NCBI GenBank assembly: GCA_003242035.1
Contig: QBMC01000016.1
Coordinates: 1 to 46,473, forward strand
Length of the DNA stretch: 46,473 bases
Direction of reading: 5' to 3'
From: Nodosilinea foveolarum
GTDB taxonomy: Bacteria > Cyanobacteriota > Cyanobacteriia > Phormidesmidales > Phormidesmidaceae
Shown: positions 1 to 46,473 of the stretch, in pieces
How the letters are laid out: the number at the start of each line of letters is the position of its first letter
How positions within the stretch are numbered: position 1 is the first letter of the stretch
The notes under the pieces: generated by a model
The model's database searches: none
Told to the model about the DNA's origin: nothing
The model's input: the letters and a program-made list of their open reading frames with translations, nothing else
Position numbers and translations under genes: made by a program

Positions 1-1375
1 GGCTAATGCTCAAGCGGCTTGCAGCCTCTCTCTGAGATGTCAAACAGGCTCTATAGAGATAGCGCGTCGATAAGCTCTCTCGGTTTGGATTCGTATGAGG
101 GTGCGAAATGCAACAATCTTCCATTCCAGGTGTGATGTGATGCGAGACCGTTTTCTGAGCAGGATTTAGGATAGTTTGCCAAAGGAAGGTGGGTGCGATC
201 GCATCAAAATCCGGCGCATACCCACCCCAACTCGTCAAAAAGCCACCTTCCGTAGCAGGCCACCCAGAGCTATAAACCACCACGCAGCCGTCTTCTCGCT
301 CATACGCACAGGCTTGATGAATCGAAAACCACTGCGCCGTCTCCAACACTAAAGGCGACTCATCCGACTTCTCACCATCAGGCCGAGGAATCAGATGCAC
401 CTTAGTCGGCTTAGCTATTAGCTTTAGACAATCAGCCGGTGATTTTATCCCCAACAAAAAGGGCGTAACGTCGAAGCGCAGGGCATTCTCAAAAAATACA
501 TAGTAGTTTTGAGTTAACGCAAAATCGTGAGGATTCACCGCTGCACCCGGCATTTTGTACCCGCACTGACTCACCAGATTCCAACGGTTGTCGTACTCGC
601 ACAGCTCAATTAAAAGCGTATTTGGCTTACTCACACTCGCCTGCATTCCCCATGTCCAACTCACTAAGCGGTCGCGCAACCCATCCACATGAGGGTGAGC
701 CGTCATCGCCTGCTGACCTTGACTGCGCCGCTTTAGCCCATCAAAACGAGAAGTCGGCAAAGGAGACTCACTCAAATTTCCGTCTAAGTCCTCCATTCCC
801 AAAGTCTCCAAAGTCTGCGGATCTATCCGATAGGGAAACCCGGCCTCATAAAGCGCTAGCAATTTGCCACCCCAGGGAACAACATGCGTATTCGCCGGAT
901 TCTTGAGATAAAGCTCCAATAAACTCGCCAGTGGCCCGCCTGCTTTCGCATTGCCAAACGTCGTCCGAAACTGAAAGCCATCTGCCGCCGCTTCCTGCTC
1001 GTGCTCAGCCGTTCTAACAAACCGAGAGCTGAAGTAGGCTTTGCCAGTGGGCGCGTTGGCAGAGCCTTCCCGTGGGGAAATCGCAATCTTCGCCAAATAC
1101 CCATCTCCATCCAAATAATGCGCCACCCGCTGCTGTCCGCGCTCAAACCGTCCCGGCCCATTGCGAAATAAAGTCGATCCCTTAAGCCCGTCAGGAATCT
1201 CCCCTTCAATCTCAGTAATTTCGTAATCAAACTCTTGCAGTTGAGAGCGAAACGCCCCGGCCCAGGCGGTTTTTTGAGCCTGCTTAAAGGTTGCGCCTTC
1301 ATCGCATTTACCCCAGGCCACGCTGTCAGGAGATCTCGGCTGTCTTTGGGAAGAAGTATCAGAAGAAACAGTCAT
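1..1375 (-). CDS. Carotenoid cleavage oxygenase (RPE65/apocarotenoid-15,15'-oxygenase family), 3' end cut by window
   Basis: The minus-strand frame is open from an ATG at 1375 to the window edge with no stop, giving 458 residues of a family usually near 480-500. It should be a non-haem iron enzyme that cleaves carotenoids or apocarotenoids with O2. Family landmarks are NPANTHVVPWGGKLLALYE near residues 159-177, AHPHVDG (His227), NPHDF (His283) and FSIHQACAYE (His353). These three histidines match three of the four iron ligands of this family, and the fourth would lie beyond the edge. No signal peptide is seen, so it is probably cytosolic or peripheral to membranes. Substrate and cleavage position cannot be told from sequence. 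No clear Shine-Dalgarno precedes the start. Confidence 0.88.
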   Translation of the reverse strand, partial: MTVSSDTSSQRQPRSPDSVAWGKCDEGATFKQAQKTAWAGAFRSQLQEFDYEITEIEGEIPDGLKGSTLFRNGPGRFERGQQRVAHYLDGDGYLAKIAISPREGSANAPTGKAYFSSRFVRTAEHEQEAAADGFQFRTTFGNAKAGGPLASLLELYLKNPANTHVVPWGGKLLALYEAGFPYRIDPQTLETLGMEDLDGNLSESPLPTSRFDGLKRRSQGQQAMTAHPHVDGLRDRLVSWTWGMQASVSKPNTLLIELCEYDNRWNLVSQCGYKMPGAAVNPHDFALTQNYYVFFENALRFDVTPFLLGIKSPADCLKLIAKPTKVHLIPRPDGEKSDESPLVLETAQWFSIHQACAYEREDGCVVVYSSGWPATEGGFLTSWGGYAPDFDAIAPTFLWQTILNPAQKTVSHHITPGMEDCCISHPHTNPNRESLSTRYLYRACLTSQREAASRLSIS

Positions 1376-1447
1376 AGCAAAGAAAGATTAGAATTGACAG
1401 CTAATGATTTAGCATAGCGAAGAAACCCTCTTATCAGGTGGCAGGCC

Positions 1448-1819
1448 ATGTCAGACTCAAAATCTAGCAAACAGATAAAAGTTGTCTCGACAGGACTTAT
1501 ATCCGGTGCTGTCGTTCTTCAAATATGGCAGCTCATTTTCCCACTACCTCTGATCCTACAGTCCATCGCCTCCTTCACGCTAATAGTGCTCATGATTCAC
1601 GCAGTCGAAGGCATCATCGCGGCGTTCTTCATCGGCTTTTACAGAACACGCATGGGAGATACGCCGGTCTCTCAAACCAGCTCTCTGTTAATTGATCATC
1701 TTCCAGAAAGTACGCCGCTAGCGATTATCAAAGCCGGTTTGTACACATTTTTTGTTGGAACTATGGGGCTTTCAGAGATTGTCAAGGCGACTAAAAAGAA
1801 TTCAGAGCAAACCTTTTAG
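1448..1819 (+). CDS. Small integral membrane protein of unknown function
   Basis: This is a 123-residue protein that I do not recognise as a characterised family. It has three hydrophobic stretches, roughly residues 12-34, 35-62 and 90-112. The middle one holds a HAVEGIIAAFF segment whose His and Glu lie inside the membrane region and may matter functionally. Both termini are polar. A purine-rich AGGTGGCAGG precedes the ATG at suitable spacing. The gene diverges from the carotenoid oxygenase at 1375, so the roughly 70 bp between them should contain both promoters. The downstream neighbour is convergent. It could be a small transporter-like or assembly protein; no function is assigned. Confidence 0.6.
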   Translation: MSDSKSSKQIKVVSTGLISGAVVLQIWQLIFPLPLILQSIASFTLIVLMIHAVEGIIAAFFIGFYRTRMGDTPVSQTSSLLIDHLPESTPLAIIKAGLYTFFVGTMGLSEIVKATKKNSEQTF

Positions 1820-1953
1820 TCGTCTGGCACAGCCGATGAGAGAAAGATTAGTCTTTTTCCGAGCCTTGGTCAGCGCGAATTATCTCTTGCAATACCGCTG
1901 CAATTCTTTTATTTGCCCCATCGGTAAAGTGTCCATGGCGATTTGCTCAGGCG

Positions 1954-3402
1954 TCAGGCATTACCCAGCACCATCCCCGCCCGAGCCGGAATCTCTAACA
2001 TGGCCGTGCGATCGCCCAACCAATCCACGCTGCCCTCACCATACAAAACGGTGCCGCTCTCCATCGCCATATCAGCCAGCCGCACCTGAATCGCCTGCTC
2101 GCCTGCATTCACCGCCACAATCACCATCTCCGTATCCAGCGTTCTAGCAAACACATAGCAATTTCCTTCAGCCGCCAACGTTTGATACTTACCCGTCCGC
2201 AAAGCAGGCTGAGCATGTCGCAGCGCGATCAAAGCCTTATGCATCTCCAGCAAATCTCGATTCCAGTCCGGCTCATCCGGAAACGTCCGCCGACAGTCCG
2301 GGTCTAGCTTTCCAGGTAATCCCACCTCATCGCCATAGTAAAGACTTGGCGCACCTGGAAACGTCATCAGCAACAGCGTCGCCAGCGCCATACTAGTCAT
2401 ATCCTCGCCCACCACGCTCAGCACCCGCGCAATATCATGGCTAGAAAGCAAATTGAGCTGAGTCTGCTGGATTTCCCACGGATAGAGCTTTAGCAGCGCG
2501 TCAATTTTTTCAGCATAGCCCTTTGCATCCAAAGCCGGATAAGGATGATAGCCCACGCTCTCGACTAGCGGCATCACCACATGTTCTTTTGCGGTAAAGG
2601 CGATCGCTGGCCCCGTAAACAAATAATTCATCACCCCATCAAACTGCTTACCATCTAGCCACTGACTAGCATCGTCCCAAACTTCGCCCACAATATAAGC
2701 TTCTGGATTGACGGCTTTAACGCGATCGCGAAACTCCTCCCAAAAACCATCCACCGTAATCTCAAACGGCACATCCAGCCGCCAGCCATCCACGCCCTGC
2801 TCAATCCAATACTCGCCTACCCGCATAATCAGCTCTCTCGCCTGCGGGTTGTTGTGGTTAAACTCCGGCAGCGCCCGATTGTTCCACCATCCCTTGTAGT
2901 TTGCAGGCTTGTCCCCATCGTAGGCAGACAGCGGCCAGCCTTCGATTTGGAACCAGTCTAGCCAGGGAGAGTTTGGCCCATTCTCTAAAATATCGTTGAA
3001 ATAGTGAAAGCCACGGCTCGCATGATTAAACACGCCATCTAGAACAACTTTTATATTGCGATCGTGCGCTGCCTCTAAAAGATCGAAGAAAGCCGCATCG
3101 CCCCCCAGCAGCGGATCGACCTCATAATAATCGTGAGTGTGATAGCGGTGGTTACTCGCCGAGCGGAAAATCGGCGTAAAGTAAACGGCATTCACGCCCA
3201 GCGACTGAATGTAATCTAGCCGCTCCATCACTCCCCACAAATCACCGCCCTTGTAGCCTTCCAGCGTTGGCGGACTGTCCCAAGGCTCTAGCGGCACCTG
3301 CATTTCGGGCGGCAGGTCTAGGCGAGTCGTCCGCGCAAAGCGATCTGGAAAAATCTGGTAGAAAACAGCGTGCTTCACCCAGTCAGGCGTCTGAATAGTC
3401 AT
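1954..3402 (-). CDS. GH13 alpha-amylase family glycoside hydrolase (cyclomaltodextrinase/neopullulanase-like)
   Basis: A 482-residue GH13 enzyme expected to hydrolyse alpha-1,4 (perhaps alpha-1,6) glucan linkages in cytosolic maltodextrins or glycogen fragments. The conserved regions are in order: LDGVFNH (residues 121-127), GWRLDVP with nucleophile Asp210, GEVWD with acid/base Glu240, and SSHD with Asp323. It starts directly at the catalytic barrel (VKHAVFYQIFPDRF) and ends in a short beta domain, so it lacks the N-terminal domain of classical neopullulanases. No signal peptide is visible. It faces away from the alpha/beta hydrolase gene across an AT-rich 140 bp gap. The fine substrate specificity is inferred from family resemblance only. 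Confidence 0.9.
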   Translation of the reverse strand: MTIQTPDWVKHAVFYQIFPDRFARTTRLDLPPEMQVPLEPWDSPPTLEGYKGGDLWGVMERLDYIQSLGVNAVYFTPIFRSASNHRYHTHDYYEVDPLLGGDAAFFDLLEAAHDRNIKVVLDGVFNHASRGFHYFNDILENGPNSPWLDWFQIEGWPLSAYDGDKPANYKGWWNNRALPEFNHNNPQARELIMRVGEYWIEQGVDGWRLDVPFEITVDGFWEEFRDRVKAVNPEAYIVGEVWDDASQWLDGKQFDGVMNYLFTGPAIAFTAKEHVVMPLVESVGYHPYPALDAKGYAEKIDALLKLYPWEIQQTQLNLLSSHDIARVLSVVGEDMTSMALATLLLMTFPGAPSLYYGDEVGLPGKLDPDCRRTFPDEPDWNRDLLEMHKALIALRHAQPALRTGKYQTLAAEGNCYVFARTLDTEMVIVAVNAGEQAIQVRLADMAMESGTVLYGEGSVDWLGDRTAMLEIPARAGMVLGNA

Positions 3403-3541
3403 AAGAACAGTCGGTGAGAGAGCATTGCAGAAAAAATAAAAATAGAGATTCTATCTGTCTAAAATAAATTTGTTGAAGATTGACTTACTGAAAACTCAGT
3501 TAATTAAAAATTGGTCTATTGCTTTTGAGTAGTTGATAAAT

Positions 3542-4375
3542 CTATGTTTGAACAAAGCTATGAGAAACTAACCAATCGCGAATATCTGAATTGACCTGAT
3601 CTGGAATCTCCCACGGAAACAGGTGAGCCGTATCGGGATAGCAGTGAGCCTCACAATGGGGCAAAGCCCGAGCGGTTTCTAGACTAGACTCTGCGGTGAT
3701 ATGGCGATCGCACTCCCCACACAGCATCAAACTCGGAATCTTCAGCGCTCTCACATCCGGCACCCGGTTATAGCCCGCCCGAACCGCCGTAAATAAAGCC
3801 GACTCCGCGTAACTGCTCGTGCGCAAATACGCCGGTGCGCCCCGCCGCGCCAAATACCGATAGGCCGCTGGCGTATGCTGACGAATCAGATGGCGAAAAA
3901 GGGACTGTTTCCCGAGAGCGATCGCTGGCCCAAACGCAGGCAACACCCAGTTCATCGCCCCTGCCACCCCCGTCAGCACATTATCCTTTAGCGTAATCGG
4001 CGGATGAGACCCCACAGGCCGAGCCGCCGTTCCCACCAGCATCAAACCGCGCACAACTTCAGGCCGTCTTAAGGCCATTTCCATCGCCAAAATCCCACCC
4101 AAAGACCAGCCCAGCACCAGACAATTTTCAATCTGATACTGAGCCAGCAGCTCATCCAAATCATCCAAATGGCTCGTCATCGAAAACGGATAAGACGTTC
4201 GGCTACGTCCATAGCCCCGCAAGTCCGGCGCATAGGTTCTAAACCCCATCGCCGCCAGCGGCCCCGTAAACACATCCATCGCCTCACCGCTCCCCGGATG
4301 TCCGTGTAAACACAGCACCGCCAAAGAATTAGACAATCCCTCAGACGGCCCATCAACCTGAGTAAACAGCCGCAT
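3542..4375 (-). CDS. Alpha/beta hydrolase
   Basis: A 277-residue alpha/beta-hydrolase-fold protein. The oxyanion motif HGHPGSG lies near residues 25-30 and the nucleophile elbow is GWSLG with Ser91. Asp223 (in GECDRH) and His251 (in DTAHLFPWE) complete a probable triad. The fold suits an esterase, lipase or C-C hydrolase and the substrate is unknown. Its start codon overlaps the msrB stop by one base (TAATG), so the two genes are almost certainly cotranscribed and translationally coupled. No signal peptide or membrane segment is apparent. Confidence 0.85.
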   Translation of the reverse strand: MRLFTQVDGPSEGLSNSLAVLCLHGHPGSGEAMDVFTGPLAAMGFRTYAPDLRGYGRSRTSYPFSMTSHLDDLDELLAQYQIENCLVLGWSLGGILAMEMALRRPEVVRGLMLVGTAARPVGSHPPITLKDNVLTGVAGAMNWVLPAFGPAIALGKQSLFRHLIRQHTPAAYRYLARRGAPAYLRTSSYAESALFTAVRAGYNRVPDVRALKIPSLMLCGECDRHITAESSLETARALPHCEAHCYPDTAHLFPWEIPDQVNSDIRDWLVSHSFVQT

Positions 4376-4824
4376 TAGCTAGTCGCTTCAGCCTTCTTAC
4401 TGTTGTCAATCGTGCCATCGCCATTCACATCCGCAGGCTCAAAAGCCAGCGCCGCTCCGTTCATGCAATAGCGCTTACCCGTTGGCTTTGGCCCATCGTT
4501 AAACACATGGCCTAAATGCGCACCGCACACCGCACACACCGTCTCCGTACGAACCATAAAGTGGCTAAAGTCCCGCTTGTCCTTCACATTCTCAGATTTA
4601 CTAGGCGCATAAAAGCTCGGCCAGCCCGTCCCCGACTCAAACTTAGTCTCAGACGTAAATAGCTCAGAGCCACAGCATACGCAGTTGTATACGCCCTCAG
4701 TTTTATTCTTATTCAGCTCGCTTGTAAAAGCCCGCTCAGTACCCGCCTTGCGAGTCACCTGAAACGCCTCATCGCTTAGCTGCTCTTTCCATTGCGCTTC
4801 CGTCTTCTCAACCTTATTAACCAT
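4375..4824 (-). CDS. msrB: Peptide-methionine (R)-S-oxide reductase
   Basis: A 149-residue MsrB that reduces the R-form of methionine sulfoxide in proteins, a repair reaction for photooxidative damage. Two CxxC zinc-binding pairs are present (Cys48/Cys51 and Cys97/Cys100), as are GTGWPSF and the catalytic Cys120 in RYCMNGAAL. Length and motif order are normal for single-domain MsrB. The tail is odd: after the catalytic core it carries ADVNGDGTID (131-140), which matches a calcium-binding DxNxDG loop. The gene leads a two-gene unit with the alpha/beta hydrolase. The 232 bp upstream, up to the kinase stop, holds no credible gene. Confidence 0.95.
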   Translation of the reverse strand: MVNKVEKTEAQWKEQLSDEAFQVTRKAGTERAFTSELNKNKTEGVYNCVCCGSELFTSETKFESGTGWPSFYAPSKSENVKDKRDFSHFMVRTETVCAVCGAHLGHVFNDGPKPTGKRYCMNGAALAFEPADVNGDGTIDNSKKAEATS

Positions 4825-5056
4825 CTAAAAATTAGCTCCTTGTCACTATCTCCAAAGATCGTAGCGTATTCACGCCGAACCTACTATCTGTCTAAGGCTT
4901 TACTCGAGTTCATTCACCCGGTGACTTTGTACAACACCACAGAAAGCACCCTCATCAACGACAACATCAACTGGTTGTTCTACGTTGTGGCCTACCTATC
5001 CGTCAGGATATGGCCGCGCCAACCCGCACAGATTAAGGTTAAGGCTGCTGAACCCA

Positions 5057-7258
5057 CTACATCTGCTTTGCTTCCCAGTACCGCCGCTGATAGCTCTTAC
5101 TGATGCGAGCGCCTGCCGCTGAGAGAAAAAAGGCGATCGCCGGAGCCACCACCGGCACCCATCCCCCCAACGCAAAACAAACTAAACTCACTGCCGCCAC
5201 CGTCATCAGACCGCCCACCCCAAACGCAATCAAAATCAACCCCCGCTGCGTCAGAACCATCAGCCCACTGCCCGCCCCCGTTAGCACCACAATCCAGCCC
5301 ATTTCCGCCCAGTCGGGCCAATCCCAGGGCAAAGTCTCACCGTCCAACACAGCCGATAGAATTTGACTCACGACCTGCGCATGTAGCACAACTCCCGGCG
5401 TCTGCGTAGTATCGCCCCGATTAAACGGGGTCGAAAATAAGTCTCGACTACTCCGATTAACTGAGCCAATTAAAACAATCTTGTCCCTAATCAGTGCCGG
5501 ATCGAAGTTGTTGTTTAGCACCTGTGAAAAGCTAACTCGCGCCGTCAGGTGTTTTAGCGAGCGGTAGCGCATAAATATTTGATACCCGCCGTCATCCAAG
5601 TTTTGATAGGCCCCAAAAGAACCAGACAGCGGCTCGAAGCGGGTGTTTCCCAAGGTCAAAATCACATCGTCCGCAGACTCAATGCCTTCGTACTGCTCCA
5701 AATAGCCCATGGACAGCTTGGTGCCCAAAGAATAAACCGCCGCCTCGATCGGATCGCTAGTCGGCTCATTCTGGGTCTTTTCAGCTAAACGCCTCGGGCT
5801 AATGTCTTGCAAAATCGCCGTATCTACAGACTGCGCTAGCAGAGCGCGGCGCACCCGCATATCCGAGTCTGTCACGATATTGCTAAAGCTAATCTGACTA
5901 AAGTCAACGTTAGGTGGGGGCGGAATCAGATTATCTTCACCTGGATCGCTTAGCTTAGTCACCGTTACTACGTTGGGCGATCGCAAACTTTTTGCAAGCT
6001 GGTCGGTGCCGGGTCCCTGAGGCAAATCGCGGAGCAAATCTAACCCAATACTCGCGGGTCGATGCTGCTGAATTTTCTCGATCACCTGCGCAACTGACGC
6101 ATCAGAAGGCGTTGCCTGACCGAGCGATCGCACATCTTTTTCCGTAATCTCCACCACCAGCAAACGCGGATCGACCGCCGCCTTAGCGCGCGATCCCACC
6201 CAGGCGTCATACACCACCAGTTCTGCTGGCACAAACAACCCTACCTGCCGAAATCCCAGCACCAGCACACTCGTCAGCAGCGTAGAAAGGGCCACTGTTA
6301 TCCTCTTGGCTCGTCGTCCCATTCGCCAACGCATGATAGAAGATCGACCCTCAGCCGTCAACCGTCCTTGCGGTGTCAACGTTTCCAAATAGGTATGTGC
6401 CGCTGCCGCTTCTGCTGGCAGATCCTCCAGTCGAGCCAAATCTTTCTGCACAGCTTGTACGCTGTCGTAGCGCTGATAGATATAGTGGCGCGTCATCTTA
6501 TTGAGCAAAACGACCAGCCCCGGACTGGCCTCTGCGCAGTCCTCCCAGCAAGCCTCCAGTCGATTTGGATCTTCTGGCAAATCCACCGGGGACTTACCCG
6601 TTAGCGCCTGAATCACGGTCATGCCGAGCGCAAAAATATCGCTGCTGTAGCGCGGCTTTCCCGACAGTTGCTCGCTTGGCGTATAGCCTTGCGTCCCAAT
6701 CCCAATCGTCAGCGCCGTCTGCTCGCCGGTAATAATTCGCGTTCGAATTTCCTTCACCGCGCCAAAATCAATCAGCACAATTTCGCCCGTCTCTCGACGG
6801 CGAATTAGGTTGTCTGGCTTCAGGTCTCGGTGGATGACGTGGTTCTCGTGAATGAAATGGAGGACAGGCAAAACGCTTTCTAGCAGCGCGATCGCCCCCC
6901 CCTCATCAAACTGTCCAACCTGCGCAATCTCATCTTCTAAAGAAAGGCCATCAATAAACTCTTGAACTAGATAAAACTCACTATCTTCCTCAAAAGAATC
7001 TAGCAATCGCGGAATCTGCGAATGCGACCCCAACCGTCTTAGCGTCTTCACTTCCGTCTCAAACAGCCGCCGCGCCACCGACAAAAAGCTCTGATCCTGG
7101 CTAGCTGGCTTTAGCTGCTTCACCACACAGTAGACTATCGAGTCAGACGCATTCCCGGAAACCCCAAACGTATCTACCGCCAAATACGTCTGACCAAATC
7201 CACCGGCTCCCAATATTTGCGTTAACTCGTAGCGCCCCGCGAGCTTTTGTCCCAGCAT
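5057..7258 (-). CDS. Serine/threonine protein kinase with C-terminal CHASE2 sensor domain
   Basis: A 733-residue membrane-anchored Hanks-type kinase. The N-terminal kinase domain begins GRYELTQILGAGGFGQTY and has a VVKQLK lysine near 47, HRDLKPDN with catalytic Asp145, and DFG with Asp164. A transmembrane helix near 320-340 leads to an extracytoplasmic CHASE2 domain (VYDAWVGSRAKA through a VLIGSVNRSSRDLF-like segment). Three more helices lie at the C terminus. The likely role is sensing an envelope signal and phosphorylating cytosolic proteins. The frame could start at a GTG 24 bases upstream (7282), but I prefer the ATG at 7258 because the product then opens with MLGQKLAGRYEL, typical of cyanobacterial kinases. 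The next gene upstream, about 110 bp away, encodes the SIMPL protein. Confidence 0.92.
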   Translation of the reverse strand: MLGQKLAGRYELTQILGAGGFGQTYLAVDTFGVSGNASDSIVYCVVKQLKPASQDQSFLSVARRLFETEVKTLRRLGSHSQIPRLLDSFEEDSEFYLVQEFIDGLSLEDEIAQVGQFDEGGAIALLESVLPVLHFIHENHVIHRDLKPDNLIRRRETGEIVLIDFGAVKEIRTRIITGEQTALTIGIGTQGYTPSEQLSGKPRYSSDIFALGMTVIQALTGKSPVDLPEDPNRLEACWEDCAEASPGLVVLLNKMTRHYIYQRYDSVQAVQKDLARLEDLPAEAAAAHTYLETLTPQGRLTAEGRSSIMRWRMGRRAKRITVALSTLLTSVLVLGFRQVGLFVPAELVVYDAWVGSRAKAAVDPRLLVVEITEKDVRSLGQATPSDASVAQVIEKIQQHRPASIGLDLLRDLPQGPGTDQLAKSLRSPNVVTVTKLSDPGEDNLIPPPPNVDFSQISFSNIVTDSDMRVRRALLAQSVDTAILQDISPRRLAEKTQNEPTSDPIEAAVYSLGTKLSMGYLEQYEGIESADDVILTLGNTRFEPLSGSFGAYQNLDDGGYQIFMRYRSLKHLTARVSFSQVLNNNFDPALIRDKIVLIGSVNRSSRDLFSTPFNRGDTTQTPGVVLHAQVVSQILSAVLDGETLPWDWPDWAEMGWIVVLTGAGSGLMVLTQRGLILIAFGVGGLMTVAAVSLVCFALGGWVPVVAPAIAFFLSAAGARISKSYQRRYWEAKQM

Positions 7259-7367
7259 ATTTTCCCGTGTCACCCTGGCCACATATTACCCAAATGCAGC
7301 CAGCGCTAGGGACAGACGGTGATAATTCAGCCCGTCTCCAGTCGTCGCCCTAGATTGCAGGCGATCG

Positions 7368-8114
7368 CTAATACCGAATGTGCAGCGTCACCTGAGCATT
7401 AATTGACTGCTCCTGCCCCACAATCGGCGTTGATACATCCATCAGCTTCGCGCTGGATAGGGCAGATCGCTCAACGGGTTGCGGCGGCGGCGCACTTACC
7501 GAGCCAATCGTCACATTCGCAATAGATTTACGAGACAGCCCCAAAGCCGACAGCACCGTACTACCCTGCTCTTCAGCATCGGCCACCGCTGCGGTTAAAG
7601 CCCGCTGACGCGCTGCCGATATCGCCGCATCATCTGCGGTGAAACTAATGCCGTCAATCACAGTTGCGCCCGCTTTCACAGCGCCATCAATTACTTCCCC
7701 CGCCACCTCGTTCGCAGATCTAAAGCTCACCGTATTAGACGCCTCATAGCCTCTTAGCACCTGCTTATCGTCTACATAATCGTAGCGAGGGTTCAGAGAA
7801 ATACCGGTCGTTTGCAGCTTCTCTACATTCTGCGATCGCAGCCATTTCACCACCGCACTCGACCGATTAGCCGCCTCCTGCTGCGCCGCTTCTGCCGTAT
7901 CAGCTTCCACTCGCACCCCCAGTCTCACCTCAGCTAGCGTCGTCGGAATCATCTCAATCCCTTCGCCGGTCACGCTCAAAGTGTTCTCTGGCTGCATATA
8001 AGCAGACTGAGATTGAGCCGCTGCTGCCGGTAATAAATAGACCGCCGCAACTGGCGCGATCGCCAACGCCGCCAACGCAAAACCACTGCCAAACCAACCT
8101 AATCGCATAGTCAT
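7368..8114 (-). CDS. SIMPL (DUF541) domain periplasmic protein
   Basis: A 248-residue exported protein. The N terminus is a signal peptide (RLGWFGSGFALAALAIAPVA, then a likely cut after AAAAQ). It is followed by a SIMPL/DUF541 domain with ENTLSVTGEGIEMIPTTLAE and the conserved VKWLRSQNVEKLQTTGISLNPRYDY region. Family members are periplasmic or outer-membrane proteins of poorly defined function, some linked to oxidative stress. The frame stays open 30 bases upstream to a TTG, but the ATG at 8114 follows AGAAGAGG and gives a clean signal peptide. A second ATG six bases later is equally possible. Confidence 0.85.
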   Translation of the reverse strand: MTMRLGWFGSGFALAALAIAPVAAVYLLPAAAAQSQSAYMQPENTLSVTGEGIEMIPTTLAEVRLGVRVEADTAEAAQQEAANRSSAVVKWLRSQNVEKLQTTGISLNPRYDYVDDKQVLRGYEASNTVSFRSANEVAGEVIDGAVKAGATVIDGISFTADDAAISAARQRALTAAVADAEEQGSTVLSALGLSRKSIANVTIGSVSAPPPQPVERSALSSAKLMDVSTPIVGQEQSINAQVTLHIRY

Positions 8115-8265
8115 CCTCACGCCTCTTCTGTAAAACAGTTGCAATACCGCCCAACCAATATCGAGACGGCTTTTTATAGACTACGCAAGGATGAAAGAGA
8201 AAAAGGTCTAGTTTCAGTTTTAGTAACGAAATGCCACCTTTAAAATTACAGCTCAACGATCCCTA

Positions 8266-8919
8266 CTACCGGTGCTTAGCACGTTGAACGCGTCGGGCGA
8301 TCGCCAGTCCCACAAAGTAGCCCACAAAACTAGCCACCAGCCCCACCACCAAAGAACCCACCATCAGCGAACCCACGACGGAAAGTCCCATCGACGTTAG
8401 CGCGTCCCAACTCCAGCTTGACGAAGAAATCGGCAGATCCGTCGTCACCGGCTGTCGCAGCAGCCAGCGCCCCACGTGAAAATTTAGAAGAAATAAAGGG
8501 CCATAGGTGAGCGGATTGCTAATCCAGGTGCTAGCTGCTGCGATCGCCTTATTGCCTCGAACCATCACCGCGATCGCCACGCCAATAATAATTTGTAGCC
8601 CCATTAAAGGAAAAGAACCCGCAAATATGCCCGCCGCCACTCCTCTAGCGATCGCCTCTGGGCTGCTGCTCATGCGCAAAAAGCGAACGTAAAAATATCG
8701 GGAAAGTCGCTGCCAGTAAAGCGCGTCTAGCCTTTTGAGCAGACCGTTGTTAGGTAGCGATCGCCGCCGAGCCAGCGTCTTTTTCACCCGGCTAGAAATC
8801 GTTTGCCTAGATTCATCTTGGTTAGACAGCGTTCGACTAGAAGACGTTTGAACAGGGGAAGCATCGTCTTTATCGGTAGAATCAGTCGCGCGCGCGCTAC
8901 GATCCAAAGCAGCCCCCAT
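8266..8919 (-). CDS. DUF2062 domain membrane protein
   Basis: A 217-residue protein with a polar, Ser/Thr-rich N-terminal tail of about 55 residues followed by a DUF2062 core. The core signature is SSPEAIARGVAAGIFAGSFP, then a helix, NKAIAAASTWISNPLTYGPL and a final helix near 185-210. Three or four membrane helices are expected. The family's function is not established. The gene is divergent from mnmE across about 95 bp. Confidence 0.85.
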   Translation of the reverse strand: MGAALDRSARATDSTDKDDASPVQTSSSRTLSNQDESRQTISSRVKKTLARRRSLPNNGLLKRLDALYWQRLSRYFYVRFLRMSSSPEAIARGVAAGIFAGSFPLMGLQIIIGVAIAVMVRGNKAIAAASTWISNPLTYGPLFLLNFHVGRWLLRQPVTTDLPISSSSWSWDALTSMGLSVVGSLMVGSLVVGLVASFVGYFVGLAIARRVQRAKHR

Positions 8920-9015
8920 AAACGTCTACACCCCTATCCTATAGCAATATTCAACAACCCCGGTCATCGCCTAAAGCCGCTTAGCTGAAAACTCACTCGC
9001 CCCCTCAAACCTACC

Positions 9016-10398
9016 TTGAGCGTCCCTCTTAATATTCACCAAGCTGAAACCATCGCCGCGATCGCCACCGCCATCGTGCCCCAGCAGGGTAGCGTCGGCA
9101 TCGTCAGACTCTCCGGCATCAGCGCGATCGCGATCGCGCAGCAAATCTTCCATGCCCCCGGCCAGCAGCGCTGGGAAAGCCACCGCATTCTCTACGGCCA
9201 CATTCAATCGCCTACTTGCCCTCAGCCCATTGACGAAGCGCTGCTGCTATTAATGAAATCGCCCCGCTCTTATACCCGCGAAGACGTGGTTGAGTTTCAC
9301 TGTCACGGCGGCATTATGGCCGTTCAGCAGGTGCTTCAGCTCTGCCTTCAGCAGGGCGCAAAACTCGCTCAGCCCGGTGAATTTACCCTCCGCGCCTTCC
9401 TCAATGGAAGATTGGATCTAACTCAAGCAGAAGGCGTTGCCGATTTAGTAGGTGCTCAGTCTCCTCAAGCTGCACAAACGGCGCTGATGGGCATTCGCGG
9501 CAAGCTCGCAGGCGTTATCCGCCAAGTTCGCAGCCAGTGCCTAGACGTGCTTGCCGAAGTAGAGGCTCGCGTGGATTTTGAAGACGACTTGCCGCCGCTA
9601 GATGAAAATGAGGTGCGATCGCAATTAACTAACATCCACCAACAAATTGCCCAAATCCTAGCCACCGCACAGCAAGGCGAACTGCTGCGCTCCGGCCTCA
9701 AAGTTGCCATCATCGGCCAGCCCAACGTCGGCAAGTCTAGCCTGCTAAACGCCTGGAGCCGCAGCGATAGAGCCATTGTCACCAACTTACCAGGTACGAC
9801 TCGCGATGTCGTCGAATCTCAGCTCATTGTGGGCGGCATTCCAGTTCAGGTGCTGGACACCGCAGGGATTCGCGAGTCAGTGGATGAGGTGGAGAAAATG
9901 GGCATCGCCCGATCTCAATCGGCTGCACAGTCTGCCGATTTGGTCTTACTAACGTTGGACGCGACGCTCGGTTGGGGAGAAGCCGAACAAGTTCTCTACG
10001 AGAAAATAAACAACAAACCTCATATTCTAGTTGTCAATAAAATAGATCTCAAAGACTCGCCCGCACTAGAGCTGCCAACGGCTGCAACAGTCTATACCTC
10101 AGCGGCCAAGTCGCAGGGAATTGAAGCCTTAGAACAGGCGATACTCAAGGCGGTTCAGACGAAGGATTTGGCGGCGGCGGATACAGATATTGCGATTAAT
10201 CAGCGGCAGGCAGCGGCGTTGGTGAGGGCAGAAGGGGCGATCGCGCAAGTACAAGCGACCATTACCGAACAGCTACCGCTAGACTTTTGGACAATAGACC
10301 TGAGAGCCGCCATTCAAGCATTAGGAGAAGTCACCGGCGAAGAAATAACAGAATCTATGCTCGATGAAATCTTCAGCCGCTTCTGCATTGGCAAGTAG
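9016..10398 (+). CDS. mnmE: tRNA uridine-5-carboxymethylaminomethyl modification GTPase MnmE
   Basis: A 460-residue MnmE (TrmE) that acts with MnmG to install cmnm5 on U34 of tRNA. The folate-binding N-domain starts with [20 protein letters not shown]. The G domain has the P-loop GQPNVGKS (234-241), a TTRD switch, DTAG (281-284) and NKID (341-344). The C terminus ends FCIGK with Cys457. The only start upstream of the conserved N terminus is a TTG at 9016; an in-frame stop lies at 8986 with no ATG between, so a TTG start is the best reading. It diverges from the DUF2062 gene and converges on the DUF2141 gene. Confidence 0.97.
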
Positions 10399-10431
10399 CA
10401 GAGGGCCAAGCTCAGCCGAGATTAGCTAAAG

Positions 10432-10800
10432 TTAAAAGTACTTAACTGCTATCTCTACTTCCAAATTTTCCTCATTAAACTCAAACCGGGTCTTTTCAAA
10501 ACTAGGCGTTCCGGTAATAATACGCGGATCGTTAGAGAAGCCAATGCCCTCTTTGGGAATACCCAACATCCCTGTATTCAGCTCGCCATCTTTATTCTCA
10601 TCGTGCAGCACGCTCACCGCATAGCTCCCGTAAGGCACCTCAAAGCTAACGGCCATCGGCAGCTCAGAAATGGCAAAACAGTTGTTACAAACGGCCTGCG
10701 TATCATCTTCAGGAAACCCAACTTTGCTTTCAAACAAAGCCACACAAACCTCTCCCTTTTGATTGCGCAAATTGCTGAGAACTAACGTTAGATTGGCCAC
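10432..10800 (-). CDS. DUF2141 domain protein
   Basis: A 122-residue DUF2141 protein. The diagnostic stretch is GSYAVSVLHDENKDGELNTG followed by GIPKEGIGFSNDP. Most family members carry a signal peptide and are thought to be extracytoplasmic. This one begins directly at the domain (MANLTLVLSNLRNQKGEVCV), so it lacks a recognisable export signal, and no better upstream start is seen. Function is unknown. The gene is convergent with mnmE (33 bp apart) and divergent from the FAD oxidoreductase. Confidence 0.8.
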   Translation of the reverse strand: MANLTLVLSNLRNQKGEVCVALFESKVGFPEDDTQAVCNNCFAISELPMAVSFEVPYGSYAVSVLHDENKDGELNTGMLGIPKEGIGFSNDPRIITGTPSFEKTRFEFNEENLEVEIAVKYF

Positions 10801-10977
10801 TAAGTTTTACCCGTATGTTTGAGAAGTGTCTGAAGAATCGCCGAAGGCAGGAGTCTAACATTCGCCAGATGGAAATCGTTTCTAGCGCAGGAGAGAAGTT
10901 CTCGCTATCTAAACCCGTAGACCTAGATACCAATGTCTGTGCGAAAATGAAAGACACCCTGCTCTCAGAACTCTCTT

Positions 10978-12609
10978 ATGCTGCGCGTTAACGACGTAAA
11001 ACTCCCCTTAGACCACACCGAAGCAGACCTTCGGAGCGCCATTTTACAAAGGCTCAAAATCTCTGCGACAGACCTCAAAAACTATACTGTTTTCAAGCGC
11101 AGCTACGATGCTAGAAAGCGCGACAACATTTCACTGGTCTATGCCGTTGATGTAGACACCCCCAAGCAAAAACAGATTCTTAAAACCACCCAAAAGAGTC
11201 AGCGCATCATCCCCACGCCCGACATGACCTATCGGCCCGTCGCGCAGGCCCCTAATCCGCTAAAGACTCGACCCATCGTGATTGGGGTTGGCCCTTGCGG
11301 CATGTTTAGTGCGCTCCTGCTCGCTCAGATGGGCTTTAGGCCGATTGTTTTAGAACGAGGCAAGGCGGTTCATGAGCGATCGCAAGACACTTTCGGCTTT
11401 TGGAGCAAGCGCAAATTCAACCCCGAATCCAACGCGCAGTTTGGCGAAGGCGGCGCAGGCACTTTCTCCGACGGCAAACTCTACAGCCGCATCAAAGACA
11501 ACGACCACCACGGCCGCAAAGTCCTCACCGAGCTAGTCGCCGCCGGAGCTGTCCCAGAAATTTTATACATCAGCAAGCCCCACATCGGCACCTATCGCCT
11601 GGTAAAAATTGTTGAAAACATTCGCCACAAAGTAATTGAGCTAGGCGGAGAAATTCGCTTTCAAAGTCGAGTAGAGCGCCTTGAAATAGAGGGCGACAAG
11701 AACAACCGAAAAGTTCGAGGGGTTACTTTAGAGAGCGGTGAGTTTATTGAGAGCGATCGCGTCATTCTAGCCGTCGGTCACAGCGCTAGAGACACCTTTG
11801 AAATGCTCTTAGAACAGGGCGTTTACATCGAGCCAAAACCCTTTTCCGTCGGCTTTCGCATCGAGCACCCCCAGCCGCTGATCAACGAGCGCCGCTTCGG
11901 TAAAAATTCTAATCATCCCGTCTTAGGCGCTGCCGACTACAAGCTAGTCCATCACTGCGAAAAGGGCATTGCCAAAGGTCGCAGCGTTTACAGCTTTTGC
12001 ATGTGCCCCGGCGGAAAAGTGGTCGCCGCCACCTCAGAAACAGGCCGAGTGGTCACCAATGGCATGAGCCAATACGAACGCAGTGGTAAAAATGCCAACA
12101 GCGGCATCGTCGTTGGCATCACACCAGCAGACTATCCAGGCAGTCCACTAGCAGGCATTCCCTTTCAGCGTCAGCTAGAAGAAAAAGCCTACGAGCTAGG
12201 CGGCAAAACTTACGAAGCCCCTGGGCAGCTTGTAGGAGACTTTCTCGCGGGACGCCCCTCTACCAAACTAGGAACGGTGGAGCCTTCCTATAAACCGGGC
12301 GTTCATCTGTGCGATTTGGCAGAGAGTTTGCCGGATTATGCGATCGCTGCCATCCGCGAAGCCATCCCCGCCTTCGATCAAAAAATTCCCGGCTTTGCCA
12401 TGCCCGACGCCGTGCTCACAGGCGTAGAAACCAGAACCTCATCGCCCATCCGCATCAAACGCAACGAGCAGTACCAAAGCCTGAACACGCAAGGGCTTTA
12501 TCCCGCTGGGGAAGGCGCTGGCTACGCGGGTGGCATTCTTTCCGCCGCTGTAGACGGCATCAAAGTCGCCGAAGCCGTTGCCCTCAGCATGGTTGCCACA
12601 AAATCATAA
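10978..12609 (+). CDS. FAD-dependent oxidoreductase of the COG2509 type
   Basis: A 543-residue flavoprotein. An N-terminal domain of about 95 residues (MLRVNDVKLPLDHTEADLRS) precedes the Rossmann motif VIGVGPCGMFSALLLAQMGF (GxGxxG at 103-108). It continues with FGEGGAGTFSDGKLYSRIKD and an FSVGFRIEHPQ segment, and closes with LYPAGEGAGYAGGILSAAVD, a typical FAD-binding end. The same architecture is widespread in bacteria and annotated only as a FAD-dependent dehydrogenase; substrate and pathway are unknown. It is transcribed toward the tandem structured elements at 12645-12960, one hairpin of which may serve as its terminator. Confidence 0.88.
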   Translation: MLRVNDVKLPLDHTEADLRSAILQRLKISATDLKNYTVFKRSYDARKRDNISLVYAVDVDTPKQKQILKTTQKSQRIIPTPDMTYRPVAQAPNPLKTRPIVIGVGPCGMFSALLLAQMGFRPIVLERGKAVHERSQDTFGFWSKRKFNPESNAQFGEGGAGTFSDGKLYSRIKDNDHHGRKVLTELVAAGAVPEILYISKPHIGTYRLVKIVENIRHKVIELGGEIRFQSRVERLEIEGDKNNRKVRGVTLESGEFIESDRVILAVGHSARDTFEMLLEQGVYIEPKPFSVGFRIEHPQPLINERRFGKNSNHPVLGAADYKLVHHCEKGIAKGRSVYSFCMCPGGKVVAATSETGRVVTNGMSQYERSGKNANSGIVVGITPADYPGSPLAGIPFQRQLEEKAYELGGKTYEAPGQLVGDFLAGRPSTKLGTVEPSYKPGVHLCDLAESLPDYAIAAIREAIPAFDQKIPGFAMPDAVLTGVETRTSSPIRIKRNEQYQSLNTQGLYPAGEGAGYAGGILSAAVDGIKVAEAVALSMVATKS

Positions 12610-12644
12610 TGTGGGTAAGTGACAACCTTACAATCTGTCAAAAG

Positions 12645-12760
12645 CTTTAAAAAGAAAAAGGAGAGTCCCCAATTACCTTGGTGAACTCTCCCTACCATCA
12701 GGGTGCATCTACATATTCACAGTATGGCACGATAGGGATGAGGGGTACAACCCCTTATTG
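12645..12760 (-). ncRNA. Putative small RNA, copy 1 (structured, own terminator)
   Basis: Read on the minus strand, a -10-like TAGAAT (12766-12771) precedes a possible start near 12759. A 5' hairpin follows (stem AGGGGT/ACCCCT, 12741-12755), then a largely unpaired conserved centre. A 3' hairpin with stem GGAGAGT/ACTCTCC (12660-12691, inner helix CCAA/TTGG) follows, and then a T tract (12649-12659). The expected transcript is about 112 nt. Alternatively the 3' hairpin is only a terminator for gatB, and the G4/C4 hairpin one for the plus-strand oxidoreductase. Family is not recognised. Confidence 0.45.
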
Positions 12761-12827
12761 TCCGTATTCTAGAAATCAATAAAATTAAGACTGTCGGAAC
12801 CGCTAGAGCGCAAAGGGTAGCAAAGTC

Positions 12828-12948
12828 CTTTAAAAAGAAAAAAGGAGAGTCCTCTAATTACTTAGGTGAACTCTCCCTACCATCAGGGTGCATCTACATG
12901 GCCACAGTATGGCATGTTAGGGGTGAGGGGTGTAACCCCCTCTTGTTC
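12828..12948 (-). ncRNA. Putative small RNA, copy 2 (structured, own terminator)
   Basis: Same layout as copy 1 on the minus strand. A TAGAAT box lies at 12951-12956. The 5' hairpin GAGGGG/CCCCTC is at 12925-12942 and the conserved centre at about 12877-12915. The 3' hairpin GGAGAGT/ACTCTCC spans 12844-12876 with an inner CTAA/TTAG helix, and a T-rich run (12831-12843) follows. The inner helix is kept although its bases differ from copy 1, which argues for a selected RNA structure. The expected length is about 113 nt. This copy is nearer gatB and could also end gatB transcripts. Confidence 0.5.
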
Positions 12949-13066
12949 GTATTCTAGAATTTTAGCGTCTGTATTCTAGAATTTCGCCATACGACGCCAA
13001 TTTTGATAGCCTCAGCGAAAATCAGCCCTAGAGCCTACCGCATTAAGCCCTAATCTCCTTAGAAAA

Positions 13067-14560
13067 TTACCCATTCAGCTTTTTTCCTAACAGTTGATTT
13101 GTCAGTTTAGGATCGGCTCGTCCCCCCGTTCGCTTCATCACCTGCCCGACAAAAAAGCCTTTCAGCTTCGTCTTACCGGCTCTGAACTTAGCTAGCTCAT
13201 CCGGGTTTGCGGCTAGCACTTCATCAATCATGGACTCAATCTCTGCCGGGTCAGAAATCTGGCTTAATCCTTGGCTCTCCACGATTTTCTTTGGCGATCC
13301 ACCCTGATCTAGCAGCTCTGGCAACATGTCTTTGCCGATTTTGTTGCTAATCGTACCGTCCTCAATCAGCTTCACCATTTCAGCTAGTGCCTCTGGCGTC
13401 AGCTTTAGCTCGTCGATACTCACCTTTTCAGCGTTTACGTAAGCCGCAATATCGCTCATGATCCAGTTGGCCACTAGCTTGGTTGAAGCGCCCGAGGCGA
13501 TCGCTCCTTCAAAATATTCCGCCGTCGCCCGGTCATCTGTCAGCACCGCCGCATCATACGCCGAAAGGCCCAAGTCTTCCTCATACCGATGCCGCTTCGC
13601 CGCAGGCAACTCCGGCAGCGCCTCTCTCCATGCCTTAAGCTGATCTGCCGTCACCTCAATCGGCGGCAAATCTGGCTCCGGAAAATAGCGATAGTCGCTA
13701 GCGCCTTCCTTCATGCGCATACTCTTCGTCCGCTGCGCCCCTTCTTCCCACAGCCGAGTCTCCTGGTAGATTGGCTCGCCTGCTTCTACCGCTGCAATTT
13801 GCCGTTCAATCTCGTAGTCGATGGCTTTGGCGATCGCGCTAAATGAGTTCATATTCTTAATCTCGACCTTGATGCCAAATTCCTCTTGGCCCACCGGTCG
13901 CACCGAGATATTCACGTCACAGCGCAGCGATCCTTCCTGCATGTTGCCATCGCCCACACCGAGGTAGCGAATAATCCGCCGAATCTCCTCCGCATAAGCC
14001 GCTGCCTCTTCCCCAGAGCGAATATCCGGCTCCGACACAATCTCCACTAGCGGCACCCCCGCCCGGTTGTAGTCCACCAGCGAATAAGTTGAGCCATCAA
14101 GACTTGCCGCCCCCGCGTGAACCAGCTTCCCGGCATCTTCTTCCATATGCAGCCGGGTCACCCCAATGCGCTTACGCACCGGCTCCCCATCTTTCACAAT
14201 CTCAATTTCCAGCCAGCCATGCTCCGCAATCGGCAAATCGAACTGCGAGATCTGATAGTTCTTCGGCAAGTCGGGATAAAAATACTGCTTGCGATCAAAC
14301 TTGCTATAGGGCGCAATCTGACAGTTCAAAGCCAGCCCCGCCTTCACCGCATACTCCAACACCTTTTCATTCAGCACGGGCAGCACCCCAGGCAGGCCCA
14401 TCGTCACCGGGTCTACGTGCGTATTTGGCTTAGCGCCAAACGCCGCTGAGCTAGTAGAGAAAATTTTTGTCTCTGTGCTGAGCTGGCAGTGAGTTTCCAA
14501 ACCGATTACAGCTTCGTACTTAGTCTTACTTTGGGTTTTAGTCGGCGTGGCAGCAGTCAT
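13067..14560 (-). CDS. gatB: Asp-tRNA(Asn)/Glu-tRNA(Gln) amidotransferase subunit B
   Basis: A 497-residue GatB, the tRNA-binding and kinase subunit of GatCAB, which converts Glu-tRNA(Gln) to Gln-tRNA(Gln). It opens with [20 protein letters not shown] and contains [31 protein letters not shown] and [11 protein letters not shown]. The C-terminal YqeY-like tail ends in [18 protein letters not shown]. The frame extends 54 bases further upstream, but -10-like boxes (14590-14602) lie inside that extension, so I take the ATG at 14560. Neither gatA nor gatC is in the window. Confidence 0.96.
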
Positions 14561-14589
14561 AGGTGCTTCGAGGGTTAAGGCCAGGGGAT

Positions 14590-14602
14590 ATTCTATATAA
14601 TA
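14590..14602 (-). promoter_or_regulatory. Candidate gatB -10 region
   Basis: On the minus strand TATTAT and TAGAAT lie in the run TATTATATAGAAT about 30-42 bases before the chosen gatB ATG. No good -35 is seen. Its position supports the shorter gatB start. Confidence 0.4.
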
Positions 14603-15039
14603 GACAGCGATCAAAAAGCTCGGTCGTTACATTGATAATTGTAGCTTCTAGCCAGAATTTGAAGGCGATCGCCAGCCAGCACCTAAAAGTTGTAGATTGG
14701 GCAGTCCTCACAGAACCAGAGACCTCAGCAGACATTACGAATGAGAAATGAGAACCTGTTCATATCTCGTCAGCTTGACGCCACGCAAAAATCGGCCTAT
14801 CGTCAATAACTAAGGCTGTGATGCCTATCACGGTCATTCACTCAGAACTCAACTGACTAAAGCGCTATCGGCAGATGCTAGTAACACCTACCGACAGCTA
14901 ACTCCCAAACTGATCTCGCCAGTCTGTGAGCTAAGGTCAATGTACCTTAGCGACTCCGATTTGCACTACATTTTGCGGCGTGGCTAAGGTCATTTGGGTT
15001 CTGGTTTCCTCGAAAACAAACCTTCGGAGACCAGATCTC
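14603..15039. other. Intergenic region without a supported gene
   Basis: This 437 bp stretch separates gatB (minus) from the small ORF at 15040. Short open frames exist on both strands, but none shows a recognisable domain, a good ribosome site or plausible composition. I see no strong hairpin. Confidence 0.5.
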
Positions 15040-15321
15040 ATGATTACACTGTCTATTGCAGACGCTGCGGCGTCCACTGTTTCTGCTACCCAGCCATCGA
15101 CGATATCGTCCGGGCGTCCCGCCGATCCCAATAGTGGAAACGGACGCGAGCCAGCGAAAATCCGGCACATGCTATTCGGCACACCCGGCACCGTTCAATC
15201 CACCATCTTGCAGCTACACCAGCTAGGCTACGCCGAACCCAACGATTGGAGTCGGCCCATCAGCACCGGCAGACCCGGCGAAGTGATGGCAATTTTGACG
15301 AAACGAGTGAGCAACCTGTAA
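15040..15321 (+). CDS. Small conserved-looking cyanobacterial protein of unknown function
   Basis: A 93-residue frame whose last 50 residues look like a real protein: MLFGTPGTVQSTILQLHQLG (from 15169) then YAEPNDWSRPISTGRPGEVM and ILTKRV. This resembles short hypothetical proteins I associate with cyanobacteria; no function is known to me. I chose the ATG at 15040 because CGGAGA lies about 10 bases upstream. However, the first 43 residues are low-complexity Ser/Thr/Ala, so translation may really begin at the internal ATG at 15169. No signal peptide or membrane helix is seen. Confidence 0.45.
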   Translation: MITLSIADAAASTVSATQPSTISSGRPADPNSGNGREPAKIRHMLFGTPGTVQSTILQLHQLGYAEPNDWSRPISTGRPGEVMAILTKRVSNL

Positions 15322-15350
15322 GCCGTAATAAATTCAGGCTTGCATATCAG

Positions 15351-15382
15351 TCCGCTGAGGTACCACAATGACTCTCAGCGGA
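15351..15382. repeat. Perfect 9 bp inverted repeat
   Basis: TCCGCTGAG (15351-15359) pairs with CTCAGCGGA (15374-15382) across a 14-base loop. It lies about 30 bases after the small ORF stop. No T tract follows on the plus strand, so it is either a weak terminator or a protein-binding palindrome. Confidence 0.45.
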
Positions 15383-15443
15383 GCACCATTACAGAAGCGA
15401 GGCATAGATCATTCTCATTTAATCGATCCACCGTCAGATATAA

Positions 15444-15691
15444 AGACCTCCTCTTACGGGAGAGAAAGGCCGCACCTCTTTTGAAGAAGTTGTCGATGGC
15501 GAACTCATCGACCTGAGCGTGAAAGACCTGCTAAACGGAGTAGATATGGCGGTAGCCGCTCCCGTTTGACCCTCTTAGGCAGGCAGCTAAATAGACAGAT
15601 GGAACGACCGGGCGATCGCGATGCCGCCTGGTACGACGTAGAGCAAGGCATCAAACAGGCCATCGAAGATATCAAATCCAAACGATCATGA
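15444..15691 (+). pseudogene. Frame-disrupted remnant before the GNAT gene
   Basis: One frame (15444-15569) reads protein-like, TSFEEVVDGELIDLSVKDLL, with no start codon and a stop after AAPV. A second frame reads SRLTLLGRQLNRQ, then GDRDAAWYDVEQGIKQAIED, and stops at 15691, overlapping the next gene's ATG as ATGA. A single frameshift around 15540-15560 would join them into one reading of about 80 codons. This suggests a broken small gene, or a short intact ORF from the ATG at 15599 (30 codons) coupled to the acetyltransferase. I do not recognise the family. Confidence 0.4.
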
Positions 15692-16248
15692 CAGAAATAT
15701 ACGAGCTAGAGACAGAGCGGCTGCGACTTCGGCAGTGGACTGAAGCAGATAAAGCGCCCTTTGCTAGACTCAACGCGAGCAAGCAAGTAATGGAGTATTT
15801 TCCAAGCGCTTTATCGCAAGCAGAAAGTGACCAGTTAGCTGAACGAATTATTAGCGCGATCGCCCAAAGAGGCTGGGGTTTGTGGGCCGTAGAAGTCAAA
15901 GGCAAACATCCCTTCATTGGCTTTGTCGGATTGAACATTCCCTCCGCCGATCTGCCGTTTAGTCCCTGTGTGGAAACAGGCTGGCGGCTGGACTATCCCT
16001 ATTGGGGAAAGGGCTATGCCACTGAAGCTGCCAAAGCCGCGATCGCCTTCGGATTCCAAACCCTAGACTTAGCAGAAATTGTCTCTTTTACGGCGTTGGG
16101 AAATGAGCGATCGCAAGCCGTCATGCACAAATTAGGCATGACCCGCGCTCCCGAATCCTTCATGTATCCTAGCTTGCCAGAAGGCCACAAGCTTCAAGCG
16201 CACTGCCTTTACAAACTCTCGCAAGCAGACTGGGAAGCGCGACAGTAA
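15688..16248 (+). CDS. GNAT-family N-acetyltransferase (RimJ/RimL-like)
   Basis: A 186-residue acetyltransferase of the type often annotated as ribosomal-protein-alanine N-acetyltransferase. It opens with ELETERLRLRQWTEADKAPF. The acetyl-CoA binding region is GWRLDYPYWGKGYATEAAKA near residues 97-116, and NERSQAVMHKLGM follows, as is usual in this subfamily. The substrate may be a protein N terminus or a small molecule. The ATG overlaps the stop of the preceding remnant, implying past or present operon structure. It is convergent with the UPF0182 gene (36 bp). Confidence 0.88.
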   Translation: MTEIYELETERLRLRQWTEADKAPFARLNASKQVMEYFPSALSQAESDQLAERIISAIAQRGWGLWAVEVKGKHPFIGFVGLNIPSADLPFSPCVETGWRLDYPYWGKGYATEAAKAAIAFGFQTLDLAEIVSFTALGNERSQAVMHKLGMTRAPESFMYPSLPEGHKLQAHCLYKLSQADWEARQ

Positions 16249-16284
16249 AGCGCAAGATCAGCTTATAAGCCAAGGTGGGCTAAT

Positions 16285-19248
16285 TTATTCCACACTTGGC
16301 AACAGAACATCCTCTGCACCCTCAGGCGTGTCTAAATCTCGTAAAATAGCCGGACTGCTGCGCTCAGGCTGCCTAAAGATTGCCTGCAACGCCTGATCGA
16401 GTGAAGTGGCCATTGCAATTTTGTTCTTATAGGCCACAATCACTCGCGCCAAAATTGGCAATCTGTTCTGATCGGCTTCTAAATACAGCGGCTCTACATA
16501 CAGCAGCGAATTTTCTATCGGAATCACCAGCAAATTCCCCTGATTCGCACTCGATCCTTGGGTATCCCAAAGCGAAATTCTCTGAGAGATTTCTGGATCT
16601 TGGTTAATTCTCGCCTCAATTTGCTCTGGGCCAAACACCAACTCTTGCTTCGGAAACTGGTAGAGCAACTGACGCCCATACTGCTCGCCATCGGAACGCG
16701 CCGCTAGCCAAGCAATTAAATTATTCCGCTGGGCGGGCGTAAACGGACGCAGCAGCACAAACTCACTCGCATCCTCCCCTGGCAATTCCATAATGAGATA
16801 ATAGGGTTCCACAACTTGTTGTTCGTTCGCATAGATCTCATTGGGCGCTCGCCACTGGTCTTCTCGGTTGTAGAACACCTGCGGGTCGGTCATGTGGTAG
16901 GTGAGCAGATGGTTCGACTGCACGGTGGAAAAGTCCAACGGATAGCGAATATGCGCCAACAAATTAGGCGGCATGTCCGTCAATGGTTTGAACAAATTAG
17001 GAAAAATTTGCGCCCAGGTGCGAATAATCGGATCGCTAGGGTCGGCAATATAAAAGTGAACCGCGCCGTTGTAAGCATCAACTACAACTTTTACAGAGTT
17101 GCGCACATAGTTAAAGCTGTCTTCCATCGGGTCGGAATAAGGGTAGCGATCGCTCGTCGTATAAGCATCTACCATCCAGTACATGTAGTTGTCGCCCGAC
17201 TCCACTTTGGGCGGGCCATAAGCCCCTTGCGCATCCGCAACCACTAAATATGGATCTTCATCAAACTGCAAAAACGGCGCAATCTGCCGCAATCTTTGCT
17301 TGATGTTGCGCCGGTACATCAACTGCGTATCCGGCGTAAAATTGTTCGTCAGCAGCATTTTCCAATCGCCTAAATGCTTCGCAAACAGCAGCCGCTTCCA
17401 AAAGGCTTCAATCCTAATGCCGCCACTCCCATCGTAAGTGTTGTATACGTTGTCGCTACCCTCTGGATAATCCAGCTCTTTCACCCCAGTGTTCGTCATC
17501 ACGTAGGTATTCGTCAGCTCGCCAAAATAAAGCCGGGGCTTGTTGATTGGAATGGATCGACGCACGGCTGGATTGCTCGCATTATGCGCAATATCTTTAA
17601 TAAAGTAATCTGGCAATCCGCCCGCGCTAGCTGTGTTCACCGGACTCATCGTAAATCCATAGCCATGCGTATAGATCAGATGCTCGTTTACCCAAGTTTG
17701 CGCTGCCGCTGGCACCTGCTCGTAGTCCAGTTCCCTAGCCGAAATCAGCACCTGACGGCGGTCTAGCTCACCCGGCTCCGTTCCTTGCAATGTATAGCGA
17801 TCAACATCAGCGTCCGCAAACTCGTAATACAGTCGAATCTGCTGTAGCTGCCTGTTCGACTCTAGCAAAGGCCGCTTATCCCACAGGCGGATATTGCGAA
17901 TCGTCAGCTCATTCTCTTCCAGGTCTGCGGCAGTCAGCGTACCGCGCGGATCAAAATCTCGCGTCTCAATATCAGTCAGGCCAAAAGCCGCTCGCGAAAA
18001 GGCAATCGTCCGCTCAATATAAGGAATTTCTCTGAGCAATTCGTTGGGCTGTACCACCAGTCGCTGCACCAGCCAGGGCGCTAGCGTATTGCCCAACAGC
18101 GCAAACAGCAGATACAGCGAAAGGGCAATCACGACGGCTCTCGCTCTGAGTATGCGCTTTTGCGGCATAAAATGGGGCCATCTAGCAGTCCGCCAAAGCA
18201 GCGCTAAAGCCAGCGCTAGCGAAATAATGCTGAGCGCCAGGTTCACTGGTAAATTAATATGAACATCGGTAAAGCTAGCGCCATAGCTAACGCCCTGCGG
18301 CGAATACAGCAGCTCGTAGCGACCGAGCCAATGACCCAGCGCGGTCACCCCTAGCAGCCCCGCCGCCAGTGAATACAAATGGCGCTGCTGTGCACCCGAA
18401 AAGCCCGAAAATCGGCCCTGACTCAGCGTATTGCCTGCCAGCAAATATTCCAGCGCCGAGGCCGCCAGCAGAAATAGCAGCGTTCCAGACAGCCAAATCT
18501 CTAGCAGCTCCCAGAGCGGCAGGCGGAAGATGTAGAAGCTTAAGTCTTCGCCAAACACCGGATCGACCTGATCGAACAGGGTGGGATTGAAGGCGGGGAT
18601 AATTCGCGTCCATTCTTCGGCGGCGATAATGCCAAAGCTGACGCTCAGCGCCACTGCGCCCAGTCGGATTAGGGTTTTGGGAAAGGCTAACATGGCGATC
18701 GCACTCGCCACCACCAGCCCCAGCTCTATCGGCTGCTTAACTAGCCGCTGCAACAGCAGCCAATTGTTATGAAAATTCAGTCCCAGCGGCACCGGAATCG
18801 GCGCTCGCAGCAGCCGCATCTCAATTACGGCCAGCTCAACGTGATATAGCAGCGCGCCGCCGACTACCATGCCTAGCCCCAGCGCCAGTGGCAGCAGCAA
18901 ACGCAGCCCCAGTCCCGCCCGCAGGTTCGACTGATTGGGCAGCAAGCAGCTCTCGTTGAACTCAAAGCGCTTTTCAACGTTCAAATTGAACAGCGCAAAG
19001 ATCAAGCTAGCCGCAAAGATAGAGAATCCTAAACCGAGCTGAGCGACGGAGCGCAACCGAAACTCGCGAGCAAAGTCTAGCTCCGCAAACCACAGACTCT
19101 CTGCCCAGTAGTACGTCGCCACGTAAGCCGAGATCAAAATGAAGACCGCGCCGATCAGCCAGGAAGACCCGCTGGGTGATCGCACCCACTCAAAAAACCG
19201 ACTGCCCGGATAGCGAACCCGTTCGTAGCGCTCCTCAATTCTAGCCAT
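16285..19248 (-). CDS. UPF0182 family large membrane protein
   Basis: A 987-residue UPF0182 protein. The N-terminal third has about seven hydrophobic helices beginning near residue 29 (SWLIGAVFILISAYVATYYW). The remainder is a large, probably extracytoplasmic, soluble region with family segments such as YTHGYGFTMSPVN, DYFIKDI, PRLYFGELTNTYV and a W/Y-rich DNYMYWMVDAYTTSDRYPY. Function is unknown although the family is widespread in cyanobacteria and actinobacteria. The ATG at 19248 is preceded by AGGTGATTG, a good ribosome site; the upstream in-frame TTG is unnecessary. It follows maf by 50 bp on the same strand. Confidence 0.92.
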   Translation of the reverse strand: MARIEERYERVRYPGSRFFEWVRSPSGSSWLIGAVFILISAYVATYYWAESLWFAELDFAREFRLRSVAQLGLGFSIFAASLIFALFNLNVEKRFEFNESCLLPNQSNLRAGLGLRLLLPLALGLGMVVGGALLYHVELAVIEMRLLRAPIPVPLGLNFHNNWLLLQRLVKQPIELGLVVASAIAMLAFPKTLIRLGAVALSVSFGIIAAEEWTRIIPAFNPTLFDQVDPVFGEDLSFYIFRLPLWELLEIWLSGTLLFLLAASALEYLLAGNTLSQGRFSGFSGAQQRHLYSLAAGLLGVTALGHWLGRYELLYSPQGVSYGASFTDVHINLPVNLALSIISLALALALLWRTARWPHFMPQKRILRARAVVIALSLYLLFALLGNTLAPWLVQRLVVQPNELLREIPYIERTIAFSRAAFGLTDIETRDFDPRGTLTAADLEENELTIRNIRLWDKRPLLESNRQLQQIRLYYEFADADVDRYTLQGTEPGELDRRQVLISARELDYEQVPAAAQTWVNEHLIYTHGYGFTMSPVNTASAGGLPDYFIKDIAHNASNPAVRRSIPINKPRLYFGELTNTYVMTNTGVKELDYPEGSDNVYNTYDGSGGIRIEAFWKRLLFAKHLGDWKMLLTNNFTPDTQLMYRRNIKQRLRQIAPFLQFDEDPYLVVADAQGAYGPPKVESGDNYMYWMVDAYTTSDRYPYSDPMEDSFNYVRNSVKVVVDAYNGAVHFYIADPSDPIIRTWAQIFPNLFKPLTDMPPNLLAHIRYPLDFSTVQSNHLLTYHMTDPQVFYNREDQWRAPNEIYANEQQVVEPYYLIMELPGEDASEFVLLRPFTPAQRNNLIAWLAARSDGEQYGRQLLYQFPKQELVFGPEQIEARINQDPEISQRISLWDTQGSSANQGNLLVIPIENSLLYVEPLYLEADQNRLPILARVIVAYKNKIAMATSLDQALQAIFRQPERSSPAILRDLDTPEGAEDVLLPSVE

Positions 19249-19298
19249 CAATCACCTGGTTGGATTAGCCGACAATCATTGGCCGACAAAGCACAAGT

Positions 19299-19892
19299 CT
19301 AGCGCCCCCAAAAATCAATGGCGCGATAGCCCAGCTCCGCCATCATGTGTCTTAACGTTGGCAGGCTTAGGCCCACCACGTTAGTGTGACAACCTTCGAT
19401 TTTTTCAACAAACAAACTGCCCTTACCATCCGTCGCAAACGCGCCCGCGCACTGCATCGGCTCGCCCGTGGCAATATACGCCTCAATTTCTGTATCAGAC
19501 AGATTGGCAAAGAATACGCGCGTCATTTTGGAGCGCAGCAAGGCGGGTTTTCCCGGTGCAATCAAGGCATAGCCGGTATGCAGTTCGCCGCTACCCCCTC
19601 GCATTTCTCTCCAGCGGGCGATCGCCTCCGCCTCACTTTCCGGCTTCCCGTAAATGACGCCATTAATCGCCAGCACCGAATCGCAGCCCAGCACCAGCGC
19701 ATTCGGAAACTGCGGCGCAACCATCTCCGCCTTGCCCTTTGCTAGCACCTGCACTAGCTCAGACGGCTCGCGAATAACGACGGCATCTTCATCAAAAGCA
19801 CTCGGGCAAACAAAAGGCTGAATGCCCGCATCTACCAGAAGTTTACGCCGAGCGACCGAAGCCGAAGCCAACACAAATTGAATATCAGCCAT
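19299..19892 (-). CDS. maf: Maf family nucleotide pyrophosphatase
   Basis: A 197-residue Maf/YhdE-type protein that hydrolyses non-canonical or canonical NTPs to NMP and PPi. Diagnostic residues are the N-terminal [12 protein letters not shown] (8-19), FDEDAV, KAEMVA and [17 protein letters not shown]. The C-terminal [12 protein letters not shown] holds the conserved V-G-L-P pattern. Length is normal. It sits in a same-strand run with the psbP-like gene upstream (64 bp) and UPF0182 downstream (50 bp). Confidence 0.93.
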
Positions 19893-19956
19893 AGAGTCAA
19901 AAAGTCTTGAAAAGGTGAAAAATAGAAGGACTGATACTAAAGTCTAATGCACAGAA

Positions 19957-20505
19957 CTAATACACCGAGAAAGAAGCCACCGTCTGCTTCATCGTGTCCT
20001 TCAGCGTCTTCCATCTATTCTCAGGAATTGAAGCATTAAACGTATAGAGCTGACCGCGTCGCACAATGACGCTGGCCAAATCGTGACGCAGCCCCGAAGG
20101 TAAATCTGCCACATACTCCAAAATGTAATAGAGCTTATCGCCCGCCTCAAACGACTGCGCGTTTACCAGCTCCACGTTCACATCATCCGGCGCGAGCGAC
20201 GTAATGCTTTTAGAAAGCTTATAGCCCACTTCCGAAGGCGTCCCCAAATCTGGCAGCGTCTTATCGCCAGAAACCGGACTAATCACCACGCTAACGTTCT
20301 CGCTAGTCTTAATAATGTCGTGAAACACCGTCTGCGGCCCGTTAGGCGTCTTGGGCACATTTGCCGCCACCCACCCGGTCGGATACTTAAACTCGTAGCC
20401 TTCATAGCTATCCGCATAAGACTCCAAGCTGGCGATACTCGTAGAGCAGCTTTGCAAACCCAGCGCCAGCACAACTAATAGCAACGCAGCCAATCGCTTC
20501 AACAT
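19957..20505 (-). CDS. PsbP-related lipoprotein (CyanoP-like)
   Basis: A 182-residue PsbP-fold protein. The N terminus is a lipoprotein signal with a hydrophobic core and lipobox LQSC, giving lipidated Cys20. The mature part has GYEFKYPTGWVAANV and SVVISPVSGDKTLPDLGTP, typical of cyanobacterial PsbP. CyanoP sits on the lumenal side of the thylakoid and helps photosystem II assembly; other PsbP paralogues have unclear roles, so I do not assign a specific member. It is probably the first gene of the run with maf and UPF0182. Confidence 0.88.
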   Translation of the reverse strand: MLKRLAALLLVVLALGLQSCSTSIASLESYADSYEGYEFKYPTGWVAANVPKTPNGPQTVFHDIIKTSENVSVVISPVSGDKTLPDLGTPSEVGYKLSKSITSLAPDDVNVELVNAQSFEAGDKLYYILEYVADLPSGLRHDLASVIVRRGQLYTFNASIPENRWKTLKDTMKQTVASFSVY

Positions 20506-20724
20506 CTTTCTAATCCCTATATCCAGAGCTGCTTCAATTGTGCCACGAGGCGGTAAATCGCAGAAACGCTGGTCGCAAAAGTATATTTCGAAAGCTAACG
20601 GAAGGACTGGAAATCCAGTTGCCTAATCGTTTGGCTAGGCAGTACTTGCCCATATCGGCGATGCGATCGCCCGCCCCATTGACCAAAATAAAGAAACACA
20701 GCGCCACATCGCGCAAGCTAGCCA

Positions 20725-20910
20725 CTAGGCGCAGGCGACATTGACGAACTCACTCAAATTGTAGAAACTCTTCCATCTGGAGAGAGTCTTCCTTTTCTCT
20801 TGATAATTGGCAGCAACTTAGAGGACAGCAAGCTTTTAGTTCAAATATTACAGGCTCGGCTACTCAGCACTGGGCTAGTGAGTCTTTTACCGATGACCGT
20901 ATTGCTATAA
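20725..20910 (+). pseudogene. Degraded CheB-type methylesterase N-terminal fragment
   Basis: In the plus frame after a stop at 20719-20721 the sequence reads GAGDIDELTQIVETLP, then LPFLLIIGSNLEDSKLLVQI and LQARL, and stops at 20910. This follows the CheB catalytic-domain start, normally G-[AT]-S-A-G-G-x-x-A-L-x-x-x-L-x-x-LP followed by a beta strand and HLxPxxxSxLxxxL. There is no start codon, the Ser of the G-x-S-A-G-G motif is gone, and the rest of the domain is missing. I read it as a relic. The match is by eye and remote. Confidence 0.4.
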
Positions 20911-20921
20911 AAACAACTCAC

Positions 20922-20958
20922 TAAAAAGGCGAAGTCACCTCTAAAAGGCAGCTCCGCC
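20922..20958 (-). terminator. Intrinsic terminator of the first DUF2382 gene
   Basis: On the minus strand a roughly 13 bp stem (GGCGGAGCTGCCT with AGGTGACTTCGCC, one mismatch and G-U pairs, loop about 5) is followed by TTTTT. It lies about 50 bases past the stop at 21005. Confidence 0.75.
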
Positions 20959-21004
20959 ATACGCTAATTATAAAGCTAACAACAAGTGCTAACTACTAGA
21001 ACGT

Positions 21005-21892
21005 TTATCGCTTGTCCACAACATCAGCAGCGCCATCGCCATCAATGTCTAGCTCTTCGCGACGCACCGTTTCTTGCGTTCGCGCAACTTCCTGGCTAGT
21101 CTCCTTACGAACATTCACCTCTTCGCGCACAAACGCTTCTTTACGAACGTTTGCTTGCTCTTCAAAGACTTCCACGTTGGCCACTTCACCATCTTCAAAA
21201 ACATGGTCGCCCACCACACCCGCAGTAGTTGTTCCTGGAGCCGAACGCTCAATAACCACACGTTCTTTCTCTAAAGGCACCGAGACTTCAGCCGTCTGAG
21301 ACTCAACGTGCTTGCCTACTCTGACGCTGCCTGCACGAACCCGATCTTTATCCGCAACCAATCGCTCTTCATAAAGGCGAATAGGCTGATTCTCATCGGT
21401 TCTGTCCATCGCGTACAAATCAGCATCGTGCGTGTCATAGTCATAAGTATCTGCCGTATAGCCACTGACTGCCGCACTTGTACCTACTGCCGCACTTGTA
21501 CCCACAGCCGCGCTTTGGCCAACTCTGTTCTCACGATAGACGCCGCGAACTCTCTCTTCGTAGTCGTGATCGACCGACGCTGAACCATCGTACTTAGGCA
21601 GGTTCTCTACCTGGTCTTTCGTCAGACCTTCTACGTATACGCGCTGTTGAGAATTATCGAAGCGAGCCGCACCGATAGGTAGCAACACTTTCTTACCAAA
21701 AATCCAGCCACCCGTGTCAACAATCAAGTAGCGAAACTGACCAGTCGTATCGTCGAATAGTCCATCTTCTACAGAACCGACCTTGTCATCGCCGTTAGCA
21801 TATACGCTGTAGTCGTCAATGTGACTAAGGCTGTTGTCACTAAACTGATTGCGATAGTCGGGATAGGTTTCTTTGAGACTAACAAGTGCCAT
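21005..21892 (-). CDS. PRC-barrel plus DUF2382 (YsnF/AvaK-type) protein, copy A
   Basis: A 295-residue protein with an N-terminal PRC-barrel (KVGSVEDGLFDDTTGQFRYL, then VLLPIGAARFD). A C-terminal DUF2382 domain follows (PIRLYEERLVADKDRVRAGS, then RVVIERS, then EEVNVRKETSQEVARTQETV). The family is associated with general stress proteins; its biochemical role is unsettled. The linker (130-150) has tandem AAVGTS repeats from an 18 bp DNA repeat at 21468-21518. The tail is DIDGDGAADVVDKR, a DxDxDG calcium-loop-like motif. AAGGAG lies ten bases before the ATG, a strong ribosome site. It shares strand with the four-helix protein gene at 22219 and has a paralogue at 23201. Confidence 0.9.
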   Translation of the reverse strand: MALVSLKETYPDYRNQFSDNSLSHIDDYSVYANGDDKVGSVEDGLFDDTTGQFRYLIVDTGGWIFGKKVLLPIGAARFDNSQQRVYVEGLTKDQVENLPKYDGSASVDHDYEERVRGVYRENRVGQSAAVGTSAAVGTSAAVSGYTADTYDYDTHDADLYAMDRTDENQPIRLYEERLVADKDRVRAGSVRVGKHVESQTAEVSVPLEKERVVIERSAPGTTTAGVVGDHVFEDGEVANVEVFEEQANVRKEAFVREEVNVRKETSQEVARTQETVRREELDIDGDGAADVVDKR

Positions 21893-22100
21893 AAATGGGT
21901 GACTCCTTAAATGTGTATGGATTTGCTGGCTCGATTGATTAGTTGCTCGAACCCCAATAACTACATAGTAAGAAATTTGACAGAAAAAACCATTAGACGA
22001 TAGAGAGACTTAAAGGTAATAACAACTACCTAAATGGAAACAGGTTAGCCTCATCGAAAGATATGAAGAAACTAAACAACTTTAGCGAGAAGCCTCAAAG

Positions 22101-22136
22101 AAGGAGGAGATACCTTTACTTCAGTATCTCCTCCTT
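22101..22136. terminator. Perfect 13 bp hairpin, candidate terminator
   Basis: AAGGAGGAGATAC (22101-22113) pairs perfectly with GTATCTCCTCCTT (22124-22136) over a 10-base loop, about 80 bases past the stop of the four-helix protein gene (minus strand). No strong T tract follows on either strand immediately, so it may be a processing or attenuation hairpin between the two stress genes. The arm contains a Shine-Dalgarno-like GGAGGAG. A lesser TCGATC/GATCGA hairpin lies at 22180-22200. Confidence 0.55.
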
Positions 22137-22218
22137 GCAGCGTATTCTTTTTAGACTTAGTTCTCACTAATCCATGCAATCGATCCCCTCAAAAGATCGA
22201 CTGCTTCAGCCAGAGATG

Positions 22219-22857
22219 CTATCGAACAACAACCGCTCTAGGCTTCTTAGCACCCACAGTAGCGCCAACTAAAGCAGCTACTAAGGCAAGCAGCGAGCCA
22301 ACCAAGAAGGCGAGACCACCCTTGGCCGCAGCAGATGCCGCATTCTCTGCCTGCTGTGCCGTGACATTAGGGATAGCTTGGTTTAACTCAGCTTGAGTAT
22401 CTGGAACAGAAGCACCCGTCGCTTGCTCTACTTGAGTAACGGCTGGGCCAGCGTTAGAAGCAAGTACGCCAAACACGCCAGAAACACCGCTAGTGAGTAA
22501 GAAACCACTCAGCACCAGAGTTGTCGCCCACATGACAATGGCGTTGAGCATAGAGGTCTTACTGTTCATTGGCCCGCAGGAAGACGCCATCGTCAAACCG
22601 CCCAAAAACAGTGCAACTAGTAAGCTAATAATCGCGCCGATGCCAATTCCTGTCCCAATGGCTCTAGCGCTAGCATCTCCCGCTGCAAAAACACCAATTG
22701 AAGCGATCAGGGCGCTTAGCATTAGTTGAGAAATAATCGCAACAACAATGCCCGCAAAAATTGGCCCCCAGCGGACAGTATCGTGGTAGTCCACTATGGG
22801 TGTTGTCGTTGTTTGCACTGGGCGAACATCCATGTCGGCTCTTTCGCTATAGGCCAT
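22219..22857 (-). CDS. Four-helix membrane protein of unknown function
   Basis: A 212-residue protein with about four transmembrane helices: near 30-58 (opening RWGPIFAGIVVAIISQLMLS), 66-90, 103-132 and 183-207. A polar Gln/Ala-rich loop (PAVTQVEQATGASVPDTQAE) lies between helices 3 and 4. The WGPIFAG start resembles small membrane proteins annotated as YrzE-like permeases, but I cannot assign a function. AAGGAG seven bases before the ATG predicts strong translation, as for the neighbouring DUF2382 gene. It lies between the two DUF2382 genes, which suggests a shared stress role by inference. Confidence 0.8.
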   Translation of the reverse strand: MAYSERADMDVRPVQTTTTPIVDYHDTVRWGPIFAGIVVAIISQLMLSALIASIGVFAAGDASARAIGTGIGIGAIISLLVALFLGGLTMASSCGPMNSKTSMLNAIVMWATTLVLSGFLLTSGVSGVFGVLASNAGPAVTQVEQATGASVPDTQAELNQAIPNVTAQQAENAASAAAKGGLAFLVGSLLALVAALVGATVGAKKPRAVVVR

Positions 22858-23200
22858 AATTCAGCTCCTTGATAATCGTATTTTTTCCACAATACACACT
22901 AATGCAGGCTGGACAGTACCAGAAAACACCAAAATCGGTCTTTGTGCGAATGTCTCCACACTCTACGCAATTGTTACACAGCTAGAGCCTGCCAAAAGGC
23001 AGATACGTAGTTACATTTGGGAAGATTTTTCTAGCAAACCTTAATAAATAATAGAGAAAGGTATAGAGCTTTGAAGAGACGTTGCTCAAAACTCCCTCTA
23101 AATAACTCAGCGCTGCTCAAAAATCACTCCTCTCGACGGACAAGAATAGTAGATCGGCTGATTCACTATACCTAATACTTCTTGTTCTGAGCCAACCACG
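22858..23200. promoter_or_regulatory. Divergent promoter region between stress-type genes
   Basis: This 343 bp AT-rich spacer sits between the four-helix protein (minus) and DUF2382 copy B (plus). Candidate plus-strand -10 boxes are TATAGA near 23061 and TATACCTAATAC near 23168. No palindromic operator or credible ORF stands out. Confidence 0.4.
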
Positions 23201-24055
23201 ATGACTTTATATAAAATTAGCGATCGCTACCCCAACTACCGCGACGTTTACTTTAACGGCAACGATATCAAAGGTATGACCGTGCGTAGTGGCGAAGACG
23301 CTAAGGTAGGTACAGTCAAAGATATCTTTATAGATGACGAGAATCACGTTCAGTTTTTAGTTGTCGATACGGGTAGATCGCAGGTTCTATTACCTATTGG
23401 CCGATGCACAAGTAATTTTGAGCAAAACACGGTGTATGTGCGATCGCTCAACAAAGAAGAGTTTAAGAATTTGCAGCCCTATAGCGACGCTGGCGAACGC
23501 TACACCAGACAAGAATTTTCGGTGGAGCAATCTATGGCGGTAGAGGACTCCGCACCCGTAGAGGGGATTGCGTTTGCTAATGTAATGCCCACACAAGCGC
23601 CTGCAAATCCTACTTTCATAGAAGACACACCTGCCCCCAAAGAACGACCCATTCAGCTATACGAAGAGCGCCTAGTCACCCAAAAACAGCGCATCAAAAC
23701 CGGCGAAGTCACAATTTCCAAGCAAACTATCACTGAAACCACCGACACAGACATTCCCATTACCCGAGAAAAAGTCATCATCGAGATTGAGTCTATCTAC
23801 AGCGGCCAAACTCGCGTAGATTTTGGCGACGCCGAAGTCTCGGAAGACGGCACTGTCCGTATGGGTATCTATGAAGAGCAGGCCGAAGTCTGTCGGAGAA
23901 TTGTTCCTTACCAAAATGTTTCCGTTCGCAAAGAAGTGGTCCAAGATATCGTTCGCACTCAGCAAACCGTTCGCAGAGAAGAGCTAGACATTCAAGTAGA
24001 AGGCAACCCGGAGGTAGTGCAGACAGAAAACACCGATCAGACATTAACTAAGTAG
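23201..24055 (+). CDS. PRC-barrel plus DUF2382 protein, copy B
   Basis: A 284-residue paralogue of the 21005-21892 product. The PRC-barrel includes AKVGTVKDIFIDDENHVQFL and SQVLLPIGRC. The DUF2382 part runs PIQLYEERLVTQKQRIKTGE, ITREKVIIEIESI, and RKEVVQDIVRTQQTVRREEL. It lacks both the AAVGTS repeat linker and the DxDGDG tail of copy A. It is divergent from the four-helix protein gene and its stop lies one base from the convergent methyltransferase-like gene's stop codon. Role in stress is inferred from the family. Confidence 0.9.
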   Translation: MTLYKISDRYPNYRDVYFNGNDIKGMTVRSGEDAKVGTVKDIFIDDENHVQFLVVDTGRSQVLLPIGRCTSNFEQNTVYVRSLNKEEFKNLQPYSDAGERYTRQEFSVEQSMAVEDSAPVEGIAFANVMPTQAPANPTFIEDTPAPKERPIQLYEERLVTQKQRIKTGEVTISKQTITETTDTDIPITREKVIIEIESIYSGQTRVDFGDAEVSEDGTVRMGIYEEQAEVCRRIVPYQNVSVRKEVVQDIVRTQQTVRREELDIQVEGNPEVVQTENTDQTLTK

Positions 24056-24056
24056 T

Positions 24057-24806
24057 CTAAGTAGGCTTCTCAAAAAACATTAGATGCTGCTGCGGCAGGC
24101 GGTCATCCGTCTTCACCCAAGATAGCCCTACGCCGGTTAGCTCCTTTTTCACCTGCTTTTGAGACATCTTATGATGCTTTTTAATCAGCACTAGCGGATT
24201 CTCCGCCCGGTACTCTGCTAACACCACCTGAGCGCCCGGTTTTAGTGCCTTCACAATCCCCTTCATCATCTCTCGCGGATAGGCAAACTCGTGATAAGCG
24301 TCGAACATCACCGCCATGTCAATGCTCTCGTCAGGCAAATTCGGATCGCTTTCTGTTCCTAGTACCGTCTCAATATTCGTCACGCCATACTGGTCACACT
24401 CTTTCTCCAGCAAAGCCAGCATCTCTGGCTGCACATCCACCGCCACAACTTTTCCATCTTCTACATACCGAGCCATCTGAAAGCTGATATATCCTAGCCC
24501 TGCGCCAATATCTGCAACAACATAGTCTTTGTTCAGCAGCAGCGCGTCCACCGCCATATCCGAGCGTTCCTCAGTCGCCCGACTCGGCCTAGCCAACCAG
24601 TTCGCGCCCTGATAGCCCATCACGTTAGCAATTTCGCGCCCGTAGTAGACTTTGCCAATGCCGTCAGCGCTAGGACTTTTTAAACTGTAAGCGCCGTCTG
24701 GAGGAGAGGCTGTCGCGGTGCAGCCTGTCGCGATTAACAAAACCAGGCTCAGGCATAGAATCCGGGCCGCCCACTGACGTAAAAGCATTGAAATGGAACG
24801 AACCAT
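24057..24806 (-). CDS. Methyltransferase-fold protein with lipoprotein signal
   Basis: A 249-residue protein with a class I SAM-methyltransferase domain: VADIGAGLGYISFQMARYV (motif I) and a following acidic VVAVDVQPEML. DMAVMFDAYHEFAYP and LKPGAQVVLAEYRAENPL then match later motifs. The N terminus is a signal sequence with lipobox IATGC, giving lipidated Cys29, so the domain should be exported and membrane-tethered, which is unusual for a SAM enzyme. The methyl acceptor is unknown. Its 3' end abuts DUF2382 copy B (convergent). Confidence 0.82.
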   Translation of the reverse strand: MVRSISMLLRQWAARILCLSLVLLIATGCTATASPPDGAYSLKSPSADGIGKVYYGREIANVMGYQGANWLARPSRATEERSDMAVDALLLNKDYVVADIGAGLGYISFQMARYVEDGKVVAVDVQPEMLALLEKECDQYGVTNIETVLGTESDPNLPDESIDMAVMFDAYHEFAYPREMMKGIVKALKPGAQVVLAEYRAENPLVLIKKHHKMSQKQVKKELTGVGLSWVKTDDRLPQQHLMFFEKPT

Positions 24807-24878
24807 AAGAAATCAAAATTGCGTATTTGTTCTCCTATTGTGCGTTATTTTAGGCTCACACATTCAGGCAGTATTTGC

Positions 24879-26018
24879 TCATTGCCCAGCACAGCGATGA
24901 AGCAATTCGCTATATCTAGAGGCGCACAGTTTCATTGATAGTCGATCAGCCTTTTGAGCAGAGGCACTGGCCTTTTCTATCAGCCGCTGAGGATTTTCTA
25001 GATGCCGTTGAATTGCGATCGCTAACTCCCCCACAGAATCAACCGCCACCAAATCACCATACAGTCCATCTAGCAACAGCTCCTTCGGCCCAGACACGCA
25101 GTTTGTAGCCACTGTCGGTACGCCCAAAGCGGCCGCTTCTGCACCCACCAGCACAAATCCCTCATAGCGAGATGATAAGCAAAACAAAGTCGCTTGAGCA
25201 ATGACTGGGTAAGGATTGCTTAAGTAACCCAGAAAAACAACGCTATCAGACACACCTAATTCTTTTACCAAGCGCGATAGGTCGTCTTTTTGTTCACCTT
25301 CGCCAATCAGCACCAGCTTATGTTGAGCGCCCTGGTTGATCGCGGCAGCATGTGCTCTGATTAAAAGATCGAAGCCTTTTTGGGAGGTAAGCCGACCAAC
25401 TCCAATAATAAAAGGGGTATCATCTTCTATGAACTTTGTTATTTGAGCTGGACAAGCTGCTTGAGATAACCGCCTCACTTTTTCAACATTAATGCCATTT
25501 TGAATAGGCATCACCTTTGCGCTATCTATTCCAGGCTCTATAGTAGAAGTGAGGCCATTCCCTACGCAGACAATGGCTTGACACCGATTGTATACCCAGC
25601 GCCGAATGGTTCGCTCGCGATCGCGATTATCAGCGTTCTCTGAGACTCTTTGAATATTGTTTTGAACAATCGCAATGGTTGGCTTGCGTAGGACAAAAGC
25701 GATTATTCCCGGAATCAAAATGCCATTTTCCCACGTATAAGCAACAACATCTGCATTCAAAACTGAGCGAACCAGACGATACAACAACTTTGGCAGTCCA
25801 GATAATGTTGACTGATATTCTTTGAGCACAGTCTTAAATTTCACAGGCGCTTTAGGTAAAGGCGATCGCTGCTCACACTCGCGCACCGCAAAAAGCTCAA
25901 CCTCTATATTATGGCTAGTAAGATGTTCAGCCAGGTTTACAATCAAATTGACCGCACCGTTCCGATAAAAAGCCGGAAGGATAAAAGCAACTTTTATGGG
26001 ATCTGGTTGAGCATTCAT
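24879..26018 (-). CDS. GT4-type glycosyltransferase
   Basis: A 379-residue GT-B glycosyltransferase of the GT4 family. The N-terminal acceptor domain opens VAFILPAFYRNGAVNLIVNL. The donor domain has GVGRLTSQKGFDLLIRAH, LVLIGEGEQKDDLSRLV and VVFLGYLSNPY. The EGFVLVGAE motif (E-x7-E) is characteristic of retaining GT4 enzymes. It probably adds a sugar to a cell-surface glycan or lipid; donor and acceptor are unknown. The frame continues to an upstream GTG (26066), but the ATG at 26018 begins the conserved part. The gene appears more AT-rich than its neighbours. Confidence 0.87.
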   Translation of the reverse strand: MNAQPDPIKVAFILPAFYRNGAVNLIVNLAEHLTSHNIEVELFAVRECEQRSPLPKAPVKFKTVLKEYQSTLSGLPKLLYRLVRSVLNADVVAYTWENGILIPGIIAFVLRKPTIAIVQNNIQRVSENADNRDRERTIRRWVYNRCQAIVCVGNGLTSTIEPGIDSAKVMPIQNGINVEKVRRLSQAACPAQITKFIEDDTPFIIGVGRLTSQKGFDLLIRAHAAAINQGAQHKLVLIGEGEQKDDLSRLVKELGVSDSVVFLGYLSNPYPVIAQATLFCLSSRYEGFVLVGAEAAALGVPTVATNCVSGPKELLLDGLYGDLVAVDSVGELAIAIQRHLENPQRLIEKASASAQKADRLSMKLCASRYSELLHRCAGQ

Positions 26019-26210
26019 TTTTTTATGTTTCAAGTTCAAGTAGAGAGAGACCTGCAAAAAGGCCACCGTTGTGCTATTTCATTAGGGTATCGGCTAATGC
26101 TGTAGGCAACCTAAGCTTTAAGTCCCATAGCAGACAGACAACATCAAGACAACATACTGAGCTGTTTTCATACGTTTATTCTTTACGAGAAATAAACACA
26201 CATTCTATAT

Positions 26211-26253
26211 CCAAACCAAAATCACTCTGCTCGCTGACGTAAACAGAGTGATT
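26211..26253 (-). terminator. hemA intrinsic terminator
   Basis: AATCACTCTG (26220-26229) and CAGAGTGATT (26244-26253) form a perfect 10 bp stem with a 14-base loop. On the minus strand it is followed by TTGGTTTGG. It lies about 35 bases after the hemA stop. Confidence 0.7.
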
Positions 26254-26288
26254 ATCGAGGAAATATTAGTAGAGCAAGCAGCCACTCG

Positions 26289-27584
26289 CTACCGACGACT
26301 CGCCTCCTTACGAGAAGCCGTTTCTAAGTTGAACAATACCTGCAAAGTTTCCATCGCGTTATCTCTCGCTTCAATGTCTCTTTGCGATCGCAACTGAGTC
26401 ATCGGGTCGTGCAAAATCTTATTCACAATCCCGCGAGTCAGCGCTTCCACCACGCCGCGATGCTTCTCCGAAAACTCAGAGCCTAAGCGAGACATCGCCT
26501 TTTCTAGCTCCTGAGTGCGAATCGACTCTACCTTGTCGCGTAAGCTGCTGATGGTGGGTACAGTGTCGAGCGATCGCAGCCAATCCATAAACGCCTCCAC
26601 CTCTTCATCTAGCAGCAGCTCAGCCTCCATCGCCATTTGCCGCCGACTCTCCTGATTCTGCGCCACCACCGCCTTCAAATCGTCCACATTAAAGGCAAAC
26701 ACCGCCTCAATCTCGCTGATGTTGCTATGCACATTTCGCGGCACCGCAATATCAAACACCAGCGTCTGAGAGCCATTACAAACCGGCTCTAAATTCTCCC
26801 GGTGTAAAATTGGCTCTACCGAAGACGTGCAGGTAAACACCACGTCCGCTGCGACCACCGCCGCCAGCATCCCATCGAGCGTTCCGGTTGCAATCTCCAC
26901 ATCGCCAAACTGAGCGGCTAACTCATTCGCCCGCTCTACTGTCCGATTCAGCAGCGTAATTTTATTTGCCCGCTTAGAAACCAGGTGCTGCACCAGCAAT
27001 CGGGCCATTTTCCCAGCTCCCAAAATCGCAATATGGCAGTCGTCAAAACTGTCCACCTTCATCAGTGCTAGCTCCGCCGCCGCTGAGCTAATCGAAACCG
27101 CACCCGTTCCCAGGTTCGTCTCTGTGCGCACCCGCTTACCGGCCTTAATCGAGTCCTTCAGCAATCTACCCAGCACCCGGCCCACGCCCTTATGCTGCTG
27201 CCCCAGGCTCAATGCGTGTTTTACCTGCGCTAAAATCTGGCCTTCGCCTAGTACCAAGCTATCGAGTCCAGAAGACACGCGCATCAAGTGCATCACCGCG
27301 TCTTGCTGTAGCAATACAAACAAATGAGGGCGCAGTTCGTCTAAACCCAGTTTGCTATGCTCGCTCAAAAATCGCATGACGTCGCGGACGCCATTCTCGG
27401 TTTCGGTGGTGACAATATGAATTTCTAGGCGGTTGCAGGTGCTGAGGATAGAGACTTCTTCGATATAGGGCGAACCGCTTAAATTGGCGATCGCATCTGC
27501 CACCTGAGCCGAAGGAATACTCAATTTTTCTCTGACTTCAACCGGCGCAGTCTGATGACTTAGCCCAACGACAGCAATATTCAT
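26289..27584 (-). CDS. hemA: Glutamyl-tRNA reductase
   Basis: A 431-residue HemA that reduces glutamyl-tRNA with NADPH to glutamate-1-semialdehyde, the first committed step of chlorophyll, haem and bilin synthesis. The catalytic cysteine is Cys50 in [25 protein letters not shown] opens the catalytic domain, and [14 protein letters not shown] and the NADPH-binding [12 protein letters not shown] follow. The C-terminal dimerisation region has [14 protein letters not shown]. The frame extends 63 bases further upstream, but the ATG at 27584 follows AGGACGTGGA and matches the conserved N terminus [10 protein letters not shown]. Confidence 0.97.
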
Positions 27585-27774
27585 TCCACGTCCTAAATCT
27601 TTTATTGAAGAGCGCCCTGTCCGGGTGAGAATTATTCCCGAACTCAAACATATGAGTGATCGTAGCGAATCACAGCAGAGTTAGCCGCAAACCCTCTCTT
27701 CAAAGTATTCAATAACGGCAGACCATCTCAAGGAAACTCAACAAAACTCTATCTTGAGAGGGCTTGACAACGCG

Positions 27775-27804
27775 AAAGGCGCAGATCTGTTGATCTACGC
27801 CTTT
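27775..27804. terminator. Hairpin in the hemA-glpX spacer
   Basis: AAAGGCGCAGATC pairs with GATCTACGCCTTT over a TGTT loop, with one mismatch. It could end transcription from glpX, but no strong T tract follows on either strand. Confidence 0.45.
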
Positions 27805-27856
27805 GTGAAGGCTGATTGGTTTTTACCAAACCTACTCATCTAACGCATAAACATAA

Positions 27857-27965
27857 CTAGTGCAGCGTCAAGACTAAAAAATAGGGTAAGCGAACTCTGA
27901 AAACTCCACATGATGACGCTTCTAGAATAGGTCTACCCTAAAATTAAGCGCTGACGCTGCACTAG
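27857..27965. mobile_element. MITE-like element with 14 bp terminal inverted repeats
   Basis: CTAGTGCAGCGTCA (27857-27870) is repeated in perfect inversion at 27952-27965. A second matched block TAGGGTA lies at the same offset (11 bases further in) from both ends, so the imperfect repeat is about 32 bp. The 109 bp unit has no coding capacity. The terminal CTAG could include a TA or CTAG target duplication, as with IS630/Tc1-type elements; that assignment is inference. Confidence 0.6.
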
Positions 27966-27981
27966 GCCGGTAACTTACGCT

Positions 27982-28032
27982 GGCTGAGCGTAGCCGAAGC
28001 CAAACCCAGCCGGACTTCGACTACGCTCAGCC
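27982..28032. repeat. Interspersed inverted repeat (CTGAGCGTAG-CGAAG family)
   Basis: GGCTGAGCGTAGCCGAAGCC and GGACTTCGACTACGCTCAGCC form imperfectly complementary arms around AAACCCAGCC. Related sequence, including CCAAACCCAGCC, occurs twice inside menE at 33962-34063. Confidence 0.7.
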
Positions 28033-28061
28033 CTCGGTTGCCGCATTTCGCTAAACACGTA

Positions 28062-28076
28062 CTCCCAATTTGGGAG
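28062..28076. repeat. REP-like palindrome after glpX
   Basis: CTCCCAATTTGGGAG is a palindrome around a central T, followed by AGGGTTGAGGTGA. It resembles short intergenic palindromes I know to be scattered in many bacterial genomes. It lies 18 bases past the glpX stop and could act in transcript ending. Confidence 0.5.
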
Positions 28077-28093
28077 AGGGTTGAGGTGAAAGC

Positions 28094-29131
28094 CTACCGC
28101 AGGCTCATCCGCTTAGGATTGTCCTTCATATGAACCGTATCCACAAAGCGAGCCGTCTTAGACTGGCTAGAAATCACCAAGCTCTGCGTTCGGTAGCCGC
28201 CGTTAAAGAAGCGCACGCCGTTCATCAGCGTACCGGGCGTAATGCCACAGCCTGCAAACAGAACGTTCTTACCGCTAGCTAGCTCGCTGGCATCATAAAT
28301 CTTATCCAGGTCGGTGATACCCATAGACTGCAAGCGCTCAATGTTCTTTTCTTTGCTCTCGCCAATCAGACCCGTCTTCACAATCGCCGGATCGTAAATG
28401 AGCTGACCTTGGAAGTGACCGCCCATGCACTTCATCGCCGCCGCTGAAATTACGCCTTCAGGAGCCGCGCCAATGCCCATTAGTCCATGAATATTGGTGC
28501 CTTCAAAGCCGCAGGAAATCGCCGCCGAAACGTCGCCGTCGCTGATGAGGCGAACCCGAGCGCCCGCATCGCGAATCTCCTGAATGAGGCCGTCGTGACG
28601 CTCACGCTTCATCACAATAATCACTAGCTCGTCAATGCTGCGATCCAGGCACTCAGCCAAAATCTTCAGGTTTTCAGCGGCGGTGTTGCGAATGTCTACT
28701 TTGCCTTTAGCCGCCGCAGGAGCAGCCAACTTACGCATGTAGAAGTCAGGCGCAGCAAACAGACCGCCTTTCTCGGAGATTGCGAGTACGGCCATCGAAC
28801 CGGGCTGACCGTAGGCGCAGAGGTTTGTCCCTTCGCAAGGGTCTACGGCGATGTCGATTTCAATTAGCTCATCGGGTGTACAAACTTTGTCAGCATCGGG
28901 CTGTGTGCAAATGCCCACTTCCTCACCGATGTAGAGCATGGGCGCATCGTCGCGCTCGCCTTCACCAATGACGATTCTGCCGCGCATATGAATTTTGTTC
29001 ATGCGCTCGCGCATCGCTTCTACAGCTACTTCGTCCGCGATGTCCTTCTCACCTTTACCCATCCAGCGAGCCGACGCGATCGCCGCCTGCTCAACAACTT
29101 CAATAATCTCCAAACCAAGAGTGGTTTCCAC
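28094..29131 (-). CDS. glpX: Class II fructose-1,6-/sedoheptulose-1,7-bisphosphatase
   Basis: A 345-residue GlpX-type phosphatase, which in cyanobacteria serves as the bifunctional FBPase/SBPase of the Calvin cycle. It starts with [20 protein letters not shown]. Metal-binding residues are visible in DEVAVEAMR (Asp33), [10 protein letters not shown] (Glu57) and VDPCEGTN (Asp97, Glu100). The start codon is GTG, decided by GGAGGAAT eight bases upstream and the conserved N terminus. The 293 bp upstream to the DUF3352 gene contains no gene and probably holds the promoter. Confidence 0.96.
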
Positions 29132-29424
29132 GGGGTCTTATTCCTCCAAACTGCCTAACTAGCCATTGTTAAAAGCGGAACTAAAAGTAGTGTTAAAAGT
29201 GTCATTCGAGAATACTTAAACGTCTTTTAAGCTTCACAGGGCCACCATTGAGTTTATCAGAGATTTACCGACCTCTCTGGATTCAAATAATTACAAAGGC
29301 AGTTGGCCAACCTCAGTCAAATCAGTAGATAGCGGCGATCGCGCTCACCCCATTCACCAAGCAGCTACTGACTTACCCGTTACAACCGCTACCAAATTTC
29401 GGCCATTTCTAGCCCGTTTTCACC

Positions 29425-31281
29425 CTACAAAGGCCCAGGCTTAGCGGCTTTGACTAGCTTTATGTACAGGTCGTAATCCATGGTGCGATCGCCCACTTTC
29501 GAAGTTAGCCCCACCGCCTGAATCGCCGCCGCTGGCCCCTCTTCTCCTAGCTGCGGCAAAGGAAACACGTTATCCAACTGGTTAATCTGCTCTAGATCAA
29601 TATAAAAGTTGCCGTTGTTCGGCTTCGGCCCTTGGCTCGTCAGCGTTTGAAACAGTTGATTTTCAGCTAGAGAGGGGCCAGGGGGCGTTCTATTCCCCAT
29701 TCCACTTTTTGGAATAATCGCCTGAGCCATGCCATCTCCCACGCCGAAAAACGTCACATTGCCCGGTAGCCACCCGTGACTAAACTGCACCCCTTGAAAG
29801 GGCGAAATCCACTCCGTCACCGACCCGCCCTCAAACTCGTTTTTCTCCACCGCAAACCGATAGCGGCTCGCCATCACATCATCTAGCTGCGACCACACCG
29901 ACTCCGCCGTCTCCCGGTCATTCGTCTGCACCATCAGCAGCAAATGCGCACTTTCAACCGCTTTAGTATCCGCTTCCCCTTCGCTCTGCGGCTCTCCAGC
30001 GCCAGCCGCCTGCTGCGCATTCTCACTGGCCTTTTCTTCACTGGCCGTCTTCGCTTGAGGCGGCAACATGCCCAGCGCAAATTCCCCCGCCGCCCAAGGC
30101 ATAATATCTTCATCAATATCCAGTCCCGTCTGCGTCAGCAAGCCTGCCTTCAAATTCTGCGGATCGGGAAAAAACGGCGGCGCGGTCTTGCCCTCACTAA
30201 ACCCCTGCCAAAACTGCTGAAGATTGCTCCCCGACATCATAATCAGCGTGTCTCCTGGCAACCGACGCGGCATCTCCCCCGCCTCATTGCTCATGTTGCC
30301 GTACACCAAATCCTGCTTCGGCAGCAGCCAGCTCGTCCCCTCAAACCGTAAACCCTCCGGCTCCACCAACACCTTAGCCACGATGCCCTCAGATCCTTGC
30401 AAAGGCAAAATGCTGGCCCGCTGACTGCCTCGCTGACCCGCTCGCTGATTGCCAGACACATCTACCGGCGGCTCAAATGCCTGCGTCGCTGCCGGAATAT
30501 TCAGATAAAGCTGCGCAAAATCCTTCCCCTGCGGCTGCGGCACCTCCATTCGCGTTGCCGCCTTTCGGTAGCCCGTCACATCCAGCAGCGATCGCCCGCC
30601 CTTATACGTATCAATTGCCTGATCAACCGCCGCCGCCGTACTCCCCAGCAAAATCCAGTTCGCGCCAATAACCGCCGTCTCAACCGTATCGCCCTGCGGC
30701 GAAGTCACCGTCTGCACCTTCACGCCCTTATAAGTCCGCTCTACCTTCACCACCTCCGACGACGCCAACGCCTGAGTCAGCGCCGACTTTGCCTTCAGCG
30801 CATCCTCAATCGGCACCACCAGCACAAAGTCCAGGCCCGCCAGCCCGCTCCCACCGGCTGTACCCGCCGCTTTAGCAGGCAACAAAGCCAGCGTCACCCG
30901 ATCGCCAATCCACGGCTTCACATCCTGCTTAAACTGATAGCCATTCGCCGCGAACAGCCGCTGCTTCCAGCCCTTCAGAAAATCATCTAGCTGCTGCTGC
31001 GTATCCGCCGTCCCAAACTGTCGCAGCTTCGTCCAGGTCAGCTCATCTGTCGTCAGCGTCACCGTTGCCAGCGCCGTCTGCGGCACCATCTGCATTCCCA
31101 CCGGGGCCAAACTTCTAGGCGCTTGCTGCCGAAAATTTAGCAAGGCGATCGCCCCACCACTCACCAGCAGCGTCACTCCCAGCAGCACCAGCATCGGCGG
31201 CTTCCGCTGGCTCCAACGCTCAGTCAATCCCTTGGGCAGTCGTAACGCAAATTTAGAAGCCACCGCTTTTCTTCCATTCAT
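29425..31281 (-). CDS. DUF3352 domain protein, single membrane anchor
   Basis: A 618-residue DUF3352 protein. One transmembrane helix lies near residues 30-50 (MLVLLGVTLLVSGGAIALLN), preceded by a short basic cytoplasmic tail, so the bulk is extracytoplasmic. Family-like segments are PQTALATVTLTTDELTW, FAANGYQFKQDVKPWIGDRV and DIDEDIMPWAAGEFALGMLP. A Glu/Ala-rich low-complexity insert follows the last of these. Function is unknown. The ATG at 31281 is taken as start; an in-frame TTG 42 bases upstream adds nothing conserved. Confidence 0.85.
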   Translation of the reverse strand: MNGRKAVASKFALRLPKGLTERWSQRKPPMLVLLGVTLLVSGGAIALLNFRQQAPRSLAPVGMQMVPQTALATVTLTTDELTWTKLRQFGTADTQQQLDDFLKGWKQRLFAANGYQFKQDVKPWIGDRVTLALLPAKAAGTAGGSGLAGLDFVLVVPIEDALKAKSALTQALASSEVVKVERTYKGVKVQTVTSPQGDTVETAVIGANWILLGSTAAAVDQAIDTYKGGRSLLDVTGYRKAATRMEVPQPQGKDFAQLYLNIPAATQAFEPPVDVSGNQRAGQRGSQRASILPLQGSEGIVAKVLVEPEGLRFEGTSWLLPKQDLVYGNMSNEAGEMPRRLPGDTLIMMSGSNLQQFWQGFSEGKTAPPFFPDPQNLKAGLLTQTGLDIDEDIMPWAAGEFALGMLPPQAKTASEEKASENAQQAAGAGEPQSEGEADTKAVESAHLLLMVQTNDRETAESVWSQLDDVMASRYRFAVEKNEFEGGSVTEWISPFQGVQFSHGWLPGNVTFFGVGDGMAQAIIPKSGMGNRTPPGPSLAENQLFQTLTSQGPKPNNGNFYIDLEQINQLDNVFPLPQLGEEGPAAAIQAVGLTSKVGDRTMDYDLYIKLVKAAKPGPL

Positions 31282-31535
31282 CAATAGACGCACTGAACTG
31301 TAGCAGACTACTTGACAAAACAACCACTCAAACTTTCTATCACAGCCTCAGTTTCCCATTCCAAACTCATCACTTATCACTCATCACTCCCGCCAACCTT
31401 GAGTTTTTTTGCCGCCGCCCTTGCGCACCCAAACAAAACGCTATGCTAAAGCCCAGCAGAACGGGAAAAAGACCTAACCGCCGTCTTTTGCCGACCTGAT
31501 AAAGGTTCAATCAAAGACTTTATAAACCACTTTCT

Positions 31536-32552
31536 ATGACCACCCACACGGCTAAGCCCACCCACAGCTCCGCTAACAGCCTCGCCGGATCAAATCAGCC
31601 CAGACCGGATCAAACGAATGCCGAGAACGTTGGGGACAATCGCCATAGAAAGAAACTTTGGCTGGCCGCCCTAAAGCCGCCGATGTACTGCGTCGCGATC
31701 GCCCCCATCTGCATCGGCAGCGCCGTCGCCTACCAACAAACAGGTCAATTCCACCTCAGCGCCTTCGCCCTCTTTATCGCCGCCGCCGTCCTCTTACTCA
31801 TCTGGGAAAACCTCAGCAACGACGTATTCGACGCCGCCACCGGTATTGACAAAAACAAGCACCACTCCCTCGTCAATCTCACCCGCAATCGCCGCCTGAT
31901 TTTCCAGCTCAGCAACCTTTCCCTATTGCTAGGCGTCGCGGGCGTCTTCCTCATTTCTATTAGGCAACAAGACCCCACCGTCCTAGTATTAGTCCTCGCC
32001 TGCTGCGCCTTAGGCTACCTTTATCAGGGACCACCCTTCAGACTCGGCTATCAAGGACTCGGCGAAATTCTTTGCTTTTTTAGCTTTGGCCCGCTCGCCG
32101 TCGCCGCCGCCTACTACGCCCAAACTCAAACCTGGCAAGGCGCTTGGGCCACTAGCTCAGCGCTTCTCCCGACTGCGCTTATCCTCGGCATCACCACCAC
32201 CCTTGTCCTCTTTTGTTCTCATTTTCATCAGGTAGAAGACGATTTAAAAGCCGGTAAAAAATCGCCCGTCGTCCGCCTCGGCACCCACCGAGCAGCCCAG
32301 CTATTGCCCTGGGCCTGCGGCAGCATTTTTACCCTTTCTTTGTTCGCTATCGTTCAAACTGCCCTGCCACTCAGCACAGCCCTAATCTGGCTCAGCCTCC
32401 CCGTCGCGTTCAAACTGTGCCGACATGTCCTCACCTTTCACGACCAGCCTGAGCGCGTCAGCAACGCCAAGTTTCTAGCCATTCACTTCCACTTCTGGAG
32501 TGGACTTCTCCTTATAGCAGGATTGCTACTGCCCATGCCCCTTACGCTCTAG
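31536..32552 (+). CDS. menA: 1,4-dihydroxy-2-naphthoate phytyltransferase
   Basis: A 338-residue UbiA-family prenyltransferase that joins a phytyl chain to DHNA in phylloquinone (photosystem I quinone) synthesis. A polar tail of about 40 residues precedes WLAALKPPMYCVAIAPICIG. The first Asp-rich motif is NLSNDVFDAATGID and the second HQVEDDLKAGKKSPVVRLG, both needed for Mg-diphosphate binding. About nine hydrophobic helices are visible. It is the first of three collinear men genes: 58 bp to menC, which overlaps menE. Confidence 0.93.
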   Translation: MTTHTAKPTHSSANSLAGSNQPRPDQTNAENVGDNRHRKKLWLAALKPPMYCVAIAPICIGSAVAYQQTGQFHLSAFALFIAAAVLLLIWENLSNDVFDAATGIDKNKHHSLVNLTRNRRLIFQLSNLSLLLGVAGVFLISIRQQDPTVLVLVLACCALGYLYQGPPFRLGYQGLGEILCFFSFGPLAVAAAYYAQTQTWQGAWATSSALLPTALILGITTTLVLFCSHFHQVEDDLKAGKKSPVVRLGTHRAAQLLPWACGSIFTLSLFAIVQTALPLSTALIWLSLPVAFKLCRHVLTFHDQPERVSNAKFLAIHFHFWSGLLLIAGLLLPMPLTL

Positions 32553-32610
32553 CTAACATTACGCTCCCTAAAAGCGGAACCAAAAAACAGGACTTCCCAG
32601 GTAGGGACGC

Positions 32611-33600
32611 ATGACCTATACATTTGAATTTCGTCCTTACCGACGCCCCTTCAGACAAGCCATCGAAACCCACCACGGCACCTGGAAGCACCGCGAAGGC
32701 ATCATCCTCAAAATCACTGACGACGAAGGACGCGCAGGCTTCGGGGAAGTGGCTCCCCTGCCCTGGTTTGGCACCGAAACGCAAGCTCAGGCGATCGCCT
32801 TCTGCTCTCAAGTCCCCCGTCGATTCTCCCGAGACAACGCCTTCACCATTCTCTCCAACCTCCCGGCCTGCAAATTCGGCTTCGAAACCGCCTGCCAAAA
32901 TATGGGCCGCGACATCCACTGCGCCGAACTTCACACCCGTCAATACAGCGCCCTGCTGCCCGCAGGCAAAGCCGCCCTCTCCGCTTGGACACCCCTTTGG
33001 GCCATGGGCCACCGCACCTTCAAGTGGAAAATTGGTATGGCTCCTGTTGCTGTAGAACTTGCTTGGCTCTCACAGCTCATGGCCCAGCTCCCCCTCGGAG
33101 CCAAACTCCGGCTCGATGCCAACGGTGGCCTCGACGAACTCTCCGCCCACCATTGGCTAGATCAGTGCGATCGCCTCGCCCACCGCATCGAATTTATCGA
33201 GCAGCCCCTCCCCCCCAACCAGTTTCATCACCTGCTAAAACTCGCCCAGCGCTACAAAACCCCCATTGCCCTAGACGAATCCGTCACCACCCTAGACCAG
33301 CTCAAAGCCCATTACTTCCGGGGCTGGCCAGGCATTTTCATCATCAAAGCCGCCATCATCGGCTCTCCGTCTAGGCTCAAACAATTCTGCCTAGACCACC
33401 CTATCGATCTAGTCATCTCCTCCGTCTTCGAAACCGACATTGGCCGTCAGGCCCTGATCGACCTCACCGTCGAACTAGAAACGCTCTTACCCAACGCCCC
33501 TCATCGCGTCCTCGGACTGGGCACCCAGCAATGGCTCCCCAATGACGGCCTAGACGACCCAGACTGGGAGGCGCTATGGCAGCGACTCAACCCCCTTTAA
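32611..33600 (+). CDS. menC: o-Succinylbenzoate synthase
   Basis: A 329-residue enolase-superfamily enzyme that dehydrates SHCHC to o-succinylbenzoate. The catalytic KxK is TFKWK (Lys138, Lys140). Metal ligands are Asp169 (LRLDANGG), Glu197 (FIEQPL) and Asp222 (ALDES), and the opposite base is Lys246 (FIIKAAIIG). Length is typical for the cyanobacterial enzyme. Its last 25 bases overlap the start of menE, implying translational coupling. Confidence 0.94.
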   Translation: MTYTFEFRPYRRPFRQAIETHHGTWKHREGIILKITDDEGRAGFGEVAPLPWFGTETQAQAIAFCSQVPRRFSRDNAFTILSNLPACKFGFETACQNMGRDIHCAELHTRQYSALLPAGKAALSAWTPLWAMGHRTFKWKIGMAPVAVELAWLSQLMAQLPLGAKLRLDANGGLDELSAHHWLDQCDRLAHRIEFIEQPLPPNQFHHLLKLAQRYKTPIALDESVTTLDQLKAHYFRGWPGIFIIKAAIIGSPSRLKQFCLDHPIDLVISSVFETDIGRQALIDLTVELETLLPNAPHRVLGLGTQQWLPNDGLDDPDWEALWQRLNPL

Positions 33601-35129
33601 CGCCCTCCCCTCAGCAGCTTTGGGCAAGGCTTCGGCCAGATTGGTTGACTGGGTATGGCGTTGGCGAAGCCTTTCCAGAGGAGAATCGCGATTCTCAAAT
33701 CAACCAGCAGTGGATCGCCAACGTCAACCATCGCCGCCACCAGCTACAGCAGCACGAATCAGATCGCCATCAGCCGCAAAAGCGTCCACTTCTGCTCATC
33801 GCCGAACCCGACCCGCTCAACTTCTTAGCCAGCTTCTGGGCCGCTCTCCTTTCCGATTGGGACATCGCCCTAGCCAATTCAGACTGGGGCGGTCGCGAAT
33901 GGCATTCAGCCCTGCAAATCCTCCAGCCCACCCTAACCTGGCCACCCCCCAACCCACGCAGCCTAAGCGTAGTCGTAGACGCTTCGCCTGCTCGCAGAGT
34001 AGGCCAAACCCAGCCGATTATCACCACACGCGGTCTGAGCGTAGTCGAAGGCCAAACCCAGCCATCAATCCTCATCCCTACTGGCGGCACTACCGGCACC
34101 CTCAAATTCGCCCAGCACACCTGGGCCACCCTCTACGCCGCCGCCATCAGCTTCTGCCAAACCTTCCCTACCCCCATCCACACCTACTGCGTCCTCCCGG
34201 TCTACCACGTCAGCGGCCTCATGCAAATCCTCAGAGCCTGGTTCAGCCAAGCTCAGGTCATCATTACCCCCTTCAAAACCTTAGAAACCAGCCCGCCGCT
34301 CATCAGCTCGCCCGCCAACTGGTACATCTCCCTCGTTCCTACCCAGCTCACCCGACTCATAGCCGCCCATAAAGGCCCCTGGCTGAGCCAGTTTCAGGCG
34401 GTTCTACTCGGCGGTGCTCCTCCCTGGCCCACCTTACTCACCCAGGCCACCCACCAAAATATCCCCCTCTGCCTGTCCTACGGCATGACCGAAACTGCTG
34501 CTATGGTCACCGTTCAGACTCCGGGCACTCAAAACCACAGCAGCGGCACACCGCTCCCTCACGTCAAAATAACCATCGAAGCTGCCGGATTGCCCCAGCC
34601 CGCCGACACCGTCGGCCAAATCGTCATTCAGGCCCCAACTGTCGCCCTCGGATACTGCGGTGTAAATAGCACCGCTTTCTCAGCTCAAAAATTTCGTACT
34701 GACGATCTGGGCTACCTTACCGCTCAGGGTCAGCTCTACGTCACGGGCCGCACCAGCAGCAAAATCATCAGTGGGGGCGAAAATATCTTCCCCGCCGAAG
34801 TCGAAGCCGCTCTCCGTAGCACCGACCAGGTCAAAGACGTGCATGTCTTTAGCCAGCCCGACCCGCAGTGGGGTGAAGCCGTCACCGCCGCCTTCGTGCC
34901 CGCTCACCCTAAAGTCACCAGCCGCAGCCTGCAAGCCGCACTTTCAGCAGGCAACGCCGCCCCACTACTCAGCCGCTACAAGCACCCCAAACACTGGATC
35001 GCCCTCAGCCACATCCCTAGAAACGCCCAAGGTAAGCTGCTCAAATCAGCCCTGACGACCCAGATTGCGCAGCTATCCAATTCGTCAAATAATCCGGCAG
35101 CGGACAGCGACGCCGACTGTCCGTCCTGA
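33576..35129 (+). CDS. menE: o-Succinylbenzoate--CoA ligase with repeat-derived insert
   Basis: A 517-residue ANL-family adenylate-forming enzyme that makes OSB-CoA. The P-loop is IPTGGTTGTLKF (167-178). LLGGAPPW, CLSYGMTETAAMVT, DDLGYLTAQGQLYVTGR and the C-terminal IPRNAQGKLLKS with the catalytic Lys are present. The segment before the P-loop (about 129-164) is unusual: LSVV and GQTQP each occur twice, encoded by a DNA repeat family also found at 27982. The start overlaps menC by 25 bases and the last 89 bases overlap the opposite-strand thioesterase gene. Confidence 0.92.
   Translation: MAATQPPLTPSPQQLWARLRPDWLTGYGVGEAFPEENRDSQINQQWIANVNHRRHQLQQHESDRHQPQKRPLLLIAEPDPLNFLASFWAALLSDWDIALANSDWGGREWHSALQILQPTLTWPPPNPRSLSVVVDASPARRVGQTQPIITTRGLSVVEGQTQPSILIPTGGTTGTLKFAQHTWATLYAAAISFCQTFPTPIHTYCVLPVYHVSGLMQILRAWFSQAQVIITPFKTLETSPPLISSPANWYISLVPTQLTRLIAAHKGPWLSQFQAVLLGGAPPWPTLLTQATHQNIPLCLSYGMTETAAMVTVQTPGTQNHSSGTPLPHVKITIEAAGLPQPADTVGQIVIQAPTVALGYCGVNSTAFSAQKFRTDDLGYLTAQGQLYVTGRTSSKIISGGENIFPAEVEAALRSTDQVKDVHVFSQPDPQWGEAVTAAFVPAHPKVTSRSLQAALSAGNAAPLLSRYKHPKHWIALSHIPRNAQGKLLKSALTTQIAQLSNSSNNPAADSDADCPS
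33962..34063. repeat. Interspersed repeat embedded in menE coding sequence
   Basis: Copy one (33962-34015) begins CCTAAGCGTAGTCGTAGACG and ends AGGCCAAACCCAGCC. Copy two (34034-34063) reads TCTGAGCGTAGTCGAAGG then CCAAACCCAGCC. The second is nearly identical to one arm of the intergenic repeat at 27982-28010. The insert keeps the menE frame. Confidence 0.75.
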
Positions 35130-35511
35130 TAGCTACATGCCGCGTCAAAGCCTCAGCTACTTTTCGCCCATTCGCAGACTCGCCTGAGCCAAACACCTCG
35201 TAGGCTACCTCAAAACTATTGGGTGTCAGGAGTTTGGGCAGTAGTGAAAAAATGAGGCGATCGCCACAAAACATCGGTCGATAAAAGTCCGCCCGCGCAT
35301 GTACAATCGGCACCGCCACGGCATCCCCTCGCCCAGCCAAACTCGTTCCTTTCCCCGAAAAAAACGCCCTTACATCAATCCCAGCCGCCGCCAGTCCGTC
35401 CTCATAAGCCTCATGACAAAACCCCAACAGCTCAGCAAAATACACCACCCCCCCAGCATCCGTCTCCCCAAACCGCACCACCCGCGAATAACCACCAGAT
35501 AGATTTTCCAC
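35041..35511 (-). CDS. 1,4-dihydroxy-2-naphthoyl-CoA thioesterase (hotdog fold)
   Basis: A 156-residue 4HBT-type hotdog thioesterase that releases DHNA from DHNA-CoA before prenylation by MenA. The active-site helix region is VRFGETDAGGVVYFAELLGF (Asp18 the likely catalytic acid), followed by CHEAYED. It resembles the cyanobacterial DHNA-CoA hydrolase rather than generic YbgC proteins, and location beside menA/C/E supports this. Its 3' end overlaps menE by 89 bases in antisense; the conserved CPLPDYLTNW lies inside the overlap, so both frames appear genuine. Confidence 0.88.
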   Translation of the reverse strand: MENLSGGYSRVVRFGETDAGGVVYFAELLGFCHEAYEDGLAAAGIDVRAFFSGKGTSLAGRGDAVAVPIVHARADFYRPMFCGDRLIFSLLPKLLTPNSFEVAYEVFGSGESANGRKVAEALTRHVAIRTDSRRRCPLPDYLTNWIAAQSGSSGLI

Positions 35512-35648
35512 TCAGGACTCCTCACAACTTAAAAACCCATCAAAATCCCATTAAAAAGTCCACCTCAGCGATCGCCAAGGTGGACTCTCGTCAAAGCCAC
35601 GATCACAGTTCAAAACCTGCAATCCGAAACTCATCATTCATCATTTCT

Positions 35649-37805
35649 TTAACTCGCATTCGGCTGAGCCGGACGGAACGGAATCCCATTCATCCCAGGC
35701 AGCAACGCATCCGCCGCCGTTTCAGTTTTCACCTCAGTAGAAGCTTGCGCAGTCGCACCCTGAGTGCGCAACAAATTAAAGTCAGACATTTTAAAGTTCA
35801 GCGCCTGCATCGGATTGTTCAGCGCCTTCACCAAATTAGCCATCGCGTACTGTATCAATCCATCGGGGTTTATCAGCACCCAACCATCAGCGGTCAGCTC
35901 ACGCATTTCGAAGTGCAGGTGAGGCCCCGTCGAGTTACCCGTCGAACCCACTAGACCAATCACCTCACCCTTTTTCACCACTGCATTAGGTTCCACTAAA
36001 ATCTCAGACAGGTGAGCATAGCGAGTCTCTAGCTCAGAACCCCCCAATTTGTGGTCTAGCACCACCATTAGTCCATAGCCCCCAGCATAGCCAGCAGAAC
36101 TTACCTTTCCATCTTGCGCGGCGAGCACCGGTGTCCCTTGCGCCGCACCAATGTCAGTGCCGGAGTGAAAGCGTTGGTCGCCCGAAATCGGATGCGTCCG
36201 GAAGCCAAACAAAGAAGTAATCGGCGAAGGCACCGCCAGTGGAAAAATAAACTGCTGGTTGGCCTGCAAATTCACCAGCGGACGCACCGTACGATTTAGG
36301 TACTCGCGGCCAGCCGCCGTTGTAGACCCAGAGAAGCGAATACCCTCCGCACTAAAGCTCACCGGCCCAACATTGACCACACTGTTGTTGCCCGCTGGTC
36401 TACTCGCCACTGATGGCGATGCACTGTAGTCCTGAGCAACAGAGGGATTAGCTTGAGCAGGTCTGGCCTGTCCATTAGCCACCGGAGCCGGAGCCGCAGA
36501 CAAACCGGGCTGTGTGCCGCAGGCAGCATTAGGCACACCCTGACCCGCTGTCAGCTTAAACTCACAGCCCGTAGACTGTTCAGAAACCACAATTTCTGGT
36601 GCACCCAATGCGCCGTTCGTACCGGGTTTAGGAGCCGCAGTGGCACCTACGTTGTAGTCTGTCGGGTCAACGAAAACGCTGTTGTACTCATCTGGTAGGT
36701 TTGTGCCTTCTAGAAGTGCCGCAGGGACTAGCTCGGTTGGCTGAACAGGAGACGCTACACGCTCTGGCGCAGTAGGCAGAATATCAGGCGCAGCAGTTGA
36801 CTCCGGCGACGGCGTAATCTCCATCTCGACAGAGCCGCCTTCTAGCGCTACCAGCGTAGTGGTGCGATCGCTATTGTCCCTAGCTGAAGCATCATTGGCC
36901 TGCGCCCTAGCAGATAGCTGCACCATACTAGGCGCGATCGCTATCGAACCCGATCCATAGCCAGCTAGAGGAATCGTCATCGCACTCGCATCAACCAACC
37001 CTCTTAAAGGGCTACTCCGACGAGCAATCTTGCTAGCCTTCTTACTGGCCTTTTTAGGCTTGCGCACAGAGCTGAAGGTGGGGGGTGCAACCTGGCTAAC
37101 GGTTGGCCGAGAGACATTCGACTGAGCGCGAGAACTTGGAGTTGCCGCAGCCGTTTTAGCCGCCGTTGTGACAGCCGCAGGTGTTGCCTCAATTTTAATG
37201 GCAGGCGCGGCAGGTGTTGGCGTCACCGCAGCAGGCGCTACGGCAGCAGGTGCAGCAGGCGTCACCGCAGCGGGAGCCGCCGCAACCGGCGCGGCCAAAG
37301 GCTTTTGATACGTAGCAACCCAGTCAGGCTCAGTAGGTGCTGAAGCTTTAGCGGGTACAACTGGAGCAGCGGCAGGCGCTGGCACGTACTCTACCTGAGC
37401 GGGCGAAACCGCAGGCGAAAAAGAACTCTCAGCGTAAGTAAAGGTCGTATCAGCGACGCTATGGTTAGTCGCGGCTTCACTCGGAGCCACCGCGTACTCA
37501 TCAATTAAAAAATCACTTTCGGCTAGCGCAAAACTCATTTGGTTCGCCACGAAACCAGATCCACCTAGCAGTCCCAGTGCGATCAGCCAGCTACGCTGCA
37601 TTCGCTTAGCCGTAGAACCCTGGCTGCGCCGAGTTTGGTTTTCAGGGGCACTTCGCAGCGACCCTTGACGATCGGTAGGACTATCCATGAGTTGACTATT
37701 TAATTGAGTAACGTCTGATGGCGTACTGCTTGATGGCGTACTGTCTTCTAGCGCCGCTTCCGGCTGGTTTGCTATTGGTTTGGCGTTATGCTGAGGCGCA
37801 GTCAT
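35649..37805 (-). CDS. M23 family peptidase (LytM domain), membrane-anchored
   Basis: A 718-residue protein with a cytoplasmic tail of about 70 residues, a hydrophobic segment (SWLIALGLLGGSGFVANQMS) and a long Pro/Ala-rich low-complexity region. A LytM/M23 domain lies at roughly 530-640. Zinc motifs are RFHSGTDIGAAQG (HxxxD) and PHLHFEM (HxH). SLFGFRTHPISG opens the domain. It probably cleaves peptidoglycan cross-links, or activates amidases if it has lost activity; the metal ligands appear intact. The start used is ATG 37805; an in-frame TTG lies nine bases upstream. It lies about 140 bp upstream of the thioesterase gene on the same strand. Confidence 0.88.
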   Translation of the reverse strand: MTAPQHNAKPIANQPEAALEDSTPSSSTPSDVTQLNSQLMDSPTDRQGSLRSAPENQTRRSQGSTAKRMQRSWLIALGLLGGSGFVANQMSFALAESDFLIDEYAVAPSEAATNHSVADTTFTYAESSFSPAVSPAQVEYVPAPAAAPVVPAKASAPTEPDWVATYQKPLAAPVAAAPAAVTPAAPAAVAPAAVTPTPAAPAIKIEATPAAVTTAAKTAAATPSSRAQSNVSRPTVSQVAPPTFSSVRKPKKASKKASKIARRSSPLRGLVDASAMTIPLAGYGSGSIAIAPSMVQLSARAQANDASARDNSDRTTTLVALEGGSVEMEITPSPESTAAPDILPTAPERVASPVQPTELVPAALLEGTNLPDEYNSVFVDPTDYNVGATAAPKPGTNGALGAPEIVVSEQSTGCEFKLTAGQGVPNAACGTQPGLSAAPAPVANGQARPAQANPSVAQDYSASPSVASRPAGNNSVVNVGPVSFSAEGIRFSGSTTAAGREYLNRTVRPLVNLQANQQFIFPLAVPSPITSLFGFRTHPISGDQRFHSGTDIGAAQGTPVLAAQDGKVSSAGYAGGYGLMVVLDHKLGGSELETRYAHLSEILVEPNAVVKKGEVIGLVGSTGNSTGPHLHFEMRELTADGWVLINPDGLIQYAMANLVKALNNPMQALNFKMSDFNLLRTQGATAQASTEVKTETAADALLPGMNGIPFRPAQPNAS

Positions 37806-38083
37806 AGTCAACAACCTAAAAATAATCCCGATTAATCTTAACGTAGGCTTTAGCCGAAGCTAAAAGCCTCATACACTCTGTTTCTTGCATAGTCAGACCG
37901 CTATCTATCGCAGTCTTGTAAAAATCCCTACTAAAAGAGCTTCTAGAAAAGGCTATCCTTCTTTCGAATATCTATCATGCCATGGTTGATTCCACTAGGT
38001 TCTTCAGGTTGAGTCACCGTACTTCGCCAAATTATGGCTATCTAAATTTAGCTAGGCCATACATATACTGAAGAGCGATCGCG

Positions 38084-39136
38084 CTAGAAACCTATCGCAG
38101 AAGGCGCAAATAGCAGGATGCTTTTAGCCGCAGTTACACCCAGACGGTCATGGCCTGACCATTCTATCGGAGTCCCTTTCAGGGCGACCTTCAAATACCC
38201 CTTTTCTGACAGGCCAACGACTTCTCCGGAACGGTTTAACAATTGGCTCAGCAGGTGCTCCTTTGACAGACTCGGTTGAGACGGGTTGGTTTCGCAGCCC
38301 GAAGACTCCTCGCTAAAGACCATTTGATCGAGCAGCTTACGATCTAATAAAACAGGTTTTTTGAACTGTGTCAGTAGCTTCTCGTAGTCCTTCATGAAAA
38401 CTTGACTGCCCACTCGCTGCTGGAAAAATACACCCTGTAGAATTCCCCTCAGTACTAGAGCGCCTAGCATCTCCAAACAATTTATTTTGATTTTAGCGAG
38501 GCTCCCAGGCAAGCTCTCCAGTATTTTGACTAGAGAAACGCCGGTTTCTGGCGTTGGATTGTGCCAATTAATCCCGACCCCGACAACGGCCTGTTTTATA
38601 TAGCCCAGGGGCTTAGCCCCCATTGAAAGCTCGGCAGCAGGAGAATATGCCAATTTAGTCTCTGTTAAGATACCGCCTAATTTTTTGCCCTCAAAAAATA
38701 GATCATTGGGCCATTTTACGCGAATCGGTACACCCAGGTTATTCAGCGCGATCGCAATTCCCCAGGCACTCAGACAGGTAAGCTGCGCCGCATCCGCCAC
38801 CGGCCAATCGGGTTCCATCGCCAGCGACAGGTACAGACCTCCTGGCTCGGACTGCCACACCCGGCCCCGCTGACCTCTGCCCGCCGACTGCTGCCGCGCG
38901 ATCGCCACCGTCCCCGCGCCATAGCCGCTCGCCAGCATCCGCCAAAGCTGCGTACTCGTCGAATCTACATGGTCAAACACGTGCAGATCAAACCGAGGAC
39001 GAATAGCCCTAAACATCGCACTGACGCCTAGCTCAGCCGCATCCTTGTTTAGCGCTGCGTAAAACCCTTCAGCCGCGATCGCCACCCCACCCCATTTCGC
39101 CTCACCCCATCCAAAGGTCTGCCGGGTTGATACCAT
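38084..39136 (-). CDS. birA: Biotin--[acetyl-CoA-carboxylase] ligase
   Basis: A 350-residue BirA-type ligase lacking an N-terminal DNA-binding helix-turn-helix, so it is a ligase and not a repressor. It activates biotin to biotinyl-AMP and biotinylates AccB. Motifs include DSTSTQLWRML, the adenylate-binding QSAGRGQRGRVW, GGLYLSLAM, RVKWPNDLFFEGKKLGGILTE fragments (KWPNDL is diagnostic) and VVGVGINWHN. The N-terminal ~50 residues are not conserved, so translation might start later. It is divergent from the DUF1823 gene. Confidence 0.93.
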   Translation of the reverse strand: MVSTRQTFGWGEAKWGGVAIAAEGFYAALNKDAAELGVSAMFRAIRPRFDLHVFDHVDSTSTQLWRMLASGYGAGTVAIARQQSAGRGQRGRVWQSEPGGLYLSLAMEPDWPVADAAQLTCLSAWGIAIALNNLGVPIRVKWPNDLFFEGKKLGGILTETKLAYSPAAELSMGAKPLGYIKQAVVGVGINWHNPTPETGVSLVKILESLPGSLAKIKINCLEMLGALVLRGILQGVFFQQRVGSQVFMKDYEKLLTQFKKPVLLDRKLLDQMVFSEESSGCETNPSQPSLSKEHLLSQLLNRSGEVVGLSEKGYLKVALKGTPIEWSGHDRLGVTAAKSILLFAPSAIGF

Positions 39137-39219
39137 TTGTTCTGTAAGCAACTATTCTGAGCCATCCCTTCGTAAACTCAAGCCGTCTTAACCACGACTT
39201 CATCTAGACGCCAATTATT

Positions 39220-39597
39220 ATGACACTGCCCTCGCCCCCGCCGCTCGCCCCAGAAACGCTCTGGGCTATCCTCAACAACGAACTGCCCGACGACACGGTC
39301 AATCAGCTTGTGTGGCGATCGCTCGGCTACCGCTACAACCAGCAGTCTCAAACATGGACATCCGAACAGGTAGACCCCGCCTGGGCCGAAAAATATCCTG
39401 AACCGCCCAACTTTATCGAAAGCAGGCCCGCCACCGTTCAGCTCACCCGCGCCATTCCCAAAGAAAATAAGCAGTTGCTCAAAACTCATCTAGGCTTCAA
39501 AGGCTACACCGTAGACCAGCTCGTGCCCCGGCTCACCCGTCGGGCCACAATGACGAACTGGCTGCTGAGCGAAATGAAACAGCAAAAGCTTATATAA
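39220..39597 (+). CDS. DUF1823 family protein
   Basis: A 125-residue protein matching DUF1823, a small family found in cyanobacteria and plastid lineages. Recognisable stretches are WRSLGYRYNQQSQTW, EKYPEPPNFIESRPATVQLT and KENKQLLKTHLGFKGY, with a final TRRATMTNWLLSEM. There is no signal peptide or membrane helix. Function is unknown. It precedes the exbB operon by about 100 bp on the same strand. Confidence 0.85.
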   Translation: MTLPSPPPLAPETLWAILNNELPDDTVNQLVWRSLGYRYNQQSQTWTSEQVDPAWAEKYPEPPNFIESRPATVQLTRAIPKENKQLLKTHLGFKGYTVDQLVPRLTRRATMTNWLLSEMKQQKLI

Positions 39598-39698
39598 CTT
39601 GCTCTTAACCCGGCAGCGGCTTAAAACAGGTAGAAAGAAAGCAGAAAGTATAAATCATCAATACAGTCACTTACTAGCTCAACGCTGAAGAACCGAAC

Positions 39699-40439
39699 AT
39701 GTCCACCGTATTTGATTTCTTAGCCAAAGGTGGCCCCGTCATGGTGCCTATCGTCGGCGCGTCCGTTTTTACCCTTGCCTGCGCCCTAGAGCGGTCAATC
39801 TTCTGGACTGATTTGCTCAAGCGAGAAGGCAAAATTGTGGGCGAAGTGCTAGACGTTGCCCGTTTTGATCTGAATCGAGCTGCTGCGATCGCCGCCAGAT
39901 CCACCGATCTCCCCATTGGCCGCTTCCTGCTCGCTCCCCTCAGCACCCAATCCACCTCTCCCGAAACCTTCCGTCTCGCCCTAGAAAGCGCCGGAGACAA
40001 AGAATTTGTCAAAATGAGAAAAGGTGACAAACTCCTAGAAACCGTCGTCGCCGTCGCCCCCTTACTCGGACTCCTCGGCACCGTCACTGGCCTCATTAAC
40101 ACCTTCAACAACCTCGATATTGGCGGCAGCCAGGGCAGCGCGGGTGCCACAGAAGCCGCCAGCGGGATCGGCGAAGCCCTGATTACCACCGCTGCTGGCA
40201 TGGTCGTCGCTATTTTGGCCCTCCTTATCCTCAGAATCATGGTGACGCTACAGGCTCAGCAAATGGACTACTTTTCCGAAGCAGGCAGCGAACTAGAACT
40301 TATTTACCGCCAATATTGGCTAGAATCTGGGCGACTACCCGCCGAAAGACCTACACTCGCAGGCTCTATTACCCATCAATGGCCTACCCAACCCACACTC
40401 CCCGAAGACCCTAGCACCCAACCCTACCCCGCTAGCTAA
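39699..40439 (+). CDS. exbB: ExbB/TolQ/MotA-type proton channel protein
   Basis: A 246-residue ExbB/TolQ homologue. Three transmembrane helices are apparent: GGPVMVPIVGASVFTLACAL near 10-30, VVAVAPLLGLLGTVTGLINT near 111-131, and a third near 155-180 after GIGEALITTAAGMVVA. The latter two contain the family signature. It forms the pentameric stator through which ExbD couples proton flow to an envelope process. Two exbD genes follow at 34 bp and then in overlap. No TonB-like gene lies beside it, so the energised partner is unknown. Confidence 0.9.
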   Translation: MSTVFDFLAKGGPVMVPIVGASVFTLACALERSIFWTDLLKREGKIVGEVLDVARFDLNRAAAIAARSTDLPIGRFLLAPLSTQSTSPETFRLALESAGDKEFVKMRKGDKLLETVVAVAPLLGLLGTVTGLINTFNNLDIGGSQGSAGATEAASGIGEALITTAAGMVVAILALLILRIMVTLQAQQMDYFSEAGSELELIYRQYWLESGRLPAERPTLAGSITHQWPTQPTLPEDPSTQPYPAS

Positions 40440-40473
40440 TCTTCCTAATTCTGCCTTTCCAACCCCGACCTCC

Positions 40474-40917
40474 ATGCGCTTCAAAAAACCAGACACCCCT
40501 ATTCCCACCATCGATCTCATTCCCATGCTCACGGTCATGATGGGCGTACTGGCCTTCTTCGTCGTCATCTCGGTCTCTCTCAGCAGCGAGCAGCTAATCC
40601 AGGTAAACCTCCCCCCCGAGCCAACCGAAGACACGCCCACCTCAGACCAAACCACCTCAGAACCCTTTATCGTTTCCATGGATGCCGACGGCCAGCAGCG
40701 ACTCAACGGCGTTCCCATCGCGACCGATCAGCTCACTGTCGAAATCAACGCCTATCTCGACGGCAACCCCACCCAAAATGTCTACCTTGTCCCCAGTCGC
40801 GAGCTGCCGTACGAACAGGTGATGCGATTCCTGGGCGATGTGCGGGCAGTCGGTGGCAGCGATCGCGTCTCCCTAGCTCTAGAAAAACAACCTAGCGTAT
40901 CCACTGAACGGCCATGA
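40474..40917 (+). CDS. ExbD/TolR-like protein lacking the transmembrane Asp
   Basis: A 147-residue ExbD-family protein with one N-terminal helix and a periplasmic domain (VYLVPSRELPYEQVMRFLGD). Its helix starts DLIPMLTVMMGVLAFFVVIS. The residue at the position of the essential proton-carrying Asp (PxxD in ExbD) is Thr20, codon ACG. The neighbour ExbD keeps Asp there. It may act as a non-protonatable half of a heterodimer, or be a structural variant. It overlaps the next gene by four bases (ATGA). Confidence 0.85.
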   Translation: MRFKKPDTPIPTIDLIPMLTVMMGVLAFFVVISVSLSSEQLIQVNLPPEPTEDTPTSDQTTSEPFIVSMDADGQQRLNGVPIATDQLTVEINAYLDGNPTQNVYLVPSRELPYEQVMRFLGDVRAVGGSDRVSLALEKQPSVSTERP

Positions 40918-41330
40918 GAAAGCGCCCTAGACCCAGCAGCCGAATTCCAGAGGTCAACCTAGTGCCGATGATGGACGTACTGATGAGCGTCTTAATTTTC
41001 TTCGTCGTCATCTCCATGAGCATGACCGGCGTAGCCATTAACGGCGTCACTCTGCCCACCTCTGTAGACAATGCCGACGAATCCGCCAGCGGCGAAAAAG
41101 AAAGTCCCCCCCTCGTGATGGGACTCGACTCGCAAAGTACCCTCACCATAGACGGCGAAACCGTCGAAGTAGCCTCACTCGCGCCCATTATTCAAAGCTA
41201 CTTCCAGGAGAACCCCGACGGTAGCATTCTGCTAAAGGCCGACCGCGAACTGCCCTACGACAACATTGCCGACTTACTCACCCAGCTTCGCAAAGTTGGC
41301 GGCAAGCGAGTTTCGCTAGCCGTAGAATAA
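40914..41330 (+). CDS. exbD: ExbD/TolR-like protein with canonical Asp
   Basis: A 138-residue ExbD. The helix reads VNLVPMMDVLMSVLIFFVVI with the protonatable Asp21 in place. The periplasmic domain contains SILLKADRELPYDNIADLLT, as in the ExbD/TolR fold. It transmits proton flow through ExbB into motion. It is translationally coupled to the Asp-less exbD and followed 34 bp later by the TPR gene. Confidence 0.9.
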   Translation: MRKRPRPSSRIPEVNLVPMMDVLMSVLIFFVVISMSMTGVAINGVTLPTSVDNADESASGEKESPPLVMGLDSQSTLTIDGETVEVASLAPIIQSYFQENPDGSILLKADRELPYDNIADLLTQLRKVGGKRVSLAVE

Positions 41331-41364
41331 AAATAGATAATCTCACTTAACCCGCCTTTCACCG

Positions 41365-41844
41365 ATGGAGCCGACCCCCGACAGTCAAATTGAAAGACTA
41401 CTCGCAGCGCTCAAGCAGCCCAATTTGGAACAGCGCGATCGCGCCTCCTCTGCCTTATGGCACCTGTGGTTCCACCAAAAAGGCGTCTACGGTGCGCGAC
41501 AGCTCATGCAGGCCCAAACCCTGCTCGAAACCGGCCAGACAAACAAAGCTGAAACCCTGCTCAGCAAACTGATTATCGCCCAGCCCGACTTTGCCGAAGC
41601 CTGGAATCGTAGAGCTACTCTGCGCTATATACAGGGAACGCATTGGCAGGCGATCGCCGACTGTCAAAAAACGGTTCAGCTAGTTCCCTACCACTTCGGC
41701 GCACTCCACGGCCTCGGTCTTTGCCATAGCGCCGTTGGCAACTACACCGCCGCCATCCAAGCCTTTCGTCAGGCGCTAGCCATTCAGCCGTACGCCCTCA
41801 CCAATCAGCGCATGATTCTAGAATGCGCTGCCAAGCTGGAATAA
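41365..41844 (+). CDS. TPR repeat protein
   Basis: A 159-residue soluble protein with about three tetratricopeptide repeats: LLETGQTNKAETLLSKLIIA, AWNRRATLRYIQGTHWQAIA and GALHGLGLCHSAVGNYTAAI with following helix B residues. TPRs mediate protein contacts. It appears to be the last gene of the exbB-exbD-exbD unit, so it may organise or partner that complex (inference). No signal peptide is seen. Confidence 0.82.
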   Translation: MEPTPDSQIERLLAALKQPNLEQRDRASSALWHLWFHQKGVYGARQLMQAQTLLETGQTNKAETLLSKLIIAQPDFAEAWNRRATLRYIQGTHWQAIADCQKTVQLVPYHFGALHGLGLCHSAVGNYTAAIQAFRQALAIQPYALTNQRMILECAAKLE

Positions 41845-41973
41845 ACTTTTTCAAGGGGTCACTCACAATACATCACCGACTTTTTCAGACCCTTGTGCGT
41901 TACAACCGCCGCCCAAAACCGCTCAATCTATGTCAACCTGATCTGTACAGATCGCATTTCCTCTTGAAGAACC

Positions 41974-43299
41974 ATGCAAACGCTGTCTACGCCCCCGACC
42001 GCTCCTGATGCGTCACCACGCAACCCAAAAATAGAAGCCTCCAAAACGGAAGAGTTCGTACCGACCATCATCCGTCGTAAAACGCGCTCCGTCAGCGTTG
42101 GCGATGTCAGCATCGGCAGCAGCCATCCGGTCGCCGTTCAGTCCATGATTAACGAAGACACCCTAGATATAGACGGATCGGTTGCTGGCATCCGCAGACT
42201 CCACGAAGCGGGCTGCGAAATTGTCCGCGTTACCGTCCCCAGCATGGCCCACGCCCGCGCCCTTACAGAAATCAAAGCGAAGCTGGCGCAAACCTATCAG
42301 ACCGTGCCGCTGGTCGCTGATGTCCATCACAACGGCATGAAAATTGCCCTCGAAGTTGCTAAGCATGTAGACAAAGTTCGGATTAATCCCGGTCTGTATG
42401 TATTTGAGAAGCCATCGAGCGATCGCACCGAATACACCTCCGAAGAATTCGCCAGCATCGGCCAAAAAATTCAACAAACCCTAGAACCCCTCGTCATCTC
42501 TTTGCGCGATCAGGGCAAAGCCATGCGCATCGGCGTCAACCACGGCTCCCTCGCCGAGCGGATGCTCTTCACCTACGGCGACACGCCCGAAGGCATGGTC
42601 GAATCCGCCCTAGAATTCATCCGCATTTGCGAATCGCTCAACTTCCACAACCTCATCATTTCGCTCAAAGCCTCCCGCGTCCCGGTCATGCTAGCCGCCT
42701 ATCGCCTCATGGTGAAGCGCATGGACGAGCTTGGCATGGACTACCCCCTCCACCTCGGCGTCACCGAAGCTGGCGACGGCGAATATGGCCGCATCAAATC
42801 CACCGCAGGCATTGGCACCCTGCTCGCCCTCGGCATTGGCGACACCATTCGCGTCTCCCTCACCGAAGCCCCCGAAAAAGAAATTCCCGTCTGCTACAGC
42901 ATTTTGCAAGCCCTGGGCCTACGCAAAACCATGGTGGAATACGTCGCCTGCCCCTCCTGTGGGCGCACCCTATTCAACCTCGAAGAAGTGCTGCACAAAG
43001 TCCGCGAGGCCACTAGCCACCTCACCGGCCTAGACATTGCCGTCATGGGCTGCATCGTCAACGGCCCTGGAGAAATGGCCGACGCCGACTACGGCTATGT
43101 CGGCAAACAACCTGGCACAATCGCCCTTTACAGAGGCCGAGAAGAAATTAAACGCGTCCCCGAAACCGAAGGCGTCGCCCAGCTCATCGACTTAATCAAG
43201 TCAGACGGTCGCTGGGTAGAACCCGACGCAGAAGCCGAGATAACCGTAGAAACCGAATCAGCGACTGTTCAAGCAGACCCGGTTGGTGCTGGGATATAG
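41974..43299 (+). CDS. ispG: (E)-4-hydroxy-3-methylbut-2-enyl-diphosphate synthase
   Basis: A 441-residue IspG (GcpE) that converts MEcPP to HMBPP in the MEP isoprenoid pathway, using electrons from ferredoxin in cyanobacteria. The TIM-barrel part begins [14 protein letters not shown] and [15 protein letters not shown]. The 4Fe-4S ligands are Cys326 and Cys329 (ACPSCGRT) and Cys360 ([10 protein letters not shown]), with Glu367. The acidic C-terminal tail is variable. The ATG follows TTGAAGAACC. It lies 129 bp after the TPR gene. Confidence 0.97.
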
Positions 43300-43649
43300 C
43301 CGCTTTATCACTCCTTGAAGCTGCCAGACGCAAACGTCTACTAGCTTCGTACTTTCCGGGTAATGTACGGAAATTATGCTTAGCGCTTGTATAGAAGAGA
43401 GAATAAAGCCACCCGCTCGATTAGCAAACTGGCCTACCCAGCAATAATCAACGCTCGTTTTAGCCTAGCTTTTCAATAGCCTCTTTTAGCTTTATCAATA
43501 GCCTATTTCATCTACAGACTATGGCTGCTTAGTTAATATCTGTTTGCAACTCAGTCAAAGCTCATCCTCCGCTCAGGCTACTTCTAAAAGCCGTATGCTA
43601 AATTGAGCGTAACTAATGTCCTCCACACGGGATTTTTAATCTTTTAACT
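43300..43649. promoter_or_regulatory. Spacer between ispG and the Ctp protease gene
   Basis: This 350 bp region begins with the ispG terminator hairpin, followed by a small TTTCCG/CGGAAA hairpin near 43353-43374. Near the protease gene a TATGCTAAAT stretch (about 43595-43604) is a weak -10 candidate; a similar TATGCTAAA precedes menA near 31442. No ORF is supported. Confidence 0.35.
43317..43348 (+). terminator. Candidate ispG terminator hairpin
   Basis: GAAGCT-gcc-AGACG pairs with CGTCT-act-AGCTTC across a CAAA loop, with a 3x3 internal mismatch. It begins 18 bases after the ispG stop. The following T content is modest, so the call is tentative. Confidence 0.5.
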
Positions 43650-44951
43650 ATGGTAATAACCAAGCGCGGTCTGATTCTGGGAACTACGGCAGTCGCTAGC
43701 GCAGCCGTCGCAGTCGCGGTTATCGGCGTTCATCGGAATGCAACGCAGGCATTCTTTAAGGAAAGTCCCAAAGAACTAGTCGATGAAGTATGGCAGCTCA
43801 TCGATCACGAATATGTCGATGACTCATTCAACTCCCTCGACTGGAACGATGTACGTTCCTCTTATCTAAACCGCAACTACACCGACAAAGAGCAAGCCTA
43901 CGAAGCCGTTCGCGAGATGCTAAAGCAGCTCGACGATCCCTACACGCGCTTCATGGATCCTCAAGAATTTAGCAACATGCAAATCGACACCCAGGGAGAA
44001 CTCACGGGGGTCGGTATTCAAATTACTCAGGAAGAAGAGACTAACGAAATCGTAGTCGTTTCCCCCATTGAGCAAACCCCAGCGTTCGAAGCCGGTGTGC
44101 TCACAGGCGACGTGATTACTGCCATCGACGGTAAAAGCACCGAAGGCATGGAACTCAGCGACGCGGTAAACCTCATTCGTGGCCCCGTCAACTCGTCGGT
44201 AGAACTCGCCATTACCCGAGAAGGCAAGCCCCTTTCGTTTACGCTCACGCGCAAACGCATCGAAATCCATCCCGTTCGATTCTCCGTAGAGAGTGGCCCT
44301 GAAGGCACCTTAGGCTACATTCGTCTCACGCAGTTTAGCGCTAATGCCGCTGCCGAAATGCGCGAAGCGATAAAGGATCTAGAAGAAAAAAACGTCACGG
44401 GCTACATCTTAGATTTGCGCTCTAACCCTGGCGGTTTGCTATTTTCCAGTATCGACATTGCTGAGATGTGGATTAAAGAAGGCACTATTGTCTCCACCGT
44501 AGATCGCAATGCGGTTACCGATGAAGAAGTTGCTCACGACAAAGTGCTCACCGACAAACCGCTAGTCGTCTTAGTCGATGGCGGTTCCGCCAGTGCCAGC
44601 GAAATTCTTTCTGGCGCTTTGCAAGACAACGACCGAGCGGTTCTAGTCGGTTCTCAAACCTTCGGTAAAGGGTTGGTGCAGTCGGTACGCGGTCTAGCAG
44701 ACGGCTCAGGCGTTGCCGTTACCATTGCTAAATACCTCACGCCTTCTGGTAGAGATATCAACAAGTTAGGCATTGAGCCAGACTTCGTGATTGAGCTATC
44801 TGACGAACAGCGTGAAGAACTCGCCAAAGACCGCGATAAAGTTGGCACCGCAGAAGACCCGCAGTACTCCAAAGCTCTAGAAGTGCTCTCCGATTCTATT
44901 CGCGGCGGTCGTAACTCGGCTAGCGCGGCAGGTGTTGGAAAAGACAAGTAA
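43650..44951 (+). CDS. Carboxyl-terminal processing peptidase (S41, Ctp/Prc family)
   Basis: A 433-residue periplasmic or lumenal protease. The N-terminal hydrophobic signal (RGLILGTTAVASAAVAVAVI) is followed by a helical region. A PDZ domain (GVGIQITQEEE through RGPVNSSVELAITREGK) and the S41 core come next. The catalytic Ser315 is in DGGSASASEIL and Lys340 in QTFGKGLVQ; their spacing of 25 matches Prc. Cyanobacteria have several paralogues (CtpA matures D1); I cannot tell which this is. A strong terminator follows at 44983. Confidence 0.93.
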   Translation: MVITKRGLILGTTAVASAAVAVAVIGVHRNATQAFFKESPKELVDEVWQLIDHEYVDDSFNSLDWNDVRSSYLNRNYTDKEQAYEAVREMLKQLDDPYTRFMDPQEFSNMQIDTQGELTGVGIQITQEEETNEIVVVSPIEQTPAFEAGVLTGDVITAIDGKSTEGMELSDAVNLIRGPVNSSVELAITREGKPLSFTLTRKRIEIHPVRFSVESGPEGTLGYIRLTQFSANAAAEMREAIKDLEEKNVTGYILDLRSNPGGLLFSSIDIAEMWIKEGTIVSTVDRNAVTDEEVAHDKVLTDKPLVVLVDGGSASASEILSGALQDNDRAVLVGSQTFGKGLVQSVRGLADGSGVAVTIAKYLTPSGRDINKLGIEPDFVIELSDEQREELAKDRDKVGTAEDPQYSKALEVLSDSIRGGRNSASAAGVGKDK

Positions 44952-44982
44952 GCGTCCAGTTGCAACGCGAATAACACCATAG

Positions 44983-45025
44983 AACAAAGGGCTGTTAGTG
45001 AAACCTACTGACAGCCCTCTTTGTT
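44983..45025. terminator. Bidirectional terminator between Ctp and the small gene
   Basis: AACAAAGGGCTGTTAGT pairs with ACTGACAGCCCTCTTTGTT with one mismatch and one bulge. It ends in T-rich sequence on both strands and sits between convergent stops at 44951 and 45046. Confidence 0.8.
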
Positions 45026-45045
45026 GAACCTTATTGATTTTCGAG

Positions 45046-45234
45046 TTAGCTAGGCTGACATTTGCCCGCACGAATGAGGCCCACCCGCTTGGCGATCGCC
45101 TGCCCCTTACTTTCAAACGGCCCCCACTGCTCCAAAGGCTGCGCATCCAAAGCATCCAATTCCTGCTTAGCAACAATCTCACACTGCTCAGACGCCTGCT
45201 TAACGATATACCAGCTTTCTCCAAATCTTTCCAT
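45046..45234 (-). CDS. Small conserved protein of unknown function
   Basis: A 62-residue protein opening with WYIVKQASEQCEIVAKQELD and ending QWGPFESKGQAIAKRVGLIR then AGKCQPS. The W-Y-x-V-K, W-G-P-F and RVGLIRAGKCQP pattern looks like a conserved cyanobacterial small protein. I know of no function. It is convergent with the Ctp gene, shares its terminator and follows the MFS gene on the same strand (46 bp). Confidence 0.65.
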   Translation of the reverse strand: MERFGESWYIVKQASEQCEIVAKQELDALDAQPLEQWGPFESKGQAIAKRVGLIRAGKCQPS

Positions 45235-45279
45235 AGCCGCGCCTTTTTAGTAGGTTTAATTGATCAAATTGTATGACAT

Positions 45280-46473
45280 TCAAGCCTCCTGGCTAGCGGT
45301 GCGCAGGGCGTACGTGATGATTGCGGCTAGGAGGCATAGGAGGGCGAGCGATCGCAACACAATTCCTAACCCAAAACTCTCCTGCAACACCGGCAAACCC
45401 AACGCCCCCAGCACAGCGCCCAGCTTCGCAATCCCGCCAGCCAGTCCTGCCCCACTCGCTCTAATTGCAGGCGGAAACAGCTCTCCAGACAGCAAAAACG
45501 TCGTCGAGTTTGGCCCCAAATTCATCATCAAATTAAACACAATAAAGCCCGCGAACAATAGTCCGATACGGGCGCTACCCCCCGCAAAAGAAAGCAAGAC
45601 TAGCCCAACCGCCATGCCGATAAAGCCTAAAACCTGTAAAGGAATGCGGCCCACCCGATCAACCAAAGCCACAGCGCCCAAAAATCCCAACACTAGAAAC
45701 ACGTTAACAACTGCTGCCCCCCTTGCAGCAGCCATCTCCTGAGAGAGCAAATTGCCTTCATTCGAAAAGGCCAGCGCCGCAATAATAGTTGGTGTAAAAA
45801 TGCCGATGCCGTAGGTAGCCACATCCTGCAAAAACCAGGGAACAGCCGCCAGCGCCGTTTGTCGTCGGTACTGAGCTGAAAACAAATCACGATAGCCTAG
45901 AGACTTCTGTTCTAATTCGTCAATCTGCTCGTCCTCTGCCTCTACAACTGGCTTTAGAACAATCTCTCTTTCCAATAGCTGAGAAGCCGCTTCAGAAGCC
46001 TCTGCATACTTTCCTTTTGCCAGATAATAACTAGGGCTTTCTAGCAAAAACAACAATCGTAAACCGCCGACCAATAAAGAAAGAACAACACCTACACCTA
46101 GCATCCATCGCCACGCATAGCCAATCGCTAAATCCGGCTGAGTTTGTTGAAACACCCAAATAGTAGCCCAGCCTACAATCGCGCCCAGCAAAGCCCCTAT
46201 CGACTGAAAGCTAAAAGCACCAATTACCATTCGTCCTCGAATACGCGCTGGAATATTCTCAGTGATGTAAGCCACGCTAATTGGATAGTCTGCGCCGATA
46301 CCAACACCCACTAGGAAGCGAAAGAACAGCAGCGACCAGGCATTCCAGGCCAAAGCAGTTGCGGCTGAAGCGACGATAAATAGGCCGATGTCGAGCACTA
46401 GCATGAGCTGACGGCCAACCCTGTCGGTAACGGGACCAAGCGTTAGGGAGCCAATGAGGGCACCGGCTAGAGC
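45280..46473 (-). CDS. MFS transporter (sugar-porter-like), 5' end cut by window
   Basis: At least 397 residues remain and the N terminus lies beyond the right edge, since the frame stays open to base 46473. The edge segment reads ALIGSLTLGPVTDRVGRQLM, the MFS motif A loop between helices 2 and 3, so roughly one to two helices are missing. FRFLVGVGIGADYPISVAYI, NIPARIRGRM and the second-half VALVDRVGRIPLQ are typical of the sugar/phosphate-type MFS branch. A cytoplasmic loop of about 40 residues, rich in Glu, separates the halves. Substrate is unknown. Confidence 0.9.
   Translation of the reverse strand, partial: ALAGALIGSLTLGPVTDRVGRQLMLVLDIGLFIVASAATALAWNAWSLLFFRFLVGVGIGADYPISVAYITENIPARIRGRMVIGAFSFQSIGALLGAIVGWATIWVFQQTQPDLAIGYAWRWMLGVGVVLSLLVGGLRLLFLLESPSYYLAKGKYAEASEAASQLLEREIVLKPVVEAEDEQIDELEQKSLGYRDLFSAQYRRQTALAAVPWFLQDVATYGIGIFTPTIIAALAFSNEGNLLSQEMAAARGAAVVNVFLVLGFLGAVALVDRVGRIPLQVLGFIGMAVGLVLLSFAGGSARIGLLFAGFIVFNLMMNLGPNSTTFLLSGELFPPAIRASGAGLAGGIAKLGAVLGALGLPVLQESFGLGIVLRSLALLCLLAAIITYALRTASQEA

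Follow-up and report, generated by a model that had tools for sequence, protein, structure and literature searches.

The window, a 46,473-nucleotide stretch of Nodosilinea foveolarum DNA (contig QBMC01000016.1), carries two direct copies of a short element on the minus strand of 12645-12981, between gatB, which lies upstream on the same strand, and a FAD-dependent oxidoreductase gene, and overlapping neither reading frame (Table 1). The copies at 12671-12774 and 12856-12959 share 88% identity over 104 nt and are spaced by 185 bp. A weaker extension of 34 nt (12646-12679 and 12830-12863; 76% identity) brings the unit to ~130 bp, in agreement with the sequence-only reading, which had described a directly repeated unit of this size in which each copy bears on its minus strand an open core followed by a terminator hairpin with a T tract. 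Both of these parts are indeed present in the two copies.

Table 1. Features of the twin RNA locus, in window coordinates
Feature	Position	Strand	Basis
FAD-dependent oxidoreductase, beyond the 3' side of the copies	10978-12609	+	reading frame
Copy 1 terminator: hairpin at 12660-12692 plus T tract	12646-12692	-	sequence, fold, covariation
Predicted sRNA copy 1, ~62 nt; 5' core AUGUAGAUGCACCCUGAUGGUA and terminator	12653-12714	-	model R1, 65.9 bits; RF02399, 22.9 bits (below cut-off); fold; 5' end deduced from NsiR1 and the -10
-10-like hexamer CATACT, copy 1	12721-12726	-	sequence, homologue comparison
Copy 1 dyad resembling a HetR box; minus strand of 12742-12754 reads GGGGTTGTACCCC	12740-12756	.	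reference site, PMC4192349
TTCTAGAATAC element ahead of the copy 1 HetR box; genus level only	12764-12774	.	
Copy 2 terminator: hairpin at 12844-12877 plus T tract	12830-12877	-	sequence, fold, covariation
Predicted sRNA copy 2, ~63 nt	12837-12899	-	model R1, 65.5 bits; RF02399, 23.3 bits (below cut-off); fold
-10-like hexamer CATACT, copy 2	12906-12911	-	sequence, homologue comparison
Copy 2 dyad resembling a HetR box; minus strand of 12927-12939 reads GGGGTTACACCCC	12925-12941	.	reference site, PMC4192349
Pair of TTCTAGAATAC elements ahead of copy 2, 22 bp apart; genus level only	12949-12959 and 12971-12981	.	
gatB, upstream of the copies, same strand	13067-14614	-	Pfam GatB_N and GatB_Yqey

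The predicted RNA of both copies opens with the 16-nt core GUAGAUGCACCCUGAU, which is unpaired in the centroid fold of each and invariant across homologues although it lies outside the terminator. The inner pairs of the terminator stem do change between the copies with pairing kept, as had been claimed, and over 44 homologues the stem is 95% paired, with 23 double-changed cells versus 4.8 in shuffles. A micro-ORF was considered, as the core contains ATGCACCCTGAT, and rejected: wobble positions are invariant too and, on inspection, the letters downstream keep no frame. Viral contigs, searched with one pattern, gave no match that would indicate carriage by phages. Each copy is probably a compact minus-strand gene for a regulatory RNA of ~60-65 nt that starts at the core. 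The open conserved core and the terminator support the proposal of a pair of genes for sRNAs of the trans-acting type. The 130-nt layout in which a 5' hairpin preceded core and terminator is not supported: the presumed hairpin coincides with a promoter dyad and the RNA, at ~62-65 nt, would begin at the core.

A DNA search found matches in 42 of 58 genomes, including the window's own, and core and promoter recur in hundreds of genomes, i.e., above chance. Among 80 HetR-box copies examined, 60 have gatB directly ahead on the same strand and none adjoins gatB in any other arrangement; the other 20 had no gatB within the stretch of DNA examined. These loci had been selected on the RNA, independently of gatB, and several come from the same genome, so that the 60 are not all independent. 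The oxidoreductase is not conserved as a neighbor. Such frequent placement behind gatB is what would be seen if the repeats were merely terminators or ends of read-through transcripts, with no RNA of their own. We regard this as highly improbable, since every copy is preceded by a promoter at a fixed spacing, the core is invariant outside the terminator, and copies with no gatB in the DNA examined have the same layout.

This layout, with two regulatory RNA genes as its preferred reading, consists of GGGGTNNNACCCC, followed after ~15 nt by a TATACT-like hexamer and, 7-8 nt further on, by the core, the stem, and the T tract. In most of 51 copies, the dyad occupies ungapped positions -41 to -29 relative to the core and the hexamer -13 to -8; the window copies have one base more between hexamer and core. 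The site of HetR, a regulator of cell differentiation, in the hetP promoter is GAGGGGTCTAACCCCTC, and HetR-DNA structures require GGGnnnnnCCC (PMC4192349). Both window dyads contain this GGGnnnnnCCC, as the hetP site does, and are the best matches to the hetP 17-mer in the 46 kb, with three mismatches each. Unlike the hetP site, which precedes a protein gene, they stand before a small RNA gene, in the place of its -35. Exact GGGGTNNNACCCC sites number three in the 4.75-Mb genome, two of them being the window dyads. The third (L196:1501-1513; C241:25125-25137 in the same genome) closely precedes a 410-aa frame without a Pfam match, which is possibly a further HetR target.

The dyad had been taken for a G/C hairpin of the RNA whose pairing was kept while its bases changed. 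The conserved -10, however, lies downstream of it, and the GGGG/CCCC arms do not vary and keep pairing no better than shuffles; pairing exceeds that of shuffles only at the innermost positions and, to a weak degree, at the outer ones. Because arms fixed in the manner of a protein site go along with a terminator stem that covaries, the dyad reads as promoter DNA and not as an RNA stem. Judged from its sequence, it is a HetR-box-like promoter element that takes the place of the -35. The TAGAAT box is present as reported, but its role as a promoter is not borne out: these elements are found only within the genus and are degenerate in some of its members, in contrast to the -10 hexamer (CATACT in the window), which is general among homologues. 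A third TTCTAGAAT element at 12971-12981 lies beyond the span first described.

No Rfam family reaches its cut-off anywhere in the window. At a lowered threshold, both copies match NsiR1 (RF02399; gathering cut-off, 39 bits) with the scores given in Table 1, in an alignment carried by the identical 16-nt core and the terminator. The sequence-only reading, which did not recognize the sequence and made no link to HetR, missed this kinship. It was right that the RNA is neither Yfr1 nor PsrR1, as neither is matched at threshold or appears among the weak matches, with the caveat that Rfam 15 may hold no PsrR1 model. Like NsiR1 of Nostoc sp. PCC 7120, the window copies combine this core, a length of ~60 nt, an intrinsic terminator, and tandem copies with their own promoters, each of the two, 185 bp apart, having its dyad and -10. 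They differ in the element at -35, which in NsiR1 is DIF1 (TCCGGA) and here the HetR-box-like dyad, in terminator sequence, and in location, since the NsiR1 array lies upstream of and antisense to hetF. NsiR1 expression is HetR-dependent and heterocyst-specific.

By promoter type, the 151 distinct core-bearing copies fall into 108 that match the HetR box (of which 94 begin at -42 to -40), 37 with a DIF1-like TCCGGA near -36, and 6 with neither. For comparison, a control region further upstream yielded 20 HetR-box matches and shuffles yielded 9.3; the rule of three mismatches is loose, and chance may account for some of those among the 108 that sit at odd positions. The window copies could simply be diverged members of NsiR1 and no separate class, for which the identical core, the tandem habit, and the individual promoters speak. 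An NsiR1-like RNA of 57 nt, RNA162, has also been mentioned in Limnospira indica PCC 8005, which lacks heterocysts but has hetR (PMC8400943); the likeness to the window RNA extends to these traits, the text giving no locus or promoter. We nonetheless consider plain NsiR1 membership unlikely. The NsiR1 cut-off is passed by the DIF1 arrays of L183, L161, and L184 and by a tandem pair in the window's own genome (L180:4055-4205; C299:27054-27204) that scores 44.9 and 50.7 bits and has a DIF1-like TCCTGA upstream, but it is reached neither here nor by the copies in eight other loci (L008, L019, L017, L003, L186, L018, L118, and L189). Promoter element, terminator, and locus all differ, and both classes stand side by side within one genome. 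The window RNA is thus more plausibly a sibling class of NsiR1, as yet without a name and not captured by the Rfam model. Our literature search, with the original NsiR1 papers of 2010, 2014, and 2020 outside its reach, turned up neither an account of a HetR-box class linked to gatB nor a printed version of the core sequence.

The distribution of the RNA was compared with that of the HetR family in 390 cyanobacterial genomes of the class. Matches to the RNA model R1 at E<=1e-3 occurred in 187 of 188 HetR-positive versus 24 of 202 HetR-negative genomes, a count that mixes the two RNA classes because R1 reaches both; at 1e-8, the figures were 179/188 and 10/202. The one HetR-positive genome without a match at 1e-3, G043, misses that limit narrowly and carries an exact core preceded by a DIF1 motif. 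Among 22 named genomes, the RNA was found in all 12 with hetR, while of the 10 without hetR, Hydrococcus gave a strong match and the genome of L024 a weak one. Since the genomes are related and the counts ignore kinship, the association across the 390 overstates the number of independent events. At the level of genome sequences, the HetR-box class nevertheless goes with the presence of hetR. Symplocastrum torsivum (G398, the genome of L003) has 21 model matches, several of them strong, on scattered contigs, which suggests an expansion of the RNA.

Alternatively, the RNA could be real and not under HetR control. The dyad would then serve a different regulator or act chiefly as a substitute for the -35, and the link with hetR would reflect the common descent of filamentous cyanobacteria. 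Boxes kept without detectable hetR in two well-assembled genomes (G040 and G367), and also in two more fragmented ones (G005 and G286), favor such a scenario, as do survey counts that ignore kinship. The loci in the first two are L107 (G040) and L188 and L184 (G367); both genomes have box-bearing copies, and one also has an NsiR1 array above the Rfam cut-off. We think the scenario rather improbable: the dyad fits the published HetR site (PMC4192349) and is very rare in the genome, and it is missing in three groups that keep the RNA, namely, Hydrococcus (L018), G069, and the genomes of family f31, all without detectable hetR. These three groups may represent fewer than three losses. The f31 copy at L189:2223 (G257) retains core and terminator, has no HetR box, and lies away from gatB.

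Direct control of the box class by HetR is what we infer instead, with activation more likely than repression, even though the position of the box, by sequence, fits both equally. HetR would bind the box and switch the RNA on (less likely off) as its level rises, probably upon nitrogen limitation. The unstructured invariant 5' core may then pair with translation start regions of target mRNAs, by analogy with NsiR1, which is HetR-dependent and in Nostoc represses alr3234 by pairing with its translation initiation region (PMC9045159). Taken as a whole, this explanation, i.e., two tandem genes of a HetR-controlled sibling of NsiR1 that pairs through its open core, is one in which we place good, though by no means complete, confidence. 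Since the two classes share their core, HetR-box and DIF1 copies probably reach overlapping targets, as two arms of a single regulatory system. The DIF1 promoter type is HetZ-dependent for hetR, patS, and patX. A complement to the core of at least 11 nt was found nowhere outside RNA genes in 1.13 Mb of DNA, the sole match being a diverged copy of the RNA. The hetR leader was rejected as a target: in the window's own genome the predicted interaction reached -17.8 kcal/mol versus a shuffle mean of -16.1, and only one of nine hetR loci beat all its own shuffles.

The host genome contains hetR and gave no match to nifH over the family cut-off. HetP, the family of a known NsiR1 target, has no family match there either and is matched in two of seven genomes of the genus. 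From its gene content, the host appears to be a non-diazotroph without heterocysts. The NsiR1-type pair on C299, a genuine one, sits in a genome with no nifH above the family cut-off.

The HetR-controlled, gatB-linked RNA may go back to the ancestral HetR regulon of multicellular cyanobacteria, before heterocysts arose, with the NsiR1 arrays of heterocyst formers as a DIF1-driven offshoot or sister; we see this scenario as evenly poised between right and wrong. What HetR does in filamentous species that form no heterocysts has been called a mystery (PMC11298460). A short RNA that has a HetR-box promoter and occurs with HetR nearly everywhere surveyed would provide such species with a defined and testable HetR output, and its invariant core would offer a direct route to the target genes. 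There would then be at least two classes with a common core under two promoter types, NsiR1 among them.
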